Shown here in pieces: positions 1 through 64,000 of a stretch of DNA of 64,000 bases. The position numbers were made by a program, and so were the translations under genes. The notes below the pieces were generated by a model that saw only the letters and a program-made list of their open reading frames with translations, was not told the origin of the DNA and ran no database searches. Origin of the DNA: Lysobacterales bacterium (GTDB taxonomy: Bacteria; Pseudomonadota; Gammaproteobacteria; Xanthomonadales; SZUA-36); the NCBI GenBank assembly GCA_013001885.1, contig JABDLD010000032.1, positions 1 to 64,000 on the forward strand, given 5' to 3'. Position 1 is the stretch's first letter. Each line of letters begins with the position of its first letter.

Positions 1-1299
1 GAATTCATCCGGCGGCTGCCATTCAGGATGACAAAAGCCCAAAACCGGGTGATTGGTGAAATTCAGGCTGACCTGGCGCGCGATCACCCGATGCAGCGGC
101 TGGTCCAGGGTGATGTGGGTTCCGGAAAAACGGTGGTCGCAGCGATGGCCGCGTTAAGAGCGATGGGTAACGGCTACCAGGCAGCCATCATGGCTCCGAC
201 CGAACTGCTGGCCGAACAGCATTTACGCAGCTTTAGTGACTGGCTCTCCCCGATGGGCATCGAGCCGGTCTGGCTCAGCAGCAAGGTAAAAGGAAAATCG
301 AGGCAATCCGCGCTGGAGGCGATCAAAGACGGTGCGCCGCTGGTCATCGGAACCCATGCGTTGATGCAGGAGGGGGTTAGTTTCGGCCGCCTGGGCCTGG
401 TAGTGGTGGACGAACAACACCGGTTTGGCGTGCACCAGAGGCTGGCCCTGCTGGACAAGGCCGGAGTCGACTCCATCCACGCGCACCAGCTGATCATGAC
501 GGCGACCCCGATTCCAAGAACGCTCGCGATGACGGCCTATGCCGGCCTGGAAACCTCGGTCATCGATGAGCTGCCTCCTGGCCGGAAGCCGGTCACAACC
601 GCGGCAATCTCGAACGAAAGGCGCTCAGACGTGATTGCTCGAGTCGCCGCCGCCTGCGCCGACGGCAAGCAGGCGTACTGGGTGTGCACACTGATCGAAG
701 AATCTGACGCTGTGCAGGCGCAAGCCGCCGAAGATGTCGCCAAAGAATTGCAGCAGGGCCTCGAGGGCGTCAGCGTAGGGCTGGTTCACGGGCGCATGAA
801 ACCGGCGGAGAAGCAACGCATGATGCGGCGCTTCAAACGGGGAACCATCCAGCTGCTGGTTGCCACTACAGTCATCGAGGTGGGCGTCGACGTACCCAAC
901 GCTTCCCTGATGATCATCGAAAATGCGGAACGGCTGGGGCTCGCGCAACTTCACCAGCTGCGCGGTCGCGTCGGGCGGGGCGAGCAACAGGCTTCTTGCG
1001 TATTGCTGTACAGCCCCCCCATCGGACCGCTGGCCAAAGAGCGCCTGAACATCCTGCGGCAGACTTCCGATGGTTTCCGGATTGCGGAAAAAGACCTGGA
1101 ACTGCGCGGTCCGGGGGAAGTCCTGGGTACCCGCCAGACCGGGATGCTGCAGTTCCGCGTGGCTGATCTTGCACGCGACCAGCAATTGCTTGAAACCATA
1201 CCTGCTGTGGCCGAAAGGCTGTTGAAGGAAAGTCCCGGCCGCGTCGACCGGCTGATTCATCGCTGGATCGGCAGTGCTGCGCGTTTTGCCGGCGTTTGA
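1..1299 (+). CDS. recG: ATP-dependent DNA helicase RecG, 3' part (5' end outside window)
   Basis: RecG is a superfamily 2 helicase that remodels stalled replication forks and branched recombination intermediates. The reading frame is open from base 1 (frame 1, beginning EFIRRLPF before the internal Met at base 28), so the N-terminal wedge domain lies outside the window. Visible helicase motifs in order are Walker A (DVGSGKTVVA), the DEQH Walker B box (VVDEQHRFG), motif III (TATPIPRT), motif V (ATTVIEVGVDVPNA) and motif VI (QLRGRVGRG). The C-terminal part with the TRG-like segment ends normally. About 430 residues are present, against roughly 690 in full-length family members. The gene converges on the minus-strand TPR gene, 17 bases away. 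Identification is secure; only the 5' end is missing. Confidence 0.97.
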   Translation, partial: EFIRRLPFRMTKAQNRVIGEIQADLARDHPMQRLVQGDVGSGKTVVAAMAALRAMGNGYQAAIMAPTELLAEQHLRSFSDWLSPMGIEPVWLSSKVKGKSRQSALEAIKDGAPLVIGTHALMQEGVSFGRLGLVVVDEQHRFGVHQRLALLDKAGVDSIHAHQLIMTATPIPRTLAMTAYAGLETSVIDELPPGRKPVTTAAISNERRSDVIARVAAACADGKQAYWVCTLIEESDAVQAQAAEDVAKELQQGLEGVSVGLVHGRMKPAEKQRMMRRFKRGTIQLLVATTVIEVGVDVPNASLMIIENAERLGLAQLHQLRGRVGRGEQQASCVLLYSPPIGPLAKERLNILRQTSDGFRIAEKDLELRGPGEVLGTRQTGMLQFRVADLARDQQLLETIPAVAERLLKESPGRVDRLIHRWIGSAARFAGV

Positions 1300-1316
1300 G
1301 TCTGCCGGATATCCCG

Positions 1317-3506
1317 CTAAAGCGCAGCCAGCGTCAGCGCCTTGATCTCGGCTCGAGCCTGGACCACATCATCCCTGATCTGCTCCATTAACAGGATGAA
1401 TTCGGGTCGGTCACGCAACGGAGCGAGCCGTCCATCGATGTCCAACACCCACTGCTCGCGAAACCCCCTGTCGTAGGCCGCGCGAAGTTTTTCCATCGCT
1501 TTTTCCGGCTCGCTGCGCATGGCCAGAAGGACGGCTTCGTTGTAGTAGATGCCGGGATTGTCTACCCCGTTCAGCCTTGCTCGCTTGATCTTGCGCTCCG
1601 CCAGCCCCAGCAATTGCGCCGCTTCATCGGAATTACCGGTGAGTTCCGTCGCCATCGACGCCAGCGTCACGTTCATGACTTCGTCGCCGCTGTAGGCCGG
1701 ATTGTCTTCTTCACCAATGGCCGCGACCAGCAGTTCACGCGCTTCGCCGTTTTTGCCGCGCATGAGGGCAATCATCCCCAACTGAAAATCAAACTTGCGC
1801 TTCAACGCGGCGGGCAGGTCACTTCCGTATTGCTGCATCCAATCACGCATCAGCAACTCTGCTTCTTCGTATCGACGGCTGGACACCAGGGTCATCCAGT
1901 ACGAACCCAGCAGGCTGGAATTCTGGCTGGAAGTCTCCAGGCCTCTCAGGATCAAACGCTCCGCCTCCTCAGCGTCACCGAGCACAACCCAGGTTTTAGC
2001 CAACGTGGCGATATCTTCCGGATTATTGGGCTCCAGTTGATAAGCCCTGTTCGCCAGTTTCCAGGCCTGTACGAGGTTGCCGTTGTAGAGCTCCATCTGG
2101 GACATGAAGCGCAACAGGATCGTGGAATCCGGGCGCAGTTCCAGCATACTGCCCAGGATATTACGCCCTTCCTGCCAATCACCGCGTGTCGAAAGATTGT
2201 TGGCGTAATTAACCATCAATAACTCATTGAGTGGGTCCCTTTGCATTGCGTTTTGCAGCACAAGATGTTCTTCGGGATACCTGCCCTGCTCTCCCAACAC
2301 ACCGGCCAGCCACAACTGAGCGGGAATGTAGTCTTCATTCAGATCAATGGACTGGCGAAACGCGGATTCAGCAGCATCCAGCTGACCGATTTGCCAGCGC
2401 GCCAACCCCAGCGCGGCGAATGCCTCGGCGGATTCCGGATCCAGCTCAAGCGCTTTTTCGATCATTGCCTGGGCTTTTTCGGTGGCCTTGATCGTTGTGA
2501 TGTTGCCGTATAAAGAGAGCAACAGCCAGGTATCCGCCATCGCCGCGTAGGCCGGTGCGAACCCTGAGTCGTGTTCCAGCGCCGTGGCAAACAGCTCAAT
2601 CGCTTTTTGCAGTTCAGCAGGGGTGCGCCGCCACCAGTGCAGGCGGCCTGTCCTGTAGGCCTGGGAAGCGGCAAGGCTGTCCGTACGTGACTCGGGTTTT
2701 GCGGTCAGGCCTTCGAATGACTCCACCAGTGACATGGCGATACTGCTGGCCACTTCATCCTGGATTTCGAAAATATCTGTCAGCTCGCGATCGTAGACTT
2801 TCGACCAGATATGGTAACCGTCCTCCACGTTGATCAGCTGGGCAGTAAGCCTGATGCGGTCACCCGACGTGCGCACGCTGCCCTCCAGTATCGTTCTCAC
2901 ATTGAGCAGGCGCCCGATTTCCCGAATGTTCTCCGAACTTCCCCGAAACGCGAAGGACGAGGTCCGCGCAGCGACATTCAAACCCTCAACCTGGGCCAGC
3001 AGATTCAGAATCTCTTCGGAGACGCCATCACCGAAATGGCCCTGGTCGTCGTTCTGCGAAAGGTCCTCGAACGGCAGCACCGCAATCGAATTCTCCGGCG
3101 CTGAAAAATCCCGTTCAACCAGTTGTTGCGGCGGACCCGGCGGCTCGAAAACGCCCGAATAATACTGGTAAAAGACGAATGCCAGCCCGCCCATGGCGAG
3201 CAGCATGATGCTGAACAACACGGCGCTCTGGGAACGGCTGAGCAGGCCGGCACGGGTCGTTCGGTGGACGCCGTCAGACCGGATTTCCAGGTGCCATGCC
3301 AGCAGGAACACGAGCGGGAAACCCAGAATGACCAGGATGACGACCAGGGTAGGCAGCCACTCGGGTAAACGCAATGGCTCGACCGCAGCATCCATCAACT
3401 GCAGCAGGACAAAAACAGCCACAGCATATGCGCCAACGGTACGCAGAACTTTTCGCCGATTCAGTTCTGCCAGAGTTGCGGATACGAATGAGTGGCGCTC
3501 AGCCAT
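1317..3506 (-). CDS. Membrane-anchored FlgO/TolB-like TPR protein
   Basis: The 729-residue protein begins with a cytosolic stretch (LAELNRRKVLRTVGAY) and two hydrophobic helices at about residues 22-40 and 50-70. A third helix lies near 95-115. An alpha/beta domain then starts with SIAVLPFEDLS and contains FGDGVSEEILNLL and ILEGSVR, the signature of the FlgO/TolB-N-like domain also found in adenylate-cyclase-type TPR proteins. Residues from about 290 to the end are TPR repeats. No catalytic cyclase or kinase domain is visible, so the role is likely protein-protein interaction or sensing at the inner membrane. That role is inference. A second protein of the same architecture is encoded at 44363-46279. 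The gene lies downstream of the P-II gene on the same strand with a gap of about 100 bases, so co-transcription is possible. Confidence 0.85.
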   Translation of the reverse strand: MAERHSFVSATLAELNRRKVLRTVGAYAVAVFVLLQLMDAAVEPLRLPEWLPTLVVILVILGFPLVFLLAWHLEIRSDGVHRTTRAGLLSRSQSAVLFSIMLLAMGGLAFVFYQYYSGVFEPPGPPQQLVERDFSAPENSIAVLPFEDLSQNDDQGHFGDGVSEEILNLLAQVEGLNVAARTSSFAFRGSSENIREIGRLLNVRTILEGSVRTSGDRIRLTAQLINVEDGYHIWSKVYDRELTDIFEIQDEVASSIAMSLVESFEGLTAKPESRTDSLAASQAYRTGRLHWWRRTPAELQKAIELFATALEHDSGFAPAYAAMADTWLLLSLYGNITTIKATEKAQAMIEKALELDPESAEAFAALGLARWQIGQLDAAESAFRQSIDLNEDYIPAQLWLAGVLGEQGRYPEEHLVLQNAMQRDPLNELLMVNYANNLSTRGDWQEGRNILGSMLELRPDSTILLRFMSQMELYNGNLVQAWKLANRAYQLEPNNPEDIATLAKTWVVLGDAEEAERLILRGLETSSQNSSLLGSYWMTLVSSRRYEEAELLMRDWMQQYGSDLPAALKRKFDFQLGMIALMRGKNGEARELLVAAIGEEDNPAYSGDEVMNVTLASMATELTGNSDEAAQLLGLAERKIKRARLNGVDNPGIYYNEAVLLAMRSEPEKAMEKLRAAYDRGFREQWVLDIDGRLAPLRDRPEFILLMEQIRDDVVQARAEIKALTLAAL

Positions 3507-3608
3507 TTATTTTGCCTGTAGGTTCAATTTCATCCAGCGTTCAGATAATAGACGCTCCGAACCGCCTTTTGGTTTCCCGGATTCGTTTCGGCTCATCGCG
3601 GAAAACAC

Positions 3609-3971
<363 letters not shown>

Positions 3972-4011
3972 TCATTTGACTTTAATGCGAGCATAATCAG
4001 GCCGCAAGGGA

Positions 4012-4026
4012 CAATAGTAACTATTG
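4012..4026. promoter_or_regulatory. 15-bp perfect dyad between glnK and ubiK
   Basis: CAATAGT-A-ACTATTG is a perfect inverted repeat with a single central base. It lies 11 bases before the ubiK start, in the 90-base region shared with the divergent P-II gene. Position and symmetry suit an operator or a 5'-UTR element. No cognate regulator is identifiable from sequence. Confidence 0.25.
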
Positions 4027-4037
4027 GGACGTGACGA

Positions 4038-4277
4038 ATGATAGATCTGAAACTAATTGACGAATTGACGCGCAAGCTCGGCGATGTGCTGCCGCCGGGA
4101 GTTGCCCAGGCCAAAGGGGAACTGGAAAGCCAGTTTCGTTCCGTACTGACCGGTGCTTTCGAGCGAATGAACCTGGTCGGCCGGGAAGAATATGAGAAGA
4201 AATGCGTGATGCTGGAGGAGACCCGGGCGAAGCTGGATGTGCTGGAAAAGCGGTTGGACGATCTGACTGCAGGCTGA
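4038..4277 (+). CDS. ubiK: Ubiquinone biosynthesis accessory factor UbiK (BMFP family)
   Basis: The 79-residue protein has the YqiC/UbiK layout. An N-terminal amphipathic helix (residues 1-20, with DVLPPGVAQAK following) leads into a long C-terminal helix rich in E, K, R and L (about 45-77: EEYEKKCVMLEETRAKLDVL). The C-terminal part is predicted as a coiled coil. In Enterobacteria UbiK works with UbiJ as a lipid-binding accessory of the cytosolic ubiquinone (Ubi) complex in aerobic quinone synthesis; that knowledge is from the family. Position between the P-II gene and comM is common in Gammaproteobacteria. Length fits the family. Confidence 0.9.
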   Translation: MIDLKLIDELTRKLGDVLPPGVAQAKGELESQFRSVLTGAFERMNLVGREEYEKKCVMLEETRAKLDVLEKRLDDLTAG

Positions 4278-4388
4278 TGCAAGCCGAAATCTGACATAGA
4301 CCGGGGCGCCCTGCCCATTACCGAACCGTCACCAGCTCACATAATCTCAATTCATTCGCCATCCGGCCGTATATGAAGGAGAACATCG

Positions 4389-5888
4389 TTGAGCCTGGCG
4401 CAGGTATTCACCCGGGCTTGCGTGGGTGTAGACGCACCCGAAGTCATCGTGGAGGTCCATTTGGGCGGGGGATTGCCGCGCGTATCGATGGTGGGTTTGG
4501 CAGAAACAGCGGTTCGTGAGTCCAAAGACCGGGTAAAGGCAGCATTGTTGAATGCGGGATTCAAATTCCCGGCCAGCCACATCACGATCTCACTCGCACC
4601 CGCTGATCTGCCAAAAGAAGGCAGCCGTTTTGACCTTCCGATTGCACTGGGAATCCTCGCGGCTTCCGGACAAATAGATGACCTCAAGTTCCAGGATTTC
4701 GAATTTATCGGAGAGCTGTCCCTTGGCGGCGGCCTGAACCCGGTGAAAGGCATACTTCCGGTTGCCGTCCAGGCAAAATGTGCCGGCCGCGGCCTGGTGC
4801 TTCCCCTGTCCAACGGTCCGGAAGCTGCAATTTCCGGAGGGCAGCAGCAATACTGCGCCAGCAGCCTGCTGGCCGTGGTTGCCTGGCTGCAGGGGCGTGA
4901 AAGCCTGCCCGCCGCCAGGCTGGCCGAGAGCCGCCCGATTAGCTGCAGCAAAGACCTGCGTGACGTTTACGGTCAGCTTCGGGCGCGTCGCGCATTGGAA
5001 ATTTCCGCTGCCGGCGGTCACAACCTGATTTTCACCGGTCCGCCTGGCACGGGAAAAACCATGCTGGCTTCCCGCCTGCCGGGCATCCTGCCCCCGATGA
5101 GTGAGCAGGAAGCACTGGACAGCGCTGCAGTCGCTTCCATCAGCCAGCCGGGCCTCGACATTCGGCGTTGGCGCAGCCGGAGTTTCCGGGCACCGCACCA
5201 CACGGCAAGCAGCGCGGCATTGGTGGGCGGAGGGTCGAAACCAAAACCGGGTGAAATTTCCCTGGCCCATAACGGCGTGCTGTTTCTGGATGAACTTCCG
5301 GAGTTCAACCGCAACGTTCTGGAGGTGTTGAGGGAGCCAATGGAATCCGGACACATCGTCATTGCCAGGGCAGCCGGCTACGCGGAATTTCCGGCACGGT
5401 TTCAGCTGGTCGCCGCGATGAACCCCTGCCCCTGCGGATACCACGGCGATCGGGCGAAGGACTGCATCTGCAGCGCGGAGCAGATTGGCCGCTACCGCGC
5501 GAAAGTGTCGGGGCCGCTGCTCGACCGCATCGACCTGTTCGTCGAAGTGGCACGGCCGAAGCAGGTGATTATTCCCGGCAAGGGACAGGCCGGCGAGCCA
5601 AGTACAGAAGTCAGGATGCGAGTGCTCGGAGCGCGCCGCATCCAGATCAATCGGGAAGGTGTCACCAATGGGCAGCTGGATACTCCCGGCGTGAAAGCCC
5701 ACTGCCGGTTGAGTGATAAAAACGAGTCCTTCTTTGAACAGGCAGCAGAACAGCTCAGCCTCTCCCCGCGAGGCTGCCAACGCGTGTTGAAAGTAGCGCG
5801 GACGATTGCAGATTTGGACGGGGCTCACGACATCGATCAGGCGCATCTGGCCGAAGCGATCGGGTTCAGGCAGCCGGGACGGCATTGA
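4389..5888 (+). CDS. comM: YifB/ComM family Mg-chelatase-like AAA ATPase
   Basis: This is a 499-residue member of the ComM/YifB family, a hexameric AAA+ helicase that promotes branch migration during integration of taken-up DNA in naturally transformable bacteria. An N-terminal Lon-like S5 fold covers about 1-180 (GLPRVSMVGLAETAVRESKDRV). The AAA+ core has Walker A GPPGTGKTMLASRLPG near residue 220 and Walker B GVLFLDELPEF near 300. The family's NPCPCGYHGD cysteine motif and C-terminal Mg-chelatase helical region follow. The start is TTG at 4389, placed by the GAAGGAGAA ribosome site a few bases upstream and by alignment to the family's N-terminus (SLAQVFTRACVGVDAPEV). No competence operon is seen nearby. 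Confidence 0.94.
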   Translation: MSLAQVFTRACVGVDAPEVIVEVHLGGGLPRVSMVGLAETAVRESKDRVKAALLNAGFKFPASHITISLAPADLPKEGSRFDLPIALGILAASGQIDDLKFQDFEFIGELSLGGGLNPVKGILPVAVQAKCAGRGLVLPLSNGPEAAISGGQQQYCASSLLAVVAWLQGRESLPAARLAESRPISCSKDLRDVYGQLRARRALEISAAGGHNLIFTGPPGTGKTMLASRLPGILPPMSEQEALDSAAVASISQPGLDIRRWRSRSFRAPHHTASSAALVGGGSKPKPGEISLAHNGVLFLDELPEFNRNVLEVLREPMESGHIVIARAAGYAEFPARFQLVAAMNPCPCGYHGDRAKDCICSAEQIGRYRAKVSGPLLDRIDLFVEVARPKQVIIPGKGQAGEPSTEVRMRVLGARRIQINREGVTNGQLDTPGVKAHCRLSDKNESFFEQAAEQLSLSPRGCQRVLKVARTIADLDGAHDIDQAHLAEAIGFRQPGRH

Positions 5889-5966
5889 ATAAACTACCTT
5901 CGCGTAACAGCCCTCCGTTTTCATTTAATACGTTCATGAACAACTCCCAGAGGCAGAAGCCAACCG

Positions 5967-6059
5967 CTCGACACCCTCAGCAGGCACATTGCGCGGGTGC
6001 TGGAACGCCACGGCCTGTTCATTGCCGATTCGAAGCATCCCTGGCTGGACCTGGAGCCG
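5967..6059 (+). pseudogene. Probable IS91-type transposase remnant (C-terminal scrap)
   Basis: The short frame reads LDTLSRHIARVLERHGL followed by WLDLEP. This resembles the segment of IS91-family (Y2) transposases in which a HIARxLERxGL helix is followed by a WL-D/xL strand. It has no start codon of its own, and coding similarity ends abruptly after the LEP. It is therefore at most a decayed fragment. It lies in the 217-base gap between comM and the anti-sigma-like gene, at the left edge of the accessory block. The match is from memory of the family and modest; chance similarity is possible. Confidence 0.35.
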
Positions 6060-6105
6060 AGGTCCAGCCGGCGGTGCACGACGACCCAACTATCCGATCA
6101 TCGGT

Positions 6106-6798
6106 TTAACGACCGGCCGGGAGCAATTCAATAAAACGGGTGTCGGCAGGGCCGGAAGCGGATTCGCTGATGCGCAGAGTCACTATCCCGTCGGGCAATT
6201 GGTCCGTGCGAAGCGCGAGCTGAATGCGGCCGTCGGCATCGGGAACCGAGCTCAGCTGGAGAATCTGATCGCCCTGTTCTTTATGGAGCTCAAGGCCCAG
6301 CGCCGGGGCGCCCGCCATCGGCGCTGAGACCTCGATGTCGAGGATCAGCAAGGCTGGGCCGGCCGGCTTGCGGATTCTGACGTCTGGCGTGTCCGATCCA
6401 AATGAGCGCATCACGTCAAGAGGAACTGTCAGCACGGATTGCACCGGCTGCTCCAGCGCAGTGACGCGGGAGTTCAGGAACGCGTTTTCAGTCTCGGAGC
6501 GCCACAGCAGTGTTGCCACCACGGCCGCTGCAGCGAGCGACGCGGCCAGCGGCCACTGCCGACGCAGCCTCTCGGTTGCTACTTCCGGCGCAGCTTTACT
6601 GGGCAGCTTGATGACTTTGGCTGCAGCTGGGGTGCGCTCGAGCTTCACTATGCGTTGCAGGCCCAGCGCAATCTCAAGGGCATCCTGCAGCTCGCAGGAC
6701 TCCAACAGTGCGGCCTCGAATGCCTCAATTTCTGAATCGTCGAGTTCGCCTCGAACATAGCGATCGACCCGCCCCGACATAACCTGGGTATCAATCAT
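6106..6798 (-). CDS. Single-pass membrane anti-sigma-like protein
   Basis: The 230-residue protein starts at ATG 6798, which overlaps the last 8 bases of the ECF sigma gene, so translation is probably coupled. Residues 1-55 are an acidic helical domain (DRYVRGELDDSEIEAFEAALLES), the typical anti-sigma N-terminus. It lacks the HxxxCxxC zinc motif of ZAS domains. One membrane helix (WPLAASLAAAAVVATLLW) is at about 83-100, followed by a coiled stretch and a beta-rich C-terminal domain that would be periplasmic. No FecR signature is evident. By position and topology it most likely holds the ECF factor at the inner membrane. Neither its partner nor a cleavage site is proven. A longer frame begins at 6846 inside the sigma gene but has no merit. 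Confidence 0.75.
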   Translation of the reverse strand: MIDTQVMSGRVDRYVRGELDDSEIEAFEAALLESCELQDALEIALGLQRIVKLERTPAAAKVIKLPSKAAPEVATERLRRQWPLAASLAAAAVVATLLWRSETENAFLNSRVTALEQPVQSVLTVPLDVMRSFGSDTPDVRIRKPAGPALLILDIEVSAPMAGAPALGLELHKEQGDQILQLSSVPDADGRIQLALRTDQLPDGIVTLRISESASGPADTRFIELLPAGR

Positions 6799-7402
6799 CC
6801 AACAACCCTCCGAACAGGAGCGCCTTGAGTTCTTCGTGCCGTTCAATCAGCACCCGCATCCGCTGCTTCGCCCGGTAAAGCACCCGGTCGAAGTGCGCTG
6901 CGGTCAGGCCAAGATCCAGGCAGATGACGTCTTTGTCGTCATCGCTAAGATAAAAGCGCCGCAGTATCTCTCGATCGCGCGGAATAGCCAGTTCTCTCAA
7001 TGCACTATTCAACTGTGAGCAAGCGGTCACATAGTCGACCTGCTTGCCGGTTCGATCTGTATGTGGCGTATTGAGGCCAATTATCCCATCTGGCGAATGT
7101 ACGAATCGGCGTTCCTTGCGAAAATGCATGATGGAGAGGTTCACGGCGACCTGGTTGATGAAGGAAGCCAGCTTGTTCGCATCGCGCAGCTCGCCAGCGC
7201 GCAGCTTTCGAATCAAAACCATAAAAGTGTCTTGGCAGAGATCGCTGGCGACCGCTGGATCGCCGGTTCGCTTGAGCAGAATCAAGCGCACACTCCGCGC
7301 ATAGCGAGCAACCAACTCGGCTTCGGCATCCCGATCGCCACGCTCGATGCGTTCGACGAGCTCGGCGGATTGCGCGTCGATTCGCTCGCGAACCTTAAGC
7401 AT
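6791..7402 (-). CDS. ECF-type sigma-70 family RNA polymerase sigma factor
   Basis: This 203-residue protein has region 2 at about 25-95 (ELVARYARSVRLILLKR, then ASDLCQDTFMVLIRKL, with the -10 recognition part NLSIMHFRKERR). Region 4 is at about 135-190 (LRELAIPRDREILRRFYLSDDDKDVICLDLGLT, a helix-turn-helix). There is no region 1.1 or 3, so it is an extracytoplasmic-function factor. It would direct RNA polymerase to a small set of promoters, probably including its own operon or the divergent TPR-CHAT gene that starts 73-94 bases away. The anti-sigma-like gene overlaps its 3' end. The ECF class is clear; the subgroup is not identified. Confidence 0.9.
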   Translation of the reverse strand: MLKVRERIDAQSAELVERIERGDRDAEAELVARYARSVRLILLKRTGDPAVASDLCQDTFMVLIRKLRAGELRDANKLASFINQVAVNLSIMHFRKERRFVHSPDGIIGLNTPHTDRTGKQVDYVTACSQLNSALRELAIPRDREILRRFYLSDDDKDVICLDLGLTAAHFDRVLYRAKQRMRVLIERHEELKALLFGGLLDD

Positions 7403-7496
7403 GGGTTATCGCCCCCAGTGATGATCTTTCAATTAGACTATTGTCCAACTCGGGTCAAAAATCAATGGGACAACGATGGCGAGAGGAAAGCGGCCG

Positions 7497-10400
7497 ATGG
7501 CGTCTGTCGCCTGCGCAGCAAGATCGCGTGGTTTGGACGCAGGCCGATTTTGGCGGCTGGTTCTCTGCGCCTGCAGCGTCCTTTGCTGTCTCGCGGGTTG
7601 CGGGCACGGCGAATCGCCGGAACCAATGTTGCTGCAATCGAATCCGGCTATTTCGGTTAACCGCGGGCAACCCATTGAGCTGCCCGTGCCTGGTTCACCC
7701 GATCCGGTGCTGGTGGCGATCCGGGGCGGGGGCGCCAAGCTTGAGACGCTTCTTCTGTCGTCCGAGGGCGGCACACTCAGCCGGGTGCAGTTTGACTACC
7801 TGCGTTCGGCCCCTTCCTTCCACCTGGTAGAGGCAACAGGCGAGAAGGTCCGGCCAAACCTGCGCATCAATCCTCTCCAGACCCACGCGGGAAGCAAAGT
7901 CAGCGTCGACTTTCTTGCGGTCCCTGGCGTCGATGCGGCCAGCGCCTGGCGCCATTTTGCCCGTGGCCTGCAACGTGTAGACTCGATGAACCCGGAAGCC
8001 TGGAGCGAAAACCTGCTTGCTCTCGAGTCCGCCCAGGCCAGTTTCGAGCGACTAGGCCAAAAGCGACCGGCGCTTTGGGTGGGTTTCCTGCGTGCTTACC
8101 TGCTGTATTTTCCGCTGTATCGCTACGAAGATGCCTCCGCCGGCGCTCACGAGGTGCTCGAAACACTGGGCGACCTTCAAAATGGCCAAGCCATCGACGA
8201 AGACTTCGCAACAATCGAGGTCCTTGCCCACCAGCTGGCCGGCCAGATTCTGCTGGAGAGCGAGGCCCGGGGTCGCGATGCGGCCGGAAAACCACCCCTG
8301 GAAGCAGCGCGCGATCACTTTGCACAGGCCCGCAACCTCGCAGCCGCCGCCGGCCTGCTTTTTGAGGAAGCCTGGGCAGTCAACAACCTCGGCATCGCCT
8401 TCTTCTACGAGGACCGCCTGGATCTGGCGCTGGATCACTATGCGCATGCCCTGCAACGGGCACAGGCGCTGCGGGACAGCTTCCTGATAGCACTGGTCGG
8501 CAGCAATATCGCAGTTGCCCAGGAACGGCAGGGACACATCGATGATGCTGTCCAGACCCTGGAACGACTCGAGCAGGAACCCACCCTGCAAGACAGCGCT
8601 ATGGAGCATGAGCACCTGCTGAGCCTGCTTGGCACTTACTATCTCAAGTTGTATCGTTTTCCTGAAGCATTACAGGCGCTGAACGAGGCCTTGCATTGGT
8701 CGAATCAGCTGGACTCCAGCGAAAACCGTGGTCGCAACCTGGTCATGCTGGGTCGCGCCTACCGGGAGCTGGGCCAGCCCGAAAAAGGGTTGAACCTGGC
8801 GAAAATGGCCGTCCCGAATCTCGAGGCCGTTGGGGATACTCGCGGACTGCGGCAGGCCCACCGTCTGCTCGCCGATTTCCATCGTGTACTCGGCGCATTC
8901 GACGACATGGTGCAGGAACGGCAACTGGAGTGGGAAGCGCAACCGCCTGAGACAGAGCTCGACCTGGCGGACTGGTGGTTCAGTCGCGCCGAGGATGCAC
9001 TGGCTCGAGGGGACGCGCCAACGGCAGCCAAACGATTCATTGACAGCGCTAAGGGCTACCAAGTGGCGGGAATGAACACCCGGGCCGACATTGGCATCCT
9101 GCATGCTTGCGCTGCCGCCAGCGAGGAACTCCCACCAGGAGAATGTTCCATTGAACGCCTGCAGTCCCTGCATCACAGCGTCGAGTCAGTGCAGGCTTCG
9201 ACACCGGCCCTGGGCGCCCGCTTTGCCTGGGTTCGGCTGCTGGCCGCCCAGGGTCAGCGCGATCTTGCCTTGCGCACCGTTGAACTGCTTATCGACGACA
9301 TCCGCTTCTACCGCCAAACGCTACCGGGTGTGTTGGGCGCCTGGTACTGGGATGCGCGCGAGACAGTATTGAATTTTTATCTGCAGTTGATGCTGGACCG
9401 CGCCGGCGAATACTCAGGCCAGCCTGCTGACGTTCTGTTGGCACTTGACCGGTTGAGAAACTCCGGTTCATTAGCTTATCCCGCAAAGCATTTGGATGCA
9501 GTGGAGAATCCCACTGTGGATGGCAGCCCCAAAACCGGGGCTCCAATTCGGACACTGCTGGCCAGGCGCGACCGGGTCGCATCAGCTTTGGAACTTACAG
9601 AAGTGCAGGCCCTGATCGACCGCGAGTTGGCTGGGCGGCAACCGGCCTCGCGGGCCGGTGAGGAAACTGACATGGCCGGGCTACTGGCCGAGATGGAGCG
9701 TCTGCCCCCAAACTGGAGTCTGCTCGCTTACTACCTCGCAGGGCCGACAGCAATGGCGTGGGTGGGCGATAATAAAATCCTTGAACGGATCGACCTCGGT
9801 CCTTCCGCGCCGATCCTGGAGCGCATCGAGCGGGTGAGAGCCGGCCTGCGTATATACAACGATCCCTTGCTGGAAAGCGATCTGGCCGAGTTGGGACGGC
9901 TGCTGCTGGAGCCCGTAAAGGGGAAACTCCGCTTTAACGTGATGCTGGCCGCCGGCGGCACGCTGGGCGACTTGCCGCTGGACGCGGTGCCAATGGACGG
10001 CAGACCACTCATCGAAAACCACCAGATTATGAATATCCAATCGGTAAGGTGGGCAGCGCGCAGCGCAAACAGGGCCACTGCGCGGATCGCGCCGGGGCGG
10101 ATATTTCTGGCCGGTGACCCCGCGTTTGCGGGCGAGGGCCTGAAAGCACTTCCCGGCACGCGCAGGGAGCTGAAAGCCCTGCGCATTGCCTTTCCTGATA
10201 TCAAGACCGACGTCTTCACCGGATCATCCCTGACCGCCGAGGCTTTCCGCCGGGGCGCCTTCGCCGAGGCGGACCTCATACACCTGGCCAGCCACGCGGT
10301 GATCGACCGCGACTACCCCGAGTTGTCGCGGTTATGGATCTCGGGCGGCAGCGAGGCCGAGCCAGCCTACCTGACCCCCACCGACCTGGCCGGCATCGAC

Positions 10401-10697
10401 CTGGCGGCCCGCCTGGTCGTACTCAGCGCATGCGAGACGGTCGGGTTGAACCGCTTCGACTTCGACAACCGGCTGGGATTCGTCACGCAAATGCTGCAGC
10501 AGTCAGATGCGTTGGTAGTCGCCAGCCTGTGGCCCGTATCAGACCGCGTGACGGCTGAATTCATGGCAGATTTCTACCGCGAGTTGGCCCGGGCAGGCGA
10601 TATCCCGGCCGCTCTTCGAGCCACCAAGCTGCGGCGCGGCGCCACCAGCGAGACCCGTGACCGCGCCTGGGCCGCGTTCCAGTTGTTCAGCCGCTGA
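7497..10697 (+). CDS. TPR-CHAT domain lipoprotein (caspase-fold peptidase candidate)
   Basis: This is a 1066-residue protein if started at ATG 7497, which has GAGAGGA upstream; ATG 7476 is the alternative. It opens with a lipoprotein signal (hydrophobic stretch ending in the lipobox LAGC), so it should be membrane-anchored and periplasmic. A short beta domain is followed by many TPR-like helical pairs at about 140-620. The C-terminal third is a CHAT domain with the expected dyad: His in LIHLASHAV (codon at 10293) and Cys in VVLSACET (codon at 10431), followed by ALVVASLWPVSD and the terminal helices. CHAT domains share the caspase/separase fold and several are proteases; activity here is inference. 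The gene diverges from the ECF sigma gene across a short gap. Confidence 0.9.
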   Translation: MASVACAARSRGLDAGRFWRLVLCACSVLCCLAGCGHGESPEPMLLQSNPAISVNRGQPIELPVPGSPDPVLVAIRGGGAKLETLLLSSEGGTLSRVQFDYLRSAPSFHLVEATGEKVRPNLRINPLQTHAGSKVSVDFLAVPGVDAASAWRHFARGLQRVDSMNPEAWSENLLALESAQASFERLGQKRPALWVGFLRAYLLYFPLYRYEDASAGAHEVLETLGDLQNGQAIDEDFATIEVLAHQLAGQILLESEARGRDAAGKPPLEAARDHFAQARNLAAAAGLLFEEAWAVNNLGIAFFYEDRLDLALDHYAHALQRAQALRDSFLIALVGSNIAVAQERQGHIDDAVQTLERLEQEPTLQDSAMEHEHLLSLLGTYYLKLYRFPEALQALNEALHWSNQLDSSENRGRNLVMLGRAYRELGQPEKGLNLAKMAVPNLEAVGDTRGLRQAHRLLADFHRVLGAFDDMVQERQLEWEAQPPETELDLADWWFSRAEDALARGDAPTAAKRFIDSAKGYQVAGMNTRADIGILHACAAASEELPPGECSIERLQSLHHSVESVQASTPALGARFAWVRLLAAQGQRDLALRTVELLIDDIRFYRQTLPGVLGAWYWDARETVLNFYLQLMLDRAGEYSGQPADVLLALDRLRNSGSLAYPAKHLDAVENPTVDGSPKTGAPIRTLLARRDRVASALELTEVQALIDRELAGRQPASRAGEETDMAGLLAEMERLPPNWSLLAYYLAGPTAMAWVGDNKILERIDLGPSAPILERIERVRAGLRIYNDPLLESDLAELGRLLLEPVKGKLRFNVMLAAGGTLGDLPLDAVPMDGRPLIENHQIMNIQSVRWAARSANRATARIAPGRIFLAGDPAFAGEGLKALPGTRRELKALRIAFPDIKTDVFTGSSLTAEAFRRGAFAEADLIHLASHAVIDRDYPELSRLWISGGSEAEPAYLTPTDLAGIDLAARLVVLSACETVGLNRFDFDNRLGFVTQMLQQSDALVVASLWPVSDRVTAEFMADFYRELARAGDIPAALRATKLRRGATSETRDRAWAAFQLFSR

Positions 10698-10710
10698 GCG
10701 AGTCGCTCAG
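10694..10710 (+). terminator. Short hairpin at the end of the TPR-CHAT gene
   Basis: CTGAGCGA-G-TCGCTCAG is a perfect inverted repeat overlapping the TGA stop of the TPR-CHAT gene. It is followed by CCTTTCATT, a weak T-rich tail. It sits between convergent genes and could terminate either strand. The U-tract is poor, so efficiency is uncertain. Confidence 0.4.
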
Positions 10711-10714
10711 CCTT

Positions 10715-11221
10715 TCATTCCCAACCGTGGGCGTGACCAGGGTGAGAGGCAAGCAGCCCACGCTCCGCTAACTCCGCCAGCGCTCCGCTGAGCCCTGATG
10801 CTGCAAACGGTTGCGGGAAGCGGATTTTGATCTGACGCTCCCGCACCTCGCCTGCTGCATTTCGCAGCAGATCGTGCGTATCGGCCACGCGACTTATTTC
10901 GATTACCAGCGTGGCCCGGCCATGGCGCCTTTGTATCGCACCCAGAAGGACAGTACGGCCATCAACGCACACACTGTCCCAGTTTGCCTCCCAACTCCGC
11001 CATTCCGGATCCGACAGCGAAACCGAGAAGGCGCGGGACTTATGATCGAACTGGATATTGATGACTTCATCCGGCGCCAGCACGCTGGTCGGGAAGCCAT
11101 TGTCACGGTAGAACACCGTCCAGTCACCTTCCAGCGCGTCTTCGCGGCAGCCTGCCCAGCTGGAAACCGCTGTCATCAGCAGCAGCATTGCCGCAACGTA
11201 CTTCGCATACGATTTCATCAT
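10715..11221 (-). CDS. Small exported protein of unknown function
   Basis: The 168-residue protein starts at ATG ATG after a strong AGAGGAG ribosome site. It has a clear Sec signal peptide (AMLLLMTAVSSWAG, cleavage near residue 23). The mature part begins CREDALEGDWTVFYRDNG and is beta-strand rich (INIQFDHKSRAFSVSLSD), suggesting a lipocalin-like or small beta-barrel fold. It has only two clear cysteines (positions near 25 and 86), which may pair in the periplasm. No family is recognised. It is downstream of the secreted metalloprotease gene on the same strand with an 84-base gap. Inhibitor, substrate or unrelated protein are all possible; nothing in the sequence decides. Confidence 0.75.
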   Translation of the reverse strand: MMKSYAKYVAAMLLLMTAVSSWAGCREDALEGDWTVFYRDNGFPTSVLAPDEVINIQFDHKSRAFSVSLSDPEWRSWEANWDSVCVDGRTVLLGAIQRRHGRATLVIEISRVADTHDLLRNAAGEVRERQIKIRFPQPFAASGLSGALAELAERGLLASHPGHAHGWE

Positions 11222-11305
11222 CAGAACTCCTCTTTAGTGATTGTTTTAACCATCGGCGCCAGCCGGTGGACCTCGAAGATCCCAGTAACTTTCGGGAAAC
11301 CCCGT

Positions 11306-12001
11306 TCACTGCTGCTCTTCCACACCGTAAACAGCGCGAATCTCCGCCAGGTCCGTCTCCGACAGGTGGTTTCGCTGTCCAGGTGCGGTCGCCCGCCCGG
11401 TCTCGCCCGGCCGTGTACGAAATGCCACTTCCCCCGGGAACGCAAAATCGGAAGGAAAGAAGTGCATGATCGAATCGAAGTCGTAGGGACCCTCGTTTTT
11501 CAGGTCGCGCACACGAAACTCGGCCCGATGCCGTGCCGGTACAGCCTCGAAGTCCACCTCGATGTAACGGTCGCGTTCTGGATGCTGTTGCTCGTGCGCC
11601 CAGCCCAGCGCGTGCTTGATCTCGTGCGCGACAATGATCGGGTTGTTCCAGCTGAGGATGCTCAGCACCTGGCAGCCGCCCTGGCGGCCGATGTAAGAAA
11701 AGTCATGACCTCCGTTGATGACGAAGACAAAGTCTGGGGCAGCAGGTGCCTCCGAACGCGGCGTGCAGCGCAAAGCCGTCGTTCCGAGCAATTTTTGGCA
11801 TGCCTCCTCGAACGTCGCCACCCGGCCCGTGTCTGCAGCGACATCCGGGCTGAATGAGTACACGAAACGACCGGTGAGCCAGCGTTGGCCGGCAACGGCT
11901 GCATCGGATGCGCTGGGCATGTTAGAACCCGGACAGGCCTGCGCGCCGGTCACCCAGACGCACACTGCCAGAAAGGCGACGTTGCATGTAGCTTTCATCA
12001 T
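11306..12001 (-). CDS. Exported astacin-like zinc metalloprotease (M12A-type)
   Basis: Starting at Met 12001 gives 231 residues with a Sec signal peptide (NVAFLAVCVWVTGAQA). The catalytic motif is HEIKHALGWAHE (HExxHxxGxxH, first His about residue 126), followed by QQHPERDRYIEVDFE. This matches the astacin zinc site and the conserved RDxY/I segment after it. A Met-turn is present as SIMHFFPS, where astacins usually have SxMHY. All three zinc His and the catalytic Glu are intact. An in-frame upstream Met at 12073 would add 24 residues without signal character and is disfavoured. The enzyme should act in the periplasm or outside the cell. The gene precedes the small exported protein on the same strand. 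Confidence 0.87.
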   Translation of the reverse strand: MMKATCNVAFLAVCVWVTGAQACPGSNMPSASDAAVAGQRWLTGRFVYSFSPDVAADTGRVATFEEACQKLLGTTALRCTPRSEAPAAPDFVFVINGGHDFSYIGRQGGCQVLSILSWNNPIIVAHEIKHALGWAHEQQHPERDRYIEVDFEAVPARHRAEFRVRDLKNEGPYDFDSIMHFFPSDFAFPGEVAFRTRPGETGRATAPGQRNHLSETDLAEIRAVYGVEEQQ

Positions 12002-12625
12002 ACGGTGCACCAAGCGCGAGGCTTCCACTCCAGTGGCGGGTTCAAAGCTGCAACTTATCCCCTGCGAGCGCAACCAAGGATGGACCGCCCATCCAATAGC
12101 TGCTTTAACCTAAAGTGCTGACAGTGGGAGATTTCTCTCAGTGCACCCACTTACGATAACAGGCACACACTGGAACAAGAGGATCAGCCATGGCCAGGAA
12201 AGTCCTGAACCATGACCAAGGTCCACGGTGACCGCGTCGGACTTTGGGCCGCTCAAGCGCCTTCACGCCAAAATGACACGATTTTTTCACAACGGGGTGG
12301 TCAAGCTGCCAGGCACGATTTGCAACTGACCTCTGGGATGATCTCCCAAGCGCAACGCTGATGAACGACTCCTTCACTGACTGGACACAGGTAATGCCGC
12401 ATTTAAGGAGGCCTATGCGTTTCGGGTAGATACCGGCGGAAACGTGACGCGCGAGGAACTGCGCCAGGCGACGGGATCGGCAATCCAGTAAGCCGCTGAG
12501 TGAAGGCGCGGATCCTGAGCGGCACGCCTGTTAGCGCCGCTGCGAGATTTCGTTGCCAGTGGCGCTGAGAGAATCGAGAGATTGCTGTCACGTACAGCAC
12601 GACGCCGTTTTTTTGGAGAGTTTCG
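12002..12625. other. Long non-coding interval before the haem peroxidase
   Basis: About 620 bases hold no convincing gene. A 79-codon minus-strand frame (12138-12377) has no ribosome site and no recognisable composition. A short plus frame ending at the TAA near 12489 (AFKEAYAFRVDTGGNVTREE) reads like the end of a coding sequence but has no start or partner and may be gene debris. The last 100 bases should contain the peroxidase promoter, and TTTTTTTGGAGAG just before the peroxidase ATG supplies its ribosome site. Confidence 0.5.
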
Positions 12626-14080
12626 ATGTCAATCAAGTCCCACGAAAAATTTCACCATGGTATGAGTCAGTTGAGCGGTATCCACGCGTTCTGCGGGATT
12701 GATGCCGGAGCCCAAAGAAGCAATCGCTTTGGTCGGTTATTCGAACTGCCGCCGCTCTACACCAAGCCGGAGGGGCTTTCAGCGCTCGGGTCAAAAAGCG
12801 GACCGATGGACGGAGGCACGACATCATCGCGCACCAATACGGTTGACGTGGGCCAAGTGTTTTTTGGGCAGTTTATCGATCATGACATCACACTGGACAC
12901 GACATCGAGTCTCGCGTCGGTTGCTGATCCTGCGCAGGTTGCCAACGTACGTACGCCGACGCTGGACCTCGACTGCATCTACGGACTTGGCCCGGAGGCC
13001 AGCGGATTCATGTACCGGGACGTTGGCGGTAATGATCCATTCAATGGCGTCAAACTTCTGACCGGGGCAGATGGGACCGCCGTCAGCCAACCGGCAGCCC
13101 TCGCCAAGCAGGATCTGAGCAGATCTGCACACGGCCGGGCCGTGATCGGTGATCATCGCAACGATGAAAACCGGATCATTTCGCAACTGCAACTGGCCAT
13201 GATCAGGTTCCACAACAAGATCGCGGACGTCCTGAACACGGCCGACCCCCACCTCGTGCGCGGCGAGTTGTTCGAAGAGGCCAGGCGCCAGGCGACATGG
13301 CACTATCAATGGGTGGTGCTGCATGATTTCCTGCCGATGATGTGCGGCAAAGCGGTCGTCGATGACATCCTGGGAAAGGGGCGCCGGTTTTACTGTGCTG
13401 AAGGCGGCGAGCCTTTCATTCCGGTTGAGTTCTCGGTGGCCGCCTATCGCTTCGGCCACTCCATGATCCCGCAGAAGATCCAGGTCCAGAAAGGCAAACC
13501 ATCGTTGAAGTTGTTCGGCCCAGAGCTGGGCGGCGGATTCAAGCCACTGGCGAATGCGAAGGCGGTGGTCGACTGGAACGAGTTGGTGACAACCAGCAGT
13601 GGAGCCAACGTTCAAAAAGCAGAAAAACTGGACAGCAAGATGGCCAGAACCCTGCTCGCCCTGCCGTTCATTCCGGTGAGCGACATCAATTCCCTGGCCA
13701 GCCGCAACTTGCTGCGCGGACAGGCCTTCAGACTTCCGTCCGGAGAGAGTGTTGCTGAATTCATGGGTCGTCCCACATCAGAGATCGATACGGTCCGTCT
13801 TGCCGCGGAGAACATCGCTGGATCGGCGGCTGATCTTTCCTCCGGAACACCGCTGTGGTTCTACCTCCTTGTTGAAGCTGAGAAGGTCGGGCGCCAGGAC
13901 GGACCCAACGATTTCGAACCCGGCGAGGGCCTGGGACCCGTGGGCGCGAGAATCGTGGCTGAGACTATCATCGGGTTGATGGAACTCGACGAACGATCAT
14001 TCATGGCAAGCAACAGGAACTGGAGTCCAGCGGAGGCATCGCTTGGCGTAGGCACTCTCGGAGCGATGCTAACGTTATGA
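12626..14080 (+). CDS. Animal-type haem peroxidase family protein
   Basis: The 484-residue protein belongs to the peroxidase-cyclooxygenase superfamily. The distal haem pocket is GQVFFGQFIDHDITLD, with the distal His at about residue 86. The helix EARRQATWHYQWVVLHDFLP follows, and the proximal His is in FSVAAYRFGHSMI (about residue 278). RFHNKIADVL is another conserved stretch. There is no signal peptide, unlike many secreted family members, so it is either cytosolic or exported by a leaderless route. The substrate is unknown; halide or organic oxidation are possible by family. A GGAGAG ribosome site precedes ATG 12626. Neighbours give no pathway. Confidence 0.9.
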   Translation: MSIKSHEKFHHGMSQLSGIHAFCGIDAGAQRSNRFGRLFELPPLYTKPEGLSALGSKSGPMDGGTTSSRTNTVDVGQVFFGQFIDHDITLDTTSSLASVADPAQVANVRTPTLDLDCIYGLGPEASGFMYRDVGGNDPFNGVKLLTGADGTAVSQPAALAKQDLSRSAHGRAVIGDHRNDENRIISQLQLAMIRFHNKIADVLNTADPHLVRGELFEEARRQATWHYQWVVLHDFLPMMCGKAVVDDILGKGRRFYCAEGGEPFIPVEFSVAAYRFGHSMIPQKIQVQKGKPSLKLFGPELGGGFKPLANAKAVVDWNELVTTSSGANVQKAEKLDSKMARTLLALPFIPVSDINSLASRNLLRGQAFRLPSGESVAEFMGRPTSEIDTVRLAAENIAGSAADLSSGTPLWFYLLVEAEKVGRQDGPNDFEPGEGLGPVGARIVAETIIGLMELDERSFMASNRNWSPAEASLGVGTLGAMLTL

Positions 14081-14270
14081 GCCGCCGAATCATGCATCAC
14101 CAGCCGGGCCGTTCGCGGCGGATAACGACCAGGCGGGCGTTCGTCACGGCGATGCTCAAACCCTGAAACTGATACCCAACATTCAATACTCAGCGTGCGC
14201 CGACAAGCAGCGCGCGATGACTGGCGTCAATCCGGCGTTCCAATGCCGCCGGGAAGTCAAGAGGCTACCG

Positions 14271-15557
14271 ATGAAAAAGCAAATACTCATTGCGTTGACC
14301 GCGAGCGCGTTTTCAATGCCCATCGCCCAGGCCCAGCAGGAACGGGTTATAACGGCGGAAGAGCTACAGCGCTTCAACCCCCGTTCGGTGCAACTCATCA
14401 AGAAGACGGACATGACCGCCGCAGGCGCCACGATCAACGAGGAACGTCTGCGGGGACTGCCTATCGACCGGTCCGCGATTTCAGGGCCAGCTATTACCGC
14501 CGGCAGAGCCCCGGCCAGCCTGCCGGAGGACTACCGAGTCACTCCGGGCGAATACCTGATGATCGAATCGCTCGAACCGCCACTGAGCCTCGATTGCGCC
14601 GGCGCATCCGGCTCCTGCATCCAGACACCAATCCGATTCCTGACGCTGACACCCGAAGGCGCAAAACTGAACCTGGCACTGACGCTGGCCTCGACCGAGC
14701 GGTTTATTCTTGACCAGGCCGCGAACCGTTTCATAGGCAGCGCCCATGTCCAACTGCGGGACACAGACAATCCCGATGAAGTCAGGGAAATCGGCGCCAC
14801 GATCCGCGTCGTCGTCTCGGCGGATGTCGACGAGATCGAACCAGGCACTTCGCTGGAATTTGGACAAACCAACCGCTTTCAGAACGTCCGCCTGGCGGCG
14901 CTATCACCGGAGAACCCGACCGTGGTGACACTGACCCCGGAACGGTCCGCAGACCCGCAGAAAATCGCGTTTAGTGTCGTGAAACCCCGGCTGCTGGTGG
15001 AGTTGGGACAGGAGCGCATTCTGGGTTTAGGCCTTGAGACGGTGACCGTCACGGTTCGGACTGAGGGAATCGAAGCGCTGCCGAGAGAATCTATTGCCGT
15101 CAGTTCGGAGTCCGGACTACTGACTGACAACACTTTGCGGATCGACCATCAATCCGGGGTCGGAAGCACCCTGCTTCGATCCCGCGGAATGGGAAAAGAC
15201 ACCATCACGGCCAAACTGGCGCGCTTCACTGACGGCAGCGCTTCGATCGTCTACGCAACACCGTGGTCCTGGCTAATTGCTGTCCTGCTGGGCATTATCG
15301 TCGGCGTGGGAATCCGCCTTGCGATGCGAGCGAAACAACAAACTCCCAGGTCGGGTGTTGTGTTCAATATCGTGATCGGTATCATCGGCGGACTGTTGAC
15401 AGCCGTGCTGTATGCCCAGGGCGTGAACGTTTTGCCACTGCCGCTACCAGGCGGGTTCAGCGAAGCCCTCACGTTCGTGCTCAGCGCACTCGGTGGCTGG
15501 GTGTTTCCCCGCTGGCTGGAGGCGCTGGGGCCGCCGATATCAGCGGAATCGAATTAG
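14271..15557 (+). CDS. Exported protein with C-terminal membrane anchor, unknown function
   Basis: ATG 14271 gives 428 residues starting with a Sec signal peptide (KKQILIALTASAFSMPIAQA). An earlier in-frame Met at 14217 would bury that signal and is rejected. The middle is a beta-rich, probably Ig-like periplasmic region (about 90-330) containing LTLTPEGAKLNLALTLAST and VVTLTPERSADPQKIAF. The C-terminus has three hydrophobic segments at about residues 340-360, 375-395 and 400-420, with glycine-rich GIIVGVGIRLAM and GIIGGLLTAVLYA. No family is recognised. It follows the peroxidase gene by 190 bases on the same strand, so functional linkage is possible but not shown. Confidence 0.75.
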   Translation: MKKQILIALTASAFSMPIAQAQQERVITAEELQRFNPRSVQLIKKTDMTAAGATINEERLRGLPIDRSAISGPAITAGRAPASLPEDYRVTPGEYLMIESLEPPLSLDCAGASGSCIQTPIRFLTLTPEGAKLNLALTLASTERFILDQAANRFIGSAHVQLRDTDNPDEVREIGATIRVVVSADVDEIEPGTSLEFGQTNRFQNVRLAALSPENPTVVTLTPERSADPQKIAFSVVKPRLLVELGQERILGLGLETVTVTVRTEGIEALPRESIAVSSESGLLTDNTLRIDHQSGVGSTLLRSRGMGKDTITAKLARFTDGSASIVYATPWSWLIAVLLGIIVGVGIRLAMRAKQQTPRSGVVFNIVIGIIGGLLTAVLYAQGVNVLPLPLPGGFSEALTFVLSALGGWVFPRWLEALGPPISAESN

Positions 15558-15908
15558 CCTGTTATCGCAAACATGTTGCTATCTGCCTGGTTTTTCGACC
15601 TCGGAGAGGTTCACCAGCGAGTAAAAAATCAAGGCCTGAGTCCAGCACTAAATGTGAAACGAACTGTGCGTGCGCCCCCATTACGGCCAGAGCCCTGGGA
15701 CTGGATTGCCGTTTGAATTCGCGGTGAGCATTCGAGTCAATTAGTTTGACATGCCTGCAGCTGACCCAGGCCGACTGGTTGCCCTCGACCCTTCCGCTTT
15801 GGGATAGTTCCGGCCTGGTCTCTGAAACTTCGATCGCCGGTCATAAACACGCTTGAACCGAGGATTTGATTGCGGGAAAAGTCAGGGATGATATGCTTGA
15901 GTGTGTCC
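15558..15908. other. Intergenic stretch upstream of the LytTR regulator
   Basis: About 350 bases without a supported gene. No hairpin with a T-tract, no tRNA and no repeat was found by eye. The distal part must contain the promoter of the response regulator. A TTG-initiated in-frame extension of the regulator from 15870 is open but unlikely to be used. Confidence 0.5.
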
Positions 15909-16721
15909 ATGGCGAATGTGCTCAAAACCATTATCGTAGACGACGAAGCACTGGCGCGTCGCGGGCTCAATGTTCGGTTGGCGGGAAGGGACGACGTCGA
16001 CGTCATCGCCGAGGCGCGGAACGGCCGCGAAGCGCTTGAATTGATCAGACAGCATGCGCCGGACCTGGTGTTCCTGGATATCCAGATGCCGGGAGTCGAT
16101 GGATTCGACGTGTTGAGGGCCCTGAATGTGAAATCGATGCCCGCCATCGTTTTCGTAACGGCTTTCGATGACTATGCCATCAAGGCATTCGAGGCGAATG
16201 CGCTCGACTACCTGCTCAAGCCGATTGAAGACAGCCGGCTGGCCGAGGCACTGGACCGCGTCCACGAAAACCTCGACCGGCGGCAAGCCAAGGAACACCG
16301 CAAGTCTCTGCTCAAGCTGGTCGGCGAAATCACGGGGGAATCGATTGGCAGCATGGAAGAACTGAAAGCCAAACGGGTTGAAAGGCTGAAGAAAAAAGAA
16401 GTTGCGAAGCTTGCGATCAAGGACGGCAGCCGCACTACCTGGGTACCACAGGACAAAATCGAGTGGATTGATGCTGCCGGCGATTACATGTGCGTTCACT
16501 CCGGTGGAGAAACCTACATCATGCGCATGACGATGAAAAAGCTGGAGTCAGTGCTGGACCCGGACCACCTGCAGCGCATTCACCGCTCGACCATCGTCAA
16601 CATCCACCAGGTGAAAGAGATGCAGGCGCACATCAACGGCGAGTATTTTCTGACCCTGGCCGGTGGCCACACGGTCAAAATGTCGCGCACCTACAAAGAC
16701 AAGCTGGATCTGTTCACCTGA
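15909..16721 (+). CDS. LytTR-family response regulator (orphan)
   Basis: The 270-residue protein has an N-terminal receiver domain with acidic residues VDDEA, the phospho-acceptor Asp in LVFLDIQMPGVDG, Thr in VFVTAFDDYA and Lys in YLLKPIED. A helical linker covers about 125-160. The LytTR DNA-binding domain follows at about 165-265 (WIDAAGDYMCVHSGGETYIMR, then RIHRSTIVNIHQVKEM). Start ATG 15909 is chosen by alignment to the family's N-terminus; ATG 15888 and TTG 15870 are in frame. LytTR regulators usually pair with a 5TM or LytS-type histidine kinase, but none is encoded beside it. Targets are unknown. Confidence 0.9.
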   Translation: MANVLKTIIVDDEALARRGLNVRLAGRDDVDVIAEARNGREALELIRQHAPDLVFLDIQMPGVDGFDVLRALNVKSMPAIVFVTAFDDYAIKAFEANALDYLLKPIEDSRLAEALDRVHENLDRRQAKEHRKSLLKLVGEITGESIGSMEELKAKRVERLKKKEVAKLAIKDGSRTTWVPQDKIEWIDAAGDYMCVHSGGETYIMRMTMKKLESVLDPDHLQRIHRSTIVNIHQVKEMQAHINGEYFLTLAGGHTVKMSRTYKDKLDLFT

Positions 16722-16725
16722 GTCT

Positions 16726-16743
16726 ATGGCCTGATCGGGCCAT
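16726..16743. terminator. Short hairpin between convergent LytTR and MBL genes
   Basis: ATGGCC-TGATCG-GGCCAT is an inverted repeat in the 22-base gap between two converging genes. It is followed by TTAT on the plus strand. It is short and lacks a strong T-run, so it may be a weak bidirectional terminator. Confidence 0.35.
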
Positions 16744-17694
16744 TTATCGGCCGTGGTCCAGCCAGAATTCGATGCCCTGGGTATTCAGAATCACGTCGCC
16801 GTTAAAGACTTCGCGCAGAGATTCGTCAGAAAGCTGTGCGCCATGGTCTCGCGCACGCTCCATCAGCCAGTTCATCATCGCCGTACTGATGTCTTCCTGT
16901 CTGCTCTCGCTATCGGCATACTGCTCGCCAAGCTCCGCGAACTTCTGCACGCCTTCTGTCATTTCAGCGGACAGCCGCTGGGTATCCTGAACACGACCGA
17001 AGTGCGTCAGGTACATGCTGGCCGGCTTCTTTTTCATCATCCGCCGGACCGATGCGATCAGCGCAGGCGGGTCGAACTGAACCGGTGTTGATGTCGGAAA
17101 AATAAACGGGCCGTTGACGGTGTCCAGTTCACGGTATGAAATCCCGAAAGTATCTCCGGTAAACCAGCCGCTGGTCTGTTCGTCCCAGATACAAAAATGG
17201 TGCCGCGCGTGACCTGGCGAATCCATGAATTGCAGGCGGCGGCTCCCGACATCCAGATGGTCACCGTCCTCCATGACCTGCACGCGGTCTTCAGACACCG
17301 GCACCAGTGAACCGTACATTGCGTCGAATTGCTCATCGCCGTAAACGGCCCTCGCGCTGGCCTCCAGCCGGGATGGATCTGTCATGTGCCGGGCTCCGCG
17401 GGGATGCACGATAAAGCGTGCGTTGGGCAGTTGCTGCATCAGCTTTCCGGCGCCGCCAGCATGATCCAGGTGAACGTGCGTGACAATGACGTGGCTGACT
17501 TCCTCGCGTCGACGGCCGCGCATTTCCAACACATTCAGTATCCGGTCTGCACTGGCATTGTTGCCTGTTTCAATAATGGCCACCGCCGTGTCTGTTTCGA
17601 GCAAATAGCAGGCTGCCATTTGCGGCCGGACCATCCCGCTGTCGATTGCCGTCACTCCGCCCTCATACTCCAGTGCTGTGATACATTCAGTCAT
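16744..17694 (-). CDS. MBL-fold metallohydrolase
   Basis: This 316-residue metallo-beta-lactamase-fold protein has the metal motif THVHLDHAGG (His73, His75, Asp77, His78). The later ligands are a His in FMDSPGHARHHF and the Asp in GWFTGDTFG. The N-terminus opens with beta strands and the ACYLLETDTAVAIIETG stretch typical of the glyoxalase-II-like subgroup. A C-terminal helical domain of about 90 residues carries the last His region (YLTHFGRV). No signal peptide is present. Substrate is unknown; thioester or lactone hydrolysis are common in this subgroup. The gene diverges from tamA over a 67-base gap. Confidence 0.9.
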   Translation of the reverse strand: MTECITALEYEGGVTAIDSGMVRPQMAACYLLETDTAVAIIETGNNASADRILNVLEMRGRRREEVSHVIVTHVHLDHAGGAGKLMQQLPNARFIVHPRGARHMTDPSRLEASARAVYGDEQFDAMYGSLVPVSEDRVQVMEDGDHLDVGSRRLQFMDSPGHARHHFCIWDEQTSGWFTGDTFGISYRELDTVNGPFIFPTSTPVQFDPPALIASVRRMMKKKPASMYLTHFGRVQDTQRLSAEMTEGVQKFAELGEQYADSESRQEDISTAMMNWLMERARDHGAQLSDESLREVFNGDVILNTQGIEFWLDHGR

Positions 17695-17761
17695 ACAAGC
17701 TCCGAGTGCAATAATTGCTCTTTTAAGTGTACATTCTCGTCTGATCGGGCACGATAACGCA

Positions 17762-19696
17762 ATGGCAAAACCCTTCGTTCATACCGCGCTGCGGCCGATC
17801 CTGATTCCGTTATTGGCCCTGGTGCTCGGCCTGCAGGTCTTTCCGGTCTGCGCCGATCAACTGGTCATCCTTGTCGAGGGTGTCGAAGGTCCGTTACTGA
17901 GCAATGTCGAGGCCAGGACACAATCGTTTCAGATCAGCGGAAACTCTCAACTATCGCGCAAGCGATTGGCGCAACACCAGGCCAACGCCGAACGGCGGGG
18001 CGCCGTGGCACTGCGTCCATTTGGCTACTACCACCCCGTTATTAAGAGCACTTTGCGCGCCGCCGGCGAAAAAAGCTGGGAAATTACGCTGCAGATTGAG
18101 AAAGGTCCGCCCGTCATCGTTTCCGGTTACCGGGTTGCCGTCATCGGCCCGGGAAAATCCGACAAAAGCCTGCGAGAGTGGCAGGCGAACTGGCCGTTGA
18201 CCACCGGACTCGTCCTGAACCAACTCACCTGGGAGGAACAGAAAACGCTGGCGCTTGAGTTGGCCGAAGCCCACGGCTACCTGGGTGCCAGCTTCAGCGA
18301 GCAGGTCATCGGGCTCGACCTTGAGCGTAACACGGCTGAGCTGGAGTTGACTCTGGAAACCGGCGAGCAGGCCGTCATGGGGTCCATTATCTACAACCAG
18401 CAAATCGTCGAGAACGAGGTGCTTGAATACATACCCCGGTTCAGGCCGGGGCAGCCCTACAATGATTGGCTGATGGAACAGTTTCGACTGGACCTCTGGC
18501 GTACCGGTTATTTCGAAAACATCGAAGTCGTTGAAGAACGCAGGCTGGAGGAGTCGCCTCCCCTGGTAAACCTGTCGGTGCGCCTGGAGCCGCGCAAACG
18601 CAATACTTACCAGGGCAGCCTTGGGTTTGGAAGTGATACCGGTTTTCGGTTTTCCGCTACCTGGAACCGGAACCTGCTTTCATCGCGTGGCGACAGCCTT
18701 GATGTCGGCATCGGCTGGCAGGAGCAGAACAATGAGCGATCGTTGCGAACCTCTTACCGCCAGCCGAGAAAGGTGTCGGCCCGGCAGTTCTGGACAGCGG
18801 AATTTCTGATCAGAACGGAGAATCAAAAACTGACCGTGAGTCCTGATCAGAACCCTGACGAACTCATTACGATCGCCAGGGGAAACGTGGACGACCTCAG
18901 CCTCAAGCCGGGGTGGCTGCGTGTGCGTAGCCTCAAACGCGGATTTCAGCAAATCTTTGAAGAATGGTATGTCCGGTATCTCGACGAGCGAACCAATTTC
19001 GACCCCACTGAATCTGCGCCCGTTGATTACATTGGGCTGTATGGTTCCGAGGACGCACCCCTGGACCTTTTTGATCCCAGCAGGTCCATATCCCTGGGCG
19101 TAAGCTGGGATTGGCCCGTGGTTCGCGGTAACGGATTCGAAACCGTGGGGCAGGTCCACAAGGCGTGGATTTTTACCTCGAACAAGGCCTGGGGCTCGGA
19201 CGTCGATTTCAGCCAGATTTACGTCTCATCGCGCTGGAACAGGATCTTCAGAAAAGACTGGAAAATTCTTCTGCGCGGCGAAGTCGGCTTCTCGGATGCC
19301 CGCGTTTTCGACCGGTCGGTAGAAACAGACAGTGGCATTATCGATCTCTCCATTACCGAACTTCCGTTTGCCAACCGATTTAAAGCAGGAGGAAGCCAGA
19401 GTGTCCGCGGTTATGGCTTCGAAAAATTGAGCAACAACAGTATCGGCTCCAATAATATCCTGACTGCCAGTATCGAAATCGAGAAGCGGTTCAGGCCGGA
19501 GTGGAGCGCCGCTGTTTTCATCGACGTGGGAAATGCCTTCAACAATTGGGGTTCGATGAAGTTAAAGAAAGGCGCCGGTTTCGGTATCCGCTGGTATTCG
19601 ATCGCAGGCGCTATTCGGGTGGATCTCGCTCAGGCGTTTGACGAGCCGGGCAAACCCTGGCAATTGCATTTCACCATAGGATCTCCGCTGTTGTGA
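17762..19696 (+). CDS. tamA: Outer membrane translocation/assembly factor TamA
   Basis: This 644-residue Omp85-family protein forms, with TamB, the translocation and assembly module linking inner and outer membranes. Start ATG 17762 gives a Sec signal peptide (LIPLLALVLGLQVFPVCA). Three POTRA-like domains cover about 30-270 (for example LSRKRLAQHQANAERRGAVALRPFGYYHP and GYLGASFSEQ). The C-terminal 16-strand barrel follows, with RFKAGGSQSVRGYGFEKL, the Omp85 lid-lock VRGY/F motif, near residue 545, and a terminal strand ending in SPLL. The upstream in-frame Met at 17678 is not used because the signal peptide would be internal. Its TGA overlaps the GTG start of tamB. Confidence 0.95.
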   Translation: MAKPFVHTALRPILIPLLALVLGLQVFPVCADQLVILVEGVEGPLLSNVEARTQSFQISGNSQLSRKRLAQHQANAERRGAVALRPFGYYHPVIKSTLRAAGEKSWEITLQIEKGPPVIVSGYRVAVIGPGKSDKSLREWQANWPLTTGLVLNQLTWEEQKTLALELAEAHGYLGASFSEQVIGLDLERNTAELELTLETGEQAVMGSIIYNQQIVENEVLEYIPRFRPGQPYNDWLMEQFRLDLWRTGYFENIEVVEERRLEESPPLVNLSVRLEPRKRNTYQGSLGFGSDTGFRFSATWNRNLLSSRGDSLDVGIGWQEQNNERSLRTSYRQPRKVSARQFWTAEFLIRTENQKLTVSPDQNPDELITIARGNVDDLSLKPGWLRVRSLKRGFQQIFEEWYVRYLDERTNFDPTESAPVDYIGLYGSEDAPLDLFDPSRSISLGVSWDWPVVRGNGFETVGQVHKAWIFTSNKAWGSDVDFSQIYVSSRWNRIFRKDWKILLRGEVGFSDARVFDRSVETDSGIIDLSITELPFANRFKAGGSQSVRGYGFEKLSNNSIGSNNILTASIEIEKRFRPEWSAAVFIDVGNAFNNWGSMKLKKGAGFGIRWYSIAGAIRVDLAQAFDEPGKPWQLHFTIGSPLL

Positions 19697-22600
19697 AACG
19701 GTCCACGCTGAAATGGTTGCTCTTGCTTCCCGCTTTGATGCTGATGGCCGGGTTCGGGGGCTGGTGGTGGTTGCTGCACACCGAATCTGGTGCCCGCTGG
19801 GTATTTGCACGGGCAGCGTCCGCAAGCGGCGCCACGGTCTCGGCAATGAGAGTCTCAGGCGATCTGGGCTCCGGTGTCGGCCTGGACCTGCTGAAGTTTG
19901 ATGACGGCAATATCCGCGTGGATGTGGAGCGAGCCGTCATTGCACTTGATCTGAATTTGCTGTCTTTGTCAGCATCAGTTGAAACCCTGCATGCCGATAC
20001 GGTTAAGATTGTATCGCTGGTTGAAGCTACTCCAGACACTGACGGAGAAAAAAACTTCAGCTTCCCGGAGTTGCCGCTTTCACTGTCTTTTCGCGACGTC
20101 CGGATTTCCGGAATCGAGTACTCCGGTTTTTCCGCAGAAGACCCGCTGTTAATCGAATCGGTGGCGGCGGCAGCACAGCTGGATAAATCACTGAGCGTGG
20201 AAATGCTCTCGGTGGCGCTGCCCGGGCTGACCGCCCAGCTTGCCGGCGAAATAAAACTGCATCCGCCACACGCCTTGTCAGTCGAGTTCGACACTGCGGG
20301 GCACGTCAATGCGTCCGGCAGTCTCGAGGGCGACCTCGATTCCGCACGGGTCGCGATCAAAACAACGGGGCCTGATGTACAGATATCGGGCACGGTCGGG
20401 CAGTTGTTGAACACACCCGAATGGGACCTGCAGATCCGCTCGCCCCGTATCGAAATCCCTTCCGAAAATGGGCCACCGTCAGCCTGGTTAACCGCCATCC
20501 AGGCAGAATCAAAGGGCGTATGGCCTCGTTTCGAACTCCACTCAGAGGCTATGCTCGAAGCTGTCGGCCTGGAGCCTTTCCGGCTGGCGCTGACGGGCGA
20601 TGGGACGGACCGCTCCTTTTCGATACAACAATTGGTTGCAGAAGGGCCTCAATTCGCCGCCGATGCGACGGGCTCCCTGGCATGGAAAGACGCGCTGGAT
20701 GTGAGGCTGAAGGGCGGTCTCAACCGGCTTGATGTTCACCAGTGGCTAACCGGGTGGCCGGAAGACCATCCGGTCCAGGGCTCATTCGCCATTGACTGGG
20801 CAGGCGAAGACTTCGCCATCCGACATGTCGAGCTTTTTGTTGCCGGCACAGAGGCCAAAATGGACGGAAGTGGCACTGTTGCGCTCAAGTCAGCTGTCGT
20901 TGACCTGGCGCTGAACTGGAGCGACCTGAGTTGGCCGCCGGCGAGCGCGGCTCCGGGTGTGTTCAGCAGGAACGGGGCCGTGCAGGTAACAGGGCTGCCG
21001 GATGACTGGCAAATCGATGGATCCCTCGATCTTCAATCGGGCAAGTTCCCGCCGGGGCAGTTGCGTGTCAGCGGCCAGGGCAACATGACATCACTTGAAC
21101 TCACCGTACATCAGGGCGAGGTCCTTGGTGGCACTATTGCAGGCAAGCTGGCCTGGTCCTGGGCAGGCCGCCAGCCTTTTGCTGCCGAAATCCTTGCGGA
21201 AACCATTGAGGTCACGTCTTTGGTACCGGACTACCCCGGCGTTTTGAGCGCGACTCTGAAAGCGAAAGGCGAGATCGAGCCCTTGCGTGCGGACATTGAA
21301 ATCCAGAATCTGGACGGCAACCTTCGCCAGATCCCGGTGGCCGCCCGGGGAAACATTCAGATCGACCAAAGCCGCCTGCATGCGAAAGAGCTCATGATCA
21401 ACGCCGGCGCTTCATCGCTCAAACTGGACGGCAGCTTGTACGAGCCCGGCGGCATCGATTTTTCTGCCGATATAGATTCGCTCCAGCCTTTTTTCAGCGA
21501 CCTGAACGGCAGTTTGAAAGCCGCCGGAAACATTTCTCTCAACCCTTCTGCGCCCAGAGTCTCGGGCTCTGTCTCTGGCAGCAGCCTCGAAATTGGACCG
21601 CTCAGCATCGGTGAGGTTGAAACACGCCAAATCACCGGACCGGGCAGCGGCAGTGAGATCATCTTGCGCCAACTGATGGTCGGGCAGCGTTCCATAGAAA
21701 GCCTGCAAATAGGTTTCGGAGAGGGCCCGCCACTGACCCGAATGTCCTTCAATGCACGGATTGAAGGAATCGATGTCAGGGCAGATCTGAATGGCGCTCT
21801 GAACGATTGGCGTGATCCCCTCGGGTCTGGCTGGAGCGGTGAGTTGGCCGGGGTCGGAATCGACTACCAGGGACAGTTTATGCTCACACAGGAACAGCCG
21901 GCGGCGATTGCAGGCTCTCCCTCGCGATTCGACCTGGACCCGGTCTGCCTCAGTGGTACACGCGATGCGCGCTTGTGTGCCGAATCGACCTGGACAGCAC
22001 CGGACAAACTGGAAATTGCCGCAGACCTGGCCGCCCTTCCGGCCGGACTGATCGAGTTGCTGGTGGATACGGAACTCAGGTTCACACAAATGCTGAATGG
22101 AAAAGTGAATTGGTCCCAAACAACGGCCAATGGCCAAACAGGGGCGGCCCGGTTGGAAATATCCCCGGGCGCAATCCATTTGGTGGACGATGACGTCATG
22201 CTGGTAGAAACCGGTCCCGGTGTTTTCGGTTTCGCTCTTTCCGACAGCAAACTCTCTGAGGGAACCTTCCAGTTGGCGATTCCCGGATCCGGCGACATCA
22301 ACTTCAGTTTCAACGTGCCCGACCTGGAACAGGGTGCATACAGTCCGATTCAGGGACAAGCCCGGATCAACCTCCGCGACCTCAGCAAATTTGGCCGGGC
22401 AATACCCTTGTTCGATACGATCTCGGGCACACTCGAAGCGGACCTGAAGCTGTCCGGGATCGTATCCGACCCCGCGTATACCGGCCGCGCCGCGCTCATG
22501 GATGTCCACCTCGAGAACGCGGCGTCGGGATTTTCCTTTACCGAAATCAACCTTTCCGGTGAAGTCAGCGACGCCGATCGCGCGGTGCTGACCGGAACGT

Positions 22601-23508
22601 ATCGGGCCGGCGAAGGTTCAGGCGATATTTCAGCCACCCTGTTTTTCGACGACCTGCTCTCGCCGGTTCTTGAACTGGCGGTGCAGGGGGAGGCGCTGAC
22701 TATCGTCGACGTCCCTGATCTTGAAGTCGTTGCAAATCCGGATCTCCGGCTGAGTTGGAACAGGAATACCCTGAACATTGACGGTAAGCTGTTGATTCCG
22801 AAGGCCAGGCTTTCGCCCAGCATGCTCCCCCAGAACGCGGTCAGGCAAAGCAGCGACGTCGTCATCATTGCGGGCGAATTGCCGGAACCGGAACCCGACT
22901 TCCTGGCCGACAACGCCGTCAAAATTCGCGGTAATCTCACCGTAGAGCTGGGAGAAGAGTGTGAAATTGAGCTTGATTTTGCCGATGTAAGTGTTTTCGG
23001 GAAAACGGAATTCAATTGGAGTGACGGCATCATTCCAGTGGCCGACGGCAATTTCGACATGCGGGGTGAAGTTCAGGCATACGGCCAGTTGCTTCGCATC
23101 ACGGCCGGTCGGATTGGTTTTCCCGGAATTCCGGCCGACAATCCATTTCTCAATATCCGGGCTGAACGCGAAATTTACGGGAACTCACAAATCAGGAGAG
23201 CCGGTATGTTCGTGACGGGAACGCTGAAGCGACCTCAGCTCGAACCTTTCACGGTCCCCATGACCAACAAGGAGCGGGCGCGGACGCTGCTGGTGACCGG
23301 CAGCGATTTCAACTACGAGCAGGGCGTCGGCGCAGTGGCTGTGGGCACTTACATTCTTCCCAGGCTGTACGTCAGTTATGGCATCGGTGTGTTCGAAGAA
23401 GGCAATGTCTTCAGCGTGCGCTACGACCTTGGCAAAGGTTTTGGCATCAAAGCGACTTCGGGGGAAAGGGCGACCGGGCTGGACCTCAATTACACACTTG
23501 AACGCTGA
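19693..23508 (+). CDS. tamB: TamB inner-membrane translocation/assembly protein
   Basis: The 1271-residue protein has an N-terminal membrane anchor (KWLLLLPALMLMAGFGGWWWLL), a long repetitive beta-helical region of the AsmA-like bridge type, and a C-terminal DUF490/TamB domain (about 930-1271). The latter contains FDMRGEVQAYGQLLRITAGRI and the ending SVRYDLGKGFGIKATSGE. TamB forms a hydrophobic groove spanning the periplasm and interacts with TamA; members of the family are implicated in phospholipid transport. The start is GTG 19693 within the GTGA overlap with the tamA stop, so translation is coupled. Size is typical. Confidence 0.94.
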   Translation: MKRSTLKWLLLLPALMLMAGFGGWWWLLHTESGARWVFARAASASGATVSAMRVSGDLGSGVGLDLLKFDDGNIRVDVERAVIALDLNLLSLSASVETLHADTVKIVSLVEATPDTDGEKNFSFPELPLSLSFRDVRISGIEYSGFSAEDPLLIESVAAAAQLDKSLSVEMLSVALPGLTAQLAGEIKLHPPHALSVEFDTAGHVNASGSLEGDLDSARVAIKTTGPDVQISGTVGQLLNTPEWDLQIRSPRIEIPSENGPPSAWLTAIQAESKGVWPRFELHSEAMLEAVGLEPFRLALTGDGTDRSFSIQQLVAEGPQFAADATGSLAWKDALDVRLKGGLNRLDVHQWLTGWPEDHPVQGSFAIDWAGEDFAIRHVELFVAGTEAKMDGSGTVALKSAVVDLALNWSDLSWPPASAAPGVFSRNGAVQVTGLPDDWQIDGSLDLQSGKFPPGQLRVSGQGNMTSLELTVHQGEVLGGTIAGKLAWSWAGRQPFAAEILAETIEVTSLVPDYPGVLSATLKAKGEIEPLRADIEIQNLDGNLRQIPVAARGNIQIDQSRLHAKELMINAGASSLKLDGSLYEPGGIDFSADIDSLQPFFSDLNGSLKAAGNISLNPSAPRVSGSVSGSSLEIGPLSIGEVETRQITGPGSGSEIILRQLMVGQRSIESLQIGFGEGPPLTRMSFNARIEGIDVRADLNGALNDWRDPLGSGWSGELAGVGIDYQGQFMLTQEQPAAIAGSPSRFDLDPVCLSGTRDARLCAESTWTAPDKLEIAADLAALPAGLIELLVDTELRFTQMLNGKVNWSQTTANGQTGAARLEISPGAIHLVDDDVMLVETGPGVFGFALSDSKLSEGTFQLAIPGSGDINFSFNVPDLEQGAYSPIQGQARINLRDLSKFGRAIPLFDTISGTLEADLKLSGIVSDPAYTGRAALMDVHLENAASGFSFTEINLSGEVSDADRAVLTGTYRAGEGSGDISATLFFDDLLSPVLELAVQGEALTIVDVPDLEVVANPDLRLSWNRNTLNIDGKLLIPKARLSPSMLPQNAVRQSSDVVIIAGELPEPEPDFLADNAVKIRGNLTVELGEECEIELDFADVSVFGKTEFNWSDGIIPVADGNFDMRGEVQAYGQLLRITAGRIGFPGIPADNPFLNIRAEREIYGNSQIRRAGMFVTGTLKRPQLEPFTVPMTNKERARTLLVTGSDFNYEQGVGAVAVGTYILPRLYVSYGIGVFEEGNVFSVRYDLGKGFGIKATSGERATGLDLNYTLER

Positions 23509-23577
23509 TTCAAGCGGGCAGAGCATGAATTTTCTGCATACAATAGTCGCTTCACAACTTTCAGCCGGAGTCCGCCT

Positions 23578-23856
23578 GTGAGCGACCAGGAAAAACAGAC
23601 AGACCAGGAAAAGCATCAGCACTGCACCAATAAATTTATCGAGTTGGCCAACCAGTTAAGGAAAGAAGATATCGAGCCCAGCCTCGTCTCCGGCGCTTTA
23701 ATGACGGCATCCGGCGTATATGCCACCTATGTCGCTGCCGGTAACAACGGAGCGCTGGAATCCAGCGGAGTCGACAAGGTCGTTTCTGTATACCGCCGCA
23801 CGCTGGAACATCACCAGACCGTCAAAAAAGCCGCGCTCAAACAAACGAACGCCTGA
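23578..23856 (+). CDS. DUF3144 family protein
   Basis: The 92-residue protein has a charged, low-complexity N-terminus (DQEKQTDQEKHQH), then a conserved helical core FIELANQLRKEDIEPSLVSGALMTASGVYATYVAAGN that matches the DUF3144 family of Gammaproteobacteria. The C-terminal helix is basic. It starts with GTG 23578. It has no signal peptide. The function is unknown in the literature known to me. It lies 69 bases after tamB and 21 bases before moaA on the same strand. Confidence 0.85.
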   Translation: MSDQEKQTDQEKHQHCTNKFIELANQLRKEDIEPSLVSGALMTASGVYATYVAAGNNGALESSGVDKVVSVYRRTLEHHQTVKKAALKQTNA

Positions 23857-23877
23857 CCCGCAGAAACGAGACCATTC

Positions 23878-24921
23878 ATGGACATGCGATTACCCCTGAA
23901 GTTTACCGAAGCGGTTCCTGTGCAGGACCGGCATCAGCGTGCGCTGCGGGAACTGCGCGTGTCCGTTATCGATCGGTGTAACTTTCGCTGCACTTACTGT
24001 ATGCCCGCCGATTCACTTCAGGGCAGAGGCGTGTTCCTGCCGCTGGAAAAACTTTTGACTGATCACGAAATCGTGGACATGGTCAAAGCTTTTGCCGGGT
24101 TGGGCGTGAGAAAATTGCGTATCACCGGCGGCGAACCCCTGTTGCGGCCGGGTCTGCCCGCCCTGGTTGACCAACTCGCGTCCATTCCCGGGCTTACTGA
24201 CATCGCACTGACGACCAACGGGGTTATGCTACCCCGCCTCGCCGATGACCTGTTTGACGCCGGACTGAATCGCTTGACGGTAAGCCTGGACACGCTGGAC
24301 CCGCAGGTACTGGCTGAAATGAGCGGCGGAAAAGCGAAACTGGCGCATATACTCGACGGAATCAAAGCTGCCGAAGCCGCCGGATTCGGCCCATTGAAAA
24401 TCAACACCGTGGTTCAAAAGGGTGTTAATGATCACACCATCATGGACCTGGTCGAATATTTCAGAGGGACGCCGCACCGGCTCAGGCTGATCGAATACAT
24501 GGATGTCGGCAACAGCAATCACTGGAGTGAACAGGACGTTGTCCCCAATGCCGAATGGCGGGCGGCAATCGAAGAAAAGTGGCCGCTACGGCCCGTCAGG
24601 TCCGGAAACCCCGCCGAGACGGCGCGGCGCTTCGAATACGTCGACGGCCAGGGCGAAATTGGCTTCATCAGCTCCATTACGCAACCCTTCTGTGGCGGCT
24701 GCACCCGGGCACGGGTTACGGCCGACGGCATTTTCTATACCTGCCTGTTTTCCAGCAGGGGCAACAACCTGATGCCGCTGATCCGCCACAGCGAAGACCC
24801 GGCGGCGTTGAGCCGGGAGATAAGCGCCATCTGGGCAGCGCGTGACGATCGCTACAGCGAGGAGCGGGGCCTGCCCGGCCACGACCGGAAGAAAGTCGAA
24901 ATGTACCGGTTGGGAGGTTGA
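23878..24921 (+). CDS. moaA: GTP 3',8-cyclase MoaA
   Basis: This 347-residue radical SAM enzyme catalyses the first step of molybdopterin synthesis, converting GTP to 3',8-cyclo-GTP. The N-terminal cluster motif is CNFRCTYC (CxxxCxxC), preceded by LRVSVIDR. The second cluster's three cysteines are in FCGGCTRARVTADGIFYTC. KLRITGGEPLLRPG supplies the SAM-binding GGE motif. The C-terminus YRLGG carries the double glycine needed for activity. A second ATG at 23884 is possible. It heads a moaA-moaD-moaE cluster. Confidence 0.96.
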   Translation: MDMRLPLKFTEAVPVQDRHQRALRELRVSVIDRCNFRCTYCMPADSLQGRGVFLPLEKLLTDHEIVDMVKAFAGLGVRKLRITGGEPLLRPGLPALVDQLASIPGLTDIALTTNGVMLPRLADDLFDAGLNRLTVSLDTLDPQVLAEMSGGKAKLAHILDGIKAAEAAGFGPLKINTVVQKGVNDHTIMDLVEYFRGTPHRLRLIEYMDVGNSNHWSEQDVVPNAEWRAAIEEKWPLRPVRSGNPAETARRFEYVDGQGEIGFISSITQPFCGGCTRARVTADGIFYTCLFSSRGNNLMPLIRHSEDPAALSREISAIWAARDDRYSEERGLPGHDRKKVEMYRLGG

Positions 24922-24925
24922 GCCG

Positions 24926-25165
24926 TTGAAGGTCAGGGTCCGGTATTTTGCGGCATTTCGTGAGGCGGTTGGAATGGAGGCGGAGACCATTGAAACTTCC
25001 GCGGAAACCGCTGGCGAGCTGTTCAGCGAGTGCACCGGGCGTCATACCGGCCTGGGTAACTTTCCTTCTTCACTGGTTGCCGTCAACGACGAAATGGCCG
25101 CCTGGGAATCCTCCTTGAATGAAAATGACGAAGTGCTGTTTTTTCCTCCGGTAGCCGGCGGATGA
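24926..25165 (+). CDS. moaD: Molybdopterin synthase small subunit MoaD
   Basis: MoaD is the ubiquitin-like sulfur carrier of molybdopterin synthase. The TTG start at 24926 is placed by GGAGG at 24914 and by the family N-terminus (KVRVRYFAAFREAVG). The 79-residue protein ends in FFPPVAGG, the Gly-Gly tail that is thiocarboxylated. An in-frame ATG at 24842 lies within moaA and is not the real start. Its TGA overlaps the moaE ATG as ATGA, so the two synthase subunits are translationally coupled. Confidence 0.93.
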   Translation: MKVRVRYFAAFREAVGMEAETIETSAETAGELFSECTGRHTGLGNFPSSLVAVNDEMAAWESSLNENDEVLFFPPVAGG

Positions 25166-25596
25166 AGTCGTTCGAGATCACCGGCACGGCCATTGACCTC
25201 GGGGTTTTCCGCCAGCGGCTGCTGGATCATAGTTGCGGCGCTTACGTGCAGTTTGAAGGCTGGGTGCGAGACCATAACGAGGGACGAAAAGTTCTCAGGC
25301 TCGAGTACGAAGTTTATGAACCCCTCGCAGTGAAGGAAGGAAACCGGATTATCGATGAGGCCATTGCCCGGTTCGGGGTCACCCGCGCCTGCGCCATTCA
25401 CCGCAGCGGCCTGATGGAATTATCGGAGGCAGCGGTAGTGGTTGGGGTGTCCTCCCCTCACCGCGGCGAAGCGTTCGATGCCTGCCGTTACATCATCGAC
25501 CAGGCCAAGGCGCGCCTGCCGATCTGGAAAAAAGAGTATTACGAAAGCGGGATGGCCGAATGGGTCAACTGCCAGCGTTGCGCGCACCCGGCCTGA
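25162..25596 (+). CDS. moaE: Molybdopterin synthase catalytic subunit MoaE
   Basis: The 144-residue large subunit of molybdopterin synthase inserts the dithiolene sulfurs into precursor Z. Conserved features are FEGWVRDHNEGRKVLRLEYEVYEPLA, the HRSGLMELSEAAVVVGVSSPHRGEAF core and the catalytic Lys in IWKKEYYESG. Length is normal. It overlaps moaD by 4 bases and is followed by the convergent moaC. Confidence 0.95.
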   Translation: MKSFEITGTAIDLGVFRQRLLDHSCGAYVQFEGWVRDHNEGRKVLRLEYEVYEPLAVKEGNRIIDEAIARFGVTRACAIHRSGLMELSEAAVVVGVSSPHRGEAFDACRYIIDQAKARLPIWKKEYYESGMAEWVNCQRCAHPA

Positions 25597-25636
25597 CCAA
25601 CCAGAACTTTGTGGCGACCACTGGTCGGTCAGCGGT

Positions 25637-26143
25637 TTACAACCCCGCCAGGATCTCTTCAACCTCTTCCGGAATCCCGTCCGGATGAGTCCAGACCCCG
25701 CTTTTTCCGCCGGACTTGTACAGCAGGCGTGTATGGGTGATCTCCAGCGCGGCATTGACCGGCTTGGTCAGATCCCAGATCGTGAGTAAAGCCATGGAGA
25801 GGCCGGTTAGCGCCTCCATTTCCACGCCGGTTTTTTCGGCGATTTCCGCCACGCAGAAAACTTCGACGGCATGATCAGCCGGCCGCATGACGGAGTGGAT
25901 CTGCACGCGGTTGAGCGCAATCGGATGACATAAAGGGATGAGTGACGGGGTTTGCTTGGCCGCCTGGATGCCGGCAATTTCAGCCATCGCCAGTGGGTCG
26001 CCTTTGGGTAAATCTTCTTCAGCCAGGAGCTTGAAAGCTTTCGGCCCGAGCCTGATGATTCCGCCGGCAACCGCAACCCGCCGCGTGACCCTCTTTTCCG
26101 AAACATCGGCCATCGACCAATTACTGAGGTTGCGATTTTTCAT
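25637..26143 (-). CDS. moaC: Cyclic pyranopterin monophosphate synthase MoaC
   Basis: MoaC completes precursor Z (cPMP) formation from MoaA's product. The 168-residue protein has the family core: GDPLAMAEIAGIQAAKQTPSLIPLCHPIAL, then EVFCVAEIAEKTGVEMEALTGLSMALLTIWDLTK, which contains the conserved catalytic His, Lys and Asp. The opening NWSMADVSEK is typical. The gene points toward moaE with a 40-base gap, so it is transcribed separately. moaB/mogA and moeA are not in the window. Confidence 0.95.
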   Translation of the reverse strand: MKNRNLSNWSMADVSEKRVTRRVAVAGGIIRLGPKAFKLLAEEDLPKGDPLAMAEIAGIQAAKQTPSLIPLCHPIALNRVQIHSVMRPADHAVEVFCVAEIAEKTGVEMEALTGLSMALLTIWDLTKPVNAALEITHTRLLYKSGGKSGVWTHPDGIPEEVEEILAGL

Positions 26144-26170
26144 GCCGTTCAGAATACCATCTTGCGCCGG

Positions 26171-28258
26171 TCAAAAACCGTATTTGAGCAGAACGCCAGC
26201 GTAAACATTTCGCTCCGGAGCCGGTTCGTAATACCTACCGAAAGAAGCGTTCAGGCGAACGTTGCCAATGTACTTCCTGTTGAACAGGTTGTTGACGCCG
26301 GCGAAGGGCTCGAACGTCCAGCGTCCCCCGGTCCAGCGGTAACCGGCCCGCAAATTGGAAACCAGGTAGTCGTCGGTTTCGACCTGGTTTGCGTTGTCGG
26401 CAAAAAACCGGCCCACGTAAAGAAAATCCCAGCCTGCGAAAAACCCCGATGGATGGGTCCAGGCCAGATCCAGGTTGAACAGGTGCCGGGGAATACCGGG
26501 AATGCGGTTGCCGTCGTACACAGTGCCGTCGGTGTCGCTGAATTGGTCGAACCTGAAATCGGACCAGGTGTAGGTCGCTGTTCCGGTGGCGCCGGGAAAC
26601 AACTCCAGTGTCACCGACGCCTCCAGGCCTTCATGGGTGGAAGCGCCGGCGTTCTGGAAAAACGACTGGCCGGAACCCTCCAGTTCATAAGGCACGATCC
26701 CGTCTTTGACGGCGATGTGAAATAAAGCCAGCTCGTACCGCAGGCGGCCACTCAGCAAACCTTTCATGCCCAGCTCGTAGTTTGTCGCGGTTTGTGAATC
26801 GAGTTCCTGGTTGAAGCCTGTGGGCCCGAACGGATTGGCCAGTTCCGTGGTCGCCGGGGGATCAAAAGACCGCGATACGTTGCCGTAAAGGTCCACGGCC
26901 TCGTGCAGGGACCAGTGAACTCCGATCATGGGGCTGAACTGACTGAAACTGCGCTGGCCGGAACCGTCTCCTGCTGTCCGGTCCGTCACCTCGTAGTCCA
27001 CGTCATCGAAACGGCCGCCCAGGGTCAAAGAGGCTGTTGCGGACAGGTCGAGAACGTTCTGCAGATAAATCCCCGTGGTGGTTACATCTTCATCCTGGTC
27101 GGTGGTCAGCATTCCAATGACGCCCTCATTATTGGCAGAGCGTCTTCGGTGGTCACGCTGGGCGTCATAATCGAGCCCCGCCACGACCCGGTTCGTACGA
27201 GAACCGAGGGACGTGGTCCAGCTGTAGTTTCCTCCGAGGCCGGAAAATCTTCGGGACAGGTCGATACTGCCGCCCTGCCCGTTACTGTTGATGCTGAAGG
27301 GCAGGAGGGCGTTAAACTGCCGGTGCACGTAGTAATTCCTCAGCATCAGTTCCTGGCTGGTGCCTATTTCCTTGCGGAACGCCAGCCCCAGGGATTGCTG
27401 ATCCAGCGACTCACCCGCATTGAATAACAGGTTCCTGGGGGCCGCCTGGCGGCGATCCTCAGCCACCTCTCGCGCATTCAGCCCGCCCGGATCGTTCGCC
27501 GTTGGCGAATCCACGGCATTGAACACGACGGTCAGCCGCGCGGTGTCGTTGAATTCATAGCGAAACTTGCTGTTGAACAGCCGGCTTTCGAAGTCGGCGT
27601 GGTCACGGTAGCCATCCAGGCGGGTATCGGAGAGGTTTGCCAGCCAGTTCAGCTTTCCGGCCTGGCCGCCGGCCTTCACCTGGGCCTGCCGGTAATCATA
27701 GGAACCCAGGTTCAGCCGCCCGGACAGGATAGGTGTTGCCGGCCCGTCCTCCGTGCGGATATCGATTACGCCGCCGGATGCAGAGCCATAGACGGCCGAG
27801 AACGGTCCCCGTATCACCTGGATCTGCTCAATGGAACCGAGGTCGATGGCGTCCACACTGCCCTGGCCATCAGGCAGCGTTTGCGGGATGTCATCGGCAA
27901 AAATTCGTATGCCACGGATGCCGAAATTGGCCCTTGCGCCAAACCCACGGATCGCAATTCGCAGATCCTGGGCGAAGTTGTAACGATTCTGGAAAAACAG
28001 GCCGGGAACCGCGGCCAGAGACTCGTCCAGGCCGAGTTGCTGACGGGCGCGCTGCACTTCCTCCCGCCCGACCACGCTCGCAGCAAAAGGCAGGGTTTGC
28101 AGGTCGGTCGGGATGCGCGTGGCGGTGACTACTACCTCCTCCAGCGCGGAGGCGCCCATATCGATGTCGTCACCCGCCGCGGTCACGCTATTGAGTAGAA
28201 AAAACAGGCAGCAGCCCGTGTTCAGGAGTCTGGTAACTGCCGGGTTAATAATTTGCAT
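26171..28258 (-). CDS. TonB-dependent outer membrane receptor
   Basis: Starting at ATG 28258 the protein has 695 residues with a signal peptide (LLNTGCCLFFLLNSVTAAG). The plug domain follows the TonB-box-like EEVVVTATRIP and contains VPGLFFQNRYNFAQDLRIAIRGFGARANFGIRGIRI and EQIQVIRGPFSAVYGS. The C-terminal 22-strand beta barrel ends in VLLKYGF, with a terminal Phe. It would import a scarce ligand using TonB energy, like the PupB/FhuE/BtuB/CirA-type receptors; the ligand cannot be told from sequence. Its start codon is only 36 bases from that of the divergent deiminase-fold gene, so their promoters must overlap each other or the coding regions. Confidence 0.93.
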   Translation of the reverse strand: MQIINPAVTRLLNTGCCLFFLLNSVTAAGDDIDMGASALEEVVVTATRIPTDLQTLPFAASVVGREEVQRARQQLGLDESLAAVPGLFFQNRYNFAQDLRIAIRGFGARANFGIRGIRIFADDIPQTLPDGQGSVDAIDLGSIEQIQVIRGPFSAVYGSASGGVIDIRTEDGPATPILSGRLNLGSYDYRQAQVKAGGQAGKLNWLANLSDTRLDGYRDHADFESRLFNSKFRYEFNDTARLTVVFNAVDSPTANDPGGLNAREVAEDRRQAAPRNLLFNAGESLDQQSLGLAFRKEIGTSQELMLRNYYVHRQFNALLPFSINSNGQGGSIDLSRRFSGLGGNYSWTTSLGSRTNRVVAGLDYDAQRDHRRRSANNEGVIGMLTTDQDEDVTTTGIYLQNVLDLSATASLTLGGRFDDVDYEVTDRTAGDGSGQRSFSQFSPMIGVHWSLHEAVDLYGNVSRSFDPPATTELANPFGPTGFNQELDSQTATNYELGMKGLLSGRLRYELALFHIAVKDGIVPYELEGSGQSFFQNAGASTHEGLEASVTLELFPGATGTATYTWSDFRFDQFSDTDGTVYDGNRIPGIPRHLFNLDLAWTHPSGFFAGWDFLYVGRFFADNANQVETDDYLVSNLRAGYRWTGGRWTFEPFAGVNNLFNRKYIGNVRLNASFGRYYEPAPERNVYAGVLLKYGF

Positions 28259-28294
28259 CGTGTTCTTCCTGCGATTCCGATATGCTCGGCGCTC

Positions 28295-29209
28295 ATGATT
28301 GTAGAGCATGCTAACGACTTCATCCGCGCACTGGAAGCAAATGAGTTTCCTGCCGACTCGCCGTGCGTACCCAAAGGCGTTTTGATGGTTGAACCGGAAG
28401 GCTTCTACGTCGGTAAAGAAACCGCGCTCGATAACCATTACATGGACCTTTCCACGGCGGCGGACCCTGACCGGGCCCGGCGCCAGTTTCATGGCCTGGT
28501 GCGTTTGATCAAAAAGTGCGGCACGGAAGTCCTGGTTTTTCCGGGGAGTGTTCGAACGCCGGACGACGTGTTTCCGAACAACGTCTTTGCACTGGTGCCG
28601 GGTCGCCTGGTAATCGGCAATATGCGCTACCCGATCCGGCAACTGGAGGCAGAACGGTCAGATATTCCTGCCTACTTCAGAGAACGCGGTTACCGGATCG
28701 TGGATCTGAGGAAAGAAAAATGCGTCGCCGAGCTGACCGGCGTGCTGATCATGGACCGGGCCCGCCGGATCGGATTCTGTGGAATAAGTGAGCGGGTAAA
28801 CCGCGCCGGCGCCGCGGCGATGCACAAAGCCTTCGATTTGCGGCTCACTTATTGCTTCGACCTGGCGCCGGATGAGTACCACACCAACGTAATTTTTTCT
28901 GTGCTGGCAGCCCGGGCCTGCGTTCTTTATCCGGACGCCTGTGCCGAAAAAGGCACGGCCGAGGCCATTGAGGCGGCGTTCCCCGGCCGCACACTGCTGC
29001 TGGACAAATTCGAAAAAGACCATTTTGTAGGCAACTGCATTTCGCTCAACAACAGTGACCTCTTCATGAGCCAGTCGGCAGCTGACGCGCTGCGCCCTGC
29101 CAACCGCGCGCGGCTGGAGTCATGGGGTTTCCGGATTCATTCAACAGAGCTCGATGAGCTTGAGAAAGCCGGCGGCAGCCTGCGCTGCATGGTGGCCAAG
29201 ATTTTCTGA
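28295..29209 (+). CDS. Arginine deiminase/amidinotransferase-fold protein
   Basis: This 304-residue member of the guanidine-modifying superfamily has a plausible catalytic triad. TPDDVFPNNVF carries the substrate Asp region, DEYHTNVIFSVL the catalytic His, and the nucleophile Cys is near the C-terminus in GGSLRCMVAKIF. Start ATG 28295 (MIVEHANDF) is preferred; a frame from 28253 overlaps the divergent receptor's start. Family members act on arginine, citrulline, dimethylarginine or related guanidines. The exact substrate is unknown. It might be a CtlX-like citrulline hydrolase or a dimethylargininase. Confidence 0.85.
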   Translation: MIVEHANDFIRALEANEFPADSPCVPKGVLMVEPEGFYVGKETALDNHYMDLSTAADPDRARRQFHGLVRLIKKCGTEVLVFPGSVRTPDDVFPNNVFALVPGRLVIGNMRYPIRQLEAERSDIPAYFRERGYRIVDLRKEKCVAELTGVLIMDRARRIGFCGISERVNRAGAAAMHKAFDLRLTYCFDLAPDEYHTNVIFSVLAARACVLYPDACAEKGTAEAIEAAFPGRTLLLDKFEKDHFVGNCISLNNSDLFMSQSAADALRPANRARLESWGFRIHSTELDELEKAGGSLRCMVAKIF

Positions 29210-29216
29210 TCCCGGT

Positions 29217-29510
29217 TTACGGTTTTCTCATCTGCGACTTGAAATAGTTGAATGAGTGAACGAGCGCATTCTGCAATTTGTCACCTTCGGCAACCAGGGC
29301 CTCCCACTTGTCTTCGCTGGCGTGCTTGATCTCATTCATCTTGGCGCCGGCAGCCATGGCATGGGAGCGCAGCTCGGCCATTTTTTCATCGTACTTTCCG
29401 CGCATTTCAGCGCTTGCTGATTCCCGTTTGTTATCCAGCTCATCCAGTTTTGCATTCAGCTCATCAAGCTGTTTCTTCATCTTTTCGACGTAAATATCTC
29501 TTTTCGACAT
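29217..29510 (-). CDS. Small coiled-coil protein
   Basis: The 97-residue protein starts at ATG 29510 (MSKRDIYVEKMKKQLDEL). It is almost wholly charged heptad-like helix, KKQLDELNAKLDELDNKRESASAEMRGKY, predicted as coiled coil. A C-terminal LVHSFNYFKSQMRKP follows. No signal peptide or known domain is present. It resembles small cytosolic sequences annotated as coiled-coil proteins next to sulfur/C1 genes, but the role is unknown. It is convergent with the deiminase-fold gene and lies 8 bases from its stop. Confidence 0.75.
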   Translation of the reverse strand: MSKRDIYVEKMKKQLDELNAKLDELDNKRESASAEMRGKYDEKMAELRSHAMAAGAKMNEIKHASEDKWEALVAEGDKLQNALVHSFNYFKSQMRKP

Positions 29511-29554
29511 GATAAATCTCCCAGGCAGAATGTGCCGCATCTCTATCTTATTCT

Positions 29555-29578
29555 ATTGCAGTTCAACAGAACTGCAAT
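29555..29578. terminator. Perfect 10-bp-arm hairpin after the PLP gene
   Basis: ATTGCAGTTC-AACA-GAACTGCAAT forms a perfect stem of 10 pairs with a 4-base loop. It is 8 bases past the stop of the minus-strand PLP gene and 45 bases upstream of the coiled-coil gene. There is no T-tract on either side, so it may be an RNA processing or attenuator stem, or an operator, rather than a classic terminator. Confidence 0.5.
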
Positions 29579-29586
29579 GAGACCGG

Positions 29587-30684
29587 TCAGGCGAGGGCCT
29601 GCTCCAGGTCGTCCCTGAGGTCCTCGAACGACTCGATTCCGACACTTAGGCGCAGCAAACCGGGCGGCAGGTGTTCCTGCCCGGGTACCGCAGCGCGCCT
29701 TTCCATGGTGGATTCAACCGAACCAAGACTGGTTGCGTGTCGAATGAGTTTCACACCCAGGCAAACCCGGTCCGCTGCCTCTGCGCCGCCGGCCGCATCG
29801 AATGAAATCATCGTGCCGAAACCGTCCAGCTGAGACGCAGCGACCGCATGGGTGGGATGGGATTCGAGCCCCGGGTAACGAACCCGCTCAACCGAGTCGC
29901 AGGAATCCAGCCAGCGGGCCAGCCGGCCAGCCGTCTCCTGCGCCTGTTCCAGCCGCAGAGCCAGCGTGCGCAAACCACGAACGGCCAGGAACGCTTCCAG
30001 CGTGCCGGGGGTCGCCCCGTTGACGGTGCGTGATTTTCTGACCTGCTCATAAAGGCCGGCCCGGTTGGTTACCAGCAGGCCGGCCAGTAAATCGGAATGG
30101 CCGCCGATGAACTTGGTCGCTGAATGCATACTGATGTCGGCCCCGAATTGCAGCGGCCGCTGGTTCAAGGGCGTTGCGAACGTGTTGTCCACCACCAGGA
30201 TCGCTCCCTCTTTGCGGGGCGCTGAGCAGATGGTCCGAAGGTCCGCGACGGTCAACAGCGGATTCGAGGGTGACTCCAGCCACAGCAGGTCAGCATCCTG
30301 CGCGGCAGCTGTCCAGGCGTCGGTAGCTTCGACGGCCAATCGGCTTACTTGCCACAATCCCTTGCGCTCCCCGGATTTGGCCAGCTCTGAAACGCCGTGG
30401 TAACAGTCGTCGGGCAATACGACGCGGGCGCCCCGGCCCAGTTGATCGAACACGGCAGCAACGGCCGCCATGCCGGAGGAAAAAGCGACCGCGTCGCCGC
30501 CCTCTAGGCCGGCCACGATTTCTTCCAGCGCTTCCCAGCCGGGCGCGCCGCTGTCCCGGGAATAAATGCGCTTTCCTCCCAGGTCGAAATTCGAGGCCGG
30601 GACCATGGGCACGTTCAAAGGTGAACCCGGATCCTCGGGCCGGCCGGCTGCGACCAGCCAGGATTGCATTGTCAGTTTTGGCAT
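29587..30684 (-). CDS. Cys/Met-metabolism PLP-dependent enzyme (gamma-synthase type)
   Basis: This 365-residue fold-type I enzyme belongs to the cystathionine gamma-synthase/beta-lyase/methionine gamma-lyase family. Start ATG 30684 (MPKLTMQSWLVAAGRPEDPGSPL). Conserved blocks are AVAFSSGMAAVAAVF, LLWLESPSNPLL, LVVDNTFATPLNQRPL and the PLP-Lys motif SMHSATKFIGGHSDLLAG. The C-terminal SLGSVESTMERRAAVPG region selects substrate. The Tyr of the active site normally in YSR is present (IYSRDSGAPGW). Substrate (cystathionine, homoserine ester or methionine) cannot be fixed by eye. Its ATG overlaps the TGA of the upstream tag gene. Confidence 0.9.
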   Translation of the reverse strand: MPKLTMQSWLVAAGRPEDPGSPLNVPMVPASNFDLGGKRIYSRDSGAPGWEALEEIVAGLEGGDAVAFSSGMAAVAAVFDQLGRGARVVLPDDCYHGVSELAKSGERKGLWQVSRLAVEATDAWTAAAQDADLLWLESPSNPLLTVADLRTICSAPRKEGAILVVDNTFATPLNQRPLQFGADISMHSATKFIGGHSDLLAGLLVTNRAGLYEQVRKSRTVNGATPGTLEAFLAVRGLRTLALRLEQAQETAGRLARWLDSCDSVERVRYPGLESHPTHAVAASQLDGFGTMISFDAAGGAEAADRVCLGVKLIRHATSLGSVESTMERRAAVPGQEHLPPGLLRLSVGIESFEDLRDDLEQALA

Positions 30685-31226
30685 CACCCGGACTCCATCC
30701 ACGGTGGGTTCAGTAAGGCAATTTTTCGGTATACCGGGCAATCCGCCCGGTGTGGGGACGGCAGGTAGCCGATCGACATAAGAAACTCCCCGGTAATCTC
30801 GCCTCCGGTAAATTTGAACGTATTCCTGAACAATTTTACCCATTCTGGCCGGCTCAGGGGGTGGTGAGCACTCAACCACCCGGCGAAGCCGCCGTGGCTG
30901 TCACGCATGCCGCGAATCACACGGGCATTGACGATGGCCGCATTCACCTTGAGCCTGTTCCGAATGATGCCGGCATCGCTCAACAAACGGCTTCGATCCG
31001 ACTTGCCATAAGCCGCGACTTTGTCCACGACAAAGCCGTCATAGGCAGCCCGAAATCCCTCCCGTTTTTTCAGTATCAGTCCCCAGTTCAGTCCGGCCTG
31101 GTTGATTTCCAGCAACAGGCGCTCGAACAGCCGGCTCTCATCAGAAACAGGGAAGCCGTATTCCCCGTCATGATAAGGACCGTGTAACTCGTCCCCGATG
31201 GCGAAGTCGCAGTAATACTCCGCCAT
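30684..31226 (-). CDS. tag: DNA-3-methyladenine glycosylase I-like protein
   Basis: The 180-residue protein matches the Tag family of alkylation-repair glycosylases. It has YHDGEYGFPVSDESRLFERLLLEINQAGLNWGLILKKREGF, the NQAGLNWxxIL motif that forms the substrate pocket, followed by NAAIVNARV and the FTGGEITGEFLMSIGYLP segment. The C-terminal zinc site (HRADCP) is present. The N-terminal YYCDF carries one of the other zinc ligands. Length is near the usual 185. It lies in a three-gene minus-strand cluster with a PLP enzyme and a HAD hydrolase; no functional link is apparent. Confidence 0.88.
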   Translation of the reverse strand: MAEYYCDFAIGDELHGPYHDGEYGFPVSDESRLFERLLLEINQAGLNWGLILKKREGFRAAYDGFVVDKVAAYGKSDRSRLLSDAGIIRNRLKVNAAIVNARVIRGMRDSHGGFAGWLSAHHPLSRPEWVKLFRNTFKFTGGEITGEFLMSIGYLPSPHRADCPVYRKIALLNPPWMESG

Positions 31227-31228
31227 CT

Positions 31229-31981
31229 TTATTTCCGCAGACCGGCCGCTACGGCTGCCGCCATCTCCGCCATGGAGTGGAACAGGAAATCCGTGACCGG
31301 CACCTCGTCCAGTTTGTGGGTCGCGCCCCAGGACCCGGTTTCCGACAACCGCTGACGGTCAATCCAGGCCGTGGCAAGACCGAGGCTGGCGGCCGGCAGG
31401 TGATCGTGAAACAGGCTTTGCGCCGTGTGCAGCACCTGCTTCTTTCCAAGTCCGAGGTCTTCTCCCAGGCGATCCAGCAAGTATCTGAAATTTGCAGGAT
31501 CCGGCTTGTAACTGCCGATGTCCTGAGCCGTGTAAACTGCGTCGAACTCCACTCCAAGTTTACGCTGGGATGCGGCGAATCCGGCGCGGCTGACGTTGGA
31601 GACAACGACGAGCCTGAACTGTGTTTTAAGGTACCGCAGCGCGTCTGCCGTGTCGGGAAATGCGGGCCAATGCGCGATCGAATCGCCGAAGGCGGCGTCG
31701 AGCTTGCCGGTTGTCCGCAATCCGAATTCGCCTGCAACGGCCGCATGCACGGAACTTAAAATTTCAGGATATATTCTGTCCGGTGTTTCAACTTCCATCC
31801 GGCTTTCAAAAACCGCGAAAGCCTCCAGCGCCCTTTCGCGCGTCAGACCGATGTAACCATTGCTCATGATCAACGGCTGAAAGGCGTCCCAGATACCGGT
31901 TTCCCAGTCGATCAGTGTCCCGTAACAGTCGAATGTCAGGACTTCGTAATCGTTCAGGCCGGTGTTTTTGTTTTTCTTCAT
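31229..31981 (-). CDS. HAD-superfamily hydrolase, haloacid dehalogenase type II-like
   Basis: Start ATG 31981 gives 250 residues. Motif I is LTFDCYGTLIDWE (nucleophile Asp), motif II VVVSNVSRAG, and Lys is in GSYKPDPANF. LHTAQSLFHDHLPAASLGLATAWIDR is characteristic of the type II haloacid dehalogenase branch. Activity could be dehalogenation of 2-haloacids or phosphatase action on small molecules. The upstream in-frame Met at 32260 lies in the divergent gene and is rejected. It ends 3 bases before the tag gene. Its start is 56 bases from that of the divergent fused transporter gene. Confidence 0.88.
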   Translation of the reverse strand: MKKNKNTGLNDYEVLTFDCYGTLIDWETGIWDAFQPLIMSNGYIGLTRERALEAFAVFESRMEVETPDRIYPEILSSVHAAVAGEFGLRTTGKLDAAFGDSIAHWPAFPDTADALRYLKTQFRLVVVSNVSRAGFAASQRKLGVEFDAVYTAQDIGSYKPDPANFRYLLDRLGEDLGLGKKQVLHTAQSLFHDHLPAASLGLATAWIDRQRLSETGSWGATHKLDEVPVTDFLFHSMAEMAAAVAAGLRK

Positions 31982-32036
31982 CGCGCTAAATATATATGAT
32001 TCGGGTTCACTCCAGACGAAAAACCCGGACGTTCTG

Positions 32037-34703
32037 ATGATACCCCAGCAAAAAGCGGAAGGACTGCCGGTCACCCTCGTTCTTTTGCTGTTTTTCGCCT
32101 CGGGCGCCCTGGCGCTGATGTACCAGGTCGTCTGGACCCGCATGATGATGCACGTTTTCGGCTCAACGGCCGTTGCCGTGGGCACCGTTTTGGCGGCCTT
32201 TATGTCGGGAATGGCCCTGGGCGCCTGGTATTTTGGGAAGCGGGCCGATCGTTCAGGCAATTGTTTGCGCCTGTACGCTTTGTTGGAAATTGGAATTGCC
32301 GCATCAGCGCTCGTTTCTCACCTGCTGCTGGACCAACTGGGCCCGGCTAACCGAGCCATTTTTGAACTCGTTGGATCATCACCGGTTTTATTCTCCAGTG
32401 TGCGGTTTCTGCTGGCCTTCGTCCTGATTATGCTGCCAACGGTTCTGATGGGCGCCACTCTTCCGGTTCTCGCCCGCTTTCTTCTCAGGCCCGGAACACT
32501 GGTGGGCGTGAACCTCAGCACACTTTACGCATGCAATACGTTTGGCGCGGTGGCGGGGGTGTTGGCTACCGGTTTTTTCCTGATCGGCCGTTACGGTATT
32601 CATGTGCCGGTGTATCTCGCCGTGTTGGGCAATCTTGCGATTGGCAGCATCGCCCTGATTGCTTCGCGGCGGATTATATCCGGAGCCAAAGCAGGAACCC
32701 CGGCGCCGGCCCTGGACCAGCCAGACGGGCCGGCTTTCGTCGTGGACAAAGCACTGTACCGGACTATTTTGTTCGGATTAGGGCTATCAGGCTTCACCTC
32801 TTTTGCCTACGAAATATACTGGACCCGATCACTGGTATTCATCCTGGGCAACTCGACCTATGCGCTTACCGCGATGTTGAGCGCCTTCCTGACCGGTATC
32901 GCACTGGGCGGCTACCTGGTCAGGTTCCTGATCAAAAAGGCGCCGGACCGGGCGGCCGTCTTTGGCTGGCTACAGGTCCTGCTGGGCGTATCTTCTGTGC
33001 TGGCGCTGCCTTTGCTCTTTGCCGTATCTGAGCCCCAACTTTTGAGTCAATATCTTGCAGGCAACGCGGCGCATCCCTTCTCAATTATTGTTGCCGGATT
33101 TGGTGTGGCGTTTCTCGTTATGTTGATTCCGGCCACCCTGATTGGTGCTACTTTCCCACTGGTGGGACAGATCACGACCCTGGACCTGCGGCACACGGGC
33201 TCTATGGTCGGCAAGGTTTACGCCGTCAATACCCTGGGCAACGTCATCGGCGCTCTGCTTCCAGGTCTGTTTTTACTTGCATGGCTGGGTATTCAGAAGG
33301 GCATTCTGGCGATGGCGTTGCTCAATGTGAGCCTGGGGTTCGTGGTCCTGTATTTGCGCTTTGCCCGCTCTTCCCCGGCCCGCCGGTGGAAATTCGGGCT
33401 GCCGGCTTTCCTCCTGCTTTCCCTTGTTCTTCTGGGCCAGGCGCCGCTGCAATTTCAGTTCCCGTCCGATGGCGAGCGCGATTACCACGAAACGCTGCTG
33501 TACCGTGAAGGGCCGCTGGCCACAACCAAGGTGTTCGTAAATCCCCGATCCGGTGAAAAACACATCAGTGTTGACGGCATCGTGATCGGGGGAACCGGTT
33601 TTTCCGAATTCAAGCAGTTACTCCTGGCTCACTTACCCAAATTGCTGCTGGACGATGTATCAACGGAGTTATCAGTCGGGGTGGGTTCCGGCATCCTGTT
33701 AGGCGAAAGTGCGCTTCATCCGCGCCTTGGTGAAATCACCGGTGTCGAAATAGAACCCAGCGTCGTCCGGGGCGCCGGACTGTTCAGCGAGGAAAACCAC
33801 GACGTCATGGAAAACCCGCGGTTGAAGATCGTGGTCGATGACGTCAGCAGCTTCCTCCGCACCAGCAAAAAGCGTTACCGCGTGATTTCAGCGGACGAGA
33901 AAACCGCTGACGACTATGCCTCCAACGGATTTTCCTACTCCATGGAATACTATGGACTACTACGCGAGCACCTGGACGCGGGCGGCCTGGCCATCCAGTG
34001 GGTGCCCACGACTTTACCGCCGGATCTATACCGAATGGTGTTGAAGACTTTTTCCGAAAGTTTCCCCCATGTCCAGCTTTGGTATTTCTTGCCGGCCCAC
34101 AAACGCGGTCCATTCAACACCATCCTGGTGGGGTCGAATGAGCCCGTGCCGGTCCGACTCGATCAGATCCGGAGGCGGTTTGCCGAAAGTCCAGAGGCCT
34201 GGAAGAGCCTGGCGCCATATGGATTGACTTCCGCCGAGGCAGTCTTACCTCATTTCGTCGCCCGGGAAGACGCCATCCTTACCGCTGTTGAGAACGCTCC
34301 GGTCAACAGCCTGCAATTTCCCCGTTACGAATTTTATTACCCGTGGGATTACGCAAGGGAGCGGGATACGCAGTTCATTGACAATCATGCCCTGATCATC
34401 GAAATGAAGCGCCAGGGGTTTTCTGCTTTCCTGGCGAGCCAGGAACTTGGCGCAAATGCAGTACAGCGATTGAGACAAACGCTGGCGGCTGAGTTTCGAT
34501 ACCTGTCAGGCTTTCAGCAATTCCTGGAAGGGATGCCGCTCGAGGAGCAATACCGGGTTTTTGATGACGCGCTGGCTGTCGCTCCCTGGAACGACAGCCT
34601 GCGGGCGCGAATATACGCTCAATACAACTACATCGCCTCGACTCGCCGGGATCCCGCTGAACGTGCCCGGTACCAGCAACGGGCAGATGCCCTGTATGAA
34701 TGA
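32037..34703 (+). CDS. Fused multipass transporter-like/spermidine synthase-like protein
   Basis: This 888-residue protein combines about 12-14 hydrophobic helices (residues 10-480; ALMYQVVWTRMMMHVFG and LMGATLPVLARFLL are typical) with a cytosolic spermidine-synthase-like Rossmann domain (about 510-720). The latter has GVGSGILLGE in place of the usual glycine-rich SAM loop, then EIEPSVVRGAG and YSMEYYGLLREHL. A C-terminal helical region resembles TPR-like repeats. Start ATG 32037 (MIPQQKAEG) follows GTTCTGATGA; an earlier Met at 31962 lies upstream of the divergent hydrolase start. Proteins like this are widely annotated as fused MFS/spermidine synthase, and a real polyamine product is not proven for the family. 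Confidence 0.85.
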   Translation: MIPQQKAEGLPVTLVLLLFFASGALALMYQVVWTRMMMHVFGSTAVAVGTVLAAFMSGMALGAWYFGKRADRSGNCLRLYALLEIGIAASALVSHLLLDQLGPANRAIFELVGSSPVLFSSVRFLLAFVLIMLPTVLMGATLPVLARFLLRPGTLVGVNLSTLYACNTFGAVAGVLATGFFLIGRYGIHVPVYLAVLGNLAIGSIALIASRRIISGAKAGTPAPALDQPDGPAFVVDKALYRTILFGLGLSGFTSFAYEIYWTRSLVFILGNSTYALTAMLSAFLTGIALGGYLVRFLIKKAPDRAAVFGWLQVLLGVSSVLALPLLFAVSEPQLLSQYLAGNAAHPFSIIVAGFGVAFLVMLIPATLIGATFPLVGQITTLDLRHTGSMVGKVYAVNTLGNVIGALLPGLFLLAWLGIQKGILAMALLNVSLGFVVLYLRFARSSPARRWKFGLPAFLLLSLVLLGQAPLQFQFPSDGERDYHETLLYREGPLATTKVFVNPRSGEKHISVDGIVIGGTGFSEFKQLLLAHLPKLLLDDVSTELSVGVGSGILLGESALHPRLGEITGVEIEPSVVRGAGLFSEENHDVMENPRLKIVVDDVSSFLRTSKKRYRVISADEKTADDYASNGFSYSMEYYGLLREHLDAGGLAIQWVPTTLPPDLYRMVLKTFSESFPHVQLWYFLPAHKRGPFNTILVGSNEPVPVRLDQIRRRFAESPEAWKSLAPYGLTSAEAVLPHFVAREDAILTAVENAPVNSLQFPRYEFYYPWDYARERDTQFIDNHALIIEMKRQGFSAFLASQELGANAVQRLRQTLAAEFRYLSGFQQFLEGMPLEEQYRVFDDALAVAPWNDSLRARIYAQYNYIASTRRDPAERARYQQRADALYE

Positions 34704-34733
34704 AGCTAGCTTCAGGGTGTTTTCCTGCCCGCC

Positions 34734-35552
34734 CTAAAACCGTTCCCACACGGGTGTCAGACGGCCGGGCAACGAGGGGAAACGACCCAGTTCCGCCCAA
34801 ACCCTTCCGGGTTCGTGAAAATCGGAACCACAGGACGCCAACATTTCGTTCTCCGCACATAACTGTGCCATACCAGCGGTTTGATGCGGTAACTGCTTGC
34901 CGGAAACCACCTCCAAACCCTGCCCGCCTTCCCGCACGAAGGCCTCCAGCAAACGCTTCAGCCGGGTTCGGGTCATTTTGTATTTCAGCGGATGCGCCAG
35001 CACGGCGATGCCGTTCGCATCGCGGATCCACTGAATGACCTGAGGCAAGTCCGCCCAGTGCTGCCTTACATCGCCGGCTTTGCCGTCACCGAGGTACTTT
35101 TTGAACGCGGCCTGCATGGATTTGACCTGGCCACTTTCGACCAGGTATTGCGCGAAGTGCGGGCGGCCGATGTAGTGACCGGCAGAATGCCTGGCTGCTC
35201 CATCGAATGCATCCCTGATGCCCTGCTTTTCCAGATTCGCTCCAATCCGCTGTGCCCGTTCCAGGCGAGCTTTGCTCTGGAAACGAACACCCGTTCTGAT
35301 GGCGTCGCTGTCCAGGTCAATGTTCAAACCCAAAACGTGGATACCGGTGTGTTCCCACTGAGTGGAAAACTCGATTCCGGCGATCAGCGCAACACTCTCT
35401 TCATGTGGCCCCAAATCACGGTAGGCATCGACCGTATCGTGATCGGTTATGGCAAGTGTTTCGACTCCGTTCTCGACGGCCCGCTGAATCAGCGCGGCAG
35501 GATTGAGCGCACCATCTGAACACGCGGTATGTGAATGTAAATCAATGTTCAT
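34734..35552 (-). CDS. PHP-domain phosphoesterase (YciV/RNase AM-like)
   Basis: The 272-residue PHP protein has the metal motifs IDLHSHTACSDG (HxH), LAITDHDTVDAY and IAGIEFSTQW, then GRPHFAQYLVESG, VLAHPLKYK and CGSDFHEPGRVW. It matches the TrpH/YciV group, in which E. coli YciV (RNase AM) matures 5' ends of rRNA and acts on 3',5'-nucleoside bisphosphates. Length fits. It is convergent with the fused transporter gene and 4 bases from the DUF885 gene's stop, so it could be the first gene of a tight run, but all three lie on the minus strand and transcription runs from the peptidase genes toward it. Confidence 0.9.
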   Translation of the reverse strand: MNIDLHSHTACSDGALNPAALIQRAVENGVETLAITDHDTVDAYRDLGPHEESVALIAGIEFSTQWEHTGIHVLGLNIDLDSDAIRTGVRFQSKARLERAQRIGANLEKQGIRDAFDGAARHSAGHYIGRPHFAQYLVESGQVKSMQAAFKKYLGDGKAGDVRQHWADLPQVIQWIRDANGIAVLAHPLKYKMTRTRLKRLLEAFVREGGQGLEVVSGKQLPHQTAGMAQLCAENEMLASCGSDFHEPGRVWAELGRFPSLPGRLTPVWERF

Positions 35553-35555
35553 TGA

Positions 35556-37271
35556 CTAATCCGGTGATTCGGATTCAGGCATCGGCTCTCGCTGCCAGAA
35601 TATCCGCACCTCGTCGTCAAGGCCGGTCATCTCCCAACGCGCCAGCGACAGCTGCAATCGGCCGTTTGACATGAGCTCGTCGTGGAACGCACGCAAATCA
35701 AACGCATCCCCCAATTGCCGTTTGCGATCAGCCAGCAATCGCTGCATTTGCAAGGCACCAACCGTGTAGCCTATGCCATAACCGGGTGGGCGACGCAGGT
35801 AAATTTCAGCATCTACGCGGGCCACGTTCCGGTCCAGGTACGGAACCCGGGGCAGCCAGTAATCAACGACCTGATCAACCGTCATCTGCCGGGTCTGCAG
35901 CCAGACGTCCGCCGGGACCCGGGCGGCACGAAAGATTCCAAAGATCTGTATCAGCTCACGCACGCGGGGCCGGTCCTCGAAAAGTCCAGCCTGCAGCATG
36001 GCTTCTTCCAGGTAGGTCGCCCAGCCCTCCGCCCGAACATCGCTGAAAATCTCCCCGCGCACGGGATCTGCATTTCTCGCCGCCATGATCGCATCGAACC
36101 GGTGTCCGGGAATCACCGCGTGCAGGTGGTCCGGCGATGGATCGCGGAACTGAATTTCTTCCCAGAAGTTACGTCCGCCCGGGCGCACGATCCACGGAGC
36201 GTTGGTGTCCAGTTCACCGATATCACCCGGCACGGTGATAATGTTTTGTTCCTGCAGAAAAGCCCTGATACGCCGATCGGTTTCGTCAATTCGCCGCTGG
36301 TATTCCGCAGCACTCGCGGCCGGCTCCAGTTCGGGAAACGCCCGGTTACGGTTTCTTTCCAGGGCGTAATCGGCCCACAGTCGATCCAGTTCGCGCCGGC
36401 CCAGCAGCACGAGTTCTTTCGACGTCCACGGCATCAGCTTCACGTGCTTCAGATACCAGTCGAATGCTTTTTCGCCGACGCCGGCCTGCGCCGTCCAGTC
36501 CGGGCGCCTGATCTCCATCCAGGCATCGAATGCCTGCACCGAGGCCCGGGCCGCAGCGATGTCTTCCAGCAATTCCGGCTGCACCGCCGCTCGCTCAATC
36601 AGGTCGTCGTACCAACCGAGCACACCCGCCGGCGGAACGGCACGATACGGAAAACCGTGGCCAACCCCATCGGCCTTATTCAGGTTGTGAATCGCCAGGT
36701 CGGCGTAATCGGCGGCTACATCATCCAGGTGCTTTTGCGCCTCTTCGACCAGCACGGGCACCGACCTGATCCTGGCGAGAAATTCTTCCCGTGCTTCACC
36801 TTCAACCGGCAGTTCAGTAAAGGTCACGCGCAACATGCGGTCCACGTAGAATCCCGGGTCCCGCGCCCAGGCCCGGATGCGCTGCAGGATAAAGCTCTGC
36901 TGGTCCAGACGGGAACGCACGGCCAGGTAATCCGCCTGTTGAGAGCGCTCCCAGGAAACCACGTTCATGTCTTCGAGGCGAGCCTGAAACCGACCCAGTT
37001 GCTCCAACTGGCCGGCTATGCTCTGCCTGCTGTGATCCGTGATCGGTTCGATGGCCCGGCCGGAATCGTCGCGGATGATCCGGCGGGCTCGTTGGTCATT
37101 CCCCTCGACGAACTGATGAAATTCCCCGAATAACTCAACCAGGTCCGCATAATTGCCCCGGCCGGCCGGGATTTGCTCAGCCGAAGTTTGCGCCTGGCTG
37201 ATACCGGCAAAGCTGCACAGGAAGAGCGTCGCCACAAACAACCAGCAGCTTCGCTTTGGTCCGTCAATCAT
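35556..37271 (-). CDS. Exported DUF885-family peptidase-like protein with altered motif
   Basis: Start ATG 37271 (MIDGPKRSCWLFVATLFL) gives 571 residues with a Sec signal peptide. The long helical architecture matches DUF885, a gluzincin-like group. In the family the metal site reads HExxPGHH. Here the corresponding stretch is HLHAVIPGHRFD, so the second His position is kept but the Glu is Ala. EGWATYLEEAMLQAG, the downstream Glu motif, is present. The protein therefore may have lost hydrolase activity. It overlaps the upstream M1-like gene by 8 bases, implying translational coupling. Confidence 0.85.
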   Translation of the reverse strand: MIDGPKRSCWLFVATLFLCSFAGISQAQTSAEQIPAGRGNYADLVELFGEFHQFVEGNDQRARRIIRDDSGRAIEPITDHSRQSIAGQLEQLGRFQARLEDMNVVSWERSQQADYLAVRSRLDQQSFILQRIRAWARDPGFYVDRMLRVTFTELPVEGEAREEFLARIRSVPVLVEEAQKHLDDVAADYADLAIHNLNKADGVGHGFPYRAVPPAGVLGWYDDLIERAAVQPELLEDIAAARASVQAFDAWMEIRRPDWTAQAGVGEKAFDWYLKHVKLMPWTSKELVLLGRRELDRLWADYALERNRNRAFPELEPAASAAEYQRRIDETDRRIRAFLQEQNIITVPGDIGELDTNAPWIVRPGGRNFWEEIQFRDPSPDHLHAVIPGHRFDAIMAARNADPVRGEIFSDVRAEGWATYLEEAMLQAGLFEDRPRVRELIQIFGIFRAARVPADVWLQTRQMTVDQVVDYWLPRVPYLDRNVARVDAEIYLRRPPGYGIGYTVGALQMQRLLADRKRQLGDAFDLRAFHDELMSNGRLQLSLARWEMTGLDDEVRIFWQREPMPESESPD

Positions 37272-38682
37272 ACTGCAGCTGTTCTTCCAGACGCATGATG
37301 GATGTCCGTATTCGGCTGCCCGGAGCCCGGTGATCCAGTGAGACCATCCCGGTTTCAGCAACCAGCCCGAGGTAATCGTAAACCGGCCCGACATCCGGAA
37401 AATTCTCATCTGGCACGTGCTCCCGGTAAAGGTTGGAAAAAACATGATAGCCGGTCAGACGATCGAGCTCAGCAAATAGTTCCCGAGCGCTCCAGCTTCT
37501 GCCCGGATCAAAACAGCATGCCTGAAGATTAGCGAGAGCCGAGTCCAGAGACTGTCGGCCGCTGGAGCGCATACGCAACTGGGTGTCGGCTTTCAACATC
37601 ATCGCTGCACCGCTCCAGTACACGCGCATCACGTTACCCCAGCCGCCCCGGGTGGCGGCCGCAAGATCGACCCCGTCCCGGGTTGCCGCCTGGCCTCTCT
37701 GAAATCCTCCGTGGAGTTTCTGCCAGGCTTCGCGCTCACTCAGACGTCCGTCACGGGCGCGCAGCACACTCTGATAATACGAGGCGAGGCCCTCGGAAAG
37801 CCAGCGGTCGGCACTGGAAACAGCCGGCAGTAAAAGGTGGCTGAATTCATGGGTGGCGGTCCAGTCCTCCCTCAGGCTGGACAGGTCCAGGGTTTCGTCT
37901 ACGAAAAACTCCACCGCGGGCCCGCCGCCCCGGATGACGTGAGCCCAGGGTACGACCTCGCGCTGCGGGCCAACCGGCACGACCAGGACCTGGGCTTCAG
38001 GCTGCGGGAACTTGCCGTAAACCGCGCCGACGCTGACGGCAGTTTCACCAATCCATTGCGCGAAGCGCTGCTGCTGTTGCTCACTGACCTCCCCAATAAC
38101 GGCCAGCCTCAGATGGGAATCCGCAACCGGTATCTCCCGGACCCTGAAGGTTCCAACCGCAATACGCGAAGTCCAGCTGGCCGGAGTTGCAGCCGGCCGG
38201 AAGCTCAAAAATGTGCCGTCTGAATCCGGATCCTGCGGCAGCTGTTGCCACGGCGCTGAAAGCGCAGCGCCCGGGGGTAATTCCACATCAATTTGAATAT
38301 TTCGCCTTTTGTCGTCACGCCAGAACCAGAGATTTCCGTTGCTCAGATAGGAGTCGCCCGCCGACAGCGCCAATCGGTGGCTCAATGCCTCTGCTGCCCG
38401 GCCCAGATCCACCTGCCATTTCAGACAGCTGTTGACCGGCAGCTCGGGAACCCGCATCCGGCCATAACGGTGCGGTGGATCAAAAGGCTGCCCATTGGCC
38501 AGCAAATAGTCGACGAAGGGTTCGGCTTCGTCGCTGCGATAAAGGTATTCTGGCGGCGCACCGTCGTAGCAGGCTTCGACCGAGACCGTATCCAGATTCT
38601 TCGAAAAAACCACGTGGTAACGGTCTCCGGCGTGCAGCAGAGTGGGAAGTACAAGAAGTGCTGACCATACGATTTTCAGCAT
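37264..38682 (-). CDS. Exported M1/M61-like zinc metallopeptidase
   Basis: This 472-residue protein has a Sec signal peptide (VWSALLVLPTLLHAG) and begins at ATG 38682. An N-terminal beta-sandwich precedes the gluzincin site ATHEFSHLLLP with a second Glu in LSEGLASYYQ (HExxH, 14 residues, then E). This is a shorter spacing than M1's usual 18, as in M61-like members. A C-terminal helical part (YRVYWSG-like AAMMLKAD) follows. Such enzymes clip N-terminal residues from peptides in the periplasm. It is the first gene of an overlapping pair with the DUF885 gene. A longer frame starts at 38745 but would place the signal internally. Confidence 0.82.
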   Translation of the reverse strand: MLKIVWSALLVLPTLLHAGDRYHVVFSKNLDTVSVEACYDGAPPEYLYRSDEAEPFVDYLLANGQPFDPPHRYGRMRVPELPVNSCLKWQVDLGRAAEALSHRLALSAGDSYLSNGNLWFWRDDKRRNIQIDVELPPGAALSAPWQQLPQDPDSDGTFLSFRPAATPASWTSRIAVGTFRVREIPVADSHLRLAVIGEVSEQQQQRFAQWIGETAVSVGAVYGKFPQPEAQVLVVPVGPQREVVPWAHVIRGGGPAVEFFVDETLDLSSLREDWTATHEFSHLLLPAVSSADRWLSEGLASYYQSVLRARDGRLSEREAWQKLHGGFQRGQAATRDGVDLAAATRGGWGNVMRVYWSGAAMMLKADTQLRMRSSGRQSLDSALANLQACCFDPGRSWSARELFAELDRLTGYHVFSNLYREHVPDENFPDVGPVYDYLGLVAETGMVSLDHRAPGSRIRTSIMRLEEQLQYD

Positions 38683-38769
38683 GATGTGTTTCGACCGTCC
38701 TGATTCGGAAAACCCATGCTCAGAGCATGCCAGAGACAGCATCAATTTTTGGTGAATTTTACGCGCCCC

Positions 38770-38799
38770 AAAAAAAGGGGCAGACCGCAGTCTGCCCCT
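38770..38799 (-). terminator. Rho-independent terminator of isocitrate lyase
   Basis: On the minus strand AGGGGCAGAC-TGCG-GTCTGCCCCT forms a perfect 10-bp stem with a 4-base loop, immediately followed by a run of six T residues. It lies 26 bases after the aceA stop. It also separates aceA from the next minus-strand gene. Confidence 0.92.
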
Positions 38800-38824
38800 C
38801 GTTGCGCTCTGAACCGTTTAACGA

Positions 38825-40420
38825 TCAGGCAAACTGGTTCATGGTGTTGTCTTCGCCAGCCGCTTTCAGAGCGGCTTCCCCGGCAAAGTATTCCTTGTGG
38901 TCGTCACCGATGTCGGAACCCGACATGTTCTGGTGTTTAACACAGGCGATACCGCGGCGAATCTCCTCCCGTTGAACATGGGCCACATAACCCAGCATGG
39001 CCTGGTCGCCAAAATACTCTTTCGACAGGATGTCTGTTGACAATGATGCAGTGTGATACGTCGGCAAGGTGATCAGGTGATGGAAAATACCGGCTTCACG
39101 GGACGAATCAGCCTGGAAGGTGCGGATCTTTTCATCAGCGACCCTCCCCAATTCGCTGTCATCGTATTCTACCTTCATCAGGTGTGCACGATCATAGGCT
39201 GATACATCCTTCCCTTCTTTGGTCCAGGCATCGTAAACCTGCTGGCGGAAATTCAGCGTCCAGTTGAATGACGGGCTGTTGTTGTAAACCAGCTTGGCGT
39301 TGGGGATGACCTCCCGCACGCGTTTGATCATGCCGCCGATCTGACCGATGTGCGGTTTTTCGGTTTCGATCCAGATCAAGTCAGCGCCGTTTTGCAGTGA
39401 TGTGATGCTGTCAAGTACGCAACGGTCCTCACCGGTGCCATCGCGGAAATGGAACAGGTTGGACGGCAGGCGCTTCGGACGCAATAGCTTGCCGTCACGG
39501 TTCAGCACGACATCGCCATTGTTCATCTCCTCCGGCGAAATTTCTTCGCAGTCGAGGAACGAGTTGTATTGATCGCCCAGATCACCCGGCTCATGGGTCA
39601 CGGCGATTTGCTTGGTCAGACCAGCGCCGAGTGAATCGGTGCGGGCCACGATGATGCCGTTGTCGACACCCAGTTCAAGAAAAGCGTAACGGCAGGCGTT
39701 GATCTTGGCCAGGAAGTCGGCGTGCGGAACGGTGACCTTCCCGTCCTGGTGACCGCATTGCTTCTCGTCTGAAACCTGGTTTTCGATTTGCAGGCAGCAG
39801 GCGCCGGCTTCAATCATTTTCTTGGCCAGAAGATAGGTCGCTTCAGCGTTGCCAAAGCCGGCGTCAATGTCGGCGATGATCGGCACCACGTGGGTCTCGT
39901 AGTTATCGATCTGCTTTTGGACTCCGGCAGCTTTCACGGTGTCTCCGGCTCCGCGGGCGGCATCAAGTTCGCGGAACAGTCCGCCCAGTTCTCGGGCATC
40001 GGCCTGCCGCAGGAAGGTGTACAGTTCTTCGATCAGGTCGGGAACAGACGTTTTCTCATGCATCGACTGGTCCGGCAAGGGGCCAAATTCACTGCGCAAA
40101 GCAGCCACCATCCAACCGGACAGGTACAGATATTTCTTCCTGGTGCCGCCGAAATGTTTTTTGATGGAGATCATCTTCTGCTGGCCGATAAAACCATGCC
40201 AGCAGCCCAGCGATTGGGTGTACTGGGAAGAATCTGCGTCGTATTCATCCATATCTCGCCGCATAATATCGGCCGTGTACCGGGCAATATCGAGACCGGT
40301 TTTGAATCGGTTTTGGGCACGCATGCGAGCAGCGGATTCAGGCGAAATGGCATCCCAGGAGCCGCCAGCAGCTTTTACTACGCCTTCCAGAGACGCGATG
40401 TCGTCGGTGTATTTTGACAT
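38825..40420 (-). CDS. aceA: Isocitrate lyase
   Basis: The 531-residue enzyme cleaves isocitrate to succinate and glyoxylate in the glyoxylate bypass, allowing growth on acetate or fatty acids. The catalytic motif is SDEKQCGHQDGKVTVPH (KxCGH), with IIADIDAGFGNAEATY, ARTDSLGAGLTKQ and the C-terminal HQNMSGSDIGDDH also conserved. It is the longer Pseudomonas-type form. No malate synthase (aceB/glcB) is in the window. It diverges from a LysR-type regulator at 40608 with a 187-base AT-rich gap and ends in a strong terminator. Confidence 0.97.
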   Translation of the reverse strand: MSKYTDDIASLEGVVKAAGGSWDAISPESAARMRAQNRFKTGLDIARYTADIMRRDMDEYDADSSQYTQSLGCWHGFIGQQKMISIKKHFGGTRKKYLYLSGWMVAALRSEFGPLPDQSMHEKTSVPDLIEELYTFLRQADARELGGLFRELDAARGAGDTVKAAGVQKQIDNYETHVVPIIADIDAGFGNAEATYLLAKKMIEAGACCLQIENQVSDEKQCGHQDGKVTVPHADFLAKINACRYAFLELGVDNGIIVARTDSLGAGLTKQIAVTHEPGDLGDQYNSFLDCEEISPEEMNNGDVVLNRDGKLLRPKRLPSNLFHFRDGTGEDRCVLDSITSLQNGADLIWIETEKPHIGQIGGMIKRVREVIPNAKLVYNNSPSFNWTLNFRQQVYDAWTKEGKDVSAYDRAHLMKVEYDDSELGRVADEKIRTFQADSSREAGIFHHLITLPTYHTASLSTDILSKEYFGDQAMLGYVAHVQREEIRRGIACVKHQNMSGSDIGDDHKEYFAGEAALKAAGEDNTMNQFA

Positions 40421-40500
40421 GGTCGATCCTCTTTACTTATTGAAATATAAGTGAATTTTTTGTGCGGGAGTTCTTGCAAACTGACCGCAGTCTAGCTACT

Positions 40501-40538
40501 CTGAATAAATTTAGCTAATCAATGATCATTATATTCAG
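40501..40538. promoter_or_regulatory. Candidate operator between aceA and the LysR gene
   Basis: CTGAATA (40501) and its complement TATTCAG (40532) form an inverted repeat separated by 24 bases of AT-rich sequence that includes TTAGCTAATC and ATGATCAT. TAGCTA also occurs twice, 11 bases apart, near here. The spacing fits a LysR-family site next to the divergently read regulator. This is a candidate only. Confidence 0.3.
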
Positions 40539-40607
40539 CATTTGTTGCATGAATACCTGTCAGGGTAAACACCATCAAGTGCGGGAACCTTCCAATAGTA
40601 GTATGAA

Positions 40608-41546
40608 ATGAACATCAAGAGCATTGACCTAAATCTGCTTGTCTACCTGGATGTCCTGCTGCGCACGCGCAACGTCACCCGTGCCGCCGAAAGTCTTGGA
40701 ATCAGCCAACCTGCTATGAGCAACGGCCTGCGGCGTTTGCGAACCCTGTTTTCCGATCCGTTGCTGGTGCGGACCAGCGATGGGATGAGTCCAACGGAGC
40801 GCGCAGAACAGTTGCAACCCCTGGTGCGCGAAATCGTGGCCTCAGTGGAAAAAGCGGTCGAACCGGACAAGGGTTTCGATGCGTCGAACTCGGAGCGGGT
40901 ATTCAGGATCTCTGTCAGCGACTACAGTGAATCAACCCTGTTGCCTCATCTGCTGCGGCGAATTCGATCCGAGGCGCCCAACATCACGCTGGATATCCTG
41001 ACCCCAAGCGACGTGAGCTTTGAGGACGTCGAACGGGGTAATGTCGATCTCGTGATCAATCGTTTCGACGCGCTGCCGCAGTCTTTTCACCAGCGCACGA
41101 TCTGGACAGACGATTTTTCTTGCCTGATCAGTCACAACAATCCGATCCGGCGCGACTTCAGCCTGGAAAACTACCTCGAAGCCAGCCACGTCTGGGTCAG
41201 CAAAACCGGTATGGGGATTGGTGTCGGGGTGGAACCGGGCGCCAGTGAACAATTGGGCTGGGTCGACGACGCGCTTTCCAAATTGGGGGAAAAGCGCCGT
41301 ATCCGGGTTTTTACCCGCCACTACCATTCGGCCATGCAGCTGGCGGAATTGCGCGATCTGATCATTACGCTGCCGACCAAAGCAGCCAAGCTGATGAAAG
41401 ACGACCCGGCGGTCATCATCCTGCCGCCGCCCTTTGATATTCCGAAAATCGAGTTGAAAATGGCGTGGAGTCCGCTGTTGCAGGCTAACCCGGCACACCG
41501 GTGGCTCAGGCGCCTGTTTTCAGAAGTCGCCCATGACCTGCTTTAG
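40608..41546 (+). CDS. LysR-family transcriptional regulator
   Basis: The 312-residue protein has an N-terminal winged helix-turn-helix (residues 5-65: LDVLLRTRNVTRAAESLGISQPAMSNGLRRLR) and a C-terminal periplasmic-binding-like effector domain (about 90-300). The opening DLNLLVYLDVLL is typical of the NodD/LinR-like branch. The ligand is unknown. Divergence from aceA suggests control of the glyoxylate bypass or of its own gene, which is inference. There is no obvious amino-acid-specific feature in the effector domain. Confidence 0.93.
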   Translation: MNIKSIDLNLLVYLDVLLRTRNVTRAAESLGISQPAMSNGLRRLRTLFSDPLLVRTSDGMSPTERAEQLQPLVREIVASVEKAVEPDKGFDASNSERVFRISVSDYSESTLLPHLLRRIRSEAPNITLDILTPSDVSFEDVERGNVDLVINRFDALPQSFHQRTIWTDDFSCLISHNNPIRRDFSLENYLEASHVWVSKTGMGIGVGVEPGASEQLGWVDDALSKLGEKRRIRVFTRHYHSAMQLAELRDLIITLPTKAAKLMKDDPAVIILPPPFDIPKIELKMAWSPLLQANPAHRWLRRLFSEVAHDLL

Positions 41547-41573
41547 ACCGCGCCTGGATTTCCTTTCAGAAGA

Positions 41574-42341
41574 TTAGTTCCCGCTGTGCCCGATGGCCTC
41601 GGCAGCCCAGACCGCCGCACCCGATATGCCCGCCTCGTTGCGCATCTTTGCCGGCACCACAGCCGTGCGTTTAAGCGGGTAGCCGGGTAAAAACTTATGG
41701 TGTTTTGCACTGACGCCGCCGCCGATAATGATCAGGCTCGGTGAGAACACATGTTCCACATGGAGACAGAATTCATTCAGCCGGGCGCCGTATTCACTCC
41801 AGCTCAGGACCTGCTCTTTCTTGATTCTCTGGGCCATGTACTGCTCGACGACCTCATCATGGCCGGGAAGGTAAATCTTGCCGATCTCGAGATTGGGCAC
41901 CAGTCGCCCGTCCATGAACAGTCCGCCGCCGACCCCCGTCCCCAGGGTCACGGTGATGACCACACCGTCCACGTTCCTGCCGGCGCCAAACCGCATCTCC
42001 GCCAGGCCGGCGGCGTCGGCGTCGTTCAGAACCGTTGCGGCGCATCCAGTCGCTTCTGAGAAAATACCGTCAATGGATTCACCCACCCAGCCGGGCACGT
42101 GGTGTGCGGTTGGGGCCGTCAGTACCACGCCACTGGCGACTGCTGCCGGAAAGCCGATACCCAGGGGCCCGCTGTAGTCAAATTTTTCGACCAGCCGGGC
42201 GATGGTCTTCGCAACCGACTCGATTTTGAATGAAGACGGAGTCCTGATCCGGATTCGCTCAGTGACCAGTTCACCCGTTTCCAGGTCTACCAGCGCGCCT
42301 TTGATCCCGCTTCCGCCTACGTCTATTCCCAGTGCCTGCAT
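41574..42341 (-). CDS. ppgK: Polyphosphate glucokinase (ROK family)
   Basis: This 255-residue ROK-fold enzyme phosphorylates glucose using polyphosphate (and usually ATP). Key stretches are the N-terminal phosphate loop LGIDVGGSGIKGALVD, LGIGFPAAV, the catalytic Asp region VLNDADAAGLAEM, TLGTGVGGGLFMDGRLVPNLEIG and IIIGGGVSAKHHKFLP. The last two are the PPGK-specific variants of the ROK motifs. Length matches the family. The enzyme is best known in Actinobacteria, and its presence here is less common. It is convergent with the LysR gene. Confidence 0.9.
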   Translation of the reverse strand: MQALGIDVGGSGIKGALVDLETGELVTERIRIRTPSSFKIESVAKTIARLVEKFDYSGPLGIGFPAAVASGVVLTAPTAHHVPGWVGESIDGIFSEATGCAATVLNDADAAGLAEMRFGAGRNVDGVVITVTLGTGVGGGLFMDGRLVPNLEIGKIYLPGHDEVVEQYMAQRIKKEQVLSWSEYGARLNEFCLHVEHVFSPSLIIIGGGVSAKHHKFLPGYPLKRTAVVPAKMRNEAGISGAAVWAAEAIGHSGN

Positions 42342-42444
42342 GAGTTCTCCGGGGTTATTGCCAGCACGTGTATCCTACATGGGATCGCAGCGCATGCGAA
42401 CATCCACAACCGTTGTGACTGGATCGGGTAAAGGAGAGAGAAAC

Positions 42445-42957
42445 ATGTGGAATTTGACAGGAAAAAAGCGGCCGCCCTTTGCCGAGACCCCGTCAGACGG
42501 GCAGGAGTCGGTGTGGGACTATCCCCGCCCGCCCAGCCTGCGGCCAGACCCGCGCCGGGTTGAAGTGAAAAGCGACGGCCGGCTGATTGCGAGTTCGAAC
42601 CGGACAGTTCGGATCTGCGAGACCGCGAGCCCGCCCACGTTTTACATTCCCCCGGAAGACGTCAACCGGGATTTGCTCTCGGCACTGGACAGCAGCTCCT
42701 ATTGCGAATGGAAAGGCACAGCAAGCTACTGGGGCTTACAGTCGAAACCCGGCGCCGGGCCCGTGGGCTGGAGTTACGCCAGGCCCCGGCACCCCTTTGT
42801 GAAAATAACGGATTATGTCTCCTTCTACCCGGGCCGGGTTGAATGTCACGTCGATGGTGAACGCGTCCGCCCTCAGCCCGGCGGCTTTTACGGCGGCTGG
42901 ATTACCGATGAAATCATCGGCCCGTTTAAAGGCGAGCCCGGGACGGGACACTGGTAG
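42445..42957 (+). CDS. DUF427 domain protein
   Basis: ATG 42445 follows GGAGAGAGAA and gives 170 residues. The DUF427 core is at about 40-130 (ASSNRTVRICETASPPTFYIPPEDV, then YCEWKGTASYW, and FVKITDYVSFYPGRVECHVDGE). The ending GFYGGWITDEIIGPFKGEPGTGHW is conserved in relatives. A longer frame from 42202 overlaps ppgK antisense and is rejected. The domain's biochemical function is not established. It stands alone, divergent from ppgK. Confidence 0.85.
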   Translation: MWNLTGKKRPPFAETPSDGQESVWDYPRPPSLRPDPRRVEVKSDGRLIASSNRTVRICETASPPTFYIPPEDVNRDLLSALDSSSYCEWKGTASYWGLQSKPGAGPVGWSYARPRHPFVKITDYVSFYPGRVECHVDGERVRPQPGGFYGGWITDEIIGPFKGEPGTGHW

Positions 42958-42991
42958 AATCCCGGCCCCCCTGGCGGGCATTGAACTGTTT

Positions 42992-43558
42992 TCAGCCGGG
43001 TTCTTCGCCGGCAGAAGGCAGCGGATAAAATGCGATCAGGGCACCGGCTTCCAATGAGCCTTCTCCTGCCTCGTCACCGTCTTCCTGCACGGCTTCAACC
43101 CACTCGAACAGTTGGCGCTGCAGTTCGCCCAACTGTTCAGCGGATCCCCTCATCCGTATTTTTACCAAGGTCGCCTGCACGGGGTCCCCGTCACTCATTG
43201 ATTTGATGGCGTCAACGACTTCGAGCTCGCTGGAGCGAAACAGGTCAACAACGGAATCGTACTCCCCGTCAGATCCTTCAGCGAACAGCGAATGATCCAC
43301 TTCAAACCGCTTGCCAACCGCCTGGAAATGCCGCTCGACCGTTCCGCGCTTCTGTTTCTCTCGTGTAATCTCCAGCAGCCCGGCGTCGTACAGCGCATCT
43401 ACATGCCGATAAAGCTTGGTCACCGGCTCTTTGAGTGTCTTTGCGACTTCCTTGGTAGTCCGCTCACCCTCGGCGAAGGCCTGCAAAATGCTCAGTTTGA
43501 ATGGATCAGAAAGCAAGCGAACCTGCTTCAGGTTATTGATTTTATGAATATCTTTCAT
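42992..43558 (-). CDS. ArsR-type winged-helix transcriptional regulator
   Basis: The 188-residue protein has an N-terminal winged helix (residues 8-85: VRLLSDPFKLSILQAFAEGERTTKEVAKTLKEPVTKLYRHVDAL), the helix-turn-helix of ArsR/SmtB-like repressors. No metal-binding CxC or His pair is seen. The C-terminal half is helical and may bind a ligand or dimerise. It diverges from the CPBP protease gene, and three GTGAATA half-sites lie between them. It most likely autoregulates and controls the protease gene. Confidence 0.87.
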   Translation of the reverse strand: MKDIHKINNLKQVRLLSDPFKLSILQAFAEGERTTKEVAKTLKEPVTKLYRHVDALYDAGLLEITREKQKRGTVERHFQAVGKRFEVDHSLFAEGSDGEYDSVVDLFRSSELEVVDAIKSMSDGDPVQATLVKIRMRGSAEQLGELQRQLFEWVEAVQEDGDEAGEGSLEAGALIAFYPLPSAGEEPG

Positions 43559-43591
43559 TCAGAAAGCTCTCGCTGAAAATTTTACTTGATT

Positions 43592-43634
43592 ATTCATGCT
43601 TACGTGAATATTATTATTCACGACAAAGTGAATA
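43592..43634. promoter_or_regulatory. GTGAATA repeated operator between ArsR and CPBP genes
   Basis: The 94-base divergent gap holds GTGAATA at 43604, its complement TATTCAC at 43615 and GTGAATA again at 43628. Together with ATTCA at 43592 they give overlapping inverted repeats (GTGAATA-TTAT-TATTCAC is a perfect 7-bp dyad). Half-sites are spaced at 24 bases between direct copies. The likely reader is the adjacent ArsR-type protein. Confidence 0.6.
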
Positions 43635-43652
43635 TTCAGGATACCAAAAGTA

Positions 43653-44366
43653 ATGACAATCTTCGACCATTTTTTAATTTTCATGCTGTTTTTCGTGCAG
43701 CCCATATACGGCTGGCTGAGTTTCCGGCGATACCTGAAGAAAATCGCAGCGGGTGAGCCTGCTCGCAGGTTGAGTCTGTATCGGGAAACGGCTGTCGTTG
43801 AATGGGTATTTCTCGTGATTCTCCTGACCGGATGGATCTTGCTGGCGCGACCCCTCACGGACCTGGGTTTTGCAGTCCCAGCGGGCAGCGCTTTCTGGAT
43901 CTGTGCGGCGCTGGTGTTCATCGGCACCGTCGTGATGATCCGGTCAGCCGCAAGCGTTCGGCGCCTGCCGCAATCCAGGCGTGTCAAACACCGGGATTCG
44001 TTTGGCGACCTGGGCCATTTTCTGCCGCAGGACGACAGGGAACTGAAAAGCTTTTACCGCCTCTCCGTCACGGCCGGAATCGTCGAGGAAATCGTATACC
44101 GCGGCTTCGTGCTCTGGTACCTGGCCACCTTGATGCCGATATGGCCCGCCGTTTTCGTGTCGTCCATTGGATTCGGGCTATGCCACAGTTACCAGGGTTT
44201 GGGCGGCATGATTCGCACCGGGCTGGTCGGCCTGGCTTTTGGCGTCCTGTTCGTATTCAGCGGGTCGCTCTGGCTACCGATCATTGGCCACATCCTGCTG
44301 GACGTTCTGCAGGGCAAGCAGATTCGGGAAATTTATCGCGACGTGGATGAACCGCCTGCGGGCTAA
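43653..44366 (+). CDS. CPBP-family intramembrane metalloprotease
   Basis: This 237-residue protein has about six hydrophobic helices and the CPBP (Abi) motifs. They are EEIVYRGFVLWYL (Glu145, Glu146, Arg150), FGLCHSYQG (His178) and PIIGHILLD (His213), the glutamate/histidine active-site set. Relatives include the CAAX-prenyl endopeptidase-like proteins; the natural substrate is unknown. The gene is under the GTGAATA repeats and diverges from the ArsR-type regulator. Its stop overlaps by 4 bases with that of the converging TPR gene. Confidence 0.9.
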   Translation: MTIFDHFLIFMLFFVQPIYGWLSFRRYLKKIAAGEPARRLSLYRETAVVEWVFLVILLTGWILLARPLTDLGFAVPAGSAFWICAALVFIGTVVMIRSAASVRRLPQSRRVKHRDSFGDLGHFLPQDDRELKSFYRLSVTAGIVEEIVYRGFVLWYLATLMPIWPAVFVSSIGFGLCHSYQGLGGMIRTGLVGLAFGVLFVFSGSLWLPIIGHILLDVLQGKQIREIYRDVDEPPAG

Positions 44367-46279
44367 TCAGGGCCTCTGAAGGTCGCTCCGGAGGCCGCGA
44401 TATCCGGATCGGCGCGCAGAAAGGCGACCGGATAGCCCAATTCAAATGCCTGGCGCGCGTGATCCTGCGCCATCTCCATTTCACCCAGGCGTGAAGCGGC
44501 AATCGCGAAATCATATTGAGTCTGCGGGTCGCTTTCCCATTTCTCGATCATTTTCTGCCTGGCCCTTTCGTAGCGCTCGACGTCGCCGACACTGGCCGCG
44601 GAGACCAGGACCGATGACAATGCGTATGAGTCATCCGGATTGATCGCCAGTTGGCGGTCAGCCAGCCGGATGGCTTCCAGAAAGGTGAGCTGAGCTTCTT
44701 CGGGGCTGTCCATGTGCCAGACGGCATCACCCAGGTTGCGATAATAAAGCGGATCCTCAGGCTCCTTTTCGATCGCGCCCAGATACAGCTCAGCGGCGCC
44801 CGCGAAATCGCCTTCAAAGAACAATATGGTCGCAAGGTTGCTGTTGACGCTGCCCAGGTCGACCGAGTCGTTTTCGACCAGCGGGATCAGCAGGGCTTTA
44901 GCCTCTGCAAACTGCCCGGCCAGGATCATCGTGCTGCTGAGCCGGAAGGTGACGCCTTCGTCGTCAGGCAACAGACGCGCCACCCACCTCATCTCTTCCA
45001 CGGCCTCGGCGTAGCGGCCCTGCTTCCAGTAAAGATACTGCAGACTCAGGTACGCATTAGGACTTCCGGGGTGCTGCTCGATGATGCGCTTGAGCAGGTT
45101 TTCCGCCAACTCGGGATCATCTTCGTGATAAGTCGCTGCAATGGCTACCTGCGCATTCAGCGCGCCGGGGTTGATCTCCAACGAAGAGGCAAATGCATCC
45201 CGCGCCTTCTCTGTCTGCCCTGACTCTGCGTAGAGCGAACCGAGGGCGTATTGCACGACCGGCGACTGCGCGTCGATCGTCCAGGCCCGGTGGCACACAC
45301 GCTCCGCCTCTTCGAAGTCCGCCGTGGTCCGCTTCGTTCCGAAACGGCCGGCCAGAAAATCACACAGGCTGGCCAGCGCAGGGGCAAATCTCGGATCGAT
45401 GGCGATGGCCTCGCGATAGAGTCTCTCGGTTTCATCGCTCATCCGGGATAAGGCGGCCTGCTGTTTTGCCCGCAGGTAGATTGCATAGGCCTCGGGATCA
45501 CCGTCGTCCGCTGCCGGGGCAACCGGGCCGCCGTGAATCTCCAGCAAAATTTCATTGGCGACCGCGTTGGTGGTCTGCTGCAGATGAGCGTCTTCGAATT
45601 CGCGCTCCCACACCACCTCCCCGGCATCCCGGTCGAACAGCGAGACCTTCAGCCGGATGGCGTTGGCTGTTTTCCCGATGGCGCCGTTGATCAGATAGCG
45701 AACGCCCAGCCGGGTCGCCGCTTCAACCGGCGAAGCGTTGGCCGGCAGAGCGTCAATGGCATCGAAGGAAGCGGTTCTTATTCTGCTGCTGCGCTGCAAC
45801 AGGCGCGTGACGTCGCTGGACAGCTGACCAAAAAACGGTGCGATCTGCCGGGACTCGATATTGAAAGGCAGCACCCCCACGGCAACGATCGAACTGTCGT
45901 TGGCGGATGACTGGTTTTGTTGTTGCCAGACAAACCGGTCAACGGCGAACATGGCGACCGCCACCGTCAGCACTCCAATAATGGCGAAATTGAGCTTTTT
46001 GCCGGTCACGTAGGTGATGGACTCTTCCGGAATGACGTCTTCGGTCCGCTGAATTCCCGAGATGGTCAGCTCATACAGCCAGGCCAGCACGAGGGTTACC
46101 GGCAAACCCACAGCGAGCGCCACTACCACGACTTTCATGATCCAGGGCGGAGCAGAAAATGTTTCCAGCAGAATGTCGGCAACCTGGACCGTCAGCCATG
46201 CCAGTACCGTGTAGGCCGCCCCGGCGCGAAAAACGTTGCGCCGGCGTAATTCGCCTATGAAGTTTGAAATTTTAGCCAT
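44363..46279 (-). CDS. Membrane-anchored FlgO/TolB-like TPR protein (second copy)
   Basis: The 638-residue protein shares its layout with the protein at 1317-3506. It has a basic start (IGELRRRNVFRAGAAY), two helices at about 18-40 and 50-72, a third near 95-115, a FlgO/TolB-like alpha/beta domain (GVLPFNIES, then LINGAIGKTANAIRLKVSLFD) and TPR repeats from about 260. The stretches RRxxVxRxxAAY and LVLAWLYEL in the first 80 residues align with the other copy. A cyclase domain is absent. Role is unknown. It lies 18 bases after the MAPEG gene, at the end of the metal-efflux operon, and may be co-transcribed. Confidence 0.85.
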   Translation of the reverse strand: MAKISNFIGELRRRNVFRAGAAYTVLAWLTVQVADILLETFSAPPWIMKVVVVALAVGLPVTLVLAWLYELTISGIQRTEDVIPEESITYVTGKKLNFAIIGVLTVAVAMFAVDRFVWQQQNQSSANDSSIVAVGVLPFNIESRQIAPFFGQLSSDVTRLLQRSSRIRTASFDAIDALPANASPVEAATRLGVRYLINGAIGKTANAIRLKVSLFDRDAGEVVWEREFEDAHLQQTTNAVANEILLEIHGGPVAPAADDGDPEAYAIYLRAKQQAALSRMSDETERLYREAIAIDPRFAPALASLCDFLAGRFGTKRTTADFEEAERVCHRAWTIDAQSPVVQYALGSLYAESGQTEKARDAFASSLEINPGALNAQVAIAATYHEDDPELAENLLKRIIEQHPGSPNAYLSLQYLYWKQGRYAEAVEEMRWVARLLPDDEGVTFRLSSTMILAGQFAEAKALLIPLVENDSVDLGSVNSNLATILFFEGDFAGAAELYLGAIEKEPEDPLYYRNLGDAVWHMDSPEEAQLTFLEAIRLADRQLAINPDDSYALSSVLVSAASVGDVERYERARQKMIEKWESDPQTQYDFAIAASRLGEMEMAQDHARQAFELGYPVAFLRADPDIAASGATFRGPD

Positions 46280-46297
46280 GCGGCAAGACGCGCTCCA

Positions 46298-46687
46298 TCA
46301 CATCGCCAACACAAAAAGAGCGACACAGCTGACCAGGCCGATGATCCAGACGGTCGAACGCAACAGGTTGATGTCACGCAAATAAGCAACGATGTAAATC
46401 ACCCGGCTGAGCACGAAAACGGCTGACCAGACCGCACTCCACCAGGGATTTGCCTGGAACAGATGGGCCGTGATCACCGCGGCGGCGAACACCGGCGTGA
46501 TCTCGAAGCCATTGAGATGCGCCGCCAGGGCGCGCTCACCCCAGCCGGTCAAACGCGACTGCTGGTCACGCGGATGGCGGTTGTCGTAACCCCTGGTCCC
46601 TTCCTTCGCCATGGCCATGGCCAGTGGAATCTTGGAAAGGTACAGGAGCAGCATGGCGGCGAACAGGCAATAGAAGGGATAGGTCAC
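46298..46687 (-). CDS. MAPEG-family membrane protein
   Basis: This is a four-helix membrane protein of the MAPEG superfamily (membrane-associated eicosanoid/glutathione metabolism). Helices are at YPFYCLFAAMLLLYLSKIPLAM, the GFEITPVFAAAVITAHLF region, AVWSAVFVLSRVIYIVAYL and TVWIIGLVSCVALFVLAM. RLTGWGERALAAHLNGFE is the family signature between helices 1 and 2. The GTG at 46687 is chosen because it places helix 1 at the N-terminus as in relatives. A TTG at 46777 is in frame and would add 30 residues. It lies downstream of the CusA-like gene. Confidence 0.82.
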   Translation of the reverse strand: MTYPFYCLFAAMLLLYLSKIPLAMAMAKEGTRGYDNRHPRDQQSRLTGWGERALAAHLNGFEITPVFAAAVITAHLFQANPWWSAVWSAVFVLSRVIYIVAYLRDINLLRSTVWIIGLVSCVALFVLAM

Positions 46688-46783
46688 GGGCTGATTCCAG
46701 TTTGCGAATGGTTGAGCCGAAGTCTCGCACGTAGCGATGTGTTTGCCAAATGCCGCATGATCCGTCAACAGCTCCAATCCGTT

Positions 46784-49700
46784 TTATTCCCCGTCACCCG
46801 AACTGCGCAGGAGGCGTTGCTGCCACAGCAGGAAGACGGCCGGAATCAACGCCAGCGTCAGCACCGTGGCGCTGACCATCCCGCCAACCATCGGCGCTGC
46901 AATGCGCCGCATGACCTCTGAGCCGGTACCTCCGCCGAGCATGATCGGCAACAGGCCGGCAATGATGGCCGCGACCGTCATTATGATCGGGCGCACCCGC
47001 AGCAATGCGCCGTTGGTAACCGCAGAAGCGAGGTCCCGGGCAGTGAGTGGACGCTGTTGCCGCCCGGCCTCGATTTTTTCATGCGCCAGCGCCTGCTTGA
47101 GATAAACCAGCATGACCACACCGATCTCAACCGCAACACCGGCCAGCGCGATGAACCCTACGCCCACCGCGACCGACATGTGATAGTCCAATAAATAAAG
47201 CAGCCAGACGCCACCGATCAGCGCGGTGGGCAGCGTTCCCATGATGATCAGCACTTCCGCCAGGTTGCGGAAGTTCAAAAACAGCAACAGGATGATGGTC
47301 ACGAGGGTGACCGGCACGACGACTGCCAGGCGGTCGCTGGCCCGCTCCATGTATTCATACTGTCCGGACCAGTTGATCGAGTAGCCCGCCGGAAGGTCGA
47401 TGTGGTCGGAAACAGCTTGCTTCGCATCAGCCACGTAGGTGCCCAGGTCCACACCCTCGATATCGATGAAAACCCAGCCGTTCAGACGCGCATTTTCACT
47501 TTTGATCATAGGAGGACCGTCATCGACCTGGATATTCGCAACCGCGGATAGCGGGATTTGCTGTCCGGCGGGGGTCACAACAGCCAGTTCCCTGAGCTTC
47601 TCCACCGAATCACGCACCCCCCGTGGATAACGCAGGTTGACCGGGTAACGCTCCAGGCCTTCAACCGTCTCGGTGACGTTCATTCCGCCGATCGCCGTGC
47701 GAACGATATCCTGTACGTCATCGATATTCAGTCCGTAGCGGGACGCCTGTGCACGCTGGATATCCACCGTCACGTAGCGCCCGCCGGCCACCCGTTCCGA
47801 AAATGCGGAGGCAGTGCCCGGCACTTCCTTCAGCACGGTCTCGATTTCCTGTCCGATCTTCTGGATGGTCTGCAAATCCGGGCCGGCAATCTTGATACCC
47901 ACCGGTGTCTTGATACCGGTTGCCAACATATCGATGCGGGTCTTGATCGGCCAAACCCAGGCGTTCGTCAGCCCGGGAAGCCGGACCCGTTGATCGAGTT
48001 CCTCCCTGATGTCGTCGATAGTGACACCCTCGCGCCATTCATCTTCCGGTTTTAACTGGATCACCGACTCGATCATGGTCAGCGGCGCGGGATCGGTCGC
48101 CGTTTCCGCCCGGCCGATCTTTCCGAAGACGGACTTCACCTCGGGGACCGATTTGATCAATTTGTCGGTTTGCTGCAGTAATTCCTGGGCTTTACCGATG
48201 GAGATGCCGGGAAAAGTCGTCGGCATATACATCAAATCGCCTTCATTCAGGTCGGGCATGAATTCCGAGCCCAGCTTGCCGGCAGGCCAGAAACCCACAA
48301 CCACGAGCGCCGCCGTCACCAGCACCACGGACCAGGGTTGCCTGGTGATCGCTGCAATCAGGGGCCGGTACAACCAGATCAGCAGCCGGTTCACCGGATT
48401 TCGGTGCTCCGGGATTATTTTGCCCCTGATGAAGTAACCCATCAAAACCGGCACCAGGGTGATGGAAAGGCCCGCGGCGGCGGCCATCGCGTAGGTCTTG
48501 GTAAACGCCAGCGGTGCAAACAACCTGCCCTCCTGTGCCTGCAGCGTGAATACCGGCAGGAAGCTCAAGGTTATGATCAGCAAGGAGAAGAACAGGGGCG
48601 GCCCGACTTCCACCGCCGCCTCGGTCACGGTGGACCAGTGAGCTTTTGGATCGTAGTTCGCATCTTCCATTTTCTTGTGCACGGTTTCAATCATCACGAT
48701 GGCCGCATCGACCATCGCGCCAATCGCTATGGCAATTCCGCCAAGGGACATGATGTTCGCATTCAGTCCCTGGGCTTTCATCACCAGGAACGCCGCCAGG
48801 ATTCCCAGCGGGAGGCTCAGGATGACCACCAGGGAGGAACGCAGGTGAAACAGGAAAATCAGGCAGACCAGCGCCACCACCACGAACTCCTGCACGAGCT
48901 TGAGTTGCAGCGTCTCGACGGCCCTTGTGATCAACGACGAGCGGTCGTAGGTCTCCACGATCTCCACGCCTTCAGGCAGACTTTTCTGCAGTTGGGCCAG
49001 CTTGTCCTTGACGCTGGCGATGGTGGCCCGGGCGTTCTCGCCGAAGCGCATGACAATCACGCCGCCCACCACCTCGCCTTCGCCATTGAGCTCGGCAATG
49101 CCTCTGCGCATTTGCGGACCGAGACGAATATCGGCGACGTCGGCGAGGCGGATTGGCGTACCCCTCTCGTTCATTCCCAGCGGGATTTCCGCCAGGTCTT
49201 CCCGGGACTGGAGGTAGCCCGTCGCCCGGATCATGTACTCGGCCTCACCCATTTCGATGACCGAGCCGCCCACCTCCCGGTTCCCCCTCTGGATGGCCGA
49301 ACGGATTTTGGCCAGCGGCAGCCCATAAGCCCGCAATGCATCCGGGTTAACAACGACCTGGTACTGCCGCACCATGCCGCCGATGGTCGCCACTTCGGCC
49401 ACGCCATGCACCGTCTGCAGTTCGTACTTGAGGAACCAGTCCTGGATCGACCGCAGCTGAGACAGGTCGTGCCTGCCGGTGCGGTCCTGCAGCGCGTATT
49501 GATAAATCCACCCCACGCCGGTGGCATCCGGCCCCAGCGCCGGCTTGGCGGCAGATGGCAACTGACCGGAAACTTGGTTCAGATATTCCAGGACACGGGA
49601 ACGCGCCCAGTACAGATCCGTTCCGTCCTCAAAAATCACGTAGACATAGGAATCGCCAAAGAACGAATACCCCCTGACCGTGGTCGCCCCGGGCACCGAC

Positions 49701-49921
49701 AGCATGGCCGTTGTGAGCGGGTAGGTCACCTGGTCCTCTACCACCTGCGGCGCCTGGCCGGGAAACGGCGTCTTGATGATGACCTGGACGTCTGAAAGAT
49801 CAGGAATGGCGTCAACGGGGGTATTCACCATGACGTAGGCACCACTCGCGCCCAGGATCAGGCTCAACAGAATGACCAGGAAGCGATTGGCGACCGACCA
49901 GCGGATAATCGTCTCAATCAT
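46784..49921 (-). CDS. cusA: CusA/CzcA-type heavy-metal RND efflux pump
   Basis: This is a 1045-residue inner-membrane proton-driven RND transporter. [21 protein letters not shown] in TM4 region carries the proton-relay acids. [41 protein letters not shown] and [20 protein letters not shown] follow the CusA pattern that contains the Cu/Ag-binding methionines. Twelve TM helices with two large periplasmic loops fit the class. Start ATG 49921 follows AAGGACATCACC; a Met 5 codons earlier (49936) is in frame. It overlaps cusB by 8 bases. Copper or silver is favoured over zinc/cobalt on motif grounds and on CusF-like features in the neighbour. Confidence 0.93.
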
Positions 49922-51473
49922 GGTGATGTCCTTCATGGCCGCTGTGGGGCTCGACCTGACTTGCCTCCTCCGGGGCGGGCTCTACCCGGCTCGTCTCCTC
50001 CGGGGCCGGCTCGCCGGAAAAAATCTGCTCGAGCACATACTCACCGGCATGCTCCTGCACCAGAGCGAAGCGAATGTCCTGACCGACCCTGACATTCCCA
50101 AGGTCAACGCCGGGCCGCGTATCGAACACCATGATCATGCCGGGCCAACCCAGCGCATCGATCGGGCCGTGCGCCACGCGAATCCGCCGGCGTTCGAGAT
50201 CGATCTCCTCTATCCTGCCACTGGCAAACACCGGCCCCGGTTCACGCTTGCCCTGCTCCGGCTCGATGGACTCGAGCCGCTTAATACTGCCGGCAATACT
50301 GGCCTCGGAGTCAATCAGGAACTGGGACGAAGTGACGATCCGGTCGCCTTTGGCAATTCCGGCGAGAATTTCAACGTACTCGCCGCTTTCCAGGCCGGTC
50401 AGGACCTCGTGGACGCGGAATTGCCCGTCGCCCAGCGCCACGACCACGCGATCCCTGCCGGGCGCCGGAATCAGCGCCTCCCTGGGAATCGTCAGGGCGT
50501 TCGGTTTGAGACGCCCGTAGATCGAAACCCGGGCATACATATTGGGCTTGAGACGCCCGTTCGGGTTATCGAACCGCAGGCGAACCCGCAGGGTCCGGGT
50601 TTTCGGGTCGAGCACAGGATAGACGTAATCCACCTGGCCGCTGAACTCGGTACCGGGCATGTAATCCAGCGTCGCTTCCGCCGCCTGGCCGGCGGCAACC
50701 CAGTCTGCCTGTGACTCGAAGACCTCCGCCTGCAGCCACACGCTGGACAGATCCGCCAGGCTCATGATGGTCGTATGAGGCTGGATATACATGCCCTCGC
50801 GAACGCTCAGGGACGTAATGATGCCGTCCTGGGGCGCGACAATCCTGATATTTTCCGAAGCGGTACCCCGCTCTCTCAAGGCGGAGATCTCGGACGGAAT
50901 CATGCCCAGGGCGCGGAGCTTCTCCCCCGCCCCGGCAAGCAGACGGTCACCACCGCGACGGGCGGCCTGCAGATACTCCTTCTGGGCGTTGACCAGTTCC
51001 GGCGAATACAGCTCGAACAGCAAATCGCCCTTCGAAACCCGCTCCCCTTCCGCGTCCGCCTGCAGACGGACAATCCAGCCCTGCACGCGTGTGCTGATAT
51101 GGCTGATGCGCGTTTCGTCGAAGCCGACATATCCGGTCGCTTCAACGCGCCGCCACAAGGGCCGCACCTGGGCGGCTTCGACCCGCACCCCGAGGTTGTT
51201 TTCAACTGCCGGACTGATGGTTACCGAATCCCCGCCCCCGCCTTCATCCTCGTAAACCGGCACCAGGTCCATCCCCATCGGGGATTTGCCTGGCTCGTCA
51301 CGCCTGAAGTTCGGGTCCATCGGCGCAACCCAGTAAAGAATTTTTCTTTCTGCAGGCGCCTCTGCCGATTCACCTGGAACAAGCGAATCCGAATTCCACA
51401 ACATCGGTCCGATTACAGCGCCGGCCAGGAACACCATCAGAACCCCAAGGGTCACTACGATTTTGTTGTTCAT
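49914..51473 (-). CDS. cusB: CusB-like membrane-fusion adaptor with fused CusF-like domain
   Basis: This 519-residue periplasmic adaptor starts at ATG 51473 behind GGAAGGAG. It has an N-terminal membrane anchor, then the heavy-metal-binding [28 protein letters not shown] (Cys-free form of the HMBD). The barrel-sandwich/lipoyl hybrid and beta-barrel domains follow at about 85-390. A C-terminal domain at about 420-490 has [17 protein letters not shown]: His435, Trp443, Met446, Met448 match the CusF copper site. It ends with a repeated EPAPEE segment and a [11 protein letters not shown] tail. The fusion would bring the chaperone directly to the pump. Confidence 0.92.
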
Positions 51474-51475
51474 AT

Positions 51476-52750
51476 TCAAACTCCTTCCAGGTACCGCAAA
51501 CGGGCCTGTGTTTTCAACACTTCGGCCCGCAGCCTCGCGTGCTCGAGCTGCAGTTCGTACTCGGTAATCTGCGTTCTCAAAAGTGTTGTCAGGTTCTCCA
51601 CCGATGACTGGTAGGCCGCCAGCGAGGCCTCGGAACTGAACGACGCATCGGGCAGGAGCGTGTTTTCGAAAAGCTCGATCCGGTCTCGCTGTCTTTGGTA
51701 GGTGGCGTAATGAAAATCGACCTCGCTGCGCATCCGGCGCAGGACGTCATCCCGTGTAAACAAAGCGGCTGAGGACTCCGCCACCTGGGCCGCCACCACC
51801 CGGTCCTGCCGGTTTTTGCGGAACAGCGGAATGTCCATCACGACCATCAGCGACAGCAGGTCCGCTCTGGAGCGGCCGTCCGGATTGGTTCCGCCCCGGC
51901 CCCCGTAGGTCACATCCACAGCGAATTCCGGTTTGTACCGTTGCTTCGCAAGCTCTACTCCGGTTTCGGCAGCCGAGATACTTTTTTCAAGGCTCCGGAT
52001 GCGCGGGTGATCCGTCAGCCTGGGCTTGATGGCGTCGCCGGAAACATCAAGGCCAAAATCCGGCCAGGCGGTGTCGAGTTCCCGGTACGCCGCATCTCCG
52101 ATCCAGGTTGCCAGCCGGGTTCGGGCGCGCTCTTCGTCCTGGGCGATGCGCGTCGCGCGATCCTCGACCTTGGCCAATTCCACGGCTGCCTGCAGGACAT
52201 CATGCTGATACACCCGGCCCGTCGCGTAATAGTCTTTCGTGATCTCGGCCACATCGGTCAACGCCAGCGTCGCCGCGGCATTGATGCGAGCCAGTTCCCG
52301 CTGCTTGAGCACCTCGAGAAACTGCTCCCTGACGGCGAGCAGTATCTGCAGTTCCTGGTCCCGTATGATTTCATCCAGCCCTTCCGATTTCAGGCCGATC
52401 TGGGCGGATCGCAGCGACCGGGATTTCCCCCTGGGAAATTTCTGTACCAGGCCAAGCTGCACCTGCGTCATCGCTTCCTGCCCCAGGTTGAACGTGTCCG
52501 TGGGGAGCCCGACCACGCCCATCTTGAGCATCGGATCGGGCAACTGGCCCGCTGCGACCGACATCTCATCGAGCGCACGCTGGTTAGCCTGCACAGACTG
52601 CACACCCGGGTCCGAAGCAAGAGCCAGTTCTTCTGCTGACTCCAGCGACAGGCCGGCAGCCTGAATATTTGCACTTAATAGAATTCCGGCGAGCACCCCC
52701 AATACACGAGGCGCTCGAATGTAACTGATGTCCGATTGCGTCCAGGACAT
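51476..52750 (-). CDS. cusC: TolC-family outer-membrane channel of the metal pump
   Basis: The 424-residue outer-membrane efflux protein starts at ATG 52750 behind GGGAG and has a Sec signal peptide (GVLAGILLSANIQA). It shows the two long OEP repeats: LALASDPGVQSVQANQRAL with LPDPMLKMGV, and RSLEKSISAAETGVELAKQRYKPEFAVDVTYGG. The C-terminal hairpin has LLRTQITEYELQLEHARLRAEVL. The size and position identify it as the exit duct. It is separated from cusB by 2 bases. Compared with CusC of E. coli it lacks an N-terminal lipid Cys. Confidence 0.9.
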   Translation of the reverse strand: MSWTQSDISYIRAPRVLGVLAGILLSANIQAAGLSLESAEELALASDPGVQSVQANQRALDEMSVAAGQLPDPMLKMGVVGLPTDTFNLGQEAMTQVQLGLVQKFPRGKSRSLRSAQIGLKSEGLDEIIRDQELQILLAVREQFLEVLKQRELARINAAATLALTDVAEITKDYYATGRVYQHDVLQAAVELAKVEDRATRIAQDEERARTRLATWIGDAAYRELDTAWPDFGLDVSGDAIKPRLTDHPRIRSLEKSISAAETGVELAKQRYKPEFAVDVTYGGRGGTNPDGRSRADLLSLMVVMDIPLFRKNRQDRVVAAQVAESSAALFTRDDVLRRMRSEVDFHYATYQRQRDRIELFENTLLPDASFSSEASLAAYQSSVENLTTLLRTQITEYELQLEHARLRAEVLKTQARLRYLEGV

Positions 52751-52847
52751 AACATACTCCCATTTCCCGACAACGCCGTCTGGCGCTATCAAATCAAAAA
52801 CAGCGGTGATCTGAAGTCAGGCGGACTGACCCCAGGTTCTGCTCAGA

Positions 52848-53183
52848 TCAGGAGATGGGAGGCCGGAATGGAGGGGAAGTATGGCTCGGCGGAATCACGC
52901 CGGAAGTCACATCCGGCAAGTACGGATGCGCCCAGAATGCGTTGATCCGGGAAAGGCTGGGGATGGCGTAAACGCTCACGAAACACACCCCGCAGTCCAT
53001 ATTGCCGTCGCATCCTTCCGAAGCGTCTGAATCATCCGAGCCGCAGCAGTCGTGTTTTACCTGCTTTGACTGCTCCATGTGATGCGCTGTTTCCGGGTTC
53101 TTTTCCCCACCAATATCACAGAACCCGGCCTGCAGGGGCTGGGCGCTGATTGCCAGGGCAAGAATGAAAACCAAGCATTTCAT
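52848..53183 (-). CDS. Small exported Cys/His-rich protein of the metal operon
   Basis: The 111-residue protein has a Sec signal peptide (FILALAISAQPLQA). The mature part is rich in metal ligands: HHMEQSKQVKHDCCGSDD, then CDGNMDCGVC, with a terminal SPPFRPPIS. Small proteins ending in xPPFRPP(I/L) with CC and CxxC motifs are common first genes of copper or cobalt/zinc efflux operons, and some resemble CopL or DUF2946. It lies 98 bases before cusC. It probably buffers or delivers metal in the periplasm, which is inference. Confidence 0.78.
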   Translation of the reverse strand: MKCLVFILALAISAQPLQAGFCDIGGEKNPETAHHMEQSKQVKHDCCGSDDSDASEGCDGNMDCGVCFVSVYAIPSLSRINAFWAHPYLPDVTSGVIPPSHTSPPFRPPIS

Positions 53184-53225
53184 GCGGCTAAATTACATCA
53201 AATCCGTACAAATTTACAGTTTTCC

Positions 53226-53255
53226 TTGTTAATTCAGCTTTTTAGAGTGTAACTA
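53226..53255 (+). promoter_or_regulatory. Candidate promoter for the TPR-sulfotransferase gene
   Basis: In the AT-rich 197-base gap before the sulfotransferase gene, TTGTTA (53226) and TAACTA (53250) are separated by 18 bases, a fair -35/-10 pair. The gap also must hold the minus-strand promoter of the metal-efflux operon. No regulator site is recognisable. Confidence 0.25.
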
Positions 53256-53380
53256 ATAGCGTATTTTTCACTGCTCAAATTAATTTCTGATTTCTGCTAA
53301 TTGCGAAGACCGTCGAAGATAGAAAAGTGTGAGGTGAGTTCTTGGCAAGCTTCCCCGCGACTTCTGTAGAATCAACCACC

Positions 53381-55027
53381 ATGAACCAGAATAACCTGGC
53401 GCAACAACTGCAATACGCCTTTCAGCTTTTGCAGCAAGGCCAACGTGAACAAGCTGAACAGATCGGCCGCACCTTGCTTGCGCAATATCCAAACCAGCCC
53501 GACGTTTTGAATTTTCTGGGCCAGATTGAGCAAGGCCGGCACCAATTTGAAAAAGCGCTTCGCTGTTACAAGAAGGGGCTGAAAAGCGCGCCCGGTCACT
53601 TGCAACTGCTCAATAACGCAGGGTGGATGGAAAAAGAGCTGGAAAACTTTATGCAGGCGGAAAAGCTATTCCTGAAAGCTTTAAAAGTGGACTCACGCTA
53701 CTTTTACGCGCGCCAGAACCTGGCCATTCTGTACCAGGAACAACGCAAGTTTGCCAAGGCAAAACGCCTGTATCTGGAGGTCATCCGGCAACAGCCCAAC
53801 CTCGCGGATGCATTGGCCAACTTGTCCACCATTCTCGAAAAAGAGCACCAGCTGGACGAGGCGAAGTCCTACGCCGGCCGCGCAATGGAAGTCAATCCAA
53901 ATCACCGCGTTGCCCGACTGACCCTGGCAAATATTGCAACACGCAATAATGCGTTTGAGGAAGTCATCAGGCTTTTGACTCCGTTCCTTCAGCTGCCACA
54001 GCTGCATCCGATGGACCGGGCAGTGATGGCCGGCAAGTGCGCCTACGCCTATCAGGAATTGGGTGAATACGAGGCCGCTTTCAAGCTGTACCAGAATGCA
54101 AACCAGTTGCTTTATCACCACTACGAGCCCGGCATGCGCGATCCGGGCATGATTTACTCTCCGGCTGCTTTCAGGGCAATCGAAGCGGCGATTCCCGATT
54201 TCAATTTTTCCGACGTGAAGAATGAAATAAGGGAGCCGGTCTTCTTAATCGGCTTTCCACGCTCCGGAACGACTTTGCTCGACCAGATCCTGTTTTCACA
54301 TTCTCAAATTACGGTGCTGGAAGAAAAGCCCAATCTGGTTGACGCTTTTACCGAATTTCCTGCAACCGAGCAGGGATTGAACGCACTGAAAAATGCCAGC
54401 GAGGCCAAATTGAGAAGATTGCGCAGTTCATACTGGGCAAACGTCAAACGGGAAACGGGCGCAAACAAGCTGTCCCCGATCGTTGTCGACAAACTGCCTC
54501 TCAATGTGTTCGCCCTGTTGCACATCAACAAAATTTTTCCCGGCGCTAAAATCATCGTCGCCCTTCGCGATCCAAGAGATTGCGTGTTCAGCAGTTACCA
54601 GCAAAAGTTCGGAATGAACGCGGCCATGTTCCAGATGCTGAAACTCCATACTGCCGCAGTCTTTTACGACCAAGTGATGAACATCATTATGGGGATTGAT
54701 GCTGCACAAGCGTTCTCAATGCACTTCATAAAGTATGAAGAGGTGATTAAAAATTTCCGGCGTGAAGTGCAAAGGCTGGTCGATTTTCTCGACCTGGAAT
54801 GGGAAGACAGTTTGCTCGAATACCAGGCCACCGCAAAAACCCGCGACGTGACGACCCCCAGCGCCTCGCAGGTTATTCAACCGCTGTACGCTTCTTCGAT
54901 TGGTAAGTGGAAACACTACCGGTCGTGGATCGGGGACAGTTTTGAGCCGTTGGAAAAATGGGTAGAAATGTGGGGCTATCCTGCATCGCAAATTTCCGAT
55001 TCGGGTGTTGGCCATTCCCGAATTTGA
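53381..55027 (+). CDS. TPR-containing sulfotransferase family protein
   Basis: ATG 53381 gives 548 residues. The N-terminal 250 residues are TPR repeats (for example LNFLGQIEQGRHQFEKALRCYKKGLKSAPGH). The C-terminal sulfotransferase domain begins PVFLIGFPRSGTTLLDQIL (the PAPS 5'-phosphosulfate loop), followed by VLEEKPNLVDAF and the 3'-phosphate loop region ALRDPRDCVFSSYQQKF. The core residues for PAPS binding are present. The acceptor is unknown; TPR-sulfotransferases in bacteria act on peptides, lipids or glycans by family. It is the first of three plus-strand genes with radical SAM and methyltransferase genes. Confidence 0.9.
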   Translation: MNQNNLAQQLQYAFQLLQQGQREQAEQIGRTLLAQYPNQPDVLNFLGQIEQGRHQFEKALRCYKKGLKSAPGHLQLLNNAGWMEKELENFMQAEKLFLKALKVDSRYFYARQNLAILYQEQRKFAKAKRLYLEVIRQQPNLADALANLSTILEKEHQLDEAKSYAGRAMEVNPNHRVARLTLANIATRNNAFEEVIRLLTPFLQLPQLHPMDRAVMAGKCAYAYQELGEYEAAFKLYQNANQLLYHHYEPGMRDPGMIYSPAAFRAIEAAIPDFNFSDVKNEIREPVFLIGFPRSGTTLLDQILFSHSQITVLEEKPNLVDAFTEFPATEQGLNALKNASEAKLRRLRSSYWANVKRETGANKLSPIVVDKLPLNVFALLHINKIFPGAKIIVALRDPRDCVFSSYQQKFGMNAAMFQMLKLHTAAVFYDQVMNIIMGIDAAQAFSMHFIKYEEVIKNFRREVQRLVDFLDLEWEDSLLEYQATAKTRDVTTPSASQVIQPLYASSIGKWKHYRSWIGDSFEPLEKWVEMWGYPASQISDSGVGHSRI

Positions 55028-55096
55028 AGCTGGACACCGGGAACGGCTCTCACCCACAATAGCGGCTGTTCAATCGCGCATGAATCGGAACTCGAA

Positions 55097-57676
55097 TTGA
55101 GGCAACAGTTTTTAAGGCCAAATCCTGACATCACAGTCCTGCATCGGGACGGCATAATCATGGCCGGCCAGATCTCGCGTTCTCAGCCCACGAAATTGCT
55201 GGAATACGATCTTCTGTTGCTCGAGTTGTTTGCGAACGGAGCAAAGGTAGGGGATGTTGTCAAAGAGCTCAACTATGGGGCAAGCCGGCAAGTAATTGCG
55301 GCCTTCCCGAGCGCTGAAGCCCCGAGGGCGCGGATCACGACACTGCTCCGCACACACGTGCTGATCCCGTGCCAGGATGGTTCCTCACAGTCAATTGAAT
55401 CAGAGCAGCCCGTTCAGCGGCTGCAAGATTGCACCCGGCCAATGGCACTCAATCCAGCCTGCCGGTTGCGCATCGGGGCCAATATTGCATTACAGCCAGA
55501 CGGCTCGGCGTTTCGGGTGTGGAGCGCGGAAAATCGACGTTACATAAACCTGGACCTGCGCTTGCAACTGCTTCTATTCTCCTTTCGCAAAGAGACGCCC
55601 GTCAGCCGGGTGCTCGAAGAAAAAGGCCCGCTGGCAGGCGAAGATGACTGCGGCAAGGGTATCCAGTGGCTTTACGATCTCGGCCTGCTGTACTCAATCG
55701 AGGATCGGCCGCAAATGCTGGTCAAAAAACCCGCTCAGGACAAGCCTTCTGAGTCAGGGTTTGCGTTAAGGGGTTCAGGACCTCGCTGGCAGGACCTGGA
55801 ACCGGACGGCCGAATTCCCGTTTACTTCACGCCGCATATGGAAAACCACTATCCGTTGGCCCTGGGAATGATCGCTGCGGCGATAGCAGATTTCAACGAA
55901 GGAGAATTGCTGAAAAAATTTCAGCTGTTACCCATATCGTTTCTGACTCCACAGCAATTGATTGACGGGCCACACCGAAAATTCGGCCCGGGCATCTGGC
56001 TGTTCTCTAACTACATGTGGTCGCTGGACGTCAATCTGCAGATCTCCGCCATGCTCAAAGCCAGGGATCATAACAGTCTGACCCTGCACGGAGGGCCGAG
56101 CACACCCGGCTATCCAGGCGCTTGCGCGGAGTTCATGGGAAAAAATCCTTCGGTGGACATTGCCGTGCACGGCGAGGGCGAGGTTTCAGTAGTAGAGATT
56201 CTGCAGTGCATTGAGCGTGGTCCGGACGGCCGCTTGCATTACGATGTCGAGCGTTTGAAAAAAGTGACAGGGCTGACCTTCAGAGACACTGGTCAAACCG
56301 GCCTACCGCTGGTGACCACCGAAAAACGGACGCGGCTCAAAGAACCTGACAGCGTGCCTTCCCCATACCTGACCGGCGTGTTCGATTCGTACGATGGCCG
56401 TGTCGAAGCAGCCATCATCGAATCCAACCGGGGATGCCCCTTCGGCTGCACTTTCTGTGACTGGGGATCAGCGACCCGACAGAAAGTGCGCAAGATAGGT
56501 CTTGACCGGGTCAAGCAGGAAATCGACTGGATTGGAAGGAACCGGGTTCGGGTCATCTGGATTGCGGACGCCAACTTCGGCATGTATGACCGCGACATCG
56601 AGCTGTCTGAATTCATCGTGGAAACCAAGCAAAAATACGGGTTCCCTCAAGAAGTAGTCGTCAACTACACCAAGAACACGACCCGCAGACTGCTGGAGAT
56701 CATCAAGGCTCTCTCGGCCGGAGGCATCATCAGCCAGGGCATTATTTCTATTCAGACGACGGATCCGGCCACCCTTGAAGTGATCAACCGCCGCAATATC
56801 AAGACCGAAAAATATGACGAACTGACACAGGTTTTTGCCGACTCCAACTTGCCGCTGTCCACCGACCTGATGACGGGCTTACCCGGCATTACGCCGGAAG
56901 CATTCGACCGGGACCTGCAGCGTTATTTTGACTCCGACGTTACGACCAAGGCTTACCCGACGCAATTATTGCCCAACAGCCCGATGGCAGACCCGGAGTA
57001 CATGGAGAAATACAAGATTCGGGTGGACAAGGACGGTTTCGTCATTTCCTGCCACAGCTTCAACGAGGCTGAAATGGCCGGGATGAACGCCATTTACGGG
57101 TTCTTCACCGTTGCTGACGGCTATTCCGTGCTGCGCTACGTGTTGCGCTACCTGCAGTGGGAGCACGGAATTCCGGCGCTGGAGTATTTACATCATCTGC
57201 TGGATGAAACAAATTCCCACCCGGATAAGTACCCTCTCATCACCTGGGTTGCCAGGACTTTCATGCTGGCCAAGTTCATGCCAGGCGGCTGGAAGGCTTT
57301 CTACGACCAGGTGGCAGCGTTTACGCAGGACCGTTACCAGATCGAGCGTGATCAGGCTTTCGACACGGTATTGCTGGTCAACGAACTGGCCATGCCCGAC
57401 GACAGCCTGCGTTATCCGCTGCGTCGAGACCTGCCGCATGACTTTGTTGCCTGGTTCGAAGACCATGCGCCGCGGGGCGCGTCGCAGGTGAAACGCCTGG
57501 GAACCTATCCGCCGGGTGTGTTCGAGGTGGATGATCCGCATTCGATGTCCAGCATTGACATGGATTATATTCAATACGACTCCCACCAGCTTTTTTGGGA
57601 GCTGCGCTCTTCCATTGCGCGTCCTGCATCGGTTTCGGATGTGAAGGAACTGGCGCAACGGCGTTTGGCCGGATAA
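55097..57676 (+). CDS. B12-type radical SAM protein with two PqqD-like N-terminal modules
   Basis: From TTG 55097 this is 859 residues; ATG 55160 is an alternative start but would cut the first module. Two similar modules occupy about 5-60 (RPNPDITVLHRDG, then LLLLELFANGAKVGDVVKEL) and about 120-190 (LNPACRLRIGANIAL, then LLLFSFRKETPVSRVLEEKG). Both resemble PqqD/RRE winged helices used to bind peptide leaders. A Rossmann-like B12-binding region follows at about 245-375 (NHYPLALGMIAAAI, HGGPSTPGYPGACAEFMG), without the standard DxHxxG. The radical SAM motif CPFGCTFC (Cys447, 451, 454) is followed by DWG. The natural substrate is unknown. No precursor peptide gene is seen beside it. Confidence 0.82.
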   Translation: MRQQFLRPNPDITVLHRDGIIMAGQISRSQPTKLLEYDLLLLELFANGAKVGDVVKELNYGASRQVIAAFPSAEAPRARITTLLRTHVLIPCQDGSSQSIESEQPVQRLQDCTRPMALNPACRLRIGANIALQPDGSAFRVWSAENRRYINLDLRLQLLLFSFRKETPVSRVLEEKGPLAGEDDCGKGIQWLYDLGLLYSIEDRPQMLVKKPAQDKPSESGFALRGSGPRWQDLEPDGRIPVYFTPHMENHYPLALGMIAAAIADFNEGELLKKFQLLPISFLTPQQLIDGPHRKFGPGIWLFSNYMWSLDVNLQISAMLKARDHNSLTLHGGPSTPGYPGACAEFMGKNPSVDIAVHGEGEVSVVEILQCIERGPDGRLHYDVERLKKVTGLTFRDTGQTGLPLVTTEKRTRLKEPDSVPSPYLTGVFDSYDGRVEAAIIESNRGCPFGCTFCDWGSATRQKVRKIGLDRVKQEIDWIGRNRVRVIWIADANFGMYDRDIELSEFIVETKQKYGFPQEVVVNYTKNTTRRLLEIIKALSAGGIISQGIISIQTTDPATLEVINRRNIKTEKYDELTQVFADSNLPLSTDLMTGLPGITPEAFDRDLQRYFDSDVTTKAYPTQLLPNSPMADPEYMEKYKIRVDKDGFVISCHSFNEAEMAGMNAIYGFFTVADGYSVLRYVLRYLQWEHGIPALEYLHHLLDETNSHPDKYPLITWVARTFMLAKFMPGGWKAFYDQVAAFTQDRYQIERDQAFDTVLLVNELAMPDDSLRYPLRRDLPHDFVAWFEDHAPRGASQVKRLGTYPPGVFEVDDPHSMSSIDMDYIQYDSHQLFWELRSSIARPASVSDVKELAQRRLAG

Positions 57677-57704
57677 ACGTCACTGCACAGAGGTCGAAAA
57701 GCAA

Positions 57705-58676
57705 ATGCATTCCCTGGGAAAAGACGCAATCGTTCACTGGACCGCCTATTGGCAATTCGAGTCCAAGGCCAGTGGCCCCCAACGCCCTTTATTGGACTTG
57801 ATCATAGAACCCGTATGGTTTGAATTCACCGATGTGCTGGCCGACGGCGCGAAGGTTCTGGATGTGGCAACCGGAAACGGCCCGGTTGCCCTGAGCTGCG
57901 CGCAGAGGGCTCGCGCGAACCGAAAGCGTCTGCACATTGATGCAGTAGATGCAGCTGGAATCAGCCCTCCGAACCAGCTTCCGTATTCAGACGGCCATTT
58001 GCCCACGGTGAAATTTCAAGGCGGCATCTGGCTGGAGGAATTGCCTTTTCAAAACGATGAATTCGACGGTGTCATGTCTCAGTACGGGTTTGAATATGCC
58101 GATGAGCAACAAGCCGTCGCCGAAGTCTCGCGGGTGCTGGCACCCGGCGGGCGCTTGCGGCTTGTCATTCATGCGCGCGACGGCGCCGTCTGGAAAGATA
58201 TCGGCGACCGGAACAGGAGGCTAAATGCCGTCATGGCCGACGATGGTGCGGTGAACCTGGTTCGTACCTTGGTTCAGGCCCAGCAGAAGGGCGATGCTAA
58301 ATTGTTTGAGAGTAAACTGAAGCATCTTTCCAGTGCAGTCAAAGACGCCGAAAAACTCGCTGTCGATGCGCCTCCAGACGATTCTGCGGTGTTTTATTCC
58401 AGGGAATTTCTGTACGTTTTTATGAACAGGCAGCAATACAAAATATCTGAGCTGCTGCAATCACTGGAAGACGGCTGGAAACACGCTGTCGGCACGAGTT
58501 CGCGCTATGAGCAAATGCTTCAAGTTGCAAAATCTGCTGAAGAAATGTCCGGGCTTTGCGAAAACCTAAAAGCGGCTGGGCTGGCGATTGCCGCAGTACG
58601 CCAGATTTGCGATCCGGCCAACGGGGCTCAAATCGCCTGGCAGCTGGATGCCGTAAAGCCCTCGAGCGCAGGGTAG
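57705..58676 (+). CDS. Class I SAM-dependent methyltransferase
   Basis: The 323-residue protein has the class I SAM loop VLDVATGNGPVALSCA at about 48-63, and DEFDGVMSQYGFEYADEQQAVAEVSRVLAPGGRLRLVIHARDG at about 118-160, which covers motifs post-I to III with the acidic SAM-binding end. The C-terminal 120 residues are helical and probably bind the acceptor. Start ATG 57705 is 28 bases after the radical SAM stop. The acceptor is unknown. Context suggests it methylates the product of the upstream enzymes. Confidence 0.87.
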   Translation: MHSLGKDAIVHWTAYWQFESKASGPQRPLLDLIIEPVWFEFTDVLADGAKVLDVATGNGPVALSCAQRARANRKRLHIDAVDAAGISPPNQLPYSDGHLPTVKFQGGIWLEELPFQNDEFDGVMSQYGFEYADEQQAVAEVSRVLAPGGRLRLVIHARDGAVWKDIGDRNRRLNAVMADDGAVNLVRTLVQAQQKGDAKLFESKLKHLSSAVKDAEKLAVDAPPDDSAVFYSREFLYVFMNRQQYKISELLQSLEDGWKHAVGTSSRYEQMLQVAKSAEEMSGLCENLKAAGLAIAAVRQICDPANGAQIAWQLDAVKPSSAG

Positions 58677-58823
58677 CGTTCAACCGCTTTGCGCCGTTCC
58701 TGAAGCGGGGATTTTCGATACTGCCTGCGGTGCCGATTAACCACAGCAAAATCCCAGCGTACCCTGTGCCATGCGATCCCTGACCGAAGCACGATGATCT
58801 CGACCGCGCAATAGCGGCCCCAA

Positions 58824-58839
58824 TTGACTTCAGTCAATC
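58824..58839. promoter_or_regulatory. 16-bp perfect dyad upstream of the PEPCK gene
   Basis: ATTGACT-TC-AGTCAAT is a perfect 7-bp inverted repeat with a 2-base centre, 60 bases before the pckG ATG in a 223-base gap. It may be an operator for a dimeric regulator of gluconeogenesis. The regulator is not identified. Confidence 0.4.
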
Positions 58840-58899
58840 TTCCTGTAGTGTTGAATGTTTACGCTCTTATTTCTGTCATCAACGCGAGATTCAAATCCC

Positions 58900-60747
58900 A
58901 TGACAATTCCAGAAGTCGTTCGACATGAAGCACTGAAAAGCTGGATTTCGGAGGCGGCCGATCTGGTCAAGCCCGACGAGGTCGTCTGGTGTGACGGTTC
59001 CGAGGAAGAATATGACCGGATGTGCGAGGCGCTGGTCGAGGCCGGCACGTTCATTCCGCTAAATCCCGAGCTTCGCCCGAACAGTTTCCTGGCGCGTTCC
59101 GATCCGAGCGACGTCGCGCGGGTAGAGGATCGCACCTATATTTGCAGCCTGAACAAACAGGATGCGGGCCCGACCAACAACTGGATGAATCCGCGCGAGA
59201 TGAAGAATATTCTCAACGGCCTGTTCGACGGCGCCATGCGCGGCAGGACCATGTATGTCATTCCGTTCAGCATGGGCCCCCTGGGATCTCCGATCGCCCA
59301 GATAGGTATCCAGATCACGGATTCCCCTTACGTGGTCGCGAACATGAAGATCATGACCCGCATGGGCTTTCCCGTTTACGACGTGCTGGGCGAGGATGGA
59401 GAGTTCATTCCCTGCATGCATACCGTTGGCGCGCCTCTCGAGGCCGGCCAGGAGGATGTTTCGTGGCCCTGCAATCCGGACGTGAAGTACATCGTGCATT
59501 TTCCGGAGGAGCGTGCCATCTGGTCGTACGGCAGCGGTTACGGCGGCAATGCGCTACTGGGCAAAAAATGCCTGGCTCTGCGTATCGCCTCCACCATGGC
59601 CCGCGACGAGGGCTGGCTGGCCGAGCATATGCTTATCATGGGCGTAGAAGAGCCCAGCGGCCAGAAGACCTACCTGGGTGCGGCCTTTCCCAGCGCCTGC
59701 GGCAAAACCAACTTCGCAATGATCGTGCCGCCAAAGCACTTCCGGGAAAAGGGCTGGAGAGTCACGACGGTCGGCGATGACATCGCCTGGATCAAGCCCG
59801 GGGATGACGGCAGGCTGTATGCAATCAATCCTGAGGCTGGCTACTTCGGAGTGGCGCCAGGAACCTCCTATGAGACCAACCCGAGCGCCATGGAGTCCAT
59901 CAAGGAGAATTCGATCTTCACCAATGTCGCGCTCACCGATGAGGGCGATGTGTGGTGGGAAGGCATGGACGGCGATCTGCCGGCGCACGCCATCGACTGG
60001 CGCGGAAATGACTGGACGCCCGATAGCGAGACCCCGGCGGCTCACCCCAATGCGCGATTCACCGCGCCGGCTTCGCAGAACCCGGTGATCGATGAGGCCT
60101 GGGATGATCCGGTCGGTGTGCCCATCAAGGCCTTCGTTTTCGGCGGCCGCCGCTCGAATACCATCCCGCTGGTTTTCCAGGCTTTCAACTGGTCCTACGG
60201 CGTGTACCTGGCGGCGACCATGGGTTCGGAGACCACGGCAGCAGCATTCGGGCAGCAGGGCGTGGTCCGGCGGGATCCCTTTGCGATGCTGCCTTTCGCC
60301 GGCTATCACATGGCCGATTATTTCAACCACTGGCTGCACTTCGGCCGAAATATCAAGGACCCGCCGCGAATTTTTGGTGTCAACTGGTTCCGGCGCGATG
60401 AGAACGGCAAGTTCGTCTGGCCGGGATTTGGCGAAAACATGCGAATACTGGAGTGGATCGTGAACCGGGCGCACGTCCGGGCCATGGGCGTGGAAAGTCC
60501 TATCGGCTGGATGCCCCGCTACTCGGATATTACCTGGGACGGCCTGGAAGAATTCACGAAAGCCGACTTCAAAACGGCGATGTCCATAGACAAGGACGAC
60601 TGGGATGCTGAACTGCTCCAGCACGACGAGCTGTTCATCCGTCTTTATGACCGTATTCCAAAGGAAATGCTGGCGATCAAGGAGTTGACGCTCTCGGCGA
60701 TGTGGCGCTCGCCGGATCAGTGGGAAATGGAGCCTGACCCGACCTGA
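58900..60747 (+). CDS. pckG: Phosphoenolpyruvate carboxykinase (GTP)
   Basis: The 615-residue enzyme converts oxaloacetate and GTP to phosphoenolpyruvate in gluconeogenesis. Conserved sites are [33 protein letters not shown], the kinase P-loop [21 protein letters not shown] and the GTP-specific [20 protein letters not shown]. The start at ATG 58900 ([15 protein letters not shown]) is chosen by alignment; an in-frame frame from 58855 is not needed. The GTP form is used instead of the ATP form found in many Enterobacteria. It works with isocitrate lyase elsewhere in the window in growth on C2 compounds. Confidence 0.96.
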
Positions 60748-60871
60748 TCAGCTCGATCGGTTTATTGTCAGAATCAGCCATTTTGTCTTTTCCTGTGCTG
60801 CAGGAATCGTGAGTTGCTTTGTTCTCTCGTTTTCCTGTTGGCCGTGACTGGCCGATGCGATAGACAAGTAA

Positions 60872-60888
60872 ATGAGTCGTTAACTCAT
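60872..60888. repeat. Small inverted repeat in the pckG-TM2 gap
   Basis: ATGAGT-CGTTA-ACTCAT, a 6-bp stem with a 5-base loop, is in the 185-base gap between two convergent genes. There is no T-run. It may be a minor terminator or chance; the rest of the gap shows no gene. Confidence 0.2.
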
Positions 60889-60932
60889 CTGAATATTTGA
60901 ATATCTACCCGGGTGTTTCGGTGCGCCGCTCA

Positions 60933-62390
60933 TCATGGTGCACTCTGGACCAGGCTGAAATGATCGTCGATGAGCTTATGGCAGGAATCCGGCTGGATGC
61001 CGCTAAATTCATCCCGTACGGTTTTCGGAATCTGATCGTTGAATACATGGTAAACCCGCCCGTTCGAATCAGCGATCGAAAGCATTCGATAAGACGATTC
61101 CTTGCCGGCCTGATTGGCTTGAGTCGATTTTTCAGAACCTTCAACGGATGATCCTCCGGCGTGAAGCGAGCAGGGACCCCCTTCCGCCTTGTACCCCACT
61201 CCCAGAAAGGTCGACCCATTGATGATCTCAAAGGCCTCGATCTCATCGCCCTGGGCGATACCCGCCAGACTCTCACGCAGTTGCGCAGTGTAGTCGTCCG
61301 TTTCAAAGCGAGTGTAATAGTGCAGAAAGGCAGAAAGTTTCTGTTTGAGGTTCTCGCGAAATTCAGGGCTTTCCATGCGCGATTCGAGATATATCCCGGA
61401 CATCACGGAGGGTGTGTCATCTTCCTTTTCATGCAGGCTGGCCAGAAACAAGAAAAACATTGATACAAGAAGGGCCGCGACCGTCAATGCCTGCAAACGA
61501 TGTCGTTTACCCGAGAGGCTGTAACGGAATGAGAGCGTCGTGAGCGGCACGAGGATGATCAACACCCCAATCGAGACGACGATACCAAGAACAATAAAAT
61601 CCTCAAGGGCATCAGAGGGGCCAAGATAAGGTGGATAAATCGAGTCATAGGAGACCACCGTTTCGATGGCAATGACGAAAAGCACAAAAAGAATGATTTT
61701 CCAGTAAGGCGGATTCTTTCTGAAAATGTGAAGGAAGGACTGCAGCACCTTGGGTTCGTTATCCCAGTAGTACTGTCTCAGTTCCCCGACCCGATCAAGC
61801 GCAGTGTCCAGGCCCGGTATTTCTCCCAGCGTGGGATGACGTGTGACGATCTTGTCCAGCGAGCCGATCAGGCCGGTCGCCAGCAGGATAGCGATTGGAA
61901 TCACGACCAGTTCATAAACCCCCAAAAACACCGCAAGCGATGCTGCCAGGGCCGGAAGGAGTATAAAGGCCGCGACGCGCAAAGGCGTGGTCAGAATATA
62001 TCCGATATTATCGGGTTCATGCCGGGCCCAGGGCGCCACCGACTCGTCCCCTTCGGGCTCGATAAATCGCTCTGGGCGCTCCTTGAACTGGGTTTCCAGA
62101 ACCGCGTTCCGCTTCCGGACCATGTATGGAATGAAGGCGGCGTCGATGAGTGCGAAGACGCCCAGCAAGGCCATCAGCTCCAGAACGAATCCGCCGGTCA
62201 TCACCGTCATCAGCATCAGGAAATAAATCAGGGCGGTGAACCATCTGCCGACGTACCAGCGATGCGCACCGAAAAGTCCGGCTGCAAGCCATAGCAAGTA
62301 AGCTGTCCTGACCGACTTTGGTTTGGGAGCTTGGCTGATACCTGTTGAAGCCGGGTCTGTCGATTCTGTGGTTACCGGATCTTCATTCAT
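60933..62390 (-). CDS. TM2-domain membrane protein of unknown function
   Basis: Start ATG 62390 gives 485 residues. The TM2 domain is at about 27-80: SVRTAYLLWLAAGLFGAHRWYVGRWFTALIYFLML, with GxFGxHRxY as its signature. Two more helices lie near 145-185, and two near 240-260 and 275-300. A large C-terminal region (about 310-485) is mostly soluble and contains SAFLHYYTRFETDDYTAQL and IEAFEIINGSTFLGVGYKAEGG. No enzymatic motif is recognised. A longer frame from 62534 has no merit. It is convergent with pckG. Confidence 0.78.
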   Translation of the reverse strand: MNEDPVTTESTDPASTGISQAPKPKSVRTAYLLWLAAGLFGAHRWYVGRWFTALIYFLMLMTVMTGGFVLELMALLGVFALIDAAFIPYMVRKRNAVLETQFKERPERFIEPEGDESVAPWARHEPDNIGYILTTPLRVAAFILLPALAASLAVFLGVYELVVIPIAILLATGLIGSLDKIVTRHPTLGEIPGLDTALDRVGELRQYYWDNEPKVLQSFLHIFRKNPPYWKIILFVLFVIAIETVVSYDSIYPPYLGPSDALEDFIVLGIVVSIGVLIILVPLTTLSFRYSLSGKRHRLQALTVAALLVSMFFLFLASLHEKEDDTPSVMSGIYLESRMESPEFRENLKQKLSAFLHYYTRFETDDYTAQLRESLAGIAQGDEIEAFEIINGSTFLGVGYKAEGGPCSLHAGGSSVEGSEKSTQANQAGKESSYRMLSIADSNGRVYHVFNDQIPKTVRDEFSGIQPDSCHKLIDDHFSLVQSAP

Positions 62391-62550
62391 TGTGGTCTCT
62401 GCAGTTTTTGCATAAAACCGGCAGTCTAAGCCACCCGTCCGCCCAGTCAAAGGCCGATTTGCAGTGTAAATTCCGGGGAATGCCTGAACCGGCCGAGTTG
62501 GCAATGATGGCGACTCGCCTTCTGACGGCCACACGATCGCTACCCATAAA

Positions 62551-62576
62551 GGGGCCAGAGCCCTTTTCTGGACCCC
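62551..62576. repeat. GGGGCCAGAG hairpin repeat (pair with 63581)
   Basis: GGGGCCAGA ... TCTGGACCCC forms an imperfect hairpin 20 bases past the nitronate monooxygenase stop. A related GGGGTCAGAG is at 63581-63590, just upstream of that gene. The two flank the gene in the same orientation. Similar GGGG(C/T)CAGA elements occur in Gammaproteobacteria as REP-like dispersed repeats (known from memory of such genomes). It may also serve as a terminator. Confidence 0.45.
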
Positions 62577-62595
62577 ATGTCTGAATTACCTTCAG

Positions 62596-63555
62596 TCAAA
62601 GAGCCAAACGTTTTCGCGCTTCGTTATACTCGCGCTTCAGGCGGTCGACCAACGCCTCAACCGAACCGACCTCCTTGACCGCGCCAATGCCCTGGCCGCA
62701 ACCCCAGATGTCTTTCCAGGCCTTGGCTTCTGAGCCGCCCCCCGAACCGAAATCCATTTTTGACGGATCGCTTTCAGGCAGGTTGTCCGGATCCATTCCG
62801 GCATTGGTGATGGATGGCTTCAGGTAGTTGCCGTGGACCCCGGTAAAGAGATTCGTGTAAACGATGTCTTCTCCCGAGTAGTCGGCAATTGCCTGCTTGT
62901 ATTCATCGGTTGCGCGCGCCTCGTGTGTTCCGATGAAGGGTGAGCCGATATAAGCAAGGTCCGCGCCCATGGCTTGCGCAGCGAGAACGGCGCCGCCATT
63001 GGCGATGGAACCGGCGAGCAATAACGGGCCGTCAAACCACTCACGCGTTTCCTGCACCAGCGCAAAAGGAGAAAGCTTTCCCGCATGACCGCCGGCGCCT
63101 GCGGCCACAGCAATCAAGCCGGTCGCGCCCTTGTTGATGGCAGAATGCGCGTGTTTCTGGTTGGTGATGTCGTGCAGGGTGATACCCCCATAGGACCTGA
63201 TGGCCGCATTGACCTCCGGAACGGCGCCTAGGGAGGTGATCACGATTGGCACCTTGTGCTTCACGACGAGATTGATGTCCTCCTGCAGCCGGTCGTTGGA
63301 AGCATGAACGATCAGGTTGACCGCAAACGGAGCAACTTTCTTGTCAGGATTCTTTGCCTGGTGCTCAGCGAGTGTTTCACTAATTTGGGTGAGCCATTCA
63401 TCGAGCTGTTCGATAGGACGGGCATTGAGTGACGGGAATGAACCGACAATGCCCTGTTTGCATTGCGCGATCACGAGCGCCGGATGCGAAATAATGAAAA
63501 GGGGAGCCCCTACGACGGGAAGTGCGAGGGTATCTTTCAAAATGGGTGGCAGCAT
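62596..63555 (-). CDS. Nitronate monooxygenase-like FMN protein
   Basis: This 319-residue TIM-barrel flavoprotein matches the NAD(P)H-dependent flavin oxidoreductase/nitronate monooxygenase family. Key stretches are LALPVVGAPLFIISHPALVIAQ, IVGSFPSLNARP, VPIVITSLGAVPEVN, the GATGLIAVAAGAGGHAG loop with the active-site His, PLLLAGSIANGGAVLAAQAMGADLAYIGSPF and the FMN-phosphate region. The real substrate could be a nitronate, propionate-3-nitronate or an unrelated enone. It stands alone, bracketed by small repeats, and ends beside the hairpin at 62551. Confidence 0.88.
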   Translation of the reverse strand: MLPPILKDTLALPVVGAPLFIISHPALVIAQCKQGIVGSFPSLNARPIEQLDEWLTQISETLAEHQAKNPDKKVAPFAVNLIVHASNDRLQEDINLVVKHKVPIVITSLGAVPEVNAAIRSYGGITLHDITNQKHAHSAINKGATGLIAVAAGAGGHAGKLSPFALVQETREWFDGPLLLAGSIANGGAVLAAQAMGADLAYIGSPFIGTHEARATDEYKQAIADYSGEDIVYTNLFTGVHGNYLKPSITNAGMDPDNLPESDPSKMDFGSGGGSEAKAWKDIWGCGQGIGAVKEVGSVEALVDRLKREYNEARKRLAL

Positions 63556-63661
63556 TATCGGCTCCTGGCTTTGAAGTTATGGGGTCAGAGTAAAGGGACA
63601 GAGTAAAAAAGCATAGGGGCTCAGTTTCGGAACCGCCGCACCTGGTCGGGAAGTTACGGGA

Positions 63662-64000
63662 TCAATGCGCGGAGAAGCCGAACCACTGGGGAAACACAAC
63701 CAAAATGCCGAGAACGATGATCTGCAAAACAATAAAGGGCATGACGCCCGAATAGATGTCGGTGGTTCTGACATCGGGTGGAGCAACACCCTTCAGGTAA
63801 AAAAGACTGAAGCCGAAAGGCGGAGTCAAAAATGAAGTCTGCAGATTCATTGCGACCAGGATCGCGTACCAGATCGGGTTGATATCCAGGCTGGCGGCGA
63901 TCGGGGCCAGTATGGGCACCACGATATAGGAAATTTCGACGAAATCGATAAAGAAGCCCAGGGCTGTGATGACCAGCATGGAGAGGATCAGGAAACCCCA
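63662..64000 (-). CDS. TRAP transporter large permease (DctM), 3' part
   Basis: The frame is open to the end of the window, so the N-terminal part is missing. The 112 visible residues have three hydrophobic helices: LSMLVITALGFFIDFVEISYIVVPILAPIAASL, IWYAILVAMNLQTSFLTPPFGFSLFYLKG and the final IVLQIIVLGILVVFPQWFG. The NLQTSFLTPPFGFxLFYLKG stretch is the signature of the DctM/TRAP large subunit. With its DctQ and DctP partners it would import dicarboxylates or related acids. The partners are outside the window. Confidence 0.9.
   Translation of the reverse strand, partial: WGFLILSMLVITALGFFIDFVEISYIVVPILAPIAASLDINPIWYAILVAMNLQTSFLTPPFGFSLFYLKGVAPPDVRTTDIYSGVMPFIVLQIIVLGILVVFPQWFGFSAH

Follow-up and report, generated by a model that had tools for sequence, protein, structure and literature searches.

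Three neighboring genes of a Lysobacterales bacterium encode a TPR-sulfotransferase, a cobalamin-dependent radical SAM protein with two RRE-like modules at its N-terminus, and a class I methyltransferase. The probable substrate of these enzymes is a ribosomally made peptide or protein, which would receive methyl and sulfate groups. The trio belongs to a larger gene set that in many relatives includes an outer-membrane TonB-dependent receptor and, at some loci, an S9 peptidase and a second sulfotransferase. We favor, with moderate confidence, the view that the trio has a ribosomal polypeptide as its substrate and is coupled to the TonB receptor. The fuller statement, that it is a cytoplasmic polypeptide-tailoring set in a TonB-receptor module, with the modified peptide exported and retaken and the precursor gene unlinked, we put slightly below an even call. 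The genes lie in the 64,000-nucleotide stretch of DNA analyzed here (the window), all three on the + strand, just as the earlier note had described them:

53381..55027, + strand: TPR-sulfotransferase, 548 aa, N-terminal TPRs and C-terminal Sulfotransfer_3 (Pfam; protein-tyrosine sulfotransferase matches; family recurs at orthologous loci)
55097..57676, + strand: cobalamin-dependent radical SAM protein with tandem N-terminal RRE-like modules, 859 aa, putative TTG start
55109..55372, + strand: RRE-like module 1, residues 5-92 (predicted fold; profile repeat of module 2)
55463..55696, + strand: RRE-like module 2, residues 123-200 (predicted fold; structural Z; PqqD profile match)
55814..56296, + strand: cobalamin-binding domain, ~residues 240-400 (W308 codon 56018-56020; TokK/CysS alignment)
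56408..57046, + strand: radical SAM core (PF04055; Cys 447, 451 and 454, first codon 56435-56437, last 56456-56458)
57047..57646, + strand: C-terminal domain, TokK/CysS type, residues 651-850 (structural alignment to TokK and CysS)
57705..58676, + strand: class I SAM methyltransferase, 323 aa, divergent member of the receptor-linked methyltransferase family (Pfam; family profile)

The radical SAM protein matches Pfam Radical_SAM (2.8e-17), with Pfam B12-binding at 0.24 only. Of the NCBIfam models, that of the KedN5-type B12 radical SAM subfamily (NF033712) fits it best, at 231.5 bits against a curated cut-off of 700. Its predicted model aligns with TokK (7kdx) over 562 residues (Z 27.2, 4.3 Å, 24% identity) and with CysS (9n1d) over 550 residues (Z 24.7), and these alignments extend to about residue 840, including the C-terminal domain. 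The cysteines of the CxxxCxxC motif for the 4Fe-4S cluster, C447, C451 and C454, are invariant in 33/33 aligned orthologues. So is W308, which structural alignment places at the position of TokK W76 and CysS W75, the tryptophan whose role beneath the cobalamin cobalt is described in PMC12846815. Judged by predicted fold and cofactor residues, the radical SAM core is of the TokK/CysS cobalamin-methylase type. Translation probably begins at the TTG at 55097, or close by: no in-frame ATG occurs before codon 22, and alignments with most orthologues begin at about residue 5-10.

The first gene's product contains Sulfotransfer_3 (Pfam, 4.9e-34) in addition to TPRs. Within the best 60 of 100 matches, the solved structures closest to this sulfotransferase domain, apart from TPR proteins, were protein-tyrosine sulfotransferases (8w5z, 1.6e-11; 3ap1, 6.3e-11), with the natural-product sulfotransferase CurM behind 8w5z at 1.6e-5. 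This likeness, too, points toward a polypeptide. The third gene's product has class I methyltransferase domains (best 1.6e-9, Pfam); it shares 16-27% identity with 13 receptor-linked family members and scores 141.5 bits with a family profile from which the window sequence had been left out.

The earlier note had also proposed two N-terminal PqqD-like modules, at residues 5-60 and 120-190. The predicted structure supports the fold of both near those bounds: the first 200 residues form two tandem RRE/PqqD-like domains (pLDDT 92; 84-97 per 10-residue block for module 1), in which the same order of strands and helices is seen twice, at residues 5-92 and 123-200, each time as a winged-helix fold with a small sheet and three helices. 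By profile the proposal stood for one module only, since in a profile comparison module 2 matched PqqD (score 27.7, best decoy 14.4, 0/100 shuffled decoys as good) and module 1 did not (5/100 decoys as good). The modules are, by profile, repeats of each other (0/100 decoys as good). The best 12 structural matches of module 2 (Z 8.2-10.6) are all to the RiPP-pathway enzymes TigE (10.6), MccB (10.2), MibB (9.9), NisB (9.4) and TbtB; below the RiPP enzymes come winged helices of the protein-modifying PKMT2, MINA53, NO66 and Rv2067c (Z 6.5-7.2). When the tandem fold was searched with Foldseek, the top match was the cyanobactin oxidase ThcOx (E 2.2e-4), whose chains were the sole two matches below 0.001; lasso B1 proteins and PqqD came further down. 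Pfam PqqD (PF05402) had no match in the radical SAM protein or the window genome and was not one of the 25 families listed for the N-termini of 31 orthologues, so the likeness to PqqD is one of fold and profile. A PDB sequence search with the N-terminal profile gave only TfuB1 (lasso B1, 0.38) and another chain (0.74). Assignment of the N-terminus to a different Pfam family was rejected, the matches being at chance level apart from a weak one to DUF7397 (0.0013 with the full protein, 0.0069 with the N-terminus alone). Across 151 genomes, the tandem-module profile matched the radical SAM gene in 18 genomes and one further place, in G089, at 0.001. Four distant radical SAM proteins (L070, L071, L073, L075) have long N-terminal extensions that score only marginally with this profile.

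An RRE fold alone is no proof of leader binding, because the RRE-like domain of BmdC, from an NRPS pathway, was called a likely evolutionary relic by its authors (PMC8795117). The modules here could likewise be a relic, to judge from their low conservation (mean column identity of 28% vs. 53% for the whole protein among aligned orthologues) and from an orthologue, L066, in which most of module 1 is apparently missing. The low conservation and the BmdC precedent would suit an enzyme set that tailors a small molecule, possibly pantetheine-linked as for CysS, for example a metal-binding ligand that the TonB receptor takes up, with the RRE modules left as relics or serving dimerization. The closest solved enzymes do take small substrates, a carbapenam for TokK and a pantetheinylated benzoate for CysS, neither of them a peptide (PMC12846815). 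However, both modules are kept in most aligned orthologues across a deep tree, the sulfotransferase domain is nearer to protein-tyrosine sulfotransferases than to CurM in the matches above, and reading of the loci revealed no gene for building a scaffold. In the window genome there is no NRPS condensation domain (4/16 radical-SAM genomes have one over the cut-off), which leaves NRPS-associated tailoring unsupported there. We consider a small-molecule substrate unlikely.

Synteny was compared over 46 radical SAM orthologue loci, a set that includes the window and many of whose rows are also in the profiles used. The commonest partner found was the TonB-dependent receptor family, at 24/46 loci (at one, L050, as a 112-aa fragment at a contig end), followed by the methyltransferase at 23, an S9 peptidase at nine, a TPR-sulfotransferase of at least 400 bits at six and a second sulfotransferase at four. 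The receptor family was unseen in the fetched DNA at 22 loci, the window among them, some of which are short contigs. Radical SAM, sulfotransferase and methyltransferase families share a locus at 6/46, that is, at the window and at five of the other 45 (L032, L041, L059, L062 and L150), and the synteny in relatives by which the earlier note proposed to judge the trio is thus present. L059 has a same-strand run of receptor, sulfotransferase, methyltransferase, S9 peptidase and radical SAM genes, and L150 one of receptor, radical SAM, sulfotransferase and methyltransferase genes. In the tree, the window radical SAM protein lies nearest to L031 and L032, each of them linked to a receptor. Among 16 aligned receptors, 13 share 52-63% identity with the first and one 45%, while two second receptors at the same loci share 28%. 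Several of the S9 sequences begin, by eye, with a signal-peptide-like stretch. Isolates carrying the radical SAM gene include Marinicella, Arsukibacterium and Aliikangiella; plasmid records gave 22 partial matches, none covering 80% of the query.

Gene order varies among genomes, and in Marinicella and Glaciecola the neighbors of the radical SAM gene are at most loci other, apparently housekeeping, genes, as if the three genes in the window were chance neighbors with unrelated roles. We regard this as very improbable. The three families meet at one locus in 6/46 cases, and in M. litoralis the sulfotransferases, receptor and methyltransferase are grouped even though they lie ~200 kb from the radical SAM gene. 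Moreover, because 58/62 genomes with a methyltransferase match have one match only, the 23/46 methyltransferases near a radical SAM gene far exceed the ~1% or less expected by our estimate (~20 kb in ~3 Mb). The suggestion of a peptide- or metabolite-tailoring set thus draws support from the RRE fold, the synteny of the trio and a protein-tyrosine-type sulfotransferase, the last favoring a polypeptide; the step from RRE fold to leader binding does not follow from the fold alone.

The window genome has no clear orthologue of the receptor or the S9 peptidase, since its best matches reach only 354 and 298 bits, respectively. It does have another, second receptor flanked by two TPR-sulfotransferases (L151), in a stretch with no radical SAM gene or methyltransferase of these families. 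The receptor family was not found in G111, where a 98-aa ORF (L148:11979-12275) resembles the receptor N-terminus. This ORF may be a remnant, because its strong match is confined to G111 and its other matches are weak (E 1.6e-5 or weaker) and mostly long, receptor-size frames.

No precursor gene had been apparent beside the trio in the earlier reading, and our search agrees: the intergenic gaps of the window hold no convincing precursor ORF, and none was recognized at the relatives' loci beyond genus-limited small ORFs. We grouped 1300 short ORFs of 22-200 aa, taken from 62 loci at up to 4 kb from a radical SAM, methyltransferase or receptor gene, with low-complexity filtering; among the 25 widest groups, none was a precursor-like ORF common to more than closely related genera, and none spanned the range of the radical SAM gene. 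The widest covers six loci in Arsukibacterium and Rheinheimera, and another covers three in Aliikangiella and Kangiellaceae. By eye, these groups were ordinary neighbors (YbaB-like, PspB-like), non-coding shadows or genus-limited ORFs, and were rejected as precursors. Small ORFs confined to one genus lie next to the radical SAM gene in Marinicella and Arsukibacterium, and two such ORFs, which touch that gene, may be partners. No recurrent exporter or leader peptidase was noticed among the neighbors, by reading alone. The window genome has no YcaO cyclodehydratase (6/16 radical-SAM genomes have one, all of one genus), and a TOMM/cyanobactin-type route is unsupported for it.

If the TonB-dependent receptor itself were the substrate, a separate precursor, exporter and leader peptidase would be unneeded. 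The RRE modules would then bind the nascent chain, perhaps its N-terminal region, in the cytoplasm, and methylation and sulfation would precede Sec export, the altered residues tuning ligand binding or blocking phages or bacteriocins. Such a role would fit the receptor's place as the most frequent neighbor found, with the aligned receptors forming one family, and the likeness of module 2 to winged helices of protein-modifying enzymes. It would also fit the second receptor of the window genome between its two TPR-sulfotransferases, and nine methyltransferase loci in genomes without a radical SAM orthologue (L095-L103), at seven of which methyltransferase and receptor are adjacent or one ORF apart. 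On the other hand, when receptors of radical-SAM-positive (22 receptors) and -negative (7) genomes were compared, four of them having lost their N-termini through simple start-codon choice, only 5/198 conserved columns were lost in most negatives, an unconvincing signature. The receptor family is not clearly found in the window genome, nor in G111, and there is, to our knowledge, no earlier example of a C-methylated or sulfated TonB receptor. We think the receptor an improbable substrate, and slightly more so in the strict version in which the "missing precursor" is a full-size outer-membrane receptor decorated by all three enzymes in the cytoplasm before export.

The preferred reading is that of a ribosomal polypeptide tailored in the cytoplasm. 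The tandem RRE domains would hold a segment of this substrate while the cobalamin radical SAM core, going by its TokK/CysS fold and residues, C-methylates an unactivated carbon. The TPR-sulfotransferase, from its likeness to protein-tyrosine sulfotransferases, would sulfate the polypeptide, most likely on tyrosine, and the class I enzyme would put on a further methyl group. The modified peptide would then exit the cell, return through the cognate TonB receptor and be cut by the S9 peptidase, its precursor gene not being linked to the trio. This export and re-import by a cognate receptor, drawn by analogy with methanobactin, we offer only tentatively. Domains, predicted folds, cofactor residues, synteny and the link to the receptor are observed; the substrate, the reactions and their order, and the transport are inferred. 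In favor of this explanation we count the tandem RRE fold, the PqqD profile match, the TokK/CysS core, the tyrosine-sulfotransferase likeness and the receptor linkage, together with TmoD, a B12 radical-SAM enzyme that trimethylates a peptide-bound thioether (PMC9303977). Counted against it are the absence of a widely common precursor from the groups searched and of a recurrent exporter or leader peptidase from the neighbors read, the 22/46 loci without a receptor, the lack of a clear receptor or S9 orthologue in the window genome, the non-peptide substrates of TokK and CysS, and the weak conservation of the modules.

If this is right, antibiotic-type C-methylation would be tied to ribosomal polypeptides through a TokK/CysS-type methylase that carries two peptide-binding-type domains, and the enzyme would be one steered by a recognition domain that can be detached. 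Its frequent partner, the TonB receptor, offers a direct clue to the substrate, which may be a peptide taken up again or the receptor. Were the receptor modified, outer-membrane transporters would join the proteins with radical-installed methyl groups, and RiPP-like machinery would be working on an entire transport protein. We found no description of the gene set in the literature searched, where most subscription journals were outside coverage.

Several known systems come close to the set. The radical SAM protein shares the core fold, the CxxxCxxC motif and the tryptophan under the cobalamin with methylases of the TokK/CysS/KedN5 type. It differs from them in ~230 extra N-terminal residues with two RRE-like domains, in its 24% identity in structural alignment, in a score below the KedN5 cut-off and in the lack of a surrounding antibiotic-type cluster. 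Lasso-peptide uptake and degradation pairs combine a TonB receptor with an isopeptidase, much as the receptor here occurs with an S9-family peptidase. However, two of the S9 proteins score only 58.7 and 53.7 bits with the AtxE2 isopeptidase model, far below its cut-off of 400, and fit Dpp5 better (66.5 and 84.8 of 900), and lasso enzymes were not noticed in reading the loci. Methanobactin operons resemble the present set in that peptide tailoring goes together with a TonB-dependent transporter, joined in some groups by a sulfotransferase (PMC3621798); they are defined by an MbnA precursor and an MbnB/MbnC core, whereas no precursor was recognized at the loci here. L052 has, at a distance of ~8 kb, a gene that by eye is DUF692-like. 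A further comparison is with RaxST and protein-tyrosine sulfotransferases: the raxX-raxSTAB cluster of Xanthomonas makes a sulfated ribosomal peptide (PMC6637879), and solved protein-tyrosine sulfotransferases resemble our sulfotransferase domain. The latter is, in contrast, TPR-fused, and neither an exporter nor a RaxX-like precursor was seen at the window locus. The L151 stretch, unlike the trio, is without the radical SAM gene and methyltransferase, and has the same pairing of receptor and TPR-sulfotransferase. ThcOx is an FMN oxidase of the cyanobactin pathway, in contrast to the radical SAM protein of a genome without YcaO. Nevertheless, it has two consecutive N-terminal peptide-clamp domains (PMC5108345) and is the top Foldseek match, and this tandem arrangement of clamp-type domains is what the two proteins share.

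The gene set is real and recurrent. All three plus-strand open reading frames of the earlier note were found in place, in a 3.3 Mb host genome (98% complete, 96 contigs; the window lies within contig C69):

53381-55027, plus strand, TPR-sulfotransferase
55097-57676, plus strand, cobalamin radical SAM protein (859 residues)
57705-58676, plus strand, class I methyltransferase

The identities proposed for them also held: the first product matches Pfam TPRs and Sulfotransfer_3, the second Pfam Radical_SAM, and the third Pfam methyltransferase domains. The top NCBIfam model for the second is a KedN5-type methylcobalamin radical SAM, at 231 bits, below the cut-off of 700. The window methyltransferase is a divergent family member, scoring 141.5 bits against a profile built without it; in the same comparison the other listed members score 265–441 bits, with the exception of L052 (53.5). 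A small Cys/His-rich open reading frame with a signal-like start (52848-53183, minus strand) shares its strand with the adjoining RND-type efflux genes.

A scan of a species-level genome collection gave 55 loci. The set compared comprised 46 orthologue loci (L031–L069, L072, L079, L080, L148–L150 and the window, three further genomes included), some ended by a contig edge and one with its radical SAM gene split over two frames. Partners were counted by six-frame profile searches of the flanking DNA retrieved, at most about 10 kb to either side; the profiles came largely from members at the same loci, grouped by clustering, so bit scores are partly in-sample, with presence calls unaffected. Near the radical SAM orthologue, a TonB-dependent receptor family occurs at 24 of the 46 loci (once as a 112-aa fragment), the methyltransferase family at 23 (window counted), an S9 peptidase at nine, a TPR-sulfotransferase of at least 400 bits at six (window counted), and a second sulfotransferase at four. 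The full trio, which the earlier note suggested seeking in other genomes, stands together at six loci: the window, L032, L041, L059, L062 and L150. At L059, genes for receptor, TPR-sulfotransferase, methyltransferase, S9 peptidase and the radical SAM protein share a strand and are separated by short gaps; L150 has a receptor gene together with radical SAM, sulfotransferase and methyltransferase genes that overlap. Several S9 proteins have a signal-peptide-like start, judged by eye, and they match Dpp5 models and, weakly, lasso isopeptidase models. The best reading of the set is that it tailors a polypeptide and is coupled to a TonB-dependent receptor.

The partners are not always linked. In Marinicella and Glaciecola the radical SAM gene mostly lies amid other genes (exceptions L054 and L057), and in M. 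litoralis (G070) a block of sulfotransferases, receptor and methyltransferase lies about 200 kb from it. Where genomes have no radical SAM orthologue, 7 of 9 fetched methyltransferase loci have the receptor adjoining the methyltransferase or separated from it by a single ORF. A family receptor above 900 bits was found in 13 of the 16 radical-SAM genomes searched (16 of 18 were searched), but not in the window genome (354), G033 (587) or G111 (511). On the tree, the window radical SAM protein groups with those of the receptor-linked loci L031 and L032 (support 95/88 and 99/97). Receptor linkage, as a label, requires nine changes, at least seven by well-supported branches, a clustering matched by 3 of 500 shuffles. 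The simplest reading is that receptor linkage was lost in the window lineage. Marinicella meishanensis (G118, L086–L091) carries six paralogues within the receptor family (about 1377–1406 bits), one alone adjoining a methyltransferase. Elsewhere in the window genome (contig C76, L151:5319-12379), another TonB receptor lies between two TPR-sulfotransferases, hinting that such pairing is more widespread.

By sequence, the closest solved structures to the radical SAM protein are TokK (1.3e-58) and CysS (4.2e-51). Its AlphaFold model (pLDDT 82) aligns with TokK over 562 residues (Z 27.2) and with CysS over 550 (Z 24.7), the next structural family being OxsB (Z 18.6). All 33 aligned orthologues share the three cluster cysteines and W308, and the alignment counterparts of W308, TokK W76 and CysS W75, are reported beneath cobalt (PMC12846815). 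The fold, the cysteines and this tryptophan therefore make an active cobalamin-dependent methylase most likely. Among relatives, two distant Gammaproteobacteria loci (L071:2215-6818 and L075:7210-11833) have two consecutive radical SAM genes of the same superfamily, one of about 640 aa and the other, much extended at its N-terminus, of about 850 aa, and contigs from Clostridia and from Oscillospiraceae (L081–L085) have several related genes of about 640 aa adjoining each other.

The N-terminus, predicted separately from 31 sequences (pLDDT 92, pTM 0.88), has one strand/helix order in two copies, module 1 (residues 5-92) and module 2 (123-200). Foldseek placed ThcOx first (E 2.2e-4), its two chains being the sole matches below 0.001; PKMT2 and PKMT1 chains took ranks 4-5, and lasso B1 proteins and PqqD came within ranks 7-17. 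ThcOx is described with a pair of peptide-clamp domains spanning residues 7-86 and 87-194 (PMC5108345), which the predicted tandem modules would resemble. The top 12 rows of a VIA structural comparison (Z 8.2-10.6; TigE, MccB, MibB, NisB, TbtB) align on module 2; further down (Z about 5.6-7.7), RREs are interspersed with other winged helices, some of them from enzymes that modify proteins (PKMT2, MINA53, NO66 and Rv2067c). The earlier note's two PqqD-like modules stood in predicted fold and, for module 2, in the profile-profile check it called for (score 27.7 at 77% probability, against 14.4 for the top decoy of 100), but module 1 gave no PqqD match (5 of 100 decoys equally good). Pfam PqqD matched nowhere in the radical SAM protein and is absent among 25 families listed for 31 orthologue N-termini. 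Module 1 matches module 2, with 0 of 100 decoys equally good. Both modules are thus RRE-like in predicted fold, module 1 by structure and repetition.

Among the matches listed, the sulfotransferase domain is nearest to protein-tyrosine sulfotransferases (1.6e-11), with CurM at 1.6e-5. Together with the RRE fold, this nearness favours a polypeptide substrate; that the trio tailors a small molecule we consider rather unlikely. The window genome gave no condensation domain or YcaO match. Our first choice, tentatively, is an exported peptide. The receptor itself as substrate seems rather unlikely, and comparing receptors of radical-SAM-positive and -negative genomes did not discriminate. The short-ORF search at the loci found no precursor-like ORF common beyond closely related genera in the 25 widest groups listed. 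Directly downstream of solo radical SAM genes in the Marinicella group (L035, L037, L039, L040, L045), a same-strand hydrophobic ORF of 74-90 aa (family 28), genus-limited, may be a partner of the radical SAM protein. Arsukibacterium (L042:9482-9787, L043, L046, L051, L072) has a genus-limited lipoprotein-like ORF of 94-119 aa between S9 and radical SAM genes, with a TGSxI-like stretch reminiscent, by eye, of the receptor N-terminus. G111, which lacks the receptor family, has a 98-aa lipoprotein-like ORF similar to a TonB-receptor N-terminus (L148:11979-12275), possibly a receptor remnant or a substrate. It is divergent from the radical SAM gene and from the gene directly upstream of the latter, whose product (L148:10033-11955) combines TPRs with a putative 2OG-Fe(II) oxygenase domain, PF13759, as if a different tailoring enzyme could replace the sulfotransferase.

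The core chemistry and recognition fold are already known; our literature search found no description of their combination with each other and with the receptor as partner. BmdC, an NRPS-pathway protein whose RRE-like domain is regarded as a probable relic (PMC8795117), is a counter-precedent to peptide binding by such a domain. TmoD, a B12 radical SAM enzyme described as methylating on a carrier peptide (PMC9303977), is a precedent for action on a peptide-borne substrate. The methanobactin operons described in PMC3621798, in which peptide tailoring goes with a TonB-dependent transporter and at times with a sulfotransferase, are the nearest precedent for such a combination.
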